A stretch of 64,000 nt of DNA from Pseudonocardia sp. (GTDB lineage Bacteria; Actinomycetota; Actinomycetes; Mycobacteriales; Pseudonocardiaceae). The translations under genes were made by a program, and so were the position numbers. The notes below the pieces were generated by a model that worked only from the letters and a program-made list of their open reading frames with translations, did no database searches and was not told the origin of the DNA. How positions within the stretch are numbered: position 1 is the stretch's first letter; every line of letters starts with the position of its first letter. The stretch lies in contig JAFASX010000049.1 in NCBI GenBank assembly GCA_019244295.1, positions 55,919-119,918 on the forward strand, read 5' to 3'. Below, piece after piece: positions 1-64,000 of this stretch.

Positions 1-39
1 TGTGGACCTCTCCGACCTCCTCGACGATACCGGTGAACA

Positions 40-726
40 TCAGCCCGTTCTCCCGACCGACCAATGCGCCGAACTCCGCTCGGCTTGCTCGCGCAGATGC
101 CGCATCGCGGCCGCCGGGTCGTGCGCGTGGTAGATCGCCGAGCCAGCGACGAAACAGTCCACCCCGGCTTCGGCGGCGGCCTCGATGGTGTCCGCGTTGA
201 TCCCACCGTCGATCTCGATGAGCAGCTTCAGGTGTCCGGTGGCGACCAGCCGGCGCGCGGTGCGCACCTTGTTCAGGACCTCAACGATGAAGTCCTGGCC
301 GCCGAAACCCGGCTCCACGCTCATCACCAGCAACGTGTCGTAGTGCCGCAGTATCTCGATATAGGGCTCCAGCGGGGTGGCCGGCTTGATCGAGAGGCCG
401 GCCAGCGCGCCGGCGGCACGTAGGTTGGCGGCCAGTTTGACCGGCTCGGCGGCGGCCTCGATATGCACCGTGACGTTGACCGCGCCGGCCTCGGCGTACC
501 CGATCGCCCACCGATCGGGGTTCTCAATCATCAGGTGACAGTCGAGCGGGATGTCGGTGGCTGCCTTCAGGGCTTTGACCACGGGCAGCCCCAGCGTCAG
601 GTTCGGCACGAAGTGGGCGTCCATCACATCGATATGGAGCCAGTCCGCGCCGGCTACCACGGCGGCTTCATCGGCAAGCCGCGCGAAGTCGGCGGACAGG
701 ATACTCGGCGCGATCATCGGTGACAC
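40..726 (-). CDS. rpe: Ribulose-phosphate 3-epimerase
   Basis: [53 protein letters not shown] motifs; start GTG/ATG near 717-726. Confidence 0.93.
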
Positions 727-820
727 GTCTCGCAGATTAGCCCGCTCGGATAACAGTGAGGGTGCCACCGGTACGCCTGCAGCCATCCGTGACGTCGCTC
801 ACGTCCGGCCGCGGGCGAGC

Positions 821-2281
821 TCAGCCGGTACGGCGCAGCAGAGCCAGGAACATCGCGTCGGTGCCATGCCGGTGCGGCCAGAGCTGCGCGGTTGGACCTT
901 CCCCGAGGTCAGGAACGGTGGCGAGCACCTCGGTTGCGTTCAGCCGCTCGACATCGGTGCGCCCGCGCAGCACCGCGGCGAGCACCCCGTGGGTCTCGGC
1001 CAGATGCGGTGAGCACGTGACGTAACCGACCACCCCGCCGACCCTCACGTGGCGCAGCGCGGCGTCCAGCAGCTCGCGCTGCAGCGCGGTGAGGCCGGCC
1101 ACATCCGAGGGTGACCGCCGCCAGCGGGCTTCCGGCCGTCGGCGCAACGCGCCCAGCCCCGTGCACGGGACGTCCACCAGGACTCGGTCGAAACCAGCAT
1201 CCGGCAGCGGCCCGGCCCGGCCATCCGCCACGTGCACCGTGACCGGCAGCTCCGCCGTGACCTCTCGGACCAACGCGGCCCGGTGCTCGGCTGGCTCAAC
1301 CGCGTCCAGTCGACCGCCTGCCATGCCTACCAGAGCGGCGAGCAGACAGGCTTTACCGCCCGGCCCGGCGCACAGGTCAAGCCAGCGACCGGTGTCCTCC
1401 CCGACCAGCGGGGCGTCCGCGAGCGCGAGCGCGACGAGCTGGCTGCCCTCGTCCATCACGACCGCGAGACCCTCGGTGACCGCGTCCAGCTCGCCCGGAT
1501 CCCCGCTGCCAGATTCAAGCCGCACACCGTAAGGCGAGTACGGCGCCGGCTCGCCGCCGGTAGCCAAGGCAAGCTCCTCGGCGGTGATCTCCCCGGGACG
1601 GCCCAACAGGTGCACGGTCGGACGGGCATCCGCCGCGGCCATCAGGGCATCGAGGTCGGTCAGGGACCCGTGCAACGCGTCGCTGAAGGCTTGCGCGATC
1701 CACCGAGGATGCGCGTGCCGGAACGCTAGGTGCCCGATCGGGTCCTTGGTCGGGTCCGGGGCCAGCTCGGCGACCCACTGCTGCTCCGTGCGCTCCCCCA
1801 CCCCGCGCAGAATGGCGTTCACGAACCCAGCTGACCGCGACCCGGCGCTGGCCCGGACCAGCTCGACGGTCGAGTCGACGGCGGCGTGCGGCGGAATCCT
1901 GGTGCGCAGCAGCTGGTAAGTACCCAGCCGCAGGGCGTCCAGCAGCGGTGGCTCGATGCGGCTCAGCGGTCGTTGCGCGCACGCGGCCACCACCGCATCC
2001 AGCAGTCCCCTGGCTCGGCAGGCGCCGTAGCCTAGTTCGGTGGCCAGCGCGGCATCCCGCCCGGACAGCCGCGACCGGCGCAGGATCGCCGGCATGGCCA
2101 GGTTGGCGTAGGCCTCGCGCTCACGGACGGCCGTGAGCAGCTCCAGGGCGGCGGCCCGAGCCGGGTCGATGGACGGCGGCCCGGCTGGGCTCGTTCGCCG
2201 AGGCGGCGGAGCCACGTTTCCCGGCCGCGACGGGCGGTCCCTACCCGGTTCTCTGCCTGCCCGGCCACGGCGCGGGTTCAT
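821..2281 (-). CDS. rsmB: 16S rRNA (cytosine-C5) methyltransferase RsmB/Sun
   Basis: NusB-like N-terminus, [19 protein letters not shown] motif, [20 protein letters not shown]. Confidence 0.92.
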
Positions 2282-3231
2282 CCGCCCGCCGCGGCGGTGC
2301 GCTCGACGCCGAACCGAGCGCCCGGTTCCAGCCGGGCACCGCGCGCCCAGTCCGAAGCTGGCATGGCCCGCTTACCGGCCGCCCGCACCTCGCCGAGCTC
2401 GACGGCGGTTGTGCCGGTCCCGACCAGTACTCGCCGCTTCTCCACCCGCAGCTCCCCCGGCGCCAATCCTCCCCGCGGCACCGGGAAAAGCGGGCCAAGG
2501 CCGACCCGCTCGGCTCGCAGGGTGCTCCACGCGCCTGGTTCCGGCGTCACCGAACGCACCAGCCGGTCAACCGCCGAAGCCGAGGACCACCAGTCCACTT
2601 CGGCGTCGGCAACAGTCACCTTTGGCGCGTGCGACACTCCTTCGCCGGGCTGGGGCACCGCTCGCAGGGTGCCGTCCTCGATCCCGTCCATGGTGGCCAG
2701 CAAGAGCTCCGCCCCGGCTCGCGACAGCCGCTCCAGCAAGCTGCCGGCGGTGTCGCGCGGACCAATCGACTCGGTCACCACCCCGTAGACCGGGCCGGTG
2801 TCCAGGCCTTCCTCAATGCGGAACGTGCTGGCCCCGGCCACCTCGTCACCGTGGCGGATCGCGGCCTGCACCGGCGCCGCGCCCCGCCAGGCCGGCAGGA
2901 TCGAGAAGTGCAGGTTGATCCAACCAAGCCGGGGGACCGCGAGCAGCTTTGGACGCAGCAGCGAGCCGTACGCCACCACCGCGCAGCAATCTGGCCGGTA
3001 GGCGGCCAGTGACTCGACGAACTCCGGCGCGTTCGGCTTGGGTGGGCGCAGCACTGGGATGCCGTGCTTGGCGGCCAGCTCAGCCACCGGGGACGGAACC
3101 AGCCGCCTGCCGCGACCGGTCGGCGCGTCCGGCCTCGTGAGGGCGGCCACCACGGTGTGGCGTTGCGCGCCGAGCAGGGCGATCAACGAGGGCAACGCAA
3201 CCGCCGGGGTACCGGCGAAAACCAGCCTCAT
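2278..3231 (-). CDS. fmt: Methionyl-tRNA formyltransferase
   Basis: [36 protein letters not shown]; overlaps rsmB start. Confidence 0.93.
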
Positions 3232-3776
3232 CGGGACTTCCCGAGCAGCGGGTGGGGGCTAGTTTTGACCACCGGGACCGGCTCCCCGAACCAGGCCGCC
3301 CGTCGGATCTCCGCCATCGCCTGCTTGCGGGTTTGTGGATCAAGCCGATCCACAAACAGTACACCGTCCAGATGGTCGGTCTCGTGCTGTATGCAGCGGG
3401 CCAGCAGCTCGCTGCCCTCCACCTCGACCGGGTCACCGTGCATGTTCCAGCCTTTCGCCACCACGTGCAGATGCCGCCGACAGTTCCAGGTCAGCCCAGG
3501 AATGGACAGGCAACCCTCCGGGCCGTCCTGGATGTCGTCACTTGTGACGTCGAACGTCGGGTTCACCAGATGGCCGGAGAACCCGTCACAGTGGTAGACG
3601 AACACCCGCAACCCGACGCCAAGCTGCGGGGCGGCTAACCCGGCGGCACCTTCCTCGAGCAGGGTGTCGGCCAGGTCACCGACGAGCTTGCGCAGCTCGA
3701 CGTCGAAGTCGGTCACCTCGGCCGCCCGGCTGCGCAGGATCGGGTCGCCGAAAAGCCGGATCGGCTGGACAGCCAT
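3228..3776 (-). CDS. def: Peptide deformylase
   Basis: [39 protein letters not shown] motifs. Confidence 0.93.
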
Positions 3777-3968
3777 ATCGCTTTCGAAATCTCCTCTGTG
3801 CGCGGCCAGGACCTCGATCACGCCGACCGTCTCTGGCCGCCAAGTCTAGAACGTGCCTGTCAGCTCCTGCGACGACGCGCGGTGGTTCTGGGCCCGACCA
3901 CTGGTTTCAAGCCCAGAGTATTTCGAGTGGGTCAACCCGACGGTCGCGTGCCAAGGTTTAGTTAGGTG

Positions 3969-6083
3969 TCAGCCGATCTCTTGGGGGTCCAGCTGGACGC
4001 GCACCGAGCCGGCGGCTTTACGTGCCACCCTGATAGCCTGAGCGGCGGCCAACGCGGCGGCCAACGCCCGTCCCTGCGACTGGGGCGCCCGAACCAACGC
4101 GCGCTCCCGTGGCTCACCAGCCGATGTGGCGGGCAGGTCAACCGGACCCAGTACCTCGGCGGCGGCCGGCAGGTCGGCGGTGGCCAAGAAATCGGCGACC
4201 GCATCCGGGCTACCGTCGACGGCCGCCATCCGCACCGAGGGCGGAAAGCCCACCTCCGCTCGGGCGGCCAGCTCAGCGGCCGCATGCCCAGCCGGATCCC
4301 AGCGCACGAGCGCCTGCACGACGGACAACCCTGGCTCAGCGGCCACCACCACCCGGCCCCCCACCGCGTGCGAACGCACCAGAGCGGCGGCCGCCATCCA
4401 CCGTCTGAACGTCTCCTCGGCTACCCGCAGATCGGGACGGGACAACTGCGCCCAGCCGTCAAGCAGCAACGCCGCGCCATAGCCGACTCCCCCGCGGAAA
4501 CCGGCCACCCAAGGCTCGGCCCCTGGGGTAGCCACCACCAGAGCGGCCGCCGACGGGATCTCCGATAGCACGTCGGCGCCGCCACCTGAGCCGTGCACGG
4601 TAACCCCGGGGAACGCCCGGCCCAGTTCCTCGACGGTGCGCCGCGCGCCGACCACGGTGGCACGCGGCCGCCGTGAGCCACAAGACTGGCAGCGGAACGC
4701 TGGCTCGGCCACCCCGCACCACCGACAGCTCATCGTCGAAACCTCAGCGAACGGGTTCCCTGACCGCACCCCAGCTGACGCCGACGGCAACCCGAGTGGT
4801 CCGGCACAGCGCCGGCACCGGGCCGGCTCGCGGCACGACGCGCAGCGAAGACCCGGCAAGTAGCCGGCCCGAGGCACCTGAACCAACACCGGCTCGTCCC
4901 TGGCCAGCGCGGCACGGGCAGCCTCGAACGCCGCCGCTGGCAATCGGACGGCCCGGGCCATCGGATCACGAGCCAGCGCGGCGTCAGTATCAGCCGCGGC
5001 CACGATCCTTGGCATCGCCGCGCGCACCTGCGCTCGCGTTGCCAGCACCTCGCGCACCCACCCGGACTGCACCAGCAGCTGCGCCTCGGCCGTTCGAGTG
5101 AAGCCGGCGACCAGCAGAGCGGCGCCGGTCAACCGCGCGCGTTGCACCAGCACATCTCGGACGTGCGGATACGGCGCCCGTGGCTCGGCGTGCAGATCGT
5201 CCCCGTCATCCCACACCACGAGCAGCCCGAGATCGGTCAGCGGGACGAATGCCGCCCCACGGGTACCGACCACCAGCCGGACCAGCCCCCGGCGGGCCGC
5301 CAGCCAGGCCCGGTAACGGCGAGCGGGGCCGAGATCAGCGGTCAACGTGACGAGCCGACTGGCTCCGACCAACTCGCCGCAGGCGCCCGCCACCCTGGTC
5401 ACGTCCCTCTGATCAGGGACCACGATCAGCGCGCCACGGCCCGCGCCGAGCGCGGTGGCCGCCACCTCCGCCAGCCGCGCCGGCCAGTCTTCCCCCGGCG
5501 CCGGATGCCAGACCGCGTGCGGGCCCCGGCCGTCGGCGACAGCGGCCAGCAACGCTGGGCCGTGTTGGTAGCGCCGCCACCCAGGGAACACCAGCTGGTT
5601 CGGCAGCGGCTCAGGCAACGACGCGGCGGCGGGAACCAATTCGGCTTCGGCCCTGGCATGCCGGGGCGGCACAGCCAGCCGCAGCACATCAGCGAACGTT
5701 CCGCCGTACCGATCGGCCACCAGCCGGCACAGCTGGATCAGTTCTTCGGACAACACCGGCTCGGCCGAGACGACCCGCTCCAGCCAGCCAAGCCGCCCTT
5801 GGTGCTCCGAACAACCCAGGCGCGCCAATACAACGCCGTCGACCAGCCGGCCGGAGAAACGGACCCTGACCCGCACCCCCGGCTGCGCGCACAGCGCCAA
5901 ACCCTCAGGCACCCGATAGTCGAAGGGGCGGTCCAGGTGCGCGAGCGGCACGTCAACCGCGACCCGGGCAACCGGTAGCTCAGCGGCTTCTTGCCGCTCG
6001 CCTACTCGCCGCGCCTTTCGCCCACCCTCACCCGCGCGCTTTCCAATGCTTTCAATGCTCCCGCGCCGCGTCGCTGTCGTCAC
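3969..6083 (-). CDS. priA: Primosomal protein N' (PriA), probably helicase-inactive
   Basis: VALAHLDRPFDYRVPEGL-type N-terminus; position between def and coaBC; paired CxxC clusters; no canonical Walker A. Confidence 0.8.
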   Translation of the reverse strand: MTTATRRGSIESIGKRAGEGGRKARRVGERQEAAELPVARVAVDVPLAHLDRPFDYRVPEGLALCAQPGVRVRVRFSGRLVDGVVLARLGCSEHQGRLGWLERVVSAEPVLSEELIQLCRLVADRYGGTFADVLRLAVPPRHARAEAELVPAAASLPEPLPNQLVFPGWRRYQHGPALLAAVADGRGPHAVWHPAPGEDWPARLAEVAATALGAGRGALIVVPDQRDVTRVAGACGELVGASRLVTLTADLGPARRYRAWLAARRGLVRLVVGTRGAAFVPLTDLGLLVVWDDGDDLHAEPRAPYPHVRDVLVQRARLTGAALLVAGFTRTAEAQLLVQSGWVREVLATRAQVRAAMPRIVAAADTDAALARDPMARAVRLPAAAFEAARAALARDEPVLVQVPRAGYLPGLRCASCREPARCRRCAGPLGLPSASAGVRSGNPFAEVSTMSCRWCGVAEPAFRCQSCGSRRPRATVVGARRTVEELGRAFPGVTVHGSGGGADVLSEIPSAAALVVATPGAEPWVAGFRGGVGYGAALLLDGWAQLSRPDLRVAEETFRRWMAAAALVRSHAVGGRVVVAAEPGLSVVQALVRWDPAGHAAAELAARAEVGFPPSVRMAAVDGSPDAVADFLATADLPAAAEVLGPVDLPATSAGEPRERALVRAPQSQGRALAAALAAAQAIRVARKAAGSVRVQLDPQEIG

Positions 6084-6304
6084 GGCACCGGTCTATCAGA
6101 CACCACCGACAGATCCGGTTGCCGCCGCGGAGCCCGGTGTTCCGGTGATCAGGGCCGTGTCGGCGAGCGCCTTAGCACAACCGACCATGCACGTACCAGC
6201 CCTAAATGAAGACGGAGTGAGACCACCCCGTTACCTCCCGCCGTCGGGGTCGTTGAACCCAGCGATCTGCCGCGTCAGCGAACCTTTGAGAGAGGTCAGG
6301 AATC

Positions 6305-6772
6305 ATGCCCAAGCTACGACTGGTCGGACGCAAGGCCGCGTTGGTGGGAGTGAGCGCCGCCGCGGCGACCGCGGCCCTGGTGGCGGTGGCGGAGCCGGCG
6401 CTGGCTGAGCCCACCGAGCAGACCACCTGTACCGACACCGTGCGAGTTCGCTCCCAACCCAGCCTCAGCGCGCCGGTTATCGGCTCCTGCTACGCCGGCG
6501 AGCGGGTCACGGTCGACGAGACCCGCAACGGCTTCGCCCACCTGGTGAACAAGCAGGGCTGGGCATCCCTCGAGCACGTTGCGCTTCGTGAGTCCGAGTA
6601 CCGCAGGTTCAACCGCGACAACCGCGACAACCGCGACCGGGACCACCGGCGGGATGACTTCGGTGGCCGCGAGAACAACAGCGACTACAACGGCGACAGC
6701 GACTATAACCGGGATGGCGACGAGGGCGGCCCCAAGAAGAGCGGCGGCGGCGGCATCCTGGGCGGTTTCTGA
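6305..6772 (+). CDS. Secreted SH3-like domain protein with low-complexity Arg/Asp/Asn tail
   Basis: Signal-like N-terminus; CTDTVRVRSQPSLSAPVIGSCYAGERVTV bacterial SH3 pattern; repeated RDN tail. Confidence 0.7.
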   Translation: MPKLRLVGRKAALVGVSAAAATAALVAVAEPALAEPTEQTTCTDTVRVRSQPSLSAPVIGSCYAGERVTVDETRNGFAHLVNKQGWASLEHVALRESEYRRFNRDNRDNRDRDHRRDDFGGRENNSDYNGDSDYNRDGDEGGPKKSGGGGILGGF

Positions 6773-6881
6773 CCGTCCAAGCGGGTGAGCGCGGCACGAC
6801 CTTACAGCTGTACAAACCGAACAGACCGGGACCTCAGGTTCACCCGCATGATCTCGAGGTCCTGGTTCCGGTAGGACCGGC

Positions 6882-8122
6882 CTAAGGACGATCACGAAAG
6901 CTGAACGGCGGCTTTATCCGTCGAGCAGCGACTTCGTCCCACAGCCGCGACGCGAGCAAGACTTTAGAACCCAGTGGCAGCTCGATCTCGGCTCCGTCAG
7001 CGGCAAGCAACCAACCAGCATTGTTCGGCTGTCCGAACGCTTTACCATCACCGACCGCGTTGGCGACCAGCAGGTCGCACCCTTTGCGCGACAACTTGGC
7101 TCGAGCGTGGTCCAGGACCCCGCCAGCGGCATCGCCAGTCTCGGCCGCGAACCCGACCACGAGCTGACCGGGACGCCGTCGCGCCACGAGATCGACCAGA
7201 ATGTCCGGGTTGGTCAGCAGCCGCACCGTCGGCGCGGCCGTGCTCGTCTTCTTGATTTTGCTTTCCTCCATCGTGGCTGGCCGGAAGTCCGCAACCGCGG
7301 CGGCCATGACCACGACGTCAGCCTGCTCGGATTCCCCGAGCATCGCCTCATGCAGCTGCCGTGCGGTGTCCACGCCGACCAGGCGCACTCCCGCCGGGAC
7401 AACCACGCCATCGGTGTGCGCGGCGACCAGCGCCACCTCAGCGCCCCGCTGCGCGGCCACCCTGGCCACGGCGTAGCCCTGCCGGCCGGACGAACGGTTG
7501 CCGAGAAAACGCACCGGGTCCAGCGGCTCGCGAGTTCCACCAGCCGATACCACAACCCGACACCCGACTAAGTCGCGCGGCAGAGCGTCGGCCCGCTCCA
7601 GTAGCAGCGACGCCAACTCAACGATCTCGGCTGGCTCCGGCAGCCGGCCCGGCCCACTATCGGCACCGGTCAACCGACCGGAAGCGGGCTCAACCACCAC
7701 CACACCTCGGGAACGCAACAACGCCACGTTGTCCCTGGTCGCGGGATGCTCCCACATCTCAGTGTGCATGGCGGGTACCAGCATGACCGGGCAACTGACG
7801 GTCAACAGCGTGGCGGTGAGCAAGTCGTCGGCCCGTCCATGTGCCGCCCTGGCCAGCAAATCGGCGGTCGCCGGGGCTACCAGGACCAGCTCAGCCCGTT
7901 GGCCAACACGAACGTGCGGGACTTCGGCCACGTCGGCGAACACTTCGGTGCGAACCGGCTGACCGGACAACGCCTCGAACGTCGCCGCACCGACGAACTT
8001 CAGCGCGGACTCGGTCGGGATGACCCGGACCTGGTGCCCGGACTCGGTCAGCCGCCGGAGCACCTCACATGATTTGTAGGCGGCGATACCTCCGGAAACG
8101 CCGAGCACGACCCGGCGGGTCA
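6882..8122 (-). CDS. coaBC: Bifunctional phosphopantothenoylcysteine decarboxylase/phosphopantothenate-cysteine ligase
   Basis: VTRRVVLGVSGGIAAYKSCEVLRRL start; AMHTEMWEHPAT; SAGGTREPLDPVRFLGNRSSGRQG. ORF track extends into rpoZ frame and is trimmed here. Confidence 0.93.
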
Positions 8123-8130
8123 CGCCAGGC

Positions 8131-8409
8131 TCACTCGCCTTCGGTGTGGTCGAGCAGCCCTTCGTGAATCTCGCGCATCGCGATGGACAGCGGCTTCTCT
8201 CTGGGGCCCGGCTCAACCAGCGGGCCAACGTACTCCAACAGCCCCTCGCCCAGCTGGGAGTAGTAGTCGTTGATCTGGCGCGCGCGCTTGGCCGCGAAGA
8301 TGACCAGGCCATACTTGGAGCTTGCCTTGTCCAGCAACTCATCGATCGGGGGATTGGTGATTCCCTCGGGAGCGTGGGGCGCCGAAGAGTCGATCAGGGG
8401 AATACTCAC
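8131..8409 (-). CDS. rpoZ: DNA-directed RNA polymerase omega subunit
   Basis: [35 protein letters not shown]. Confidence 0.95.
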
Positions 8410-9074
8410 TCAGAAACTCCTGCGGGGATCTCGGTGGCCGCCTCGGGAGTCAGCGAGCCACAAAACAACGATACCAATTGCCCTGCGACGCGCTCCGGGT
8501 CATCGCTGACAACCGTGATGTCGAATTCCCCACTGGCCGCGAGCTCGTCCCGGGCGGTAGCCAGCCGGCGGCGCATGACCGCCGGCGAATCAGTTCCCCG
8601 GCCAGCCAGCCGGCTGACCAGTTCCCCCCAGCTCGGCGGGACGAGGAAAACCAGGAGTGCATCCGGACAGGCGCGCCGAATGGCCCGAGCGCCAGCAAGA
8701 TCTACTTCGACAAGCACCGGATCACCGACCAGGAGATGCTGCTCTATAGGCCGCCACGGCGTGCCCGAGCGGTGCAGACCGCCGTGGATCTGCGCCCACT
8801 CCAGCAGCTCGCTCCTGGCGATCAACCGATCGAACTCCGCGTCGTCCACGAAGTGGTAGTCCCGACCGGCAACCTCGCCCGGCCGCGGCGCCCTAGTGGT
8901 AACGGAGACGCTGAAGTACAACCGAGGCAGCGTCGAACGCAGCGCGGCGACCACTGTGGACTTGCCCACACCGGAGGGGCCAGTAAGCACGATCAACCGG
9001 CCTCTGAGACCGCTCACGCGGCCCGCCCCAATCTTGCCTCTACCGTCCACTGGGTGATCGGCTTTTTTGATCAC
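8406..9074 (-). CDS. gmk: Guanylate kinase
   Basis: [41 protein letters not shown]. Confidence 0.94.
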
Positions 9075-9388
9075 TCCGCGTCGAAATCGGCGAGCAGGGC
9101 CCTGCGCTGCCGTTCACCGAGCCCACGCAACCGGCGGCTCGGAGCTATTTCCAGGCGCTGCATGATCTGCGCGGCGCGGACCTTGCCGACTCCGGGCAGC
9201 GCCTCAAGCAGCGCCGAAACTTTCATCTTGCCCAGCACTTCGTTCGAATCAGACTGAGCAAGGACCTCCTTCAAATTGGTACCGCCGCGTTTAAGACGCT
9301 CTTTGAGCTCCGCCCGAACCCGGCGGGCGGCCGCTGCCTTCTCCAGCGCGGCGGCCCGCTGTTCATCGGTGAGTTGGGGAAGGGCCAC
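9071..9388 (-). CDS. mihF: Actinobacterial integration host factor (mIHF/sIHF)
   Basis: [35 protein letters not shown]...[16 protein letters not shown] start preceded by AGGAGAT. Confidence 0.9.
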
Positions 9389-9521
9389 GATCTCCTCCGT
9401 CTGGTGCACGCTGAACTGCTCTTGCGGTCTCTGGAACGTACCCACCAGGTTGCCCTCGGTCACAACGGGGGTACCCGGAATTCCAGGGTGAACTTTCCAG
9501 GTATCGGCCCGGCCTGCCAGA

Positions 9522-10361
9522 TCAACGGCCATTAATCCGACAAAGGGCTAACTGATCGTTAAGTTGGCGCGCGGCCGCCCGGACAGCGGCCGGCTTCGGC
9601 CCATGCCGCAGTAACGAGCGGGACACGCTGGGTAATACGAGCCCGTCGATATCGGCAAACCGGTCCGCCAGGTCGGCCGGCCGCGCCCCCTGCTCACCCA
9701 GCCCGGGAGCGAGGATCGGGCCATTCAACTCGGATAGACACAGGCCGTGCTCGTGGGTCGCGCCGACCACGACTCCGACGTCTCCCAGGGGAGTCAGCCC
9801 AGCATTGACGCTCGACACCGCGTCCACGACGGCCTGCCCAACACCGCGGCCTTGCCAGATGGCCTCTTGCACTGAGGCCCCCTCCGGGTTGGAGGTGCGG
9901 GCCAGGACAAACACGCCACGGCCGGTATCGGCGGCCAGCTCGAGCGCGGGAGCCAACGAACCGAATCCCAGGTAGGGAGACAAGGTCACCGCGTCGGCGG
10001 CCAGGTGGGCGCCGGCCGCCAGGTAGGCCTGCGCGTAGCCGACCATCGTTGAGCCGATATCGCCTCGCTTGACGTCCAACAGCGTGAGCGTGCCGCTGCC
10101 GGCGGCGTCGCGCAGCGTCCGCTCCAGCACGGCTATCCCAGCCGAGCCGTGCCGCTCGAAGAACGCCGACTGCGGCTTGAGCACCGCGACCCGCCCGGCC
10201 AGCGCAGCCAGGACGGTGCTGGCGAACCGCTCGAGGCCGACCGCGTCGTCAGAAAGACCCCAGCTGGTCAGCAGCGCCGGGTGTGGATCAATGCCCACGC
10301 ACAGGGGGCCGTGCGCGCGCACCGCGTCGGCCAACCGCGCCCCGAAACGCGTCGGCGTCAT
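9522..10361 (-). CDS. pyrF: Orotidine 5'-phosphate decarboxylase (actinobacterial type)
   Basis: [33 protein letters not shown] overlap with carB. Confidence 0.92.
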
Positions 10362-13300
10362 ACCCGCGCCTTGCCGAGTGTGGCGTGGAAGTGCTGCAGA
10401 GAGCATACGCCGAGCTCACCGCGAATCAGGGCCTCCACGCCCTGCACGGCGGCCGCGGCGGCCTGCACGGTGGTCAGACAGGGCACTCCCTTGGCCACGG
10501 CGGCGGTGCGGATCTCGTAGCCGTCCACCCGGGGTCCGGGGTTGCCGTACGGGGTGTTGATGATCATGTCGATCTGGCCGTCCAGGATCAGCTCGACGAC
10601 GTTGCCCGGACCCTCGAAATGCTTGCGTACCACCCTCGCCGCTATCCCGTTGCGCCGTAGCACATCGGCGGTGCCGGTGGTGGCCAACACCTCGAAGCCG
10701 AGGTCCGCCAGCCGCTTTACCGGGAAGATCATCGCGCGTTTATCCCGGTTGGCCAACGAGACGAACACCCGTCCGCTGGTAGGTAGCGAGCCGTAGGCGG
10801 CCGTCTGGGACTTGGCGAACGCGGTGCCGAACGAGACGTCCAGCCCCATCACTTCGCCGGTCGACTTCATCTCCGGGCCGAGCAGCGAGTCCACCCCATG
10901 GCCCTCCGGAGTATGGAATCGATGAAAGGGCAGAACGGCTTCCTTCACCGCGACCGGGCCAACCGGGTCGGCGCTCCTCGGCAGCGACCCACCGTCGCCG
11001 TGCGCCGGTAGCAGACCCTCCGCGCGCAGCTGGGCGATGGTGGCGCCAAGCATGATCCGGGCGGCGGCCTTGGCCAGCGGGACAGCGGTAGCTTTGGAGA
11101 CGAATGGCACGGTACGGGACGCTCGGGGGTTGGCCTCCAGCACGTAGAGCGTCTCGCCATGCAGCGCGTACTGCACGTTGAGCAGCCCGCGCACCCCGAT
11201 GCCGTACGCGATCGCCGTAGTGGAGTACCGTACGGCGTCTAGGTGGGCGTGGCCCAGGGTGATCGGCGGCAGCGCGCAAGCTGAGTCACCGGAATGCACT
11301 CCGGCTTCTTCGATGTGCTCCATCACGCCACCGAGGTAAACCTCCTGCCCGTCGCACAGCGCGTCCACGTCGATCTCGATCGCGTCGTCCAGGAACCGGT
11401 CCACCAGCACCGGGTGCTCCGGGCTGACCTCGGTGGCCCGCTCGATGTAGCCGGCCAGGGTCCGCTCGTCGTATACGATCTCCATGCCCCGCCCGCCCAG
11501 TACGTACGACGGCCGCACCAGCACCGGGTAACCGATCTCGTCGGCGATCCGCTTCGCCTGCTCGAACGAATCGGCCGTACCGAAGCGCGGCGCCGGCAGC
11601 CCAGCGCGCGCCAGCACAGCGCCAAACGCCCCCCGGTCCTCAGCGAGATGGATCGCCTCCGGGCTCGTGCCGACCACCGTGACCCCGGCATCGGCCAGCC
11701 GGCGCGCCAGCCCCAGTGGGGTCTGCCCGCCCAACTGCACGATAACCCCCGCGACTGTGCCGGACTCGCGTTCGGCGTGCACGACTTCCTGCACGTCTTC
11801 GAACGTCAGCGGCTCGAAGTAGAGCCGGTCAGCGGTGTCATAGTCGGTGGACACCGTCTCCGGGTTGCAGTTGACCATCACAGTCTCGTAATTGGCCGCC
11901 CGCAACGCCATCACCGCATGCACGCACGAGTAGTCGAACTCGATGCCTTGCCCGATTCGGTTGGGTCCCGAGCCGAGGATGAGTACTTTGGGCCTGTCCC
12001 GTTGTGGGGTTACCTCAGATTCGCTGGCGGCGTCGGTTTCGTAAGCGCTGTAGTGATAAGGGGTGCGGGCGGCGAACTCAGCGGCGCAGGTGTCCACCGT
12101 CTTGTACACCGGGCGGATACCGAGCCGGTGGCGCAGGATACGCACCCCGTTCTCCCCAGCCAGCTCCGGGCGCAGGGTCGCGACCTGCCGGTCGGATAAC
12201 CCGGCCCGCTTGGCCCGGCGCAGCAGTTCAGCGCCCAGCACTGGAGCTTCAAGGAGCTCATCCCGCAGCGCGGTCAGCGCGGCTATCTGGTCGACGAACC
12301 ACGGGTCGATCCCGCTGCGTTGCGCTACCTGTGACACGCTCGCGCCCAGCCGCAGCGCCCGCTCCACGGCGTAGATCCGGCCATCGGTGGGGGTGGCCAG
12401 CTGCTCCAGCGTTGACTCCAGCGTGGTGCCCTCGGGGTCGGGCTTCGTCCAGAACCCGGCCGCTGGGGTCTCCATGGACCGCAGTGCCTTACCCAGGGCC
12501 TCCCCGAACGAGCGCCCGAGCGCCATCGCCTCACCGACGCTTTTCATCGTGGTGGTCAACCGCGGGTCGGCGCCAGGGAACTTCTCGAAGGCGAACCGGG
12601 GCACCTTGACCACCACGTAGTCCAACGCCGGTTCGAAGCAGGCCGGGGTCTGCCCGGTGATGTCATTGGGGATCTCGTCGAGGGTGTAGCCGAGGGCCAG
12701 CTTGGTGGCGATCTTGGCGATCGGGAAGCCGGTGGCTTTGGACGCCAGGGCGGACGACCGGGATACCCGCGGGTTCATCTCGATCACCACCAGCCGCCCG
12801 GTGGCCGGGTGCACCGCGAACTGGATGTTACAGCCACCGGTGTCCACCCCGACCGCGCGCAGTACCGCGATGCCCATGTCGCGCATGTTTTGATACTCAC
12901 GGTCGGTCAGGGTCATGGCCGGCGCGACGGTGATCGAATCACCGGTGTGCACGCCCATCGGGTCGAGATTCTCGATCGAGCAGATCACGACCACGTTGTC
13001 CTTGCGGTCGCGCATCAGCTCAAGCTCGTATTCCTTCCAGCCGAGCACGCTCTCCTCGACCAGGACCTCGGTCACCGGGCTCGCGTCCAGCCCAATCCAG
13101 GCCAGCCGCTGAAGCTCCTCAGCCGTGTGTGCCAATCCTGACCCTAGCCCGCCCATGGTGAACGACGGGCGCAGCACCACTGGCAGGCCCAGCTCGCCAA
13201 CCGCCGCGCGCACCTCGTCCAGCGAATGGCACATCGTGCTGCGCGGTACGTCCCCGCCGCATTCCTGCACGATCCGCTTGAACTTCAGCCGGTCCTCGCC

Positions 13301-13675
13301 GCGCTGGATGGCGTCGATATCCGCGCCGATCAATTCCACGCCGTAGCGCTCCAGCACCCCCTTTTCGTGCAACGCGACCGCCGTGTTCAGCGCCGTTTGC
13401 CCGCCAAGGGTGGCCAGGATCGCGTCCGGGCGCTCGGCCTCGATCACCTTGGTCACGAACTCCGGCGTGATCGGCTCGAGGTAAGTGGCATCGGCGAACT
13501 CCGGGTCGGTCATGATCGTGGCCGGGTTGGAGTTAATCAGGCTGACCCGGATACCCTCCTCGGCCAGCACCCGGCAGGCCTGGGTACCGGAGTAGTCGAA
13601 CTCGCAGGCCTGCCCGATCACGATCGGCCCGGAGCCGATCACCAGCACATGGCGCAGATCGTCCCGGCGCGGCAT
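10358..13675 (-). CDS. carB: Carbamoyl-phosphate synthase large subunit
   Basis: Two ATP-grasp halves; [45 protein letters not shown]. Confidence 0.96.
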
Positions 13676-13679
13676 CAGC

Positions 13680-14801
13680 TCACCTCCCTCTCACGCGCAT
13701 CAGCTCGACGAACTGGTCGAACAGGCCGGCGGCGTCGTGTGGGCCGGCGGCCGCCTCCGGGTGGTACTGCACGCTGAACGCCGGCACCGCCATGGCACGC
13801 ACCCCCTCGACGCACCCGTCATTGGGGCAGCTGTGGCTGACCTCGGCGGGACCGAGTGGCGTGTCGAACCGCTGCCCCGGCTCGCCTTCCAGAGCGAACC
13901 CATGGTTCTGCGCGGTGATCGCCACCGTGCCGGCGCGGTGGTCGAACACCGGAATGTTGATCCCCCGGTGGCCGTAGCGCATCTTGTAGGTGCCCAGGCC
14001 CAGCGCGCGACCAAGTACCTGGTTGCCGAAACAAATCCCGAACAACGGCAGCGGCCGCTCCAGCACCCGCTTGGTGAGCTCGACGACCGCCTCAGCGGTG
14101 GCTGGGTCGCCCGGCCCGTTGGACAGAAACACGCCATCGGCGCCGAGCTCGAGGATCTCCTCCAGCGTCGCGGTGCTGGGCAGCACATGTGTCTCGATAC
14201 CCCGAGCGGCCAGCATGCGCGGGGTGTTGGACTTGATGCCCAGATCAGGGGCGGCCACCGTGAACCGACGCTCACCCAGCGCTGGGACAACGTAGCGCCG
14301 CCGCGTCGAGACCTCACCGGTCAGATTGGCGCCGAGCATCGGTGGGCTCCGCTGGACCCGGTCCAACAGCGCCTCGGGCGGGGCCAGCGCGTCGCCGGAA
14401 AACACCCCGGCCCGCATCGCGCCCCGCTCGCGCAGATGCCGGACCAGGGCTCGGGTGTCGATCCCGGCGATCCCGACCACGCCTTGGGTTTCCAGTTGGT
14501 GTTCCAGGGACGTCTCGCTGCGCCAGTTGGATGGGGCACGAGCCGGGTCGCGCACCGCGTAACCCGCCACCCAGATCCGGTCGGACTCGCTGTCGTGGGA
14601 GTTCCACCCGGTGTTGCCGATATGCGGCGCGGTCTGCACCACGATCTGGCGGTGGTAGGACGGGTCGGTCAACGTCTCCTGGTAACCGGTCATCCCGGTG
14701 GCGAACACCGCCTCGCCCAACGCGGCGCCCCGGGCACCGTAGGGCGCACCGGTGAACATCCGACCGTCCTCCAGCACCAGCACCGCGCCAATGTGGCTCA
14801 C
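13680..14801 (-). CDS. carA: Carbamoyl-phosphate synthase small subunit
   Basis: GTG start [46 protein letters not shown] glutaminase motif. Confidence 0.94.
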
Positions 14802-14809
14802 CGTGGGGT

Positions 14810-16102
14810 TCACCAGCGAACCTCTCCGTCCCGCGCGGTGACCCGTCCGCGCAGCACCGTGGCAACCACCCGCGCGGGCAGTCGCATCCCCTCGTACGGG
14901 GTGTTGGTAGCCACGCTGGCCAACCGGTCGCTTCGGACGGTCCACGCGGCATCGGGGTCGATCAGAGTCAGCGTGGCCGGCTCGCCGACCTCCAGCGGAC
15001 GGCCCTGATCGGCCAACCCCGCGATCTGAGCGGGCCGCTCAGAGAGCACCCTGGCCATCCCCCGCCAATCCAGCAACCCCGACTCAACCATGGTGTGTAC
15101 CAGCACCGACAGCGCGGTCTGCAAACCCAGCATGCCCGAACGCGCCGCCGCCCACTCGCAGTCCTTGGCCTCCGGGGGATGCGGGGCATGGTCGGTGGCC
15201 ACGCAGTCGATCACGCCCTCGGCCAGCGCGGCGCGCATAGCCGCCGTGTCCGCCCCGGTACGCAGCGGCGGGTTGACTTTGTTGATCGGGTCGTAGCTGC
15301 TCAGCACGGCATCGGTGAGCAAGAGATGGTGCGGGGTGACCTCGGCGCTGACGTGGATCCCGGCCGCCTTGGCGGCGCGCAGCACCGCCACCGTGTGCGC
15401 CGAGGAGACGTGACAGACGTGCAGCGCGGCGCCGGCCTCCCTGGCTAGCGCGCAGTCGCGGGCCACGATGGTCTCTTCAGCGGTGGCCGGCCACCCGGTC
15501 AGCCCCAACCGAGCGGCCACCGCGCCCTCGTGGGCCTGCGCGCCACCGGTCAGTCTCGGGTCTTCGGCGTGCTGGGCGATCACCACGTCCAGCGCGGTTG
15601 CGTACTCCAACGCCCGGCGCATCAACAACGGGTCGTGCACGCACTTGCCGTCGTCGGAGAACATCCGCACCCCAGCCGGGCAGGAAGCCATGGTGCCCAG
15701 CTCGGCCAACCGCTCGCCGGCCAAACCGACCGTGACCGCGCCCACCGGATGCACGTCGACCAGCCCGACCTCCCGGCCCCGGCGGTAGACGTACTCCACC
15801 ACGACGGCCGAGTCCGCGACCGGGTCGGTGTTGGGCATGGCGAACACGCAGGTGAATCCGCCGAGCGCGGCCGCGGCCGAGCCGGTCTCAATGGTCTCGG
15901 CATCCTCGCCTCCTGGCTCACGCAGATGGGTGTGCAGGTCGACGAAGCCGGGCAGCGCGATCAGCCCGTCAGCATCGATCACTTCGGCGCCGCTAGGCGC
16001 GGCCAGCCTATTGCCGACCTCGGCGATCACCCCGTCACGCAGCACCACATCCACTGGGTCATCCCCGTAGGGGCGGGCGCTCTTGATCAGAATCGAGCTC
16101 AT
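14810..16102 (-). CDS. pyrC: Dihydroorotase
   Basis: [47 protein letters not shown] trimmed to 16102. Confidence 0.94.
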
Positions 16103-17049
16103 CCTCGGTCCTCCGGCGCGCCGGCCAGCAGGTGATACAGCACCGCCATCCGCACATGCACCCCGTTGCGAACCTGTTCCAACACCGCCGAGCGGGGCGA
16201 GTCGGCAACCAGCGAGGCGATCTCCATGCCCCGTACCATCGGCCCCGGGTGCAGCACCACGGCGTGTTCGGGCAACATGTCCAGACGCCGCTGGGTAAGC
16301 GCGTAACCGATCGAATACTCCCGAGCCGAGGGAAAGAACCCACCGCGCATCCGCTCGGCCTGGACCCGAAGCATCATCACCGCGTCCAAGCCGGCCAACT
16401 CGGCGTCCAGGTGGTGACCTACCTGGCACGGCCAGTCGGCGACCCCGACCGGCAGGAGCGTCGGCGGGGCGATCAAGACCACCTCCGCCCCGAGGGTGGT
16501 CAGCAGGAACACATTCGAGCGGGCAACCCGACTGTGTAGCACATCACCCACGATGCCGATCCTTCGCCCGGCGATCGACCCAAGCCGCTCGCGCAAGGTG
16601 GCCGCATCCAGTAACGCCTGAGTGGGATGCTCATGGATGCCGTCTCCGGCGTTGACCACCGATGGGGCCCGCTGCGCCAAGTTGATCGAGCCGCCCCAGT
16701 CCACCAGCCGCTGCGCCGCGCCGGAGGCCGGGTGGCGAATGATCACGCAGTCCGCGCCGGCGGCGGCCAGCGTCGCCGCGGTATCCCGCAAGGACTCCCC
16801 TTTGGCGACCGACGAACCCCTGGCGCTGACGTTGATGACGTCCGCGCTCATCCACTTTCCGGCGATCTCGAAAGAGACCCGAGTGCGGGTGGAGTCCTCG
16901 TAGAACAGCGTGACCACGGTACGACCGCGCAGCGTAGGCAGCTTGCGCACCTCACGGCCCAACAATGCCTGCTTGAGCCGCTCAGCGGTATCCAGCAGCA
17001 AATTTGCGCTGATCGCGTCCAGGTCGGCGGTGGAGATCAGGTGCCTCAT
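16099..17049 (-). CDS. pyrB: Aspartate carbamoyltransferase catalytic subunit
   Basis: [35 protein letters not shown]. Confidence 0.95.
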
Positions 17050-17678
17050 CCGGTCCCCCCAGGACGGCCAGTCCCACCCTGGCGGTCGGCTTCTTGGGGT
17101 CTGCGCAGCAGCACCGCGTCGCGCCCGTCGACCTCGGTCAACAGCACCGCGATCTGCTCAGCCCGAGCGGTGGGCACATTCTTGCCCACGTAGTCGGCCC
17201 GGATGGGCAGCTCCCGGTGACCGCGGTCGACCAACACCGCGAGCTGCACCGCGCGGGGCCGCCCATGGTCACGCAACGCGTCCAGCGCGGCCCGCACGGT
17301 GCGTCCGGAAAACAGCACGTCGTCCACCAGCACCACCAGCCGGTCATCCACGCCCCCGTCAGGCAGAGCCGTCGGCTCAAGCGACCGAGCGGGGCGGCGG
17401 CGCAGGTCATCCCGGTAGAGCGTGGCGTCCAGTATGCCGACGCCCGGAGCGCCACCGGTGAACTCAGCGATCGCGGCCGCAAGCCGCCGGGCCAGCGGAA
17501 CCCCTCTCGTCGGCAATCCAAGCAACACCACATCGGCGGCATTGCTTGGCTCGAACGATGTCTTTTCGATGATCTGATGCGCGATACGCGCGATGGTGCG
17601 GGCGACATCGGCGGCGGAGAGCAACTCAGTGCTCACCACGCCGGGCTGGTCACCTCGCGCGCGCCATGAAGACGCCAC
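17046..17678 (-). CDS. pyrR: Bifunctional pyr operon regulator/uracil phosphoribosyltransferase
   Basis: [45 protein letters not shown]. Confidence 0.93.
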
Positions 17679-17979
17679 GGGGCACTCCCTTTCCTTCCCC
17701 GCCTCACAGAACGGGCTTAAAGGACACTCAAATCTAACAAACCCCAACAGCACCGCCAGCTTAGCACCGGCCAGGACGCTACCAGCTCCGCCGCGCTTCG
17801 GGCCGGAGGGGCTGCGGGCAATCAACCAACCGGGTGGAGTCGGACCTCTCTCATGGCGGCCGACCGAGGACCAACTTGACCCAGTGACGAAAACGAGCGC
17901 ATGATTACTCTGCGTATTGATCAAAGGCCCCACGTCGTCGCCACGATCAGTCGGGGCACAGTGAACGGAGAACCGCCAT

Positions 17980-18468
17980 ATGGGCGACTACGCCAAGGCG
18001 CTGGGCTCTAAGCTCCGCGCTATCCGGCAGCAGCAGGGCCTGTCGCTGCACGGCGTTGAGCAGAAGTCGGGCGGTCGCTGGAAGGCAGTGGTCGTCGGAT
18101 CCTATGAGCGTGGTGATCGCGCGGTGACCGTGCAAAAGTTAGCTGAGCTGGCCGACTTTTACGGCGTTCCCGTCGCCGAGCTACTTCCGGAGGGCCGAAT
18201 CCCCTCTGGCGCCGAGCCCGCCACCAAGATCGTGATTAATCTCGAGCGTCTGCAGCAGCTCCCGGCGGACAAGGTCGGCCCGCTGGCCCGGTACGCGGCG
18301 GCCATCCAGAGCCAGCGCGGTGACTACAACGGCAAAGTGCTCTCCATCCGCACCGAGGACCTGCGCTCGCTCGCGATCATCTATGACATGACACCGGGTG
18401 AGCTGACTGAGCAGCTGGTCGAGTGGGGCGTGCTGCCGCCCGAGGCACGCCCGATTCGTGAGGACTAG
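17980..18468 (+). CDS. bldD: Developmental regulator BldD (HTH, c-di-GMP binding)
   Basis: [31 protein letters not shown]-terminal RGD-x8-RxxD ([15 protein letters not shown]). Confidence 0.95.
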
Positions 18469-18671
18469 AGCCGCACCGGAGCGCGCCAATCGACACCCTG
18501 AAGCCACACCACCGGCGCGCCGCGCGTGACTGACCGCATGGCGCGCCGGGACTTCCCGCTCCCGAGTAATCACATATTCACCCGAGAATGCGTACGGTCT
18601 CCTTAGGGTCACCTCGATAACCGCGCACGCCCTTCGGAAGTACCGCCGGCCACAGTAAGCGGCGGACGAAG

Positions 18672-21600
18672 TCAATCAACTCGTCGATCGCTCTTCGCCA
18701 AATCGAGATCAAGCGCCGCGTAGACTGACGGGGGGTCGTACAGCTTCCACGCTGGAAGTCGGATTGCTTGCGGTCCGCCCGCGAGCGGATCCAGCAATTC
18801 CCGCCGACGCAACATCAGCCGCAGTCGCCGTTCCTCACTGGTACTGTCCGGGGCGCCGCCGTCGAGGAGAATCGGTATGGAGCCGCCGTTGTACTTGAGC
18901 AATGCGTCCGTGACGTAGCCGTGTACGCGAGCACCGAGTTCAACCGAGGCGCCTGGCACATCGGCAACGATTTCATAGAAGCGTTGCGTCAACGCGTTTG
19001 GCTTCTGATTCGGCAACTGTTCCACGTTGACCGATGCTTCAGCCGAACACAACAGCTCGCCGCCGATACTTCCACGCGCTCGCCACAACTCCGCGTCTCC
19101 CACCACGATGAGATGTGAACGAGCACGGGTGATAGCGACGTTCCACAAGTTGATCCGACTATCCACCCAACTGATAGTTCCAGGGCGCATACCCTGCCCG
19201 GCAACGAGCGAGAAAACCATCGCATCGCACTCGCCACCCTGAAAAGTATGCACTGTACCCACCCGAACCCGCGGCTGGCCTGACCAAAATTGCCCGAGCT
19301 CGGTCTGTTGCGCTTTGAAAGGTGTCACGACGCCGACGATGGACTCATCCGGCAGTTGACGCAATAGATAATCGACGCAGCGGCGCACCGCGTCGATCTC
19401 CTTGCGATTCAACCACGAGGTACCGGACTTGGAACGAATCGCGGATCCAGCAATATTGACCCAGCTTAGAGCTGGCCGATCCACCATTGGTCTACGTCGG
19501 ACATCCGTGAGCACATTCAGCTCGCCACCGTAAAACAGTTTATTGGAGACTCCGGCGATATCCGGATGACAGCGGTAGTGTTCATCAAGCAACAAGCTTC
19601 CACCAACCGCATGCTCGGCAGCGTGGAACGCGGAATGCCGTCGGTAAGACAATCGATGACGCTCCAGCCAATCAGCTGGCAAGTCAACTCGCCGCCGGAT
19701 CATCGCCTCACGTTCCGGCGCAATATTGGTAATGTGGGTGAGTTGCATTGTGTCACCGATGACAAGTGCTCGCCGAGCACGGAACAACAGTGGTATCACC
19801 TGGGGTATGGCGCACTGGCCAGCCTCGTCGATAATTACTAGGTCGAAAAGTCCAGGATCTGTGGGGAACCGTCGGGCTGACAGGCTTGTGACCGCCCATC
19901 CACGTACATGGGGGAGCACACTACGCAATGTCGACCAGTCACTACCCAGAGCGTTCTTTTCCCCTAGCAGATTGAGAATCGCCTTACGTCCCGTACAAGC
20001 CGCGCTGACGACCGCTGCGTTCCATGCATTCTTGGATGCCCTCCGCACTCCTTCTTCCGCTGCGCGGAGGGCATCGGCGACTTCCGAGTCGGTGGACAGA
20101 CCGTCCATGTCGATACGGCCTCTGCGCCAAGCGTGCTCGGATGCCGCGAAGTCGGCAACACTCGCGCAAGCATTAATTGTATCCTCGGCAACCACACCGA
20201 GCTTGCCGAGCAAACGTGCGCGGCGCCATTGACCAAACAGGCGAGCATGGGTGACTCGCCGGGCGCGGCGTTCCCAATCGAGTAGCTTCTGGTTCGTCCC
20301 CATTTGTTCGCTCAATGCGCTAGTAGTACGTGAGAGAGCCGCTGCGCACCGTTCTCGATCCGTCCCGGCCAGCCGCAGTGTTCGCTCGACCTCAGCGACA
20401 TCGCGAACCGTCCGACGCGCCCGCGCCAAGTTCTGGATCTGTCTGGCCAGCTCGGCCGCAACGGTGGCCTGAGTACTATTTACAGGTTGCGCGCTCATCA
20501 GTCGTTGTAGAGTCGTGAACTCTTCTTGCCGGTAGTCCTTTTCTTTACTGGTAGAACCCGTTCGGACGACACTAGCGGGAACAAGATTTTCACAACGCCG
20601 CCAGACCTCATCCACCGCTTGATTGTTGGTCGAAGCCATCAACACTTTCTCGTTACTCGCCATGGCTGTAGCAATGACGTTCACGATGAGCTGGGTCTTG
20701 CCCGTTCCAGGAGGCCCGGTGGCCACCGTAATCAGACGTGTCATGGCCGAACGCAAAACATCCAGCTGTCCGTCATTCGCGGGTAATGGAGTCACGAGAT
20801 GCATGCCTGTCAGCTCGCGGGTAGGTCCCGGGCTCAGCAGACCAGATAGGGCAGTATCACCTATGCGCGTTGTCTGCGTGGAAATGTAGTCAAAATCTTG
20901 AATAAGCTTCTTGTTGGGACTGGTACTACCTCGCTGGGTCTGAAACAGGATCGCAACGTTTCGGGCACCGTGCCCTGGAGAACGAACGTCGAGACGATCA
21001 GCGAGATCGTCGGGACGTAACTCCTGGATGCACGGCAATTCAAAATCAGTCGTCAGCAAGTTGCGGGCGTCCGCAGCTAACTGATCATGTTGCCCAGCTT
21101 GCCAGGTGGGCTGATACGTTGCGATCAGTTGATCAGCATCCTCAAGACCGAGCAACTCTCTGGCAAGCTGAGGATGTGGTGAGACCGGACCGTAAGGCTT
21201 CAGCCGGATGGTCGCCCCCTCACCCGACACAACCTCTACCCGGCGAACTAACAAGGGCGCGAACCGAGGAGTTTCGCCACGCGAGGCGCCGAGGACCACG
21301 GCCGGATAGCCCGCCCATAGTTCGCCGTCTCGCGCGCGCGTCTGCTCAACGAAGGTAGCCGCTTCCACCGGCACCGGAATAGCGCCATCTTCACCCACCT
21401 CTCCGGAGAGGAGACGCTCCTCGCCAGTAAGACAGACGTAGCGCTTACCATGATCATCAAGAGAGATCCAGGGTATGTCGGCTTCATCCGACAGTACGCA
21501 CTCGCGGTAGTAGCCCAGCAGCTGCGGCCAATCGGGCACGGTCTTTTGACGCCGGGATTCGCTGTATGCCGGCGGCGGGTCTGACTCGGAAGTCGTGGAA

Positions 21601-22397
21601 CGACGGTCCAACAGGGGGACATTTATTCCCTGCGGACGGCTGGCGATGATGATACGGTCGTTGACCGCTAGCGCGGACTTGCTAGGAATCTGTTTCCCTG
21701 CTTTACGCATCCTCCGGTTGACATAATCAAAGAGCTCATCAACGGAAACCTGGCCCGAGCTTTCTGTTCCGGCTTTTCCGGTTTGCAGCGCCTTGATTAC
21801 TTCTCCGGTGAAGAGGGACGGAGCCGGGCCGTCTGGTCCGTTGGTTCCTGAAAAGGAACTCTCTAGCGCCCCGGACGACGCGAGCACGTAGACACCGCGG
21901 CTGTTCAAAGGGGTTGAACTCGCCGACTTTGCGGTGCCTCCGGAAGTATCCTCGGTCCGCCAGCCCAAAGCGAAACCCCCGCTGAGGCAACAGTCCAACA
22001 TCGCGACCTTGTGCGGCGCCAAACATGCCTCCAACTGTTCGTTGACGAATCCCGCCGCGACTCCGGTCCGCGAAATGTTGTCGTAGTCAGTGTCAGACGC
22101 TATAAAGAAGAACTCACCGGTTGACTCGATCAATCTATCGCCGTGACCGGTAACGTAAAGCAGAGCGAGCTCGTTTTCACGGCAGCTCTCCAGGAATTCA
22201 GCGATCTCAAAGCACATGTCGTCAGCGCCAAGGTCGACCACCGGCTTCACATCCGCAAAACTACCGATATGTCGGTGTTCGAGGACTCGTCGCAACTGCC
22301 ATATATCAGTTCGAGTCGACGGTAACGGCGCGAACCGCGTATCTTTGTACTTCCCGGTCTGGACGAGCAACGCCCGTCGGCGCAACGGGCGGCTCAT
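18672..22397 (-). CDS. Caspase-like (C14) peptidase - SF1/Upf1-like helicase - C-terminal putative REase-fold nuclease fusion
   Basis: Caspase dyad YVTGHGD / MLDCCLSGG; helicase motifs ATGPPGTGKTQLIVN, LVIIDEAGQC, VTPFKAQQ, VGTVHTFQGGECDAM, NVAITRARSHLIVVGD; C-terminal ILLDGGAPDSTSEERRLRLMLRRRELL...RLPAWKLY. Confidence 0.87.
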   Translation of the reverse strand: MSRPLRRRALLVQTGKYKDTRFAPLPSTRTDIWQLRRVLEHRHIGSFADVKPVVDLGADDMCFEIAEFLESCRENELALLYVTGHGDRLIESTGEFFFIASDTDYDNISRTGVAAGFVNEQLEACLAPHKVAMLDCCLSGGFALGWRTEDTSGGTAKSASSTPLNSRGVYVLASSGALESSFSGTNGPDGPAPSLFTGEVIKALQTGKAGTESSGQVSVDELFDYVNRRMRKAGKQIPSKSALAVNDRIIIASRPQGINVPLLDRRSTTSESDPPPAYSESRRQKTVPDWPQLLGYYRECVLSDEADIPWISLDDHGKRYVCLTGEERLLSGEVGEDGAIPVPVEAATFVEQTRARDGELWAGYPAVVLGASRGETPRFAPLLVRRVEVVSGEGATIRLKPYGPVSPHPQLARELLGLEDADQLIATYQPTWQAGQHDQLAADARNLLTTDFELPCIQELRPDDLADRLDVRSPGHGARNVAILFQTQRGSTSPNKKLIQDFDYISTQTTRIGDTALSGLLSPGPTRELTGMHLVTPLPANDGQLDVLRSAMTRLITVATGPPGTGKTQLIVNVIATAMASNEKVLMASTNNQAVDEVWRRCENLVPASVVRTGSTSKEKDYRQEEFTTLQRLMSAQPVNSTQATVAAELARQIQNLARARRTVRDVAEVERTLRLAGTDRERCAAALSRTTSALSEQMGTNQKLLDWERRARRVTHARLFGQWRRARLLGKLGVVAEDTINACASVADFAASEHAWRRGRIDMDGLSTDSEVADALRAAEEGVRRASKNAWNAAVVSAACTGRKAILNLLGEKNALGSDWSTLRSVLPHVRGWAVTSLSARRFPTDPGLFDLVIIDEAGQCAIPQVIPLLFRARRALVIGDTMQLTHITNIAPEREAMIRRRVDLPADWLERHRLSYRRHSAFHAAEHAVGGSLLLDEHYRCHPDIAGVSNKLFYGGELNVLTDVRRRPMVDRPALSWVNIAGSAIRSKSGTSWLNRKEIDAVRRCVDYLLRQLPDESIVGVVTPFKAQQTELGQFWSGQPRVRVGTVHTFQGGECDAMVFSLVAGQGMRPGTISWVDSRINLWNVAITRARSHLIVVGDAELWRARGSIGGELLCSAEASVNVEQLPNQKPNALTQRFYEIVADVPGASVELGARVHGYVTDALLKYNGGSIPILLDGGAPDSTSEERRLRLMLRRRELLDPLAGGPQAIRLPAWKLYDPPSVYAALDLDLAKSDRRVD

Positions 22398-22792
22398 TCG
22401 TCGTCCTGTTTCGCGACTAGGAACTCGTGTACCATTCGTTTCTGCGCCTCATCCGGATGCCCTTGGATCTCGATCGAGTCATTTCCCCGAGTGATCCGAA
22501 CCTTGCGGTTGCGCTCTGTCGCACACCATTCCTTGACTGCAGTAGTGAGCAGTTCCCAAGCAGGCTTGGCCGAGACAGCGACGGCAACCAACAATGACAG
22601 GTCGGCGACGGTAGCGCCCTTGCTTCCGCCAAGATGCTTCTCTCGGTGCTTCTCTCGCTCGATGGCGAGGTCGGCTGTCACACCGTCGAGACCCACAAGG
22701 GCGTCGCGGAGCGAGCGGCTCAGGCGCTCTTCACGCAGTGGATCACCTCCCGCGAGTGCTTGGATCCGGAACAGCTGCTCACCATCGCCCAT
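22394..22792 (-). CDS. EACC1-like (effector-associated constant component 1) small protein
   Basis: SLRDALVGLDGVTADLAIE...GATVADLSLLVAVAVSAKPAWELLTTAVKEWCATERNRKVRITRGNDSIEIQG; ATGA overlap with the downstream caspase-helicase. Confidence 0.68.
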   Translation of the reverse strand: MGDGEQLFRIQALAGGDPLREERLSRSLRDALVGLDGVTADLAIEREKHREKHLGGSKGATVADLSLLVAVAVSAKPAWELLTTAVKEWCATERNRKVRITRGNDSIEIQGHPDEAQKRMVHEFLVAKQDDE

Positions 22793-22933
22793 GTCGCCCT
22801 CTCATCCTCACCGCCGCCGGTATGTCAACGACAGGATCGTATAGCAGACTCACCGACGCGCGACCCAAAGCCACGCAGAAACCACTGAACCGCAGCGCAG
22901 ACCCATGATCCGATACCACACAGACAGATTTCG

Positions 22934-23101
22934 TCATGAGAAGGCCACTGTAATCACCGCCCCAGTTATACCGGCGACGATGCTGACTGCGGTCAGGATG
23001 AACATCCACATCACGAGTGCGGCGCTAGTACGTGGAGTGGAACGTGCGGACGTAGCTCGTGGCTTGGACGGCGGCGCCGACCAAGCAGGCCGAAAAAACA
23101 T
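22934..23101 (-). CDS. Small putative membrane protein (55 aa, not in ORF track)
   Basis: Own translation: MFFRPAWSAPPSKPRATSARSTPRTSAALVMWMFILTAVSIVAGITGAVITVAFS; single strongly hydrophobic C-terminal helix. Confidence 0.4.
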   Translation of the reverse strand: MFFRPAWSAPPSKPRATSARSTPRTSAALVMWMFILTAVSIVAGITGAVITVAFS

Positions 23102-23455
23102 TTCCGGATTCCGTAAACCAAAAAGCCCAGACCCCAGACCGCGTCACACTTATCGCGTTTATGGTTAGAGTATTCACCACAGTCGATAATTTTTCCGCGA
23201 ACCCTACCGGTACATGATCTCGAAGGGTCCGAAATTAGAATCATGTCACAGTAAGTCGGCATCCCGATCAGCCACCACACCCGAAAGCGCCGACAGCAAA
23301 TAGAATCCATAATTCCGTACTAAATTTTTCACGAAAGAGTCGTATATAACGAAAGAAACTATTGCTCCGGCAGTCAGGTCACCCAGTTTTTCGGCGCACG
23401 GACCTTTCGGACGCTGTCCCTTCGGGCTCCTCGCCACCACGTGTCTCCCCTGTGG

Positions 23456-23672
23456 CAATGCCGTTTAGTTAAGCATTTGGCCTGGTCAGGACAGATGTAG
23501 ACGCCTTGACCAGGGGTGATGCATGACCAAGCTGATCGCTTCGGGAGCATGCGATCAACGAAACCCCAGGTAGCACCAGTGCGGCACGTGACGCGAGGCT
23601 GCAGATCATACCATCTTCGACACCCAAAACTGCTCCTGACCTGCGGAAACGATCCCTAACTTAACGGCATTG
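23456..23672. mobile_element. MITE copy 1 (217 bp), ~18 bp TIRs, no ORF, 10 bp TSD TCCCCTGTGG
   Basis: Left end CAATGCCGTTTAGTTAAG, right end reverse complement CAATGCCGTTAAGTTAGG; TCCCCTGTGG at 23446-23455 and 23673-23682; related to 56868-57081 in inverted orientation. Confidence 0.85.
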
Positions 23673-23802
23673 TCCCCTGTGGTACTTGAGTACAAGGCTC
23701 AGTGAGGACCCGCGCAATGTCGATACGACGATCGGGTGGACGTCGAGGACAGCCTATTCGGCGGGCAAGCGGTCGCCGACGTGGACGCGCGAATACTCAG
23801 GG

Positions 23803-24285
23803 TTATTCCGAGGCCTGATCCTCTGGCGCCGGGGCGGGCGACTCGGCTGATACCGGCCCGGTCAGCCGAAGCCCGGGACGCAGATGCTCAGCGATATCTG
23901 AGATTCGCCCGAGCACCCCGTTCACAAACCGAGGCGAATCGTCGGTGGATAACGTGCGGGCCAGCTCGACCGCCTCGGTGATGGCGACTGGGTCATCGAT
24001 CTCGTCGACCCAGAGCAGCTCGTACAGCCCGATCCTCAACACAGCGCGATCAACCGCCGGCATCCGGGGCACCGACCACCCTTCGGAGTGCTCGGTGAGA
24101 ATCTCGTCAATCCGTTCCTGATGCTCGGCCACACCGGTGACCAACATCGCGGCGTACCCGGAGACCGGGGGCGCGTCGGCCATCTCCTGACGCTGGGCCA
24201 GCACCTCCAGCGGGTCCTCCCGGCGCGCCTCGGACTCGAACAGGACATCCAGTGCCCGCTTGCGGGCCTTCGTGCGGGCCCTCAC
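23803..24285 (-). CDS. nusB: Transcription antitermination factor NusB
   Basis: MRARTKARKRALDVLFESEARREDPLEVL...IGLYELLWVDEIDDPVAITEAVELARTLS. Confidence 0.94.
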   Translation of the reverse strand: MRARTKARKRALDVLFESEARREDPLEVLAQRQEMADAPPVSGYAAMLVTGVAEHQERIDEILTEHSEGWSVPRMPAVDRAVLRIGLYELLWVDEIDDPVAITEAVELARTLSTDDSPRFVNGVLGRISDIAEHLRPGLRLTGPVSAESPAPAPEDQASE

Positions 24286-24350
24286 CGGGAATCGAATTCG
24301 ATCGTGCAGGCCACCGCGCTATCATCTCCCGCAAGATGTCGGAGATCGCG

Positions 24351-25448
24351 CTAGAGCGCGAGTAACTCCCGGTCCGTGTGGGTGAGCAGCTCGGCGCCGT
24401 CCGATCGCACCACAAGGGTGTCTTCGATGCGAACGCCGCCACGGCCGGCCAGGTACACGCCGGGCTCGATGGTGAGCGTCATCCCTTCGACCAGCTTACC
24501 CGTAGCCGACGCCGCCAGGGCCGGCGCCTCGTGAATCTGCAGGCCGACGCCGTGCCCCAGCCCGTGGGTGAACTCGGCGCCGCGCCCGGCCTGATCGATC
24601 ACGGTACGGGCGGCGGAGTCCACCTCGCGGGCCTCGACGCCGCTGGCGAGCGCGGACCGGCCGGCCGCCTGGGCCGCCGCCACCAACTCGTAGAGCTCGC
24701 GCTGCCAACCCGCTGGCCTACCGAGGACCACGGTGCGGGTCATATCGGAGTGATAGCCCCCCCATCGCGCGCCGAAGTCCAGCTTGACCAGGTCTCCGCT
24801 GGCCAGCTCGGTGTGGGTGGGCCGGTGGTGCGGGACGGCTGAGTGAGCGCCCGCCGCCACAATGGACTCGAACGACGGCCCATCGGCTCCGTGGGCTCGC
24901 ATCCGCCGCTCCAGATCATCGGCCACCTCCCGCTCGGTACGCCCGGGACGCAGACCGCCTCCGGCGATCAGATCGGCGAACGCGGCGTCGGCGGCCGAGC
25001 ATGCGCTGCGCAGTGCGTCCACCTCGCCGGAATCCTTGATCACCCGCAACCGTTGCACCAGGTCGGGGGCTCGCGCCAGCTCGGTGACTTCGGCAACTTC
25101 CCGCATGGCGGCGTACCCGTCGACAGTGACCTGCCCGGATTCGAAGCCCAGCCGACTCAGCCCGTTCCGCGCCGCCGCTTTGACGGCGGCTACCCCGCAG
25201 ATGCGCTCGATCGTCAGGGGCAGGTCAGGCACCTCGACGGCGGCCTGGGTTTGGTAGCGTTTATCGGTGACCAGAGTCGTGCGCCGCTCGTCGGCTTCGG
25301 TGTCCTCGGCGTACACCAGCAGGGCGGCGTTGGAGCCGGTGAACCCGGTGAGGTAACACACGTTGACCACGTCGGTCACCACGATGGCGTCGAGCTCGGC
25401 CGCCCTAACCAACTCGCGCAGCGCGTCACGGCGATCGGCGTAGGTCAT
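24351..25448 (-). CDS. pepP: Xaa-Pro aminopeptidase/dipeptidase (M24)
   Basis: VKLDFGARWGGYHSDMTRTVVLG; THGLGHGVGLQIHEAP; TIEPGVYL. Confidence 0.9.
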   Translation of the reverse strand: MTYADRRDALRELVRAAELDAIVVTDVVNVCYLTGFTGSNAALLVYAEDTEADERRTTLVTDKRYQTQAAVEVPDLPLTIERICGVAAVKAAARNGLSRLGFESGQVTVDGYAAMREVAEVTELARAPDLVQRLRVIKDSGEVDALRSACSAADAAFADLIAGGGLRPGRTEREVADDLERRMRAHGADGPSFESIVAAGAHSAVPHHRPTHTELASGDLVKLDFGARWGGYHSDMTRTVVLGRPAGWQRELYELVAAAQAAGRSALASGVEAREVDSAARTVIDQAGRGAEFTHGLGHGVGLQIHEAPALAASATGKLVEGMTLTIEPGVYLAGRGGVRIEDTLVVRSDGAELLTHTDRELLAL

Positions 25449-25505
25449 GGCGCCAGAGTAGGACCACACGTTCAGAGTAGGACCACACGTCCTAAGGTTT
25501 GCCGC

Positions 25506-26219
25506 ATGAGCGACGGTATTTACTTCCGCCAGCTGCTGTCCGGGCGCGACTTCGCGGTGGGCAACCCGGTGGCTACCCAGATGGTTAACTTCAGCTACCT
25601 GATCGGCGACCCGGCCAGTCGGCAGGCTGTGGTGGTCGACCCGGCGTACGCCCCCGGCGAGCTGCTCGATCTGATAGCCAAGGACGACATGCGCCTAGCT
25701 GGGGTGTTGGTAACCCACCACCATCCCGACCACGTCGGGGGTGATCTGTTCGGGCATGCGCTCAGTGGCCTAGCCGAGCTGCTCGGCCGCCAACCGGTGC
25801 CCGTGCACGTGAACCGCCATGAGGCCGAGTGGGTCCGTCGCGCCACCGGGGTGTCGGCCACCGACCTGACCGCGCACGACCACGACGAAGTCGTCATGGT
25901 GGGGCAGGTACCGATCCGGCTGCTGCATACCCCCGGGCACACCCCAGGCAGCCAGTGTTTTCTGCTCGACGACAAGTTGGTGGCCGGCGACACGCTGTTC
26001 CTGCAAGGCTGCGGCCGGACGGATTTCCCCGGCGGTGATCCGGAAGCGATGTACCACAGCTTGTGCGCACTGGCGAAGTTGACCGGGGACCCGATCGTGC
26101 ACCCCGGGCACCTCTACTCTGAGCAGCCGAGCGCGGCATTGTCGGAAGTGCGACGGACCAACTACGTGTTCCGCCCCAACTCGCTGGAGCAGTTCCTTGC
26201 CATTCTCGGCGCGCGCTGA
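25506..26219 (+). CDS. MBL-fold metallohydrolase (glyoxalase II-like)
   Basis: VTHHHPDHVGG, HTPGHTPGSQCFLLDDKLVAGDTLF; start ATG 25506 (ORF track N-terminus is antisense extension). Confidence 0.88.
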   Translation: MSDGIYFRQLLSGRDFAVGNPVATQMVNFSYLIGDPASRQAVVVDPAYAPGELLDLIAKDDMRLAGVLVTHHHPDHVGGDLFGHALSGLAELLGRQPVPVHVNRHEAEWVRRATGVSATDLTAHDHDEVVMVGQVPIRLLHTPGHTPGSQCFLLDDKLVAGDTLFLQGCGRTDFPGGDPEAMYHSLCALAKLTGDPIVHPGHLYSEQPSAALSEVRRTNYVFRPNSLEQFLAILGAR

Positions 26220-26225
26220 GTCCCG

Positions 26226-28274
<2,049 letters not shown>

Positions 28275-28278
<4 letters not shown>

Positions 28279-29468
28279 GCCGAGCCTCCCGGCAACCGAG
28301 CGGCCGCGTCGGCCAAGTACGAACGCAGGTTGCGCCTCGTCTCCGCCAGCGAGTCCCCGCCGAACTTCTCCAACGTCGCGTCCGCAAGCACCAGCGCTAC
28401 CATCGCCTCGGCCACCACACCAGCCGCCGGCACCGCACAGACATCCGAACGTTGATGAATGGCCTGCGCGGCCTCGCCGGTGGCCACGTCGACGGTCCGC
28501 AGCGCGCGCGGCACGGTGGAGATCGGCTTCATCGCCACCCGAACCCGGACCGGCTCGCCGTTGGTCATCCCGCCTTCGATACCGCCGGCCCGGTTGCTCA
28601 GCCGCCGCACTGGGTCACCAGGAACCATCTCGTCGTGCGCGGCGCTGCCTCTTCGCCGCGCGGTGCGGAACCCGTCGCCGATCTCGACGCCTTTCATCGC
28701 CTGGATACCCATGAGGGCGCCGGCCAGTTTGGCGTCCAACCGCCGGTCGGACTGCACATAGTTGCCGACACCGACCGGCATGCCATAGGCGATCACCTCG
28801 ACCACACCGCCGAGCGTGTCACCGTCGCGCTGGGCCGCGTCCACCTCCGCGACCATGGCGGCCGTCGCGGTGTCGCTGAAGGCCCGGACCGGACTGGCGT
28901 CCACCCGCTCGCCATCGCCCGGGCCGGGTAGTTGATCGTCCGGGGCTTCCGCCGCGCCGAGTGCCACCACATGCGAGACAATCTCGACACCGAAGCCCTG
29001 GCGCAGAAACGCCTTCGCCACGGTGCCCAGGACCACCCGCGACGCGGTCTCCCGCGCGCTGGCTCGCTCCAACACCGGGCGGGCGTCGTCGAAGCCAAAC
29101 TTGGTCATACCGGCAAGGTCGGCATGACCAGGACGTGGTCTCGTCAGCGGGGCGTTGCGAGCCCGGTTGGCGATCAGCTCCGGGTCCACCGGATCAGCCG
29201 CCATAACGGTTGCCCACTTGGGCCATTCGGAGTTGCCGATCCGCACCGCGACCGGCCCACCCTGGGTGAAGCCGTGCCGAACGCCTCCGATGAGCTCGAG
29301 CTCATCGGCCTCGAACTTCATTCGAGCGCCTCGGCCATAGCCGAGCCGGCGGCGGGCCAGTTCGGCCGCCATCTCCTTGGACGTGACCTCGACACCCGCC
29401 ACCATGCCCTCAAGCACCGCGACCAGCGCCGGCCCGTGTGACTCACCCGCAGTGATCCAGCGCAACAC
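28275..29468 (-). CDS. aroC: Chorismate synthase
   Basis: [56 protein letters not shown]. Confidence 0.95.
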
Positions 29469-29480
29469 CCAACGATCCTC

Positions 29481-30128
29481 TCACGATGGCCAACCAGCGG
29501 AAGCCGCCGCACCCAAGCCAGCTGTGGCAACCACCAACCAGGCCGCGGCAAGCATGGCTGGCCCGTGCGGCACCCCGTCCGCTAGGTGTAATCGGCCGGT
29601 TAACACCCCGGCCAGAGCCGCGAGCCCAGTGATTGCGGCGGCAAGCGCGGTGCCCGCGGCGATGGCTGGCCAGGACACCGCGCCGAGCACGCCGCCCAGC
29701 GCGGCGGCCAGCTTGACATCGCCGGCGCCGAGGCCGGCTGGCGCTGCCCGCCGAACCACCAAGTGCGCGCCGAACAAGGCGCCGGCGCCGAGCGCGGCGC
29801 GGCCGACTGAGGCGGCGCCCAGCGGAATAGTGAGCATCAACACGGCCGGCACCGCCGGCAACGTCAGCGCATCGGGTAGCCGCCGACAGGCAAGATCTAC
29901 TCCGCCAGCGGCTACCGCCAGCCACCCAAGCGCCAGTAACAGCGGCAACCAGCTTGTTGGTAAGCGCCCGGCCGCCCACCAGCCGCCGGACGCCGCCCAC
30001 AACACCCCGGTCAGCAACTCGCACCACGGCGGCGGCAACTTCACGCCTCGTCGCAGCCGCCCGACCAGCAACCGCGCGGCGATGCCGGCGAGCACACCCA
30101 GGAAACCGAATAACGCTGTGACTGCCAT
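29481..30128 (-). CDS. A24-family prepilin peptidase
   Basis: VDLACRRLPDALTLP; GLGAGDVKLAAALGG. Confidence 0.85.
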   Translation of the reverse strand: MAVTALFGFLGVLAGIAARLLVGRLRRGVKLPPPWCELLTGVLWAASGGWWAAGRLPTSWLPLLLALGWLAVAAGGVDLACRRLPDALTLPAVPAVLMLTIPLGAASVGRAALGAGALFGAHLVVRRAAPAGLGAGDVKLAAALGGVLGAVSWPAIAAGTALAAAITGLAALAGVLTGRLHLADGVPHGPAMLAAAWLVVATAGLGAAASAGWPS

Positions 30129-30243
30129 GCCGACGAGCCTGCCCCCGCTGGGCGGCTGATCCAATACCCATCCGCCAGGCTGTGGATAACTCGGCGAGGG
30201 TGTGGACAACCGCACCGACGCAACCTTGGCATTGACCTCGGCG

Positions 30244-30555
30244 TCAGGCAGACATTCGCATGGAGGTCGGGGGCACGTCGATGTGGAACTCCAGACCAAG
30301 CCGCTGAGCGAGTCGTGCCAGGCTGGCCAGCGTGGGCGACCGATCACCGCTCTCCAGCCGCGCTATGTAAGGCTGCGATACCCCAAGCTTGGCACCTAGC
30401 TCTGCCTGCGACAGCCCGTGATCAACCCGGTATCGCACGACATGGCTCGCGACTTCCCGCGCCAGCGCCGTGCGATCCCATTCCGCCCGCACCGCAGGGT
30501 TCCTGAGCACCTCAGCTTTCACCTCATCTGCGCTGGTCAGTTCGGAGAGCTTCAT
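30244..30555 (-). CDS. XRE-family HTH antitoxin (HigA-like)
   Basis: YRVDHGLSQAELGAKLGVSQPYIARLESGDRSPTLASLARLAQRLG; overlaps upstream ORF by 4 nt. Confidence 0.8.
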   Translation of the reverse strand: MKLSELTSADEVKAEVLRNPAVRAEWDRTALAREVASHVVRYRVDHGLSQAELGAKLGVSQPYIARLESGDRSPTLASLARLAQRLGLEFHIDVPPTSMRMSA

Positions 30556-30800
30556 GTCAGGTCCTCCTCGATCAGGTCAAGCCGAGCCCGCGCCGCAGCA
30601 ACCGTACGTCCAAAGCCTTCCTTGTCTGTCTGTGCCTCCGGTCCGATCGCCCCAATAACGAAGACTCCCCCAACCCTCCGGTAGAGCGCCCGGTAGGCGC
30701 TACGCCCGGTCCGGAACACCGGGACCGACCTCGCGCACAGCTCTTCCACCACACGGTCAACCTGCGCGTCGATATCGCGTGCGAGAATAAGAACAGTCAT
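30552..30800 (-). CDS. Chimeric small protein: pre-ATP-grasp (TgmB/MvdD-like) N-terminus joined to RelE/HigB-like C-terminus
   Basis: MTVLILARDIDAQVDRVVEELCARSVPVFR followed by RSAYRALYRRVGGVFVIGAIGPEAQTDKEGFGRTVAAARARL; adjacent to HTH antitoxin. Confidence 0.5.
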   Translation of the reverse strand: MTVLILARDIDAQVDRVVEELCARSVPVFRTGRSAYRALYRRVGGVFVIGAIGPEAQTDKEGFGRTVAAARARLDLIEEDLT

Positions 30801-30817
30801 CAGCCTGAGATTTCCCG

Positions 30818-31045
30818 CTAGTCGCTCTGGTAATCTTTGTCGCCCATCTCGAGTCCCCAAAGGGAGAATGGGCGTACCGACGGGTCCGCGGACGCATCTT
30901 CCTCTGAACCTTCCCACCACCACGCAGGCGGCGCCAGGGGGAACTGATCACCCGGCGTACACAGCGGATCAGCCCACAACGGCGTCAGCACGACATGCCG
31001 CATATCGGGCATATCGGTAGGAATGCCAGCGGAAACCTCGGGCAT
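30818..31045 (-). CDS. Candidate graspetide-type precursor or hypothetical peptide
   Basis: 75 aa ORF, 17 bp upstream of the pre-ATP-grasp-like ORF; RPFSLWGLEMGDKDYQSD acidic C-terminus; plausible SD. Confidence 0.35.
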   Translation of the reverse strand: MPEVSAGIPTDMPDMRHVVLTPLWADPLCTPGDQFPLAPPAWWWEGSEEDASADPSVRPFSLWGLEMGDKDYQSD

Positions 31046-31143
31046 AGGTTCGCCCCCTAATTGTCAGCGTGCAGCGGCTGGCGTCAGGCACGTAGGATCC
31101 GCCGCCCGATCGGGGCGGTGTTGACAATCATAATGGTGCTGAC

Positions 31144-31529
31144 GAAGCTGGCCGGGGCCACGCAACTACCGAGAATGCGCTGACCGGGCCGCCGAGATGT
31201 CCGAGCGGTTGCTGGAGTTAGTGGACTGCCGCTGCCAGCGTGGCCGGTACGTCACCCCCAGCGCCGACACCACCGCGGACGGCGAGAACAGCCAACCTGA
31301 GGGCGATCACGAACTACCCGAGCTGATCGGGCTGGCCATTGACGGCAAAACCGTGCGCAACAGCGACCAACCAAACCAGCCCGGCAGCGAGATCAAACTG
31401 TTCTCCGCGCTGCTCATCGCCGACAAGACCGTGATAGCCCAGGTCAGAACCATCGTCTACCTCACCGCAGCCAAACTCCAGCTACCCACCCTCGCCAACC
31501 CAACACCCGTATACATGCCCTCACACTAA
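31144..31529 (+). pseudogene. ISAs1-family transposase remnant
   Basis: GLAIDGKTVRNSDQPNQPGSEIKLFSALLIADKTVIAQ matches the ISAs1 conserved core; truncated both sides. Confidence 0.7.
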
Positions 31530-31714
31530 GTAAAACACTTAAAATAACGAGAAGAGCCGCACGGTGGGTATTCCGATCTATACCCCTGTGGGTGAAGAAA
31601 GTGTGGCACGATAGGTGACGATTGAAGCTCCTTGTATTGCGCCGCGACTTGATGTGGCATAGCTTCAGGCTCGGCCTAGATGTATGGAAGGCCGTAACCA
31701 GGAAGGAGAAGGTC

Positions 31715-31852
31715 ATGATCAGAAATAAACAACTGCCAGAGCGCTACACGCCTCCCGCTGTCACCAACGTCGGCCACTTCAGCAAAGACACGAACGGGAC
31801 CATCCACACGAAAAAGGACGCCACGACGTGGGGCTTTAAGAAGGAGCACTAA
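31715..31852 (+). CDS. Lasso peptide precursor (45 aa); leader 1-27, predicted core GTIHTKKDATTWGFKKEH
   Basis: ATG 31715 preceded by GGAAGGAGAAGG SD; leader YxxP (YTPP) and VGxF motifs, Thr at -2 (DTN|G); core Gly1 and Asp8; maturation genes downstream. Confidence 0.88.
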   Translation: MIRNKQLPERYTPPAVTNVGHFSKDTNGTIHTKKDATTWGFKKEH

Positions 31853-32052
31853 CATCGACAGCGGCCATCGGCAGAAGGTCGTCCCACCTGGCTTGCACAG
31901 GTTTCGGCTTCCTCGACGAGAAGGATGCTGTTATATCGTCGCAGCTAGGTGGATGACGCCGCGGCGGTGGGCCACATAGCCCTCACATAGCCCCGGATTG
32001 TGGAGTAGGAGATATGGTTGTGGCAGCTTTTCCGCTGCGCCGCCGGGTCCCG

Positions 32053-32217
32053 TCATTCATATCTGAGGGCGTGGATGGGGGGTAGTCGGGCGGCTCGGTT
32101 GGCTGAGTAGCCGCCAGCGATGAGTCCGATTGCCAGGCTGATCGCGAGTGAGATCACGATAGACAGAAGGACGCCCTTCGCCTTAATGCACACAGTGCCG
32201 GAAAACCCGGCGCTGTT
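32053..32217 (-). pseudogene. C-terminal remnant of a FtsX/MacB-type ABC transporter permease
   Basis: Own minus-strand translation: CNSAGFSGTVCIKAKGVLLSIVISLAISLAIGLIAGGYSANRAARLPPIHALRYE*; in-frame stop immediately upstream, no start. Confidence 0.65.
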
Positions 32218-32413
32218 GCATTAAGTGGTAGCCGTTGCGGCTGGAGCCAAGCGCCGATCGCTCGCCTCCGCGTGCGACGTGGTGCCTCCGCTATGGGCGA
32301 GGTGCTGACAGGGCAGCCGTTTGGCTGGCTGGGACCCGCTGCGTGGGCGGGGGCGGTCCCGATGCCAGCGGCGCGGATACCGCCTTGAGCCTTGATACCT
32401 GGGGGTTAGGCAC

Positions 32414-34288
32414 GTGCAATCGCTGAACGACAACGTCGTGGTCTTCCCGGACTCCCTAGGCGGCGCTTGGGCTTACCGCCAGGTCGGTGCCAAGGCGCCG
32501 CTGATGGTGCCCCATGCTTCCGGGCGGCCGTGGTTGGCTGGCTCGTGGGCGCCGGAGGACCTGGTGGTAGCCGAGGCGGGCCCAGTGCGGGTGGCGGTGT
32601 TCGGCTTGAGCGCGATCACGCCGGATTGTCTGGCCGCGCTGGTCTCCCCCGTGCGCGACCTGCCGGACCTGGACCGGCTGGCCCGCCGGCTTCCCGGCAG
32701 TGCGCATGTGGTGGCGTCGGTCCACGGTCAGGTGCGGTTCCAAGGCACCGTCACCGGGACCCGCTGCGTGTTCGCTGCCCATCTAGACGACGTGCCGGTC
32801 GCCAGTGACCGGGCCGACGTGCTGGCCGGGATGATCGATGTGGAGCCGGACGAGGACCTGCTCGCGGCGAGCGTGACGTACGGTATGTTCTTCGCGCCGC
32901 TGAGTGAGCGTAGCTGGTGGCGCGGCGTGCACCAGGTGGCCGCGGACTCCTACCTGGTGATCCCCGGCAACGGCGCGGTCCGCACGGTGCGCTGGTGGCA
33001 TCCGCCGGAACCGAATCTTCCCCTGGCACAGGGGGCGGCCCGGGTGCGCGAGAGGTTGCGGGAGGCCGTGGCCCTGCGGCAACCCCACCGGGGCAGGCTG
33101 TCGGCGGATCTGTCGGGTGGCATGGATTCCACCTCGCTGTGTTTTCTCGCCGCTGAGCACCGCCCCGACCTGCTGACCTTTCGTCGGACCGGCGGCAGTG
33201 CGATCAACGACGACCCGCTGTATGCCGCCCAGGCCACGCGCTTGCTGGAGCACGCCGAACACCTGACCGTTCCGGATACCGACGCTCCGCCACTGTACGC
33301 CCCGCCGTACTGGGCGCCTGATACGGAAGCCCCGCGGGCTCTTACCCGGGGGATGAACGCGATCCAGGCCGAAATCCGGCTGCTGGTCGAGCACGGCGCC
33401 ACCTGGCACCTGGCGGGGCACGGGGCTGATGAGCTGTTCACCGGCAGCGCCGCCTACCTGCACACGCTCTTTCGCCGCCGGCCGGTGGCTGCCTTGCGGC
33501 TGCTGCGCGCCCACCGGGCGCTGCACCGCTGGCCGCTGGCGTCCAGCCTGGCCGGGCTGCTGCGCGGGGAAGATCTCGGCGCGTGGTGGCGGCGGCGCGC
33601 CGATGACCTTATCCGTCCCGGGCCGCTGCCTCCGGCTCCCGCCGTGGGCTGGGAGGAGCGGCGCCCGGCGACGCCGTGGGCCACCCCAGACGCGGTGAGG
33701 ACCACGCAGACAATCTTCTACGGCGTGGCGGATCAGGCCGCCCCCCTGGCAAAGGACCGGGGGCAACACGAGGCCCTCACCGCGCTGCGCAGCGCAGGGC
33801 CTATGCTGCGGCTGCTGTGTCGTGAGTACGCCGCCGCGGGGCTACGTCTGGAGCTGCCCTACCTGGATGATCGGGCGGTCGAGGCCGTGCTGTCGATCCT
33901 TCCCCACGAGCGCTACACCCCCTGGCGGTACAAGCCGGTGCTGGCCGCGGCGATGCGCGGCCTCGTGCCCGACGTTATCTTGGACCGGTCCACCAAGGGC
34001 GACTATGAGGAGCCCGTTGAGCGCGCTTTGCGGCAGCACATTCCCGACCTGCTGGAACTGTTCGCGGACTCGCTGCTGGCGCGCCGCGGCCTGATCGACG
34101 TGGCCATGTTGCGGACCACCCTGCTCACGCCGTCGCACACCGGGCACGTCTGGTCTGCCCAACTGGAAGCGACACTCGGCGCCGAGCTGTGGCTGCGGAA
34201 GATCGCGGCCCGCCCCACCGACACGCCAGAGCACCCGCCGGCCTCGCCCGCGGCGGCGACCGCCACCCCCTACCGTGCCCAAGCCTGA
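32414..34288 (+). CDS. Lasso peptide macrolactam synthetase (asparagine synthetase-like, LasC)
   Basis: LSADLSGGMDSTSLCFLAAEHRPD PP-loop; HLAGHGADELFTGS; follows precursor. Confidence 0.9.
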   Translation: MQSLNDNVVVFPDSLGGAWAYRQVGAKAPLMVPHASGRPWLAGSWAPEDLVVAEAGPVRVAVFGLSAITPDCLAALVSPVRDLPDLDRLARRLPGSAHVVASVHGQVRFQGTVTGTRCVFAAHLDDVPVASDRADVLAGMIDVEPDEDLLAASVTYGMFFAPLSERSWWRGVHQVAADSYLVIPGNGAVRTVRWWHPPEPNLPLAQGAARVRERLREAVALRQPHRGRLSADLSGGMDSTSLCFLAAEHRPDLLTFRRTGGSAINDDPLYAAQATRLLEHAEHLTVPDTDAPPLYAPPYWAPDTEAPRALTRGMNAIQAEIRLLVEHGATWHLAGHGADELFTGSAAYLHTLFRRRPVAALRLLRAHRALHRWPLASSLAGLLRGEDLGAWWRRRADDLIRPGPLPPAPAVGWEERRPATPWATPDAVRTTQTIFYGVADQAAPLAKDRGQHEALTALRSAGPMLRLLCREYAAAGLRLELPYLDDRAVEAVLSILPHERYTPWRYKPVLAAAMRGLVPDVILDRSTKGDYEEPVERALRQHIPDLLELFADSLLARRGLIDVAMLRTTLLTPSHTGHVWSAQLEATLGAELWLRKIAARPTDTPEHPPASPAAATATPYRAQA

Positions 34289-34297
34289 GGAGGCGCC

Positions 34298-34765
34298 GTG
34301 ACCAGCCCGCCGTGCGCGCTGCCGTCCCGCATCCGGTTGCCCCTGCACCAGCGGGTGCTGCCACTGACCGCCGTGGCCATCGCCTGGCCGCTGGCCAAAC
34401 TACCGCCTAGATATCTGCGCGCCGCACTCGAGATGTTGCGCGTCGGCGCCCGTCCGGGCACCGCCGCGCAGACGTCTGCGGCCCGCACCGCGGTCGTCGC
34501 GGTCAGCCTGCACTGCGCCATCCACGGCTGCCTGCAGCGGTCGATCGCGGCAGCCGTGTTGTGCCGCTTCAAGGGAGTGTGGCCTACCTGGCGGGCCGGT
34601 GTGCGAACGACGCCGTTCACCGCCCACGCCTGGCTCGAAGCCGACGGCCAGATGATCGACGAACCATACCCCGACGGCTACTACCGACCGCTGCTCACCG
34701 TCGCCCCCATGCCACTCAAACGAGCGCCGCTCCCACGCCGAGACGACCCCCGGAGGACCACATGA
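34298..34765 (+). CDS. Lasso peptide leader peptidase (transglutaminase-like, B2 protein)
   Basis: GCLQRSIAAAVLCRFKGVWPTWRAGVRTTPFTAHAWLEADGQMIDE Cys/His/Asp arrangement. Confidence 0.88.
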   Translation: MTSPPCALPSRIRLPLHQRVLPLTAVAIAWPLAKLPPRYLRAALEMLRVGARPGTAAQTSAARTAVVAVSLHCAIHGCLQRSIAAAVLCRFKGVWPTWRAGVRTTPFTAHAWLEADGQMIDEPYPDGYYRPLLTVAPMPLKRAPLPRRDDPRRTT

Positions 34766-35022
34766 CGCTCCACCTGGCCGCCCACACGGTCGCCACCGAC
34801 ACCGACGACGGCGCGGTGCTGCTCAGCCTACGCAACGGGCACTACTGGCAGCTCAATCTGACCGGCGCCTACGCACTGCAGCGCCTACTGGCCGGCTGTC
34901 CCATGGATCAAGTAGCCGAGGAGTTCGCGGCCCAGTACGACATCGCACTGGCCCAAGCACGCGACGACATCACGGCCATGACCGAACAACTCCAGGCGTC
35001 CGGGCTGGTGGAGACTGACTGA
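34762..35022 (+). CDS. PqqD-like RiPP recognition element (lasso B1 protein)
   Basis: 86 aa; GAVLLSLRNGHYWQLNLTGAYALQRLLAGCPMDQVAEEFAAQYD; ATGA overlap with B2. Confidence 0.88.
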   Translation: MTLHLAAHTVATDTDDGAVLLSLRNGHYWQLNLTGAYALQRLLAGCPMDQVAEEFAAQYDIALAQARDDITAMTEQLQASGLVETD

Positions 35023-35125
35023 TACCTAGACCCCGTCCGCAGCGGCCCCGCGCGGCGCTGGTCGACTTGCCCCAAGCATTCCTGATGGCCCGGGTGACGG
35101 GCTTTAACAAGGAGCGGCGCACGCG

Positions 35126-36883
35126 ATGCTTCGACAGCTGTGGACCCTGGCCCAGGGGCAGCGGCGCTCCCTGGGTGCCGCGCTGCTCCTCACGTTGATA
35201 GCGGCCGCCCTGGGCGTCGGGCAACCCCTGGCCGCCAAGCGCGTGTTCGACGTACTCACCGCACGCCAGCCGCTTCTCCTCCCTGTCATCGTCCTCGTCC
35301 TGCTGATGCTGGCCCAGGCGCTGGTCGGCGCCCTCGCCTCCTTCCTGCTGGAACGCACAGGCGAGCGGTTCGTGCTGGGCATGCGCATCGGATTGTTCTC
35401 ACACCTGCTGCGGGTCCAGATCCAGGCGTTTGACCGCCTGCGCGTAGGCGACCTCATGGCGCGCGCCTCGACGGACGTGGCCGTCCTACGCGAGGCGTTG
35501 ACGCAAGTCTTCGTCCAGATCGCTACCAACCTGTGCGTCACCCTCGGAAGCGTCGGCGCCATGTTCGTGATCGACCCGGTTCTGATGCTGCTCATCCTGG
35601 GCGTGCTACTCGGCGGCAGTGTCGTAATCAGCGGGATATCGGCGCGGATCGGCCGCGTGTCGATGAGGCTACAGACCACTGTCGGAGCGATCTCGGCCGG
35701 GCTGGAACGAGTGCTGGCAGCCCTGCGCACCGTCCGGGCCAACCGCGCCGAACAGCGAGAGATCGATCACCTCACCACGCTGGCTCACCGCGCCTACGAC
35801 GCCGCCGTGCGCAGCGCCCGGCTCGAAGCGACGATCGCCCCCACGGTCCAGATGGCCATGAACGCCGTCTTCGTTCTGATCCTGCTGGTCGGCGCGGCCC
35901 GCGTCGACCAAGGGGCCCTCTCGCTCGGCGCACTCGTGGCGATCTTGCTGTACGCCAACCAGCTCACGGGACCCATCACCGAGCTGATCGAGAGCATCGC
36001 CTCGGTCAACAAGGCCAAAGGCGCCGCCGAACGCGTCCAAGCGGTCTACACGCTCCCCACCGAAGACAGCACCACCGCCACGACCAGCCGCGGCACACCG
36101 TGGCGGCACCCGCCCCAGCGCGCACCGGCGACCGCGCTGCTGGAGATTCACGATCTACGGTTCGGGTACAGCCCCGGCACGCCGGTGCTCCGGGGACTGT
36201 CGCTGACCGTCCCTCACCACACGCTCGTCGCCCTGATCGGCCCATCCGGGGCCGGCAAGTCCACTACCTTCGCACTGATCAACCGGTTCCACAAGCCGTG
36301 GAGCGGCAGCATCCACTTCGACGGGCAACCCGCCACAGACCTCAGCCTCACAGAGTGGCGCTCCCACATCGGCTGGGTCGAACAGGAATGCCCAATCCTG
36401 CACGGCACCCTACGGGACAACCTCCGCTACGCCGCCCCAGACACCACCGACGACAACCTGTGGCAAGTCCTCGACCTCGTCAACCTCACCCAGAAAGTCC
36501 AGCACCTGCCAGCAGGGCTGGACACCGAGGTCGGCGAACGCGGCGTGCGCCTATCCAGCGGCGAACGCCAAAGAATCGCCATCGCCCGAGCAATCATGGC
36601 CCGTCCCCGGCTGCTGCTGATGGACGAGCCCACTGCCCACCTCGACCCCGCCAACGAGACCGCCCTGACGGCCACCATGCACAACCTGCGCCAGGAATGC
36701 GCCCTCCTCGTCATCGCCCACCGGAGGTCCACCATCGAAGCAGCGGATACCATCGTCATGCTCGCGAACGGCACAGCTCATGCGACAGGAACATACGCCG
36801 AACTCCTTCGTACCCACCCGGAATTCCAGCGATTCGTCGTCGATCACTCCGCCAACGTAAGCGGGTGTTACGGTGGGAGGTGA
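35126..36883 (+). CDS. ABC transporter ATP-binding/permease (lasso exporter LasD)
   Basis: TM domain plus ALIGPSGAGKSTTFALI, LSSGERQRIAIARAIMARPRLLLMDEPTAHLD. Confidence 0.92.
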   Translation: MLRQLWTLAQGQRRSLGAALLLTLIAAALGVGQPLAAKRVFDVLTARQPLLLPVIVLVLLMLAQALVGALASFLLERTGERFVLGMRIGLFSHLLRVQIQAFDRLRVGDLMARASTDVAVLREALTQVFVQIATNLCVTLGSVGAMFVIDPVLMLLILGVLLGGSVVISGISARIGRVSMRLQTTVGAISAGLERVLAALRTVRANRAEQREIDHLTTLAHRAYDAAVRSARLEATIAPTVQMAMNAVFVLILLVGAARVDQGALSLGALVAILLYANQLTGPITELIESIASVNKAKGAAERVQAVYTLPTEDSTTATTSRGTPWRHPPQRAPATALLEIHDLRFGYSPGTPVLRGLSLTVPHHTLVALIGPSGAGKSTTFALINRFHKPWSGSIHFDGQPATDLSLTEWRSHIGWVEQECPILHGTLRDNLRYAAPDTTDDNLWQVLDLVNLTQKVQHLPAGLDTEVGERGVRLSSGERQRIAIARAIMARPRLLLMDEPTAHLDPANETALTATMHNLRQECALLVIAHRRSTIEAADTIVMLANGTAHATGTYAELLRTHPEFQRFVVDHSANVSGCYGGR

Positions 36884-37081
36884 CTAGGATGTCCAGAACA
36901 TGGCCGTCCTGGTCGATTGCCCGTCACAGGTAGTGAGTTTACCGTGGATCTTGATGAATATCTTGTCGGGGTGCCATTTGTCTCCTGGACGGGGTCGTCG
37001 ACGGTGATACAAGATACGATCAGACGCAATAGCTGATGATCTCCGCTGGGTACCGGAACCCCTTGTACGACGATGATACAA
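36884..37081 (-). pseudogene. IS6-family transposase remnant
   Basis: RPGDKWHPDKIFIKIHGK in one frame, then YL*RAIDQDGHVLDI in another: frameshift and stop. Confidence 0.7.
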
Positions 37082-37144
37082 CGGCGATCAATCCAGCCTC
37101 TCCCTACCGAGAGCAGCTCGGCAAGCCCCGCGGCTGGTGTCCCG

Positions 37145-37275
37145 CATAGGCTGGGTCCGCCACTACCGCCGCACGGGTCTCGGTGTCGCCGATGGGATAG
37201 GCGAAGTTCAGCATCTGCGTCGCAACGGCGTCACCGACGGCGGAGTCTCGGCCGGATGACAGCTGTCGAAAGTCG
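37145..37275 (-). pseudogene. Fragment of an MBL-fold hydrolase related to 25506-26219
   Basis: Own translation FRQLSSGRDSAVGDAVATQMLNFAYPIGDTETRAAVVADPAYAG versus intact FRQLLSGRDFAVGNPVATQMVNFSYLIGDPASRQAVVVDPAYAP. Confidence 0.8.
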
Positions 37276-37289
37276 AAAGTACGATCATG

Positions 37290-38040
37290 GTCGCGATCCC
37301 GCCAGGTCGATCAGCTCAATGGTCATCACCGTCACGGCGTTTCCGCGAAGTTCCACTCAATCGTCACGCATCCTGACTCCGACGTAACCCCAGCGGGCCG
37401 AAGCTTGATATCCCCGCAGGGTCTCGCTGCCGAGGCGTTCCTGCCAGTACGGTCCCAACGCGCAGTGCGCCGACCCGGTAACCGGGTCCTCGGGAATCCC
37501 GACGCCCGGGGCAAAGAATCGCGAGACGAAATCCGCATCGTCGGCCGCGGCGGGGGCGGTGACCATCACCCCTCAATAGGGCAGCGCCGAAAGCCGCGCA
37601 TGGTCGGGGGTGACCACGGCCTCGACATCCGGTAGTTCGAGCACCAGATCGAACCGGATTCCCCTGTGGCGACCACGTCGGCCCCACCCAAGGCCAGCGA
37701 TATCTCGGCAGGAATCACGCATTTCCGCACCGGGGTGGCAGGGAAATCCAGTACCACCTCCTCGCCCTCGATCGCGGCGGTCAGCTCCCCGCTGTTGGTG
37801 GCGAACCGCAGCCGTTCGTCGTGGGCCACGAACCCAGTCCGCCCTGGGTAGCGGTCAGCGGTTTTGATGACGTGTGCCGTGGCGAGCGTGGCGTGACCGC
37901 ACAGGTCTACCTCGGTCGTGGGGCGGGAGCCTCCAACGGACACACTCCCGCCGGGTTTCCGGCGAATGGTCGAGAACTGAACGAGTCCACCTGGTACAAA
38001 CGCGTGCTGAACCCTAACCACCAGGCGCGGATCGCATAAG
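37290..38040 (-). pseudogene. PhzF-family protein pseudogene (frameshift, premature stop)
   Basis: EVDLCGHATLATAHVI and [29 protein letters not shown] in different ORFs; in-frame TGA before VELRGNAVTV. Confidence 0.75.
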
Positions 38041-38110
38041 GGGCAGCGGTAACGGACGCGACAGGTAGTCTGAGTCCTCAGCCGCATCCGTCAATTCCTC
38101 TGGGAACCGC

Positions 38111-38699
38111 ATGCTTGCCCTTGGCCCGAACACCCCGGTATACCCGGGCGATGCCGCGGTTGAGGCCCGTCAAGTGTCGAACATCGACGATGCCGGCTAT
38201 GCCAGCTATGCGCTCGAACTGGAAAATCACAACAGCACCCATATCGACGCGCCCAGTCACATGATTGTTGGCGGCGGGACACTCGATGCGTATCCGCCCG
38301 AGCAATTTGTCGATCGAGGTCACCTGATCGACCTTCGCGCGGTGGACTCCGCCGTGCCGTTCGATCTTTCTGCTATCGGCGCCGGAGACATTGTCCTGCT
38401 TTGGACGGGCTCAGCGACGCCTTCACTGCTTTCGACTATTATCTGCGAGTGCCACAGATTCCGCAGCGACTCGTCGAGGAGCTGATAGATCGCGAGGTTT
38501 CGCTTGTCGGTGCCGACGCCGGCAGCATCGACGACGAACCGTACCCGATTCAAAGGCCCTGCTCGATAGCAACGTTCTTATAGCCGAGAACCTTGTGGGG
38601 CTGGGGCCCCTCGTGAGCCGTCAATTCGAGGTCATGGCGCTGCCACTGAACGTCGCGCTCGATGGTGCGCCCGCCCGAATCCTGGCAAGGCTGGCCTAG
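38111..38699 (+). pseudogene. Cyclase family (kynurenine-formamidase-like) pseudogene
   Basis: YALELENHNSTHIDAPSHMI; continuation in other frames (DYYLRVPQIPQRLVEELIDREVSLVGADAGSID; LVGLGPLVSRQFEVMALPLNVALDGAPARI). Confidence 0.7.
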
Positions 38700-38715
38700 C
38701 GGGTGACTCACGCTG

Positions 38716-38973
38716 TCACTTGTAGTGGTAGCGACAGGCCGCGATGCGAATTTCGTCGTCCACGATGGCGTATACGAGTCGGTGCTCGTCGGTGATCCGG
38801 CGTGACCAGTAGCCTCGGTAGTCGTAGCGCAGTGGCTCGGGTTTGCCTATGCCCTCGTTGCCGTTGCGCTCGATGTCCTGGATCAGTGTGTTGATCCGCC
38901 TGAGGATTTGTCGGTCCTGGGTCTGCCACCACCGGTAGTCCTCCCAGGCGCGGGAGCTGAATACAATCTTCAT
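38716..38973 (-). CDS. yoeB: Txe/YoeB family toxin
   Basis: MKIVFSSRAWEDYRWWQTQDRQILRRINTLIQDI...GKPEPLRYDYRGYWSRRITDEHRLVYAI. Confidence 0.93.
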   Translation of the reverse strand: MKIVFSSRAWEDYRWWQTQDRQILRRINTLIQDIERNGNEGIGKPEPLRYDYRGYWSRRITDEHRLVYAIVDDEIRIAACRYHYK

Positions 38974-39230
38974 TGGCCAGGGTCGACCAACTCATGTACG
39001 GTTCCGCCGCCACTTTCCAGTTCTTCGATCGACGCCAGCAGGCGCCTAGCATTGGCCGGGTTGCGCAGCAGGTAGGCGGTCTCGCGCAACGACTCGTACT
39101 CCGACAGCGCCACGATCACGGCCGGCTCGTGTCCGGCTCGGGTGATCACGATTTCCTCACGGTCGTTGACCACGGCGTCCAGTACCTCCGCGTAGCGTGC
39201 ACGGGACTCGCTGTATGTCATAGTGCGCAT
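38970..39230 (-). CDS. yefM: YefM/Phd family antitoxin
   Basis: MRTMTYSESRARYAEVLDAVVNDREEIVITRAGHEPAVIVALSEYESL; overlaps toxin. Confidence 0.92.
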   Translation of the reverse strand: MRTMTYSESRARYAEVLDAVVNDREEIVITRAGHEPAVIVALSEYESLRETAYLLRNPANARRLLASIEELESGGGTVHELVDPGQ

Positions 39231-39284
39231 CTCGTGATCCTTCCGACGTGCGTACAAAATATCGTACGTTTCTCGGGTTTAGTG

Positions 39285-39590
39285 CGCTCATCTTTCTTGC
39301 GCGCCGGACCACCTCGACGCGCAACCAGGTCCGGGTTCACCGGCACCACGCAAAACCCCGCGTCGATCAGCACCTCGACCAGCAGCCCGTGCCGGGTCTC
39401 CAGCACCACCCGCACCTGCGCCGGGTCCGGTTCCACCGCCAGACACCGCTCGATCAGCCGATCCACCCCGGCCGGACTGTGCTCCACCCGGAACTGCTCA
39501 ATCACCCTCTCCTCCACCGTCCCGAGGGCTAGGCGTCCAGCCTTCGCCGAGGCCCGGCAGGGACGCCGTCTCACGTCAGCCCTCACATGA
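39285..39590 (-). pseudogene. IS110-family transposase N-terminal remnant
   Basis: GVDRLIERCLAVEPDPAQVRVVLETRHGLLVEVLIDAGFCVVPVNPDLVARRGGPARKKDE; truncated both ends. Confidence 0.75.
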
Positions 39591-39621
39591 CCTGAGGCCG
39601 AGGCGACCGCGCGGGGTCTGT

Positions 39622-39921
39622 CTAAAGGTCGAACACCGCCTGCGGGACGTTGTCTACATCCTCCATCTGCTCTGGTGTCGCGGTGCCGACGTGTTCGACG
39701 AGACGGCTCTGGATCGTCCGATCGATCTGGCGCACATCGGCCCACCCCAGACCACCGACCGATGCCACCAGCAACGATCCGGGGTTGTCGGTAAGTACGT
39801 GCACCGCGTACACCGCCGGGCCTCGATCGGTGACCGCGTCCGAGGACACGATCAGGCGCAGGGTGGACTGTCCTGGGCGGTCGAGTACTGGCTTGTAGCG
39901 CCAGATCTCCCCACGCCTCAC
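39622..39921 (-). CDS. MazF/PemK-like toxin
   Basis: MRRGEIWRYKPVLDRPGQSTLRLIVSSDAV...GLGWADVRQIDRTIQSRL. Confidence 0.75.
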   Translation of the reverse strand: MRRGEIWRYKPVLDRPGQSTLRLIVSSDAVTDRGPAVYAVHVLTDNPGSLLVASVGGLGWADVRQIDRTIQSRLVEHVGTATPEQMEDVDNVPQAVFDL

Positions 39922-40148
39922 GCTGCGTCGACCTCGGCGGCGGCCTCGGACTCCTCGATCGAGTCGGCGATGTAGCCCGGGTGTGCGAGGTCCCAGTGCT
40001 GTAGCCTAGCCAGCTCGCGGCGCAACCAGTCCTGGCGGATCAACCGCTCAACGTAGCCGGATACTCCACCGGGGGTATGCGCACCGACATCTTTGATCAT
40101 TTCGGTGAATCGGGAATCGACGGATACGGTCAACCGCTGCCTCGGCAT
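39918..40148 (-). CDS. Antitoxin of the MazF-like module
   Basis: MPRQRLTVSVDSRFTEMIKDVGAHTPGGVSGYVERLIRQDWLRRELARLQ; overlaps toxin start. Confidence 0.7.
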   Translation of the reverse strand: MPRQRLTVSVDSRFTEMIKDVGAHTPGGVSGYVERLIRQDWLRRELARLQHWDLAHPGYIADSIEESEAAAEVDAA

Positions 40149-40149
40149 A

Positions 40150-40392
40150 CGAACAACATACGGAAGCCTTACGCTGCCGCTCACGCCGACTCGGGGTTCC
40201 TCCCTCGCGTGCGCGTCGCCCCCATCGACCTCGCCGACCCGCACAGCGTCGCCGTCTTCGGAGACCATCTGCTCGACGACGGCCGCCCCTTGACCTGCTT
40301 GTAGCCAGCGCGGGGACACCGCCGAGATGGCGGCTAACGGCTGGGCCGCCGACCCCGAGCAGGCCGCCCGGCTGTGGGCTCGCCAGGACTAG
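40150..40392 (+). pseudogene. Short-chain dehydrogenase remnant
   Basis: VRVAPIDLADPHSVAVFGDHLLDDGRPLTCL, then MAANGWAADPEQAARLWA in another frame. Confidence 0.45.
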
Positions 40393-40408
40393 CAACCTTG
40401 GGCGCCAG

Positions 40409-41944
40409 CTAAGCGACCGGAGGCACCGGGGCCGCCTCGATGCCCGTCCCCACCGCCGCGGTATCCGCCTGCCGACGCATCACGCGGTAGGCCACCAACC
40501 CGAGGCCGATCGAGACGATGACAGATAGCGGCGCGGAGTAGCGCAACACCCAGCTGTTGCCGTTCGGGTCGTACACAGAAGCGCGCGGCCAGCCCACGTC
40601 AATGAGCAGGAAAAGCCCGAACACCACAGCCGCCACGTTGACTGGCAAACCCCACCGACCGAGCGTGAAGTACGCCGCATTGGGCAGATGACTGGTGTTG
40701 CGGCGAATCCGGTGCCACAGCAGCGGGATCGTCACGAACAGATAGGCCAGGTAGACGATCACGACGGACACACTGGTCACAGTGGCGAACACGCTGGTCT
40801 GCCCGAGGTTGATCAGCAGCACGCCGATGGACAGCACCCCGACGACCACACCCGGCAGGATTGGCGTCTTGGTCCGGGGCGACACCTTCGCCAACGACTT
40901 GGCGAACGGCAGCAGTCCATCGCGGGCCATCGAGAACATCACCCGAGTGGCCGAGGCCGAGATCGCCAAGGCCGCCGAGAAGATCGAGATGGCCACGACG
41001 GCCAGCACCATTCGACCAAGGACATCACCGAGCCGCGCGGTCACGACGTAGGCGATGCCCTGGGTCGTCAGCTCCGGCGCCATGATGTTCGGCGCGGCCA
41101 TCAGCGTGGCCAGGATAAGCAGTCCGCCGCCGACGGCGGAGATCAACATGCAGCGGATGATGGCCTTCGGCGCGGTCCGGCGCGGGTCGTTGGTCTCCTC
41201 CGACAACTCCGCCGCGCTGTCGAATCCATACATGACATAGGCCGCCATCAACATCGAAGCCAGGAACGGCCAGACGTACGAGTCATGCCCCTCGACCCCG
41301 TTGGTCTGGAACACCACCCCGGGCCCGCGCTGGGCGTGTAACAACAACAGCACGATCACCATCACCACGCCGGTGATCTCGAACGACACCCCGATCCGGG
41401 TGAGCACGGCCATCTTCGTCACACCAAACGAGGCGATCGCGATACATACCGCGATGCAGATGGAGCCGAGGATGATCGCGTTGAGAGCGCCGGTCGGCGA
41501 CGTCGGCGACGGATCGCCGCTGACCAGCTGGAAACCGCTCCATACTTCGGGCAGCACGGCTTGCAGCGCGATCGCGATCGCGGCCACGCTGATGATGTAG
41601 CCAAGCTGCATGAGCCATCCGGCCATCCAGCCGAGCGGGTCGTTCGACACCCGGCGAGACCACTGGTAGATCGCTCCGGCGATTGGGTAACGGGCCGCGA
41701 GCTCAGCGAAGCACAGACATACCGCGAACTGGCCGATGAACACGATCGGCCAGGTCCAGAAGTACGCCGGCCCACCGAACCCGAAACCGAAGGCGAACAG
41801 CTGGAACACCGTGGTCAGGATGGACACGAAGGAGAACCCGGAGGCGAACGACGCGAACGGACCCAACCCTCGGTGCAGCTCCTGGGCATATCCAAGGCTC
41901 TGGAGGTCGCCGGAATCGGTCTCCGGCCGTGCGGTCACGGTCAT
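40409..41944 (-). CDS. APC-family permease, candidate guanidine/amine transporter
   Basis: Multi-TM; LGYAQELHRGLGPFASFASGFSFVSILTTVFQLF; downstream of the guanidine-hydrolase-like gene and riboswitch with 4 nt overlap. Confidence 0.85.
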   Translation of the reverse strand: MTVTARPETDSGDLQSLGYAQELHRGLGPFASFASGFSFVSILTTVFQLFAFGFGFGGPAYFWTWPIVFIGQFAVCLCFAELAARYPIAGAIYQWSRRVSNDPLGWMAGWLMQLGYIISVAAIAIALQAVLPEVWSGFQLVSGDPSPTSPTGALNAIILGSICIAVCIAIASFGVTKMAVLTRIGVSFEITGVVMVIVLLLLHAQRGPGVVFQTNGVEGHDSYVWPFLASMLMAAYVMYGFDSAAELSEETNDPRRTAPKAIIRCMLISAVGGGLLILATLMAAPNIMAPELTTQGIAYVVTARLGDVLGRMVLAVVAISIFSAALAISASATRVMFSMARDGLLPFAKSLAKVSPRTKTPILPGVVVGVLSIGVLLINLGQTSVFATVTSVSVVIVYLAYLFVTIPLLWHRIRRNTSHLPNAAYFTLGRWGLPVNVAAVVFGLFLLIDVGWPRASVYDPNGNSWVLRYSAPLSVIVSIGLGLVAYRVMRRQADTAAVGTGIEAAPVPPVA

Positions 41945-43110
41945 GGTTTGTTCTCCTTCTGTTTTCGTTTGGTTGGCAGGTGGCCCGAGCGCACCGAGCA
42001 GCCGAGCGTGTCGCAGATGACCCGGGTGGCGATCAGCGCCGTGATCTCGGCGTTGTCGTAAGGCGGGGAGCACTCGACGACCTCGATGCCCGCCAGCGGG
42101 CCCGAGCCGGCGATGATCTGGATGAACTTCAGGACCTCGCGGGGCAGGAACCCGCCGGGTTCTGGCCAGCCGGTGCCCGGAACAAACGCGGCGTCCAGGC
42201 AGTCCACGTCGAAGGACAGCCACACCGCGTTGGCACCGTCCCAGGCGACGTCCAGCGCCCGCTGTGCCGCTTCCGCGATGCCCATCTCCACGCAGTCGGT
42301 GACGGTCATCACCGTGGTGCCACGTTCCCGGCTGACTTTCACACCGGGGCGGGGAGCCTGCCAGCCACCGATCCCGATCTGCACCAGGTTCTTCGGTGGC
42401 ACGTTCGGAATGTCGGTGGCGTGGAACCACGGTGTGGTGTGCATCCGTTCGTCGAGGTCGGTCTCCTGGGTATCGACGTGCCGGTCGAAGTGGATGATGC
42501 CGAGATTGCCGCCACCCAGATGCGGCGCGACGCCCCGGGTGGTCGGGTAGCCGATGGAGTGGTCACCGCCAAGAACCACGGGGAAGGCACCGGAGGCGTA
42601 GACGTGCGAGACAGCCTTGGTGATCTGGTCGAACGTCTTCTCGATGTTGCCGGGGATGGTGAAGACGTCGCCCAGGTCGCGGATCGTGATACTTTCGCGC
42701 AGGTCGACGCCCAGTTCGAAGCTGTACGGCCCGTACAGCGCGGAGATCTTGCGGATTCCTTGGGGCCCGAATCGGGTGCCGGAGCGGTAGGTGGTGCCGC
42801 CGTCGAACGGGGCGCCGAGAACCGCGACGTCGTACTCCCCGCAGCGCCGAACGTCCTCGAGGTAGGGCGCTTTGAGGAAGGTGTTGATGCCGGCGAAATG
42901 CGGCAGCTCGCCCCGGGAGAAGGTGGGGATCCGCTTGTCGACGATCGAGTCCGCACCGGGCAGGCCTAGCTCCAGGCCCCTGGCGATCTCCTCCTCCCAC
43001 TTGGTGGTCGGCAGTGTGGCCTCAGCCTCGACGGCGAAGCGCGCCTCCGGGCCATAGTTGTCGTGAAGTGACGCGTCAGCGCGATGGTGGTGATCATGAT
43101 TGTGAGACAC
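41941..43110 (-). CDS. Ureohydrolase-family enzyme, guanidine hydrolase (GdmH)-like
   Basis: VLGGDHSIGYP, FDRHVDTQETDLDERMHTTPWFHAT, SFDVDCLDAAFVPGTGWPEPGG; His-rich N-terminus MSHNHDHHHRAD; guanidine-I riboswitch upstream. Confidence 0.8.
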   Translation of the reverse strand: MSHNHDHHHRADASLHDNYGPEARFAVEAEATLPTTKWEEEIARGLELGLPGADSIVDKRIPTFSRGELPHFAGINTFLKAPYLEDVRRCGEYDVAVLGAPFDGGTTYRSGTRFGPQGIRKISALYGPYSFELGVDLRESITIRDLGDVFTIPGNIEKTFDQITKAVSHVYASGAFPVVLGGDHSIGYPTTRGVAPHLGGGNLGIIHFDRHVDTQETDLDERMHTTPWFHATDIPNVPPKNLVQIGIGGWQAPRPGVKVSRERGTTVMTVTDCVEMGIAEAAQRALDVAWDGANAVWLSFDVDCLDAAFVPGTGWPEPGGFLPREVLKFIQIIAGSGPLAGIEVVECSPPYDNAEITALIATRVICDTLGCSVRSGHLPTKRKQKENKP

Positions 43111-43149
43111 GGCGCCATTCTGGGGTCTCGTCCCGGCCCGAGGCGCAGC

Positions 43150-43275
43150 CGGGAAGGCTGACCTCCCGGGCTTTTGTCCCGCCGTGGAACGCATCCCGGC
43201 ATCCGACCGGAACCCGCCTGCACCTCTCGGACCAGGCCCGACCGCGTCGATCGGCGGAACCCTAGGTGCGCCTCA
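43150..43275 (-). promoter_or_regulatory. Guanidine-I (ykkC subtype 1) riboswitch
   Basis: Minus strand: CCTAGGGTTCCG ... CTGGTCCGAGAGG ... ACGGCGGGACAAAAGCCCGGGAGG, the conserved blocks in order, ~50 nt before the ureohydrolase start. Confidence 0.92.
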
Positions 43276-43427
43276 CCCGTTAGTGAGTCAGTTACCAGGA
43301 CAACCTCTGGGTATGGCCAACGCGTTTCGGGGCTGTTGCGGTCACGTCAGTGGTAAGCCGTGCGGCCTCACCAGGCGATTTCCTTCCCGCCCGCCTCCGC
43401 TGGAGCATGCCGCGCGGCGGAGGCCCG

Positions 43428-44303
43428 TTAAGCCGGATCAACAGTGCCGATGGCGGCGGCCATCGCTTCCCTCGGAGCGGGCTTCCCGGTGAACTGCTCC
43501 ACCTGGCCAAACGCTTGATGCAGCAACATGTCCAGACCGGTGACCAGCCGCCCGCCAGCGGCCGCCACCGCCCGAGCCACCGGGGTCGGCCACGGCGCGT
43601 AGACCACGTCGAGTACTAGCGCGGCACGGGCGAGCGCACCGGCGCAGTCGTCGGCCACCCCGGCCGGCACGGTGCTGACCACCACATCGAACTCGGTTAT
43701 CTTCGGCAGCGTGGGATCCCACCGCTGGACCTCGGTACTCAACCCGAACCGTCCGGCGACCTCGACCGTTCCGGTTGCTCGTGCCGGATCACGCACCATC
43801 AACTCCACCGTCCGGATACCAAGCCGGGCCAGCCCCGCGACCGCAGCCGCCGCCGTCGCGCCAGCTCCGAGCACCAACGCCCTTCCGGAACGGGGCCCCG
43901 ACCAACCTCCGGCAACCAGCGAACCGGACACGCCGTCGATGTCCGTGCAGTCTGCTCGCCAGCCACCGTCCGGCAGCCGGACCAGGGTGTTGGCCGCGCC
44001 CACCGCGACGGCTCGCTCGGTACGGACATCGGCTCGATTCAGCGCCGCCCGTTTGCCCGGCATAGTGATCGACAGCCCGACCCACTCCGGACCGAGCCCG
44101 TCCACCAAGCCCGGCAGCGCGGCCGCCGAACATTCGATCGCGTCATAGCGCCACCCGACCAAACCGAGCGCGGCGTAGGCCGCCCGATGCAGCGCCGGCG
44201 ACCGAGAATGCGCCACCGGCATGCCGAGCACTGCCCCTCGTGGGTGGCGAGCAGGGCTATAGCCATACTCGCCACCCACGAGGGGCGCGCAGCGCCCCAT
44301 CAA
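43428..44303 (-). CDS. aroE: Shikimate dehydrogenase
   Basis: VLGMPVAHSRSPALHRAAYAALGL; GLSITMPGKRAALN; LVLGAGATAAAAVAGLARLG. Confidence 0.92.
   Translation of the reverse strand: MMGRCAPLVGGEYGYSPARHPRGAVLGMPVAHSRSPALHRAAYAALGLVGWRYDAIECSAAALPGLVDGLGPEWVGLSITMPGKRAALNRADVRTERAVAVGAANTLVRLPDGGWRADCTDIDGVSGSLVAGGWSGPRSGRALVLGAGATAAAAVAGLARLGIRTVELMVRDPARATGTVEVAGRFGLSTEVQRWDPTLPKITEFDVVVSTVPAGVADDCAGALARAALVLDVVYAPWPTPVARAVAAAGGRLVTGLDMLLHQAFGQVEQFTGKPAPREAMAAAIGTVDPA
44234..44285. repeat. Perfect 18 bp inverted repeat with 16 nt loop
   Basis: CCCCTCGTGGGTGGCGAG (44234-44251) / CTCGCCACCCACGAGGGG (44268-44285). Confidence 0.95.
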
Positions 44304-45793
44304 AACGCTCCGGCGGCCATAGCGGCGCGCACGTTCTGCTGATGCTCAGCCAACGTCACCGCGAAGCACGAGGTACCGTCCTTGCGGCATTTCACGAAGA
44401 ACATCCAGGGCCCGGGCGTGGGATGCTCAGCGGCCTCGATTGCCCGCTTGCCAGGAGCCCCGATCGGAGTCGGGGGCAGGCCGTAGTTGAGGTAACTGTT
44501 GTATGCGCCGGTGCGACCGCGATCCGCGGTACTCGTCCGGACCTCCTGCAGATCCAAGGGGTAGTTCACCGTCGAATCTAACTCCAGCCGAACCCGGCTG
44601 GAAAGCCGGTTGTGAATCACTCGGGAGATCTTGCCGAAGTCCGACGCCAGACCCTCTTTCTCCACCAGCGAGGCGATCACCAACAGCTGGTAGGGGCTGT
44701 AACGGGTCTGCTCGGCCGCGCTGAGCAACCCGTTGGCCTCCAACTGCGTGCCGGACCGGGTGACCAGGGTCCGCAATACGTTCTCAGCGGAGTCACCTGG
44801 GCGCACGTCGTATCGTCCCGGGATGACCAGACCCTCCAGCCGCCGGTTCGGTTCGGCCTTCGCCACCCCGGTCCGCGCCCATTCCGGCACTCCGAGCTGG
44901 TCAATTGACGTGTTGACCATCGCGTTGCGCAATGCGTCGGCGCTCACGCAGGTGCTAACACCGTTGAGCTGAGTGCAGGTCGCCTGGGAGGCCAGGGCCA
45001 GCACACCAGGGACGACCGTGCCGTCAGGGCTTCGGGTATCGTCCAGCTGCACGCCCCCTTTGATCTCCAGCTGTCCGACCCGGGACCGGGGATCGAGCAG
45101 CGAAGCAACGGCCGACTGGCCGGACATTCGCAGGTGCAACCGGTAGAAACCCGGTTGCACCGAGCGTATGCGGTCATGGTCTTCGGCCGCGGCTATGATG
45201 AATGCCTTCACACTGCGCACGACATCAGCTCGGACGAGTTCGGCGCCGATCGCGCTGGTCGTGTCGCCGTCGTTGACCTGAATGATCACGTCGCCTTGGC
45301 CGGGACCGTCGTAGTCAGGCACGCCGAACGGCGTTCGGTGCAAGACAAACCCGCCGCCCGCCACGATCGCGGCGAGCAGGGCCAGCACCAGCAACCAGCC
45401 ACCACGACCACGGCGACGGCCAGAACGGCGGCGACGGCCGTCTTTCCTGGGACCTTTCCTGGAACGACGCGGCGTAGCGAACGGTTCAGTGTTTGGTTCT
45501 CGCGTCGTCGGTTTGGCGGCACCTGGTTTGGCGGCACCTGGTTTGGCGGGGCCCGGTTTGGCGGCACCCGGTTCGGCACCGCTTAATTTGGCGCCGGCCG
45601 AACCAGCACCGGCCCAATTGATGTTATTTGAATTGGTGCGACCCGAACCAACGTTGGGAGCACCGGTACGCGCACTGGTACGAGTATCGATACGCGCATC
45701 CATACGCACAGTGTCGGTGTGTTCAATGCCAATACGCTCAGTATTCATGTGGACGACGTCGATCTGGTTGGTGTCGGGTCCACGACCGGTCAC
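44300..45793 (-). CDS. mltG: Endolytic transglycosylase MltG
   Basis: [74 protein letters not shown]-terminal AKPGA repeats. Confidence 0.92.
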
Positions 45794-46292
45794 GTGCCAG
45801 CTCCGGTACCGTCCCGCATCGCCCGGGACTCCAGCCAACCCTGCAAGATCGCGGTCGCCGCCGCTTGGTCGACCACCGCGCGCTGCTTGCGCCCACGTAC
45901 TCGTCGCTCGGCAAGCATTCGGCTGGCCACCACGGTGGTGAGTCGCTCGTCGACCATCCGAACCGGGACGACCAGCAACGACGCGAGCGCTTCGGCGTAT
46001 CGAAGCGCCGCCTGCGCCGCCGGCCCATCCCGACCCGCCATTGTGCGGGGTAGCCCGACCACCACTTCCACCACCTCGTACTCCGCGACGAGATCAACCA
46101 GCCGGCGGAGGTCCGAGCCGCCGCGCTCATCCCGTCCGAGCGTAACCAGCGGACTAGCAAGCACCCCGCCCGGGTCGGATACTGCCACCCCCACCCGCAC
46201 TGTGCCAACATCGACGCCTAAACGCCGACCGGGCCCCGCGTCAGGCCCGTCGGTACCGTGCAGCAGCCGACCATGCTGAGGGCTCACCCAGC

Positions 46293-46296
<4 letters not shown>
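45790..46296 (-). CDS. ruvX: Holliday junction resolvase-like protein RuvX/YqgF
   Basis: [54 protein letters not shown]. Confidence 0.93.
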
Positions 46297-48971
<2,675 letters not shown>

Positions 48972-49037
48972 GGTGACACTCTCTTGCGGTTTTCAGATGG
49001 AATGCGGACGGCACGGGCACGGCAGGCGGAAAGGTCG

Positions 49038-49340
49038 CTAGACCAGACCGCCCGCCCGGCGCGCTCGGGTCGCCGGGAGGGCCTGCGGCGCCGGGATCAC
49101 CCGGGGCAGCGGTTGCCCGGTACGGACCTCGACCAGCTCGGTCAACTCGCGCTCTCGCTCCGCCATTCCCGCGCGCACATCGGCCCCGAACTCGCCGAGC
49201 GCCAACGCCAGCTCGCGCAATCCGTCGCCGATCTGCTCACTGATGCCGGCTGGAGTGAGCTGTCGCGTCGCCACGGTGAGCCGGCGAGTGACCACAACGC
49301 CGGTGGCTATGCCGAGACCGAGCCAGAACAACCCCTTCAT
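49038..49340 (-). CDS. Conserved actinobacterial membrane-associated protein (DUF6167-like position)
   Basis: GLFWLGLGIATGVVVTRRLTVATRQLTP; conserved position upstream of alaS. Confidence 0.65.
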   Translation of the reverse strand: MKGLFWLGLGIATGVVVTRRLTVATRQLTPAGISEQIGDGLRELALALGEFGADVRAGMAERERELTELVEVRTGQPLPRVIPAPQALPATRARRAGGLV

Positions 49341-49747
49341 GGTCTTCCCCGACGGGTGCGACCGCGCCTCCGAGACCGGCCGTTAACCGCTTCCTTGGGC
49401 GCCCGACGAGCCTTGATGGCCTTCGAGAGACCGTAGGTAAACGCCGCGGTCTTGACCAGCGGCCCACCCATGGTGGCGGTGAACAACGAGGTCAACGCGG
49501 AGACATTGCTGCTGACCATGCACGCGTTCGAGGTGATCCCGTCGACTCGCCTGAGCTGGGTGTTCACCCGGCTCAGCGTAGTATTCGCCCCGTCAAGCAA
49601 TGGGGCACCACCTTCATAGGTCTTGCGGATCGCGGTGGTCGCTTCATCAAGCGTGCGACCGAGCTTGATCAGCGGAATCGCCAGCAGCACGACCAACAGC
49701 ACGAAGGCGCCCGAGGCAATCAGCGCAGCGACCTCAACAGCCGACAT
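49337..49747 (-). CDS. DUF948 domain protein
   Basis: MSAVEVAALIASGAFVLLVVLLAIPLIKLGRTLDEATTAIR. Confidence 0.75.
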   Translation of the reverse strand: MSAVEVAALIASGAFVLLVVLLAIPLIKLGRTLDEATTAIRKTYEGGAPLLDGANTTLSRVNTQLRRVDGITSNACMVSSNVSALTSLFTATMGGPLVKTAAFTYGLSKAIKARRAPKEAVNGRSRRRGRTRRGRP

Positions 49748-49898
49748 GCGGCTCCTCCAGTGGTATTCAATCAATATTCCTGTGATTGATCTCGGTCAGG
49801 CTACCCCCGCCGACCGCGACCCAACCGCCCAGGCCGCGGTTACGGCAGGCCTAACCAGCTTATGGCCCCGGCGCCCCCCGCGAGTAGGGTCGCTCTTC

Positions 49899-49917
49899 TT
49901 CAGGAAGCCTTACCTAA
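49899..49917. promoter_or_regulatory. Candidate IdeR/DmdR iron box
   Basis: Minus strand TTAGGTAAGGCTTCCTGAA, 14/19 to the recalled consensus TTAGGTTAGGCTAACCTAA; upstream of siderophore operon. Confidence 0.45.
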
Positions 49918-50017
49918 CTATCGGAGGTGCCGTGCCCCGCACGATCGGGACTATCGAGGATGCTTTGGTCCCCTTGGACGCAGTGGCCGTCCATTACCGG
50001 CTAGCTCTCCCGCCCAC

Positions 50018-51373
50018 GTGCTCGCCGCGGCGCGCGCCGCGCTGGGGCCAGCGGAGATACCCGCAGAAGGCATCGGAGCCGACGCCGCCGTGCGCCAGTT
50101 CACTGAGCTGCTCACCTGTTACGGGCTCGACCTATCCAACCCCCGAGCCGCCGCCCACTTACAGCCTCCGCCGCTCGCGGTCGCGGCCGCCGGAGACGCC
50201 GTTGTCGGGGCGCTCAACCCGTCGCTGGATACCTACGATTCGGGGCCAAGCGCCATCGCGGTCGAGCGCTGGGTGGTCGAGGCACTAGCCCGGCTGGCCG
50301 GGCTGCCAGGCGACGCGGACGGCGTGTTTACCCCGGGTGGATCGCTGTCCAACCTGATGGGGCTGCTGCTGGCGAGGGACCGCGCCGGGGCGCGCCGGGG
50401 TGTCGACGTGCGCCAGGACGGGCTTGCCGCACTGGGGCAACCAGTGGTCCTGACCGGCGAGCTTGCGCATTTCTCGGTCCGCAGAGCCTGCGCGGCGCTG
50501 GGACTGGGCGAGCGCTGTGTCCGCCCGGTCGCGCTCGACGCACGACGGCGGATGCGGCCGGACGCACTCGCCGCCGCGCTGGCGGACCTGAACCGGAATG
50601 AAACCCCGATCGCGGTGGTCGCCACCGCTGGCGGAACCGACTTCGGGGCCATCGACCCACTGCCCGAGATCGCCTCGCTGACCGAGGCCTTCAGCATCTG
50701 GCTGCACGTGGACGCCGCCTACGGCTTCGGCGTGTTGTTCTCGCCGCGCCTCACCGCGACACTGGAGGGACTTGACGGGCTGGGACGCGCCGATTCGCTC
50801 GCCCTGGACCTGCACAAGCTGGGCTGGCAGCCGGCACCAGCGAGCGTGCTGCTCACCGCCGACCCCGCGCCGTTCGCCACCTTGGAGCGAGAGGTCAGCT
50901 ACCTCAACCCCGCCGACGACACCGCCGCCGGGTTTACCGGCCTGCTCGGCCGCTCGCTGCAGACAACTCGCCGGGCCGACGCGGTCAAGGTGGCGACTAC
51001 GCTACTGGCGGTGGGTGGACGTGAGCTCGGTCACATGGTTGAGCACTGCCATCGGCTGGCTCAATACGCGCAAACGCGGATTCAGGCGCGTCCCGCGCTG
51101 CGGCTGATCGGCCCGGCGGAGCTGACCACCGTGGTGTTCCGCTACCAACCGACCGGAACCGACCAGGCCGATGTGGATGCGCTCAATGCGCGGCTGCGCC
51201 GGCGGCTGCTGCGCTCGGGTAGCGCACTGATCGGGCGTACCGAAGTGACCGAGGCCGACGGACGATCGAGCGTGTGCCTCAAACTGACCTTCGTCAACCC
51301 CACCGCCACCGAGTCGGACGTAGATCAGCTACTGGACGCGGTGTGCGCGGCGGCCGTACAGGAGTGCGCATGA
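50018..51373 (+). CDS. PLP-dependent amino acid decarboxylase (DesA/Ddc-like) of siderophore cluster
   Basis: GVFTPGGSLSNLMGLLLARDRA; LHVDAAYGFGVLFSP; LALDLHKLGWQPAPASVLL. Start uncertain: ORF track begins 49862, GTG 50018 possible. Confidence 0.85.
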   Translation: MLAAARAALGPAEIPAEGIGADAAVRQFTELLTCYGLDLSNPRAAAHLQPPPLAVAAAGDAVVGALNPSLDTYDSGPSAIAVERWVVEALARLAGLPGDADGVFTPGGSLSNLMGLLLARDRAGARRGVDVRQDGLAALGQPVVLTGELAHFSVRRACAALGLGERCVRPVALDARRRMRPDALAAALADLNRNETPIAVVATAGGTDFGAIDPLPEIASLTEAFSIWLHVDAAYGFGVLFSPRLTATLEGLDGLGRADSLALDLHKLGWQPAPASVLLTADPAPFATLEREVSYLNPADDTAAGFTGLLGRSLQTTRRADAVKVATTLLAVGGRELGHMVEHCHRLAQYAQTRIQARPALRLIGPAELTTVVFRYQPTGTDQADVDALNARLRRRLLRSGSALIGRTEVTEADGRSSVCLKLTFVNPTATESDVDQLLDAVCAAAVQECA

Positions 51374-53115
51374 ACACCCCCGACCCACTCGAGGCGACCG
51401 ACCCCCGCCAGATCTCCGAGCATGCGCACCTGGAAGCCCTGCTGCGCTGTTGGCTGGTCGAGACCAACACCCAGGTCACCCCGGGTCGGCTGGAGCTGCC
51501 GTTGACCGCGATAGGAGCCCGGCTGCGCGCCGAGGTGCGGTACTGCTCACCCACCGGCTGGCACCGGTTCGGGTCGGTGAGCCTGGTCAGCCCGGACGAC
51601 CGGGAGTTCCCGCTGGAAGCCACTTCGGCGGTTGTCCTAATAGCGACCGAAGCGGCCGTCCGGGGGGGCGCCCGCGCGGGCGGTGTGCCCACCGGCGAGA
51701 TCAGCGACCTGGCCGCCCGCACCGCGGACTCGGTGCACCGCGTGGCTGGCTTCGTGGCCGCCCGGCGCGCCGAGCCCAACCCGCCACCGGGCACAGACAA
51801 CTTCCTCGACGCCGAGCAGGCGCTGTTGCTTGGCCATCTGTGCCACCCGGCGCCGAAGAGCCGGGACGGCATCAGCGATGCTGACGCGGCGGCCTGGGCG
51901 CCGGAAGCCCGAGCCTCGTTCGCGCTGCATTGGTTCGCCGCCGATCCCGAGCTGGTCAGGCATGACGCGGTAGCCGGGGCGCCGTCGCTACGCGGCATGA
52001 ACACGGCGGAACTGTTAGCTGAGCTGGCCGGACCCCTGGATGCCCCAGCCGGGAAGGTGGTGGTGCCATCGCATCCCTGGCAAGCTGCCGACCTGCTGAA
52101 ACGACCGGCTGTGGAGGAGTTGGTGCGCACAGGGCGACTACGTCCGCTGGGCCCGCACGGCCCGAGCTGGTGGCCAACCTCGTCCTGGCGCACGGTCTAC
52201 CGCCCAGACGCGCCGGTGATGCTCAAGCTGTCGGTGGGGCTGCGGATAACCAACTCCCGCCGCGAAGCGACCCTGACCGAGCTGCGTCGGGGACCCGAAG
52301 TGAACCGGCTGCTGGATGCCGGGTACGCCGCCGCCACCGAGGCCAGCTACCCGGAGTTCCGCATCGTGCGCGACCCGGCGTGGTTGGCCGTGCACACCGA
52401 GGCTGGCGAGCTGACCGGGCTGGACGTCGCGGTCCGCGAGGTGCCGCCCGGGATCGGCGAGCTGCGCTGCCTGGTCGGGCTGATCGCCCCCCGCCCCGGC
52501 TTGGGGCCCAGCACGCTGGCCACATTGCCGGCGGTCAGCAAAGACCCGGCCGGCTGGGTCGCCGCCTACGCCGCCCGGGTGCTGGTACCGATGCTGCACC
52601 TGTATGCGGCCACCGGGATCGGGCTGGAGGGCCACCAACAGAACACCCTGGTTCGGCTAGCCCCGGACGGCGGCGTGCTGGGTGGGGCGTTCCGGGACAA
52701 CCAGGGTTACTACCTGGCCACGTCACACCTGCCCCACGCACTGGCCGCGTTGGGCAGGTGTGATACGGAACAGTCGATGCTGGCCGTGGTGGATGACGCG
52801 ACCGTCGACGAGCGGTTGAGCTACTACCTGCTGCGCAACCAGGCGCTCGCGGTGGTCGGCGCGCTCGGCGTGGCTGGTCTGGCCGACGAACGGCTGCTGC
52901 TCGCGGCGATGGTGGGGGCGCTGCGCGACGCGCTGCCGGCGCTGGCCGATGCCGGCCCAGGCGGCGACCGACTGGCCCGACGCTGGTTGACCGCCCCCAC
53001 CCTGCCGTGCAAGGCCAACCTGCTCACCCGGTTGCATGGCATTGATGAGGTGATCGCCCCACTGGATGCCCAATCGGTGTACTTGGACGCCCCGAACCCG
53101 CTGCTGGCCCGGTGA
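51370..53115 (+). CDS. IucA/IucC family NIS siderophore synthetase
   Basis: LGHLCHPAPKSRDG; VVPSHPWQ; WWPTSSWRTVYRPDAPVMLKLSVGLRITNSRREA; GLEGHQQNTLVRL. Confidence 0.92.
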   Translation: MNTPDPLEATDPRQISEHAHLEALLRCWLVETNTQVTPGRLELPLTAIGARLRAEVRYCSPTGWHRFGSVSLVSPDDREFPLEATSAVVLIATEAAVRGGARAGGVPTGEISDLAARTADSVHRVAGFVAARRAEPNPPPGTDNFLDAEQALLLGHLCHPAPKSRDGISDADAAAWAPEARASFALHWFAADPELVRHDAVAGAPSLRGMNTAELLAELAGPLDAPAGKVVVPSHPWQAADLLKRPAVEELVRTGRLRPLGPHGPSWWPTSSWRTVYRPDAPVMLKLSVGLRITNSRREATLTELRRGPEVNRLLDAGYAAATEASYPEFRIVRDPAWLAVHTEAGELTGLDVAVREVPPGIGELRCLVGLIAPRPGLGPSTLATLPAVSKDPAGWVAAYAARVLVPMLHLYAATGIGLEGHQQNTLVRLAPDGGVLGGAFRDNQGYYLATSHLPHALAALGRCDTEQSMLAVVDDATVDERLSYYLLRNQALAVVGALGVAGLADERLLLAAMVGALRDALPALADAGPGGDRLARRWLTAPTLPCKANLLTRLHGIDEVIAPLDAQSVYLDAPNPLLAR

Positions 53116-53152
53116 ACCCCGGTTAACCCCGGTAAACCCCAGTGAACATCCA

Positions 53153-53668
53153 GTGACCGGCCTCACCGTCCGCCTGGCTCGGCCAGATGGCGCCGACCTG
53201 AAATTGATCACGGCGTGGAACGCGCAGCCGCACGTGGCCGCGTTCTGGCACCAGGACTGGTCGCAGTCTCAGTGGCGCGACGAACTGCGCCGCCAGTTGA
53301 CCAGCCCGGACCTGCTGCCCTGCCTTGTTGAGCTGGACGGCGTCCCGGTGGCCTACCTCGAGCTGTACCGGGCGGCCACCGACCGCATCGCCGCGCTCTA
53401 CCCAGCCCACCCGGGTGACCTCGGTGTGCACATCGCGATCGGCGATCCCACGCTGCTGGGTCGCGGCATCGGCCGGCGGGTACTGGCGCATGTCGCGCAC
53501 GCACTGGTCACGGGCACCGTCGGCTGCCAGCGGGTGGTCGCCGAACCGGACGCGCGCAATGTGGCCTCGGTGCGGGCCTTCCGGGCCGCCGGGTTCATCG
53601 CGGACCGCGAGCTGACGCTGCCCGAGAAGACCGCGCTCCTGCTGATCTATTCGGAGGCTTCGGCGTGA
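53153..53668 (+). CDS. GNAT/RhbD-like siderophore N-acyltransferase
   Basis: WNAQPHVAAFWHQDWSQSQW; PVAYLELYRAATDRIAALYPAHPGDLGVHIAIGD. Confidence 0.87.
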   Translation: MTGLTVRLARPDGADLKLITAWNAQPHVAAFWHQDWSQSQWRDELRRQLTSPDLLPCLVELDGVPVAYLELYRAATDRIAALYPAHPGDLGVHIAIGDPTLLGRGIGRRVLAHVAHALVTGTVGCQRVVAEPDARNVASVRAFRAAGFIADRELTLPEKTALLLIYSEASA

Positions 53669-54945
53669 GAACCGGCGTGAGAACCTACGACGTGCTGGTC
53701 GTCGGCGCGGGCCCATTCGGGCTGGGCATGGCCGCGCTGGCCAGCTCGGTACCGGGACTGGACGTGGTAGTGCTGGAGGCCAGCGACGGGCCAGCCTGGC
53801 ACCCCGGGCTGCTGTTCGACGATGCTTCGCTGCAGGTCAGCTTTCTGGCCGATCTGGTGTCGCTGGTGGACCCGACACACCCGCTGTCGTTTCTGGCCTA
53901 CCTGCGCGAACACGATCGGCTTTACCAGTTTTACGTGCGCGAACGCTTCCACCCCAGCCGCAGGGAGTATGCGGACTACCTGGCGTGGGCGGCGGCGCGG
54001 CTGCCTAGCGTGCACTTCGGGCGGCGCGTCACGCGCATGGTCTGGGACGCAGACGCCGCCCAGTTCGAGGTAAGCACGCCTGGAAACACCTACCGGGCGC
54101 ACAACGTGGTGCTCGGGGTTGGCACCGAACCACACATCCCAGACGCGCTCGCAGGTCTGCCACCGGGCCGGCTGCTGCACTCGGCGGACTATCTGCACCG
54201 GCTCGCCGACATCGAAGCGGCTGGCGAGGTCACCGTGGTCGGCTCGGGCCAGTCCGGGGCGGAGGTGGTGCTCGATCTGCTGCGCCGAGGCCGATCATTG
54301 AGCTGGCTGACCAGAACGGCGTCGTTCGCGCCCTTGGACTACTCCAAGCTGGTGTTGGAGATGACCACTCCGGACTATGTGCGTTACTTTCATCAGCTGG
54401 CTCCGGAACGTCGTGACGAGCTGGTCGCGGCTCAGTGGCAGCACTACAAAGGTATCGACACCGACACAATCGACGCGCTGCACGAGCTGCTCTACCAGCG
54501 CGAACTGGCTGATACTCCGGCACCGGTTGAACTGCGCTGCGGGGTCGCCGTCGAGTCGACGCGGCTGGTCGATGATCGAGTGCTGCTGTGTTGCCGGCAC
54601 GTCGACACCGACACCCGATTTTCCCGGCTCACTGACCTGGTGGTGGCCGCTACCGGCTATGTTTCGCGTGAACCCGCGTTCCTCAGCCCGCTCGCTTCGC
54701 TCGTCCGGCGGGACTGTCTCGGCCGGTTTCGGGTGCGGGCTGACCACTCGATCGAACTGGCCGAGGCGGTAACCGGACGACTCTTCGTACTCAACGCCGA
54801 CTTGCACAGCCACGGGGCAGCCGCCCCCGACTTGGGATTCGGCGCGGTCCGTAACGCCACTGTGCTCAACTCAGTACTCGGCCGCGAAGTGTTCCGGCTG
54901 CCCCGCCGCACCGCGTTCACCTCATTTGCCATTCCTCCTGGTTAG
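53665..54945 (+). CDS. Lysine/ornithine N-monooxygenase (SidA/IucD/PvdA family)
   Basis: DVLVVGAGPFGLGMAALAS; SFLADLVSLVDPTHPLSFLAYL; VVGSGQSGAEVVLDLL. Confidence 0.91.
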   Translation: MRTGVRTYDVLVVGAGPFGLGMAALASSVPGLDVVVLEASDGPAWHPGLLFDDASLQVSFLADLVSLVDPTHPLSFLAYLREHDRLYQFYVRERFHPSRREYADYLAWAAARLPSVHFGRRVTRMVWDADAAQFEVSTPGNTYRAHNVVLGVGTEPHIPDALAGLPPGRLLHSADYLHRLADIEAAGEVTVVGSGQSGAEVVLDLLRRGRSLSWLTRTASFAPLDYSKLVLEMTTPDYVRYFHQLAPERRDELVAAQWQHYKGIDTDTIDALHELLYQRELADTPAPVELRCGVAVESTRLVDDRVLLCCRHVDTDTRFSRLTDLVVAATGYVSREPAFLSPLASLVRRDCLGRFRVRADHSIELAEAVTGRLFVLNADLHSHGAAAPDLGFGAVRNATVLNSVLGREVFRLPRRTAFTSFAIPPG

Positions 54946-55361
54946 TGACCACGCTGACGGCGCGTGACGCCGCCGCACGGGACGCGCTGGGGCGCTGCAC
55001 GGCGGCTGACCGCCGTGCGCTGAGTTCCGCGCAGCCCGCTGGATCCACCGATGAATTGTCCGCGACCAGCGCGGATACGCGGCACCTGCACTGGCTACGC
55101 GAACAACTTGGAGACCGGTTCGCCGGCGGCATCGCACTTGACAGCAGACGAGCAGCCTATCCACTAGGTGAGCGGATCACCGCCGTCCCCATCACGACAT
55201 TATGGGTTTAACCCCACGTCCGGTACCTGCGGAACCGCTCATATCCCTCAGCCAACACCGCCGTCCAGTCCTTGCGAAGCGGGACCACCCCGGGACTGCC
55301 TTGGGAGGGACCACGTGAGCCGCTCACCGTTAGCTCGGCATCGTGCCTGGGCCGCCGCTAT

Positions 55362-55395
55362 CGATATGGCTATGGCCAAGGCCATAGCCATATCG
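55362..55395. repeat. 34 bp palindrome (16 bp arms, AA centre)
   Basis: CGATATGGCTATGGCC-AA-GGCCATAGCCATATCG. Confidence 0.95.
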
Positions 55396-56157
55396 CCTTC
55401 GCCGCTCTCACCTTCGCCCGCGCTGTCAAGCACGGCCCGCAGTCACCGATAGCGAAAGCGGCGCTCCGCCGGGTGGTGCGACTGCTGGCGATTCGCGAAC
55501 GTGCCAGATATCGGGAAGAGTTCGAAGCTGAACCGCACGAACTCGCGGCCGCAGGTGTGTCCCGATGGCGGCAACGAGGATACGCGTTACGCGTCGTTGG
55601 GCGGATATGGTCACTGCGCCGCGCTGCGCCAACCCATCCGGGCACAAAGGCGGGTCTGGTGAACGGGCGCGGGTCGCCGGAGCGGCGGCAAGGGTGCTTG
55701 GCGGTGCCAGCGGGGCGGCTGCGCTGCTCGGGTCTCCGGTCCCGATGATCGTGCTAGGCAGCCTCGGTCTAGGTGCCCTGCTGATCGTCGGCGTGGTCGT
55801 GCTGACCCCGGTACTCGCTCATGACGACCAGCAGAGCGCCCGAGCCCTGACCGTGCTGCGCATGCTCCTCATCGCCGTCTTCCCGAAGAGCATCGCCACG
55901 CAGCAACCCACCAGAAACCGACGCGGCTAGCTCTGTCGCGCACCTTCGCACGGCCGCCGGATGCCGACGGGCAGTATCGCTGCGACCTGGTAAACTAGCC
56001 AATCGGTTTGCTCGTCGGCTTTGGCGCGAACACCATCGGCTTCACTGACATGGGCAACCCGGGTCAAGCACAGTTACGTCTTTAATAACTTGGCGTTTCG
56101 AGTTTGATTTCTTCTGGCGTGCAATGAGGCTGTAAGACAACGTGCTCCGGGGGGCGG

Positions 56158-56616
56158 TCACTGGGTCTTTCGGTAGATTAGGTCAAAGTCGGTCTGATAA
56201 TGTTCGCCGTCCTCGGCCTTCTCCCACCGGCCCACGATCGTGGCGCCGCCATCTTCAAACCGTCCAGTGAAACGCTGGGAGAAAGGCTTACCATCCCGCC
56301 AGAGCCTCCACTGGCCATCGCCGATGCTCATCTGGTAAACCCGGCACACGCCTCGATCGTCGGAGTAAAGCTGGAAGTAGGTGCCGTTGGCCGCGTCGCA
56401 ACCCATGATCGAGATTGTGTTCGGCGCCTCGGGCATCTCCACCGTCGAGCGCTGAACGAGGTGGGCGCCAGAGTAGTGCCACTCGATGACTGTGCGCCCC
56501 TGGCCCGGCCACGGCTCGCCGTGGGGCGAGATGGCCCGCACGCTCCACTCCCCGACCAGCGGCTTAAGCCGCGTCAGCGCTTCTTCCGCGTTTGCGATGG
56601 ATGTCACGTTCGTCAT
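56158..56616 (-). CDS. DUF1579-like hypothetical protein
   Basis: LKPLVGEWSVRAISPHGEPWPGQGRTVIEWHYSGAHLVQRSTVEMPEAPNTISIMGCDAANGTYFQLYSDDRGVCRVYQMS. Confidence 0.75.
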   Translation of the reverse strand: MTNVTSIANAEEALTRLKPLVGEWSVRAISPHGEPWPGQGRTVIEWHYSGAHLVQRSTVEMPEAPNTISIMGCDAANGTYFQLYSDDRGVCRVYQMSIGDGQWRLWRDGKPFSQRFTGRFEDGGATIVGRWEKAEDGEHYQTDFDLIYRKTQ

Positions 56617-57345
56617 TCAAACTCCTCTCGGGGAGCTGTCCGAGGCCAAGACTCTGGTCACGCACGGGCGGACGCAAGCCGCTCGGTTCCTCGGCTATGA
56701 AGTTGTGGTCCTTGACGCCGACGACAAGCATGATCATCGTGGTCATCACGCCCAGCGAAGTCGTGCAACGGCTGCTGGCCGATACCTGCGAACTATGCGG
56801 ATCACACGACAGTGTCGAAGTGCACCATGTCCGGCACCTCAGGGATCTGCACACGAAGGGCAGGGCCCAATGTCGCAAGTTAAGGATCGTTTTCGCAGGT
56901 CAAGAGCGGTTTTGGGTGTCGAAGATGGCATGATCCGCAGCCTCACGCCTCGCGCCGCACTAGCGCTATGTGGGGTTTCGTTGATCTCATGCTCCCCAAG
57001 GGATCAGCTTGGTCATGCATCCCCCAGTCAAGGCGTCTACATCTGCCCTGACCAGGCCAAATGCTTAACTAAACGGCATTGGGGCAGGGCCGAACGGCCT
57101 CAATGGGTTCGCATCATGGCCACACGCCGACGCAAAACCCTGATCGTCTGCCGCACCTGCCACGAAAGCACCCACTACCACGGAAGCCAAACGCGGCAAC
57201 GTACATCAAGTCCGGTTTGGAGGGGGCCGTCGGAAAAGGGCCAATCAAAATCGGCACCTCGCTGGCGGCCTACCCTACGGCACGTCCGGTTCGGCGGGCG
57301 GGAAACGGGCCGGGAGCAATCCCGGAACCGCGCCCGTGGCCCACT
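56617..57345 (+). pseudogene. Decayed group II intron: maturase C-terminal/HNH remnant and intron 3' end, split by MITE copy 2
   Basis: LGELSEAKTLVTHGRTQAARFLGYEVVV; VVQRLLADTCELCGSHDSVEVHHVRHLRDLHTKGRA // ERPQWVRIMATRRRKTLIVCRTCHESTHYHGSQTRQRTS; 3' GCACGTCCGGTTCGGCGGGCGGGAAACGGGCCGGGAGCAATCCCGGAACCGCGCCC resembles intron domains V/VI. Confidence 0.8.
56868..57081. mobile_element. MITE copy 2 (214 bp), inverted relative to copy 1, 10 bp TSD GGGCAGGGCC
   Basis: Ends CAATGTCGCAAGTTAAGG / CTTAACTAAACGGCATTG; GGGCAGGGCC at 56858-56867 and 57082-57091. Confidence 0.87.
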
Positions 57346-57353
57346 AGCCCCCG

Positions 57354-58400
57354 CTACGTCGACGGTTCGGGTTCCGCTGAGGGCGCATCAGGCGGGGTCT
57401 CCCCGGTGTCCAGCTTCGGCTCCACCCTGATGCGTGTGAAGTCCTGAAACCGTTGGGCTCGAGCGTAGGCCTGATAGCTGCGCCAGTCCGCCGAGGTCAA
57501 TGTGTCCTGCTCGACGAACGGGGTGGGACCTAACAACGCCCTCGGCCAGAGTCGGCGTGCTTGTACTGCATTGACCTCGGCGGCCACAACGACGACCAGT
57601 GCCAGGGCGTAAAGCCAGGCCAGCAGCACCAGCACCACGCCGAAGAACCCGTAGATCTGATTGGATCGGGAGAGAAAGCGAGCGATCATCGCCGGACCGG
57701 CGTACTGCAGCACCTGCCAACCGACCGCGCCGACGATCGCGCCGGACACCACCCGCCGGGTGCTGAGCTCCAGACTGGTCAGGAACCGGAAGCCCAGCAC
57801 GAACAACCCGCCGACCAGCAACAACGACACCGCCAGCGCGACCACCGGCACGACCACCGCCAACTCTGCTCCGAACTGGCCCGCGATCGCGCCCAGGAAG
57901 CGCAGCGCGCTGGTCAGCACGACGCCCACGCCCAACACAGCCAACATCCCCAACCCCCGAAGCCGACGGCGCATCGGATCGGGCCGTTGATCCATCGGCA
58001 CCGCCCAGGTCTGGTCGAACGCGTGCTGAATCGCCACGGCCCAACCCAGGCCGCCGTAGAGCGCCACACTAAGCCCCACCCACAACCCGGTGCCAGAGCC
58101 GTGCAACGGGTGGGTGGTGTCGCGCAGCTGGGCGCCGAGCACCGGGAACTGGGCCACCACGGTACCGATCAGGTGCTGCTGCAGCCATGGGTGACCATCG
58201 AGCACGAAACCCAACACCGTTGTGAAGATCAGCAATAGCGGGAACAATGACACGAAGCTGTAATATGCGATCAACGCCGCCAGATAATTCCCCTGATCAT
58301 CAAAAAACTTGTATATCACCGCGAGCGGGAACCCCAACCACTGATTTCGGCGCTGATAACGATCCAACCGGGCGGCGAGATCGCCGATCACATGCCTCAT
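57354..58400 (-). CDS. YihY/virulence factor BrkB family membrane protein
   Basis: YLAALIAYYSFVSLFPLLLIFTTVLGFVL; multi-TM; GAIVGAVGWQVLQYAGP. Confidence 0.9.
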   Translation of the reverse strand: MRHVIGDLAARLDRYQRRNQWLGFPLAVIYKFFDDQGNYLAALIAYYSFVSLFPLLLIFTTVLGFVLDGHPWLQQHLIGTVVAQFPVLGAQLRDTTHPLHGSGTGLWVGLSVALYGGLGWAVAIQHAFDQTWAVPMDQRPDPMRRRLRGLGMLAVLGVGVVLTSALRFLGAIAGQFGAELAVVVPVVALAVSLLLVGGLFVLGFRFLTSLELSTRRVVSGAIVGAVGWQVLQYAGPAMIARFLSRSNQIYGFFGVVLVLLAWLYALALVVVVAAEVNAVQARRLWPRALLGPTPFVEQDTLTSADWRSYQAYARAQRFQDFTRIRVEPKLDTGETPPDAPSAEPEPST

Positions 58401-58608
58401 CGCCCTCTCCTTCTCCCGGCAGCACAACCGTCTCATATCATCCGCTAAGGCAAGCAAGGCACGGAGCGTCGAACTAAGAACCCGCCCTCACCCGCTGATC
58501 CGAGCATCGACCACCCCCAGGTAACCTCGGCTCCGGCGGACGACTCACGTCACGGTTCACGCATCGCGGCCGAGTCTCTGCTGCTCGCTCCCCCAACCCG
58601 AGGTTTGC

Positions 58609-61600
58609 ATGCCCAATGCGCCCACATCGAAAGCACTAGGCCGGACGTTGGGCCCTGGCCCAACGTCGACAAGGCCGCACCAACGGCCCCCAGGTCTACC
58701 CGGCCCTCGGCAGCCGATGCAGTCATCGCCCGGCATAGATCTCACGGAGATGCCGACCCGCCTGATCCCGCAGGCGGTATACGAGGTCGCCTCGCCGCCA
58801 CCTCCCCGCACCTTGATCGACATTTTCACCGCCACCGCGCGTGCCTACCCGGACGCGCCCGCGCTGGACGATGGCGACGAAGTACTCTCCTACCGCGAGT
58901 GTCAGCGGCGAGTCTCGGCATTGCGCGACGAGTTGCTCGGGGCCGGCATCGCTGTCGGAGACCGGATCGGGGTGCGGATGCCGTCCGGGTGCAACGAGAC
59001 CTACCTCGCGATCCTCGCGGTGCTGGCCAGCGCCGCCGCCTACGTCCCGGTAGACCTTGATGACCCTGAGGAACGAGTTGAGATGGTCTGGCGGGAGGCC
59101 CAGGTTCGCGGGGTGCTGGAGACGGGCGGCAGGCTACGGCTGACCCAGGCCGCGCTGAGACGCGACAACCGGGGTCTGACGGCAAAAGCCCCCATACCGA
59201 CCCCTATGCCGAAACCCAGCGATGACGCCTGGATCATCTTCACCTCCGGCTCCACCGGCCGCCCCAAAGGGGTCGCGATCACCCATCGCTCGGCGGCGGC
59301 CTTCGTCGACGCCGAGGCGCAGCTGTTCGTCCAGGATCGTCCGCTTGGCCCAGGGGACCGGGTGCTCGCCGGCCTTTCGGTGGCTTTCGACGCATCGTGC
59401 GAGGAGATGTGGCTGGCCTGGCGGCACGGCGCATGCCTGGCGCCCGCCGCCCGGTCCCTGGTGCGCGCCGGGGTCGAGTTCGGCTCATGGCTGGTCGAGC
59501 GCAAGGTGACGGTGGTGTCCACCGTGCCCACGCTGGCGGCCTTGTGGCCACAGGACGCGCTGGACCGGGTGCGTCTGCTCATCCTCGGCGGTGAGGCCTG
59601 CCCCGCCGAACTGGCCAAGCGCTTGAGCCGACCGGGCCGGGAAGTGTGGAATACCTACGGGCCCACCGAGACGACCGTGGTGGCCTGCGGGGCGCGTCTT
59701 GACCAAGGCGGCCCGGTCCGCATCGGGTTACCGCTGGCGGGCTGGTCGCTCGCGGTGCTCGACTCCCGGGGTCTACCGGTACATCCCGGCGATGTCGGGG
59801 AGTTGGTCATCGCGGGCGTCGGCACCGGCCGTTATCTCGACCCGGTCAAGGACGCCGAGAAGTTCCGGCCGGTACCGATGCTTGGGTGGGACCGCGCGTA
59901 CCGAAGCGGAGACCTGGTCCGCGCGGACCCGGAGGGTCTGGTTTTCATCGGCCGCGCGGATGACCAGGTCAAGTTGGGCGGCCGGCGGATCGAGCTCGGC
60001 GAAATCGACGCGGCGCTGCTCGCGCTGCCCGAGGTCACCTCGGCGGCGGCGGCGGTGCGGACCACGGCCGGCGGCGGCGATGTGCTGGTCGGCTATCTCG
60101 TGCCGGACACGCCACCAGGGAAAACGTTCGACACCCGAGCCGCGCGCGCCGCCCTCGCCGAGTCGCTTCCCCGAGGGCTCGTTCCCCAGCTGGTGGTGAT
60201 GGATGCGCTGCCGGTTCGTACCTCAGGCAAAGTCGACCGAGCGGCTATGCCGTGGCCGGTCGCCGAATCCGCCGACGCGGCGGCCCAGCAAGGCACACCG
60301 GCTTCAGCTGCCCGCGCCGCCGGAACGGTCGGTTGGCTGGCCGGTGTCTGGCAGGACCTTCTCGGCGTACCCGTTGATCGTGACGCTGACTTCTTCGACC
60401 TCGGCGGGACCAGCTTGGCCACCGCGAAGCTGGTGGCCAAGCTGCGGGAACGCTATCCCGAGGCCTCGGTCGCTGATATCTATCAAAACTCACGCCTGAC
60501 CAAACTGGCCCGCCGGCTGGACGAGCTGGGCGGCGATCAGTCCGGCCGCCGCCCGGTTCACCCGACGCCGGCGTCCACCGGCCCCGTGCAGGCGCTGGTG
60601 CTCGTCGGGTTGTACCTGGCGCGAGGCCTGCAGTGGATGCTCGGTTTGGCTGTGCTCACCGACCTGGCCGCCGTCGCCGCCGGCCAACCGCTGCTGGGGC
60701 CGCCTATCCCCTGGGTTTACCTCGCCGCCGGTTGGCTGTTGCTGATTAGTCCGCCTGGCCGGCTGCTCATTGTGGTCGGGCTTGGGGCTCGCTGGATCTG
60801 TCGAGGGGTGCGGCCAGGCTGTTACCCGCGTGGCGGCTCCGTGCATTTGCGCTTGTGGACGGCGCAACGGCTGGTCACGGCGTTCGGGATGCGCTCGCTC
60901 GCCGGCACAGCGCTTGCCGCCTGGTACGCCCGCCTGCTGGGCTGCCAGGTGGGGGCGCACGTAGACCTGCGGACGGACCCCCCGGTCACCGGGTTGGCCA
61001 GGCTCGATGACGGATGCGCAATCGAAGCCGGGGCCGATCTGTCCGGCTGGTGGCTGGACGGCGATATGGTACACGTGGGTGAGGTGCGGGTGGGCGCGCA
61101 CGCCAGGGTGGGTGCCCGCAGCACCCTCATGCCCGGCGCGGTGGTCGGCGAACGGGCCGAGATCGAAGCCGGGGCGTGCGTGCTCGGTGAGGTGCCAGTC
61201 GACCAGCGATGGAGTGGGGTGCCGGCCCGTCACGTCGGGGCGGTCGGCGAGGGATGGCCAGCACCCAGGCAACGTCGCTTCAGCGGGTGGACCGTGCTGT
61301 ACACGGTGTCGATGATCCTGGTCAGTGTGCTTCCCACGGTGGCTTCGCTGCCGGGGCTAGCTCTGTTCGAGCTCGACCTCGCCCGAGATCATAAACTCGA
61401 ACCGCGGGACGTGCTGGTCATCCCGCCGATAGCCGGGATGCTGGCCGCGCTGTGCTACGCGCTGATCGTGGGCGGGTTGGTACGACTCGCCGGTCTGGGG
61501 CTGCGACCTGGTTTCCATCCCGTTGACAGCCGCGCCGGTTGGGGGGCGTGGCTGGTCGAACGGCTGCTGCAGTCGTCACGGATGGTGTTGTTCCCGATCT

Positions 61601-63066
61601 ATTCCAGTCTCGCCACGCCGGTGTGGTTCCGCATGCTCGGGGCGCGCGTCGGGACCCGCGCCGAGATTTCCACCACCACCGGTCTACCGACGCTGATGCG
61701 TGTGCAGGACGGGGGGTTTCTCGCCGACGACACTCTGGTCGCTCCGTATGAATTGCGCGGTGGCTGGGTGCGGATCGGCCGCTCGGGCGTGGGACGCCGC
61801 GCGTTCGCCGGCAATTCGAGCATCATCGGCCCCGACCGCGCCCTGGGCGATGACTCGCTCATCGCGGTGTTGTCGAGCGCGCCGGACGAGGTGGCGGCGA
61901 ACTCGTCGTGGATCGGACGCCCAGCCCTCGAGCTACCTCGGGTGCCGGATGTCATCGATGCCAGCCGCACCTTCAACCCCCCGGCCCGGCTCGTCGTCGC
62001 CAGAGCCGCGGTCGAGCTGTTGCGGGTGTTGCCATGGGCGATGTCGTCGACGCTCGGCGCGATCGTGTTCAGTGTCCTCGCGCTGATCCGGCTGAAGATC
62101 GGCTGGGTCGCGGCGGCGGTCGCCAGCGGCTTTGTTCTGTTGGCCGCTGGCGTGGTTGCCCTGAGCATCACCACGCTGGCGAAGTGGGTACTAGTCGGCC
62201 GGTTCAAGGTGGGCGAGCACCCACTGTGGAGTTCATTCGTCTGGCGTAACGAGCTCTTCGACGTCTTCTACGAAGAGATGGCCATGCCGTGGTTGGGTAC
62301 CTCGCTGCTCGGCACGCCCATGCTCAACGTGTGGCTGCGGACGCTCGGCGCGCGGATCGGTCGAGGCGTCTGGTGCGAAAGCCACTGGCTACCAGAAACC
62401 GATCTTGTTCGGCTGGATGACGGCGCGACGGTCAACCGGGGATGCGTGCTGCAAACCCATCTGTTCCACGACCGGCTCATGCGCATCGACCACGTGCACC
62501 TCGGCGCCGGCGCGACGCTCGGACCGCACAGCATCCTGCTGCCCGGTGCCGTGATCGGCACCGGCGCCGGTATCGGCGGCCTATCCCTGGTGATGCGTGG
62601 GGAACATGTGCCGCCGAACTCGCGGTGGCTTGGCAACCCGATCGCGGCATGGCCAGAAGAGTTCGCCTTTCCGGATCAGCCCACCGGTCGAGGCCGGCAC
62701 AGCGCTGTGGTGATGTGGCAGAACCAGGAGCCGACCAACCGAGGCGGCTTCGCGCTTGCCGCAGCGGTAGCCGCGCTCGCGGCCGGCGGGCTCGCCGGGC
62801 CCTTCCTGCTCGCCAACTCCTCGAGCCAGTCGCCCGCGCAGAACACGCAACAAGCCCCGCTTTCCCGGCCCTTAGCCGCGCAACCGCCGGGCCCAGCCGC
62901 CACGGCTGCCCCGACTGCGCCACAACCGAAGTCGCTCCAGCCACCAGCCGTCGTACACCGAACACCACCCTCGCCGCCGAAGGTCGCCGACAGCGGCAAA
63001 CCAACGGCCGCGCGCTCGATCAACACCAGCAAAACCAGGGGAGGCAGCGCCCGGCCGTCCCGCTAG
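58609..63066 (+). CDS. Single-module NRPS of the Pls (epsilon-poly-L-lysine synthetase-like) type: A-T-membrane/acyltransferase-like tandem domains
   Basis: IIFTSGSTGRPKGVAITHRSAAAFVDAEAQLF; VWNTYGPTETTVVACGA; DFFDLGGTSLATAKLVAKLRERYPEASVADIYQ; repeated left-handed-beta-helix-like modules (GVPARHVG, SWIGRPALELPR, SRWLGNPIAAW). Start may be ~58720-58750. Confidence 0.87.
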   Translation: MPNAPTSKALGRTLGPGPTSTRPHQRPPGLPGPRQPMQSSPGIDLTEMPTRLIPQAVYEVASPPPPRTLIDIFTATARAYPDAPALDDGDEVLSYRECQRRVSALRDELLGAGIAVGDRIGVRMPSGCNETYLAILAVLASAAAYVPVDLDDPEERVEMVWREAQVRGVLETGGRLRLTQAALRRDNRGLTAKAPIPTPMPKPSDDAWIIFTSGSTGRPKGVAITHRSAAAFVDAEAQLFVQDRPLGPGDRVLAGLSVAFDASCEEMWLAWRHGACLAPAARSLVRAGVEFGSWLVERKVTVVSTVPTLAALWPQDALDRVRLLILGGEACPAELAKRLSRPGREVWNTYGPTETTVVACGARLDQGGPVRIGLPLAGWSLAVLDSRGLPVHPGDVGELVIAGVGTGRYLDPVKDAEKFRPVPMLGWDRAYRSGDLVRADPEGLVFIGRADDQVKLGGRRIELGEIDAALLALPEVTSAAAAVRTTAGGGDVLVGYLVPDTPPGKTFDTRAARAALAESLPRGLVPQLVVMDALPVRTSGKVDRAAMPWPVAESADAAAQQGTPASAARAAGTVGWLAGVWQDLLGVPVDRDADFFDLGGTSLATAKLVAKLRERYPEASVADIYQNSRLTKLARRLDELGGDQSGRRPVHPTPASTGPVQALVLVGLYLARGLQWMLGLAVLTDLAAVAAGQPLLGPPIPWVYLAAGWLLLISPPGRLLIVVGLGARWICRGVRPGCYPRGGSVHLRLWTAQRLVTAFGMRSLAGTALAAWYARLLGCQVGAHVDLRTDPPVTGLARLDDGCAIEAGADLSGWWLDGDMVHVGEVRVGAHARVGARSTLMPGAVVGERAEIEAGACVLGEVPVDQRWSGVPARHVGAVGEGWPAPRQRRFSGWTVLYTVSMILVSVLPTVASLPGLALFELDLARDHKLEPRDVLVIPPIAGMLAALCYALIVGGLVRLAGLGLRPGFHPVDSRAGWGAWLVERLLQSSRMVLFPIYSSLATPVWFRMLGARVGTRAEISTTTGLPTLMRVQDGGFLADDTLVAPYELRGGWVRIGRSGVGRRAFAGNSSIIGPDRALGDDSLIAVLSSAPDEVAANSSWIGRPALELPRVPDVIDASRTFNPPARLVVARAAVELLRVLPWAMSSTLGAIVFSVLALIRLKIGWVAAAVASGFVLLAAGVVALSITTLAKWVLVGRFKVGEHPLWSSFVWRNELFDVFYEEMAMPWLGTSLLGTPMLNVWLRTLGARIGRGVWCESHWLPETDLVRLDDGATVNRGCVLQTHLFHDRLMRIDHVHLGAGATLGPHSILLPGAVIGTGAGIGGLSLVMRGEHVPPNSRWLGNPIAAWPEEFAFPDQPTGRGRHSAVVMWQNQEPTNRGGFALAAAVAALAAGGLAGPFLLANSSSQSPAQNTQQAPLSRPLAAQPPGPAATAAPTAPQPKSLQPPAVVHRTPPSPPKVADSGKPTAARSINTSKTRGGSARPSR

Positions 63067-63079
63067 CGTCGAATGACGC

Positions 63080-63110
63080 TTGACTTCAACCGCGGTTGAG
63101 TTTTTAGGCT
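63080..63110 (+). promoter_or_regulatory. Candidate MerR-family-regulated promoter (TTGACT-19 bp-TAGGCT with central dyad)
   Basis: TTGACT TCAACCGCGGTTGAGTTTT TAGGCT; perfect dyad TCAACCGCGGTTGA inside a 19 bp spacer. Confidence 0.55.
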
Positions 63111-63147
63111 CCTCTATATCGTTAATCGCGTTACTGAGGAGAACCGA

Positions 63148-63777
63148 ATGGATGCCACTTCGCCGTTGGCCAGGTTCGAGAACGCCTACGAGTCCGGCAC
63201 GGCCCCTTGGATAATCGGCGAGCCACAGCCAGCTGTGGTAGAGCTTGAACAGACCGGCCTGATTCGGGGCAGCGTGCTGGACGTTGGCTGCGGCACCGGT
63301 GAGCACACCATCTATCTTGCCCGGCTGGGCTACGACGTCTTGGGTATTGACTTTTCGGCGTCCGCCGTGCGGCTAGCTCGGGCGAACGCGGCCGCGCACG
63401 GGGTCGCGGCGCGGTTCGAGGTAGCCGACGCCCAGCGGCTGCCCACCGAACCGACGTACGAGACCGTGTTGGACAGCGCCCTGTTCCACATCTTCGACGA
63501 CGCCGACCGAGCGCGTTACGTGCGCAGCCTGCACGGCGCGTGCCAACCGGGCACGTTGGTGCATGTGCTCGCGCTGTCCGACATCAACCCGGGCTTTGGC
63601 CCTCGGATCAGCGACACGGTGATCCGGAACGCGTTCGGCGCCGGCTGGGTGCTGGAACAGCTGCGGGAAAGCACGTACCGAGGTGTCGTGCCGGAGGAAG
63701 CCAGCGCTGAGCTGAACCTGCCAGCCGGCACCGTCACCGATGTCGCCGCCTGGCTCGCCCGAATCCGCCGCCGCTAG
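63148..63777 (+). CDS. Class I SAM-dependent methyltransferase
   Basis: SVLDVGCGTGEHTIYLARLGYDVLGIDFSASAVRLARANA; VLDSALFHIFDDADR. Confidence 0.9.
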   Translation: MDATSPLARFENAYESGTAPWIIGEPQPAVVELEQTGLIRGSVLDVGCGTGEHTIYLARLGYDVLGIDFSASAVRLARANAAAHGVAARFEVADAQRLPTEPTYETVLDSALFHIFDDADRARYVRSLHGACQPGTLVHVLALSDINPGFGPRISDTVIRNAFGAGWVLEQLRESTYRGVVPEEASAELNLPAGTVTDVAAWLARIRRR

Positions 63778-63911
63778 GAGAGCCGAACCAAGCCGCGACG
63801 CCGCCGGATCCCTCGCCGAACCCGTTGGCGAAGCAGCCGGTGATCAACAGCACAGGAGGGCCTGCCGAAAAATAAGTAGGCGTTTTCGGTTCCGATGTTC
63901 GTTGTTGTGGT

Positions 63912-64000
63912 ATGGGGCTCTCGGAGGACGTCGAGGCGACGTTGGAGGCGAAGTTTCAGGTGTTGTTCCCGCATCTGGATGAGCGGGGGCGTCGTCTGGT
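63912..64000 (+). mobile_element. Start of ISAzo13-like transposase (runs off window)
   Basis: MGLSEDVEATLEAKFQVLFPHLDERGRRLV. Confidence 0.6.

Follow-up and report, generated by a model that had tools for sequence, protein, structure and literature searches.

A MITE with IS4-type ends in the remains of a group II intron and a putative twintron in Pseudonocardia

What interrupts the HNH-coding remains of a group II intron in a Pseudonocardia genome, where does the interrupting element begin and end, and into what did the intron itself insert? The stretch of DNA analysed here (the window) comprises 64,000 nt of Pseudonocardia sp. (assembly GCA_019244295.1, contig JAFASX010000049.1, positions 55,919-119,918, forward strand), with ~67% G+C by base counts; the assembly is 91% complete and consists of 163 contigs. 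The nesting of a MITE in intron remains at 56606-57347 is real and confirmed. Taken as a whole, the locus is very probably best explained as a three-level nest of decayed elements, in which the MITE belongs to a family that exists mainly as a composite and in which solo copies, probably including the one at this locus, can arise by collapse of that composite. Every layer of the nest (MITE, HNH intron and twintron) is an already known kind of element. The arrangement is informative in that it provides MITE boundaries independent of the element itself, together with the relative order of three insertions.

The MITE at the locus, copy 2 (214 bp, 56868..57081, + strand, 54.7% GC), has IS4-subgroup-like ends, CAATGtCGC-AAGTTAAGG and CAATGCCGTTTAGTTAAG, and lies between two exact copies of GGGCAGGGCC at 56858..56867 and 57082..57091. 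A search of the whole window finds this 10-mer at these two positions only, and an exact 10-mer match by chance at the window composition has a probability of ~3e-6. A first-pass annotation had proposed a 214-bp element between repeats, and the perfect 10-bp duplications, present nowhere else in the window, bear this out. The left end of copy 2 departs from the rest of the family by one substitution and a 1-nt deletion. Copy 1 (217 bp, 23456..23672, - strand) has the ends CAATGCCGTTAAGTTAGG and CAATGCCGTTTAGTTAAG and is likewise bordered by exact repeats, TCCCCTGTGG at 23446..23455 on the left and at 23673..23682 on the right. The copies are 87% identical and lie on opposite strands 33.2 kb apart, as had been reported (opposite orientation, 33 kb). 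The MITE shows no unusual DNA fold (z -0.63).

Deletion of the element plus one repeat joins the flanks into a 70-aa peptide. This peptide matches PF21368 (AI2M/AI1M-like HNH, group II intron proteins) over residues 6-56, junction included (E 1.8e-15), and the LtrA intron protein 5g2x over residues 3-59 (E 6e-7), so that the continuous HNH-type region proposed in the annotation does span the junction. Among plasmid sequences, 576 records match the rejoined peptide and 572 of these cover at least 80% of it uninterrupted in one place; the best match, 66% over residues 1-70, is to a plasmid-borne group II intron protein of Streptomyces antimycoticus. Both checks that the annotation had suggested, alignment of the peptide across the junction and a search for introns lacking the insertion, thus favour it, and neither a related intact frame carrying the intervening sequence nor a failure of the joined peptide to align was encountered. 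At the DNA level, the rejoined window sequence and the S. antimycoticus plasmid intron, which lacks the insert, can be aligned gap-free across 206 bp. Identity is 73.3% at the exact junction, versus 52-59% when the right flank is shifted by -12 to +12. Duplication and empty-site alignment fix the element boundaries. Insert-free intact introns, encoding a 634-aa protein, are also present on viral contigs. The duplication and the insert-free relatives together place the MITE inside an intron-encoded HNH domain, one mobile element within another, as annotated.

Two other accounts of the 214 bp have been weighed. The first takes them as a natural, lineage-specific domain insertion in the intron protein, the repeat being coincidental. 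No supporting point was found for it: with the insert in place the left half of the protein ends in KGRAQCRKLRIVFAGQERFWVSKMA-stop, relatives lack the insert, and the same 214 bp recur at many unrelated places. It was rejected on the strength of 23 matches in the same genome and of the separate duplications found around copies there, and its probability is practically negligible. The second is an assembly artefact at a repeat, for which it can be said that several MITE matches lie at contig ends and that the family evidently breaks contigs elsewhere in the 163-contig assembly. However, copy 2 sits inside a contig of ~120 kb, the sequence on either side of it is unique, and it is at least 5% different from every other copy, leaving an artefact only a very remote chance.

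The host of the MITE is itself a fragment. Its 5'-truncated part (56606..56867, + strand) was identified by blastn and tblastx against an intron of Streptomyces sp. NBC_00841 (L100) and the intact viral-contig introns (L097, L098). Relative to L100, all sequence 5' of the RT thumb region is gone and homology starts at ~56606-56632. A fragment of RT thumb/X, GELSEAKTLVTHGRTQAARFLGYEVVVLDADDKHD, occupies 56632-56745 (+ strand); at 56745/56754 an internal deletion has removed ~465 nt that the Streptomyces intron has, after which the reading frame shifts and the first half of the HNH region continues in the other frame. Beyond the MITE, the second HNH half and the C-terminus of the protein lie at 57092..57201 (+ strand), where the PF21368 match across the junction is accompanied by a gap-free DNA alignment to a Streptomyces plasmid intron (L099). 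The intron 3' end follows at 57202..57278 (+ strand; alignment to L099 and L100, RF00029). It comprises D5 without its 5' strand, the D6 region and the terminus CCTACCCTAC; half of the catalytic D5 has thus been deleted. RF00029 (Intron_gpII) scores 17.6 bits here, below the gathering score of 40, whereas four relatives score 52-64 bits. The intron retains the HNH (En) domain of its protein and lacks both the RT/X domains, which survive just as the short fragment in a different frame, and a catalytic D5/D6 RNA. Since the RT domain and the 5' part are gone, with an internal deletion, a frameshift and half of D5 missing besides, the inner intron is, judged by its sequence, a dead relic with or without the MITE, neither protein nor ribozyme being predicted to work. 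The annotated statement that excision restores the frame holds in that the rejoined flanks give the quoted peptide in one frame, but the restoration is local, the maturase being wrecked otherwise.

The sequence behind the inner intron points to a further level. The 69 bases at 57279..57347 (+ strand), its 3' exon, match sequence directly behind the stop codon of group II intron ORFs (ltrA/maturase) on Rhodococcus and Streptomyces plasmids and correspond to the 3' strand of D5 plus D6 of an outer intron. Identity to D5/D6 of introns with a maturase ORF directly upstream is 75-86% in several records, and RF00029 D5/D6 is called at three of the four matching plasmid loci (E 5e-8 to 4e-6). Alignment with those loci puts the inner intron inside the outer D5, and an identical 3' junction into D5 occurs in three records (L099, L100, L135), all of them Streptomyces plasmids. 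Because the inner intron sits in an outer D5 at a junction shared with these three plasmids, the nest is read as three deep. The outer intron is seen on the 3' side of the inner one and its 5' half is absent from the window, so it is from the 3' side that we infer insertion into D5 of a second group II intron, i.e., a twintron. The 69 bases could instead be D5/D6 of the inner intron itself, duplicated or shuffled, without any second intron; their general resemblance to D5/D6 and the missing outer 5' half would both suit this. However, the inner intron has its own D5/D6, a different sequence located immediately before 57279, the match to D5/D6 of maturase-bearing introns is close, and the junction recurs identically in the three plasmids, all of which makes a shuffled copy improbable. 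Two further introns on Streptomyces plasmids (L136, L137) were first taken as the same nesting and then rejected, as their 3' junction lies at a different point. These are HNH introns that begin directly after another intron's D5-like hairpin, and are possibly further twintrons with another insertion point.

Bacterial twintrons are known and have been described as rare (PMC4649490, PMC4424553). Those of Trichodesmium (PMC4649490), T. elongatus and Methanosarcina (PMC4424553) likewise consist of a group II intron within a group II intron, and Methanosarcina introns home repeatedly into other introns (reviewed in PMC4424553). However, the target of the Trichodesmium twintron is domain 1 (PMC4649490), whereas here it is D5, and unlike the known twintrons the actinobacterial copy is dead and has a MITE as a third layer. 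No description of a D5 target of this kind in actinobacteria was found in the literature searched, which is weak evidence of absence. The recurring D5 junction suggests where HNH-type introns may home in actinobacterial plasmids, which can be checked.

The inserted element has the hallmarks of a MITE: it is short (214 bp), multicopy and devoid of a transposase gene, relatives of the host ORF lack it, and its copies have target duplications and, at both outer ends, the terminal inverted repeats CAATGCCGYNWAGTTAAG (damaged at the left end of copy 2). The 214-bp form is nevertheless the minority form. The commonest arrangement consists of a unit A, a 173-bp spacer and a unit B in direct orientation, ~595 bp in all, in which the inner ends of the units are decayed. 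The single nesting claimed at the outset is therefore borne out but incomplete, in that the outer second intron had been overlooked and the 214-bp element is the lesser form of this composite. Nine copies retain both ends, and exact duplications of 10-11 bp flank seven of them (9/10 and 7/10 positions agree in the other two). Three solo copies have exact duplications of this length. The six composites with both outer ends have duplications outside the pair (four exact at 10-11 bp, one 9/10, one 7/10), and since these sit outside the A/B pair, the composite moved as one element. On contig C100, one composite (L029:2878-3649; duplication 7/10) is located 183 bp inward of an end that is identical to the IS4-type CAATGCCGTTAAGTTAGG.

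A comparable case is TIME-COMP, a Tn3-derived element in which two miniature elements likewise transpose as a unit, with the duplication outside the pair (PMC4133298); one of its two cases has both miniature elements in the same orientation (PMC4133298). The two systems differ in their ends (IS4-type here, Tn3-type in TIME-COMP) and duplications (10 bp versus 5 bp). Unlike TIME-COMP, the composite found here has a 173-bp spacer that contains a palindrome and no gene, and it is accompanied by solo remnants. The palindrome, of at least 58 bp (GCACACGTTGTGTACGCC...GGCGTACACACGGTGTGTGC), was seen in the spacer at L014:1718-1890. It is a separate palindromic repeat family, which occurs outside composites at C32:27646, C83:12685 and 13798, C57:44236, C21:78, C113:8886, C155:10691 and C98:13379.

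The MITE is absent from the 60 relatives tested (36 congeners and 24 others), and the end pattern CAATGCCGNNNAGTTARGGATCGTTT has no exact match in genome contigs or viral contigs and none in plasmids; no closer strain, whether with the site occupied or with it empty, thus came to light. Searches for an empty host site through the neighbouring genes gave a best congeneric match of 47% identity for the left-hand neighbour, whose homologues adjoin the right-hand neighbour gene nowhere beyond this genome, so that no site empty of the introns emerged. Among named genomes, the right-hand neighbour has only distant relatives, the best in a Pseudonocardiales MAG (45%).

How the solo copies relate to the composites can be addressed because units A and B are told apart at 23 alignment sites, 14 of which are internal and were used in a permutation test of a single switch. 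The solo on contig C125 is A-type at all of the first 11 sites and B-type at all of the next 12 (p = 0.0003; 14 internal sites), and its origin as an A/B recombinant, i.e., as a collapsed composite, is well supported by these states. For copy 2 the change of state falls between columns 37 and 49 of the alignment, one exception apart (p = 0.04). Copy 2 has an A-like left end and the B state at 11 of 12 internal diagnostic sites past column 37, and is a probable A/B recombinant and collapsed composite as well. Recombination between the directly repeated units would delete the spacer and one unit's worth of sequence, so that a chimeric solo unit remains, still framed by the original duplications. 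The C125 solo and copy 2 differ in switch point and duplication, which fits separate collapses in place. In copy 1, A and B states are mixed and no switch is seen; it may represent an older single unit.

The A segment of copy 2 is short (two internal diagnostic sites and the damaged terminus), and gene conversion or an ancestral single unit could for this reason also account for it. According to the latter reading, copy 2 would be the original single-unit MITE and composites would have been built later from two such units, which agrees with copy 1 looking like an unswitched ancestral unit, with the few sites behind the switch in copy 2, and with the decayed inner ends of the composites, expected if two once-complete units were combined. 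Against it stand the combination of an A-like left end and a nearly uniform B state in copy 2, the perfect A-to-B chimera on C125, and the finding that, once copy 1 serves as outgroup, derived states of unit A and of unit B are common to the two chimeras. Such an origin of copy 2 is thus rather unlikely, and collapse of a composite is preferred. Solo LTRs of retrotransposons arise in the same manner: recombination between direct repeats leaves one chimeric unit between the original target duplications. The outcome is shared, but the element here is a DNA element with IS4-type ends and not an LTR element. The chimeras suggest a route by which composite MITEs revert to single units; this bears on any reading of MITE copy number and age from genomes. 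A broader, joint proposal, that in this lineage the IS4-type composite regularly collapses in place to solos as a prokaryotic counterpart of solo LTRs among DNA transposons, and that D5 of other group II introns is a recurrent homing target of actinobacterial HNH introns, with intron relics as a landing pad for more mobile DNA, is tentative and falls somewhat short of an even chance.

Elements of the IS4 subgroup have ends of the form -AATR--------WTW and direct repeats 10-13 bp long (De Palmenaer et al. 2008, PMC2266710, Table 1). A regular-expression search recovers this form at both ends of copy 1, both ends of the composite on contig C57 and the right end of copy 2; an indel or one base removes it from the left end of copy 2 (through its deletion) and from an element of Embleya. 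The MITE duplications of 10-11 bp fall within the subgroup range. E. coli IS4 begins with TAATGCCGATCAGTTAAGGATCAG (confirmed beside insG), and AATGCCGxxxAGTTAAGGATC is common to IS4 and the MITE family. Unlike E. coli IS4 and the IS4 subgroup, however, the MITE has no transposase, and the assembly yielded no intact partner sharing its ends. As it encodes no DDE transposase with the YREK motif, its designation as IS4-derived refers to the ends alone. The Embleya element has an IS4-type transposase and perfect CAATGCCGTTTAGCTAAG repeats at its borders. The only transposase gene in the assembly found adjoining an end of this kind is broken: on contig C65 (L028:345-2802), an IS4-type remnant split over two frames terminates at CAATGCCGTTAAGTTAGG. 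Just upstream of this remnant lies an IS5-type transposase gene bounded by a 22-bp inverted repeat (430-451 / 1673-1694). A search of the 91%-complete assembly for an intact transposase with exact MITE ends found none; the closest IS4-type element that is intact, on contig C51 (L043:536-2117), has a long open transposase frame and different ends, CAATGGCCTTGCTTTAAG (CAATGGCCTTGCTTTA), unlike those of the MITE. By its ends, the MITE is thus IS4-derived and, the sole transposase gene found adjoining a matching end being broken, probably no longer mobile in this genome.

These observations are consistent with the following history. A group II intron with an AI2M/LtrA-type HNH maturase would have entered D5 of another group II intron, giving the twintron. 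A MITE of the IS4 subgroup, presumably mobilised in trans by a transposase of that subgroup acting on CAATGCCGNTNAGTTARG ends, then inserted in the HNH-coding part with a 10-bp target duplication, and truncation and deletion in both introns may have preceded or followed its arrival. Elsewhere in the window, a Guanidine-I riboswitch is called at 43161-43276 (- strand, 77 bits), and a 1485-aa open frame at 58609-63066 (+ strand) looks, from its translation, like a peptide synthetase of the adenylation/carrier/acyltransferase type.
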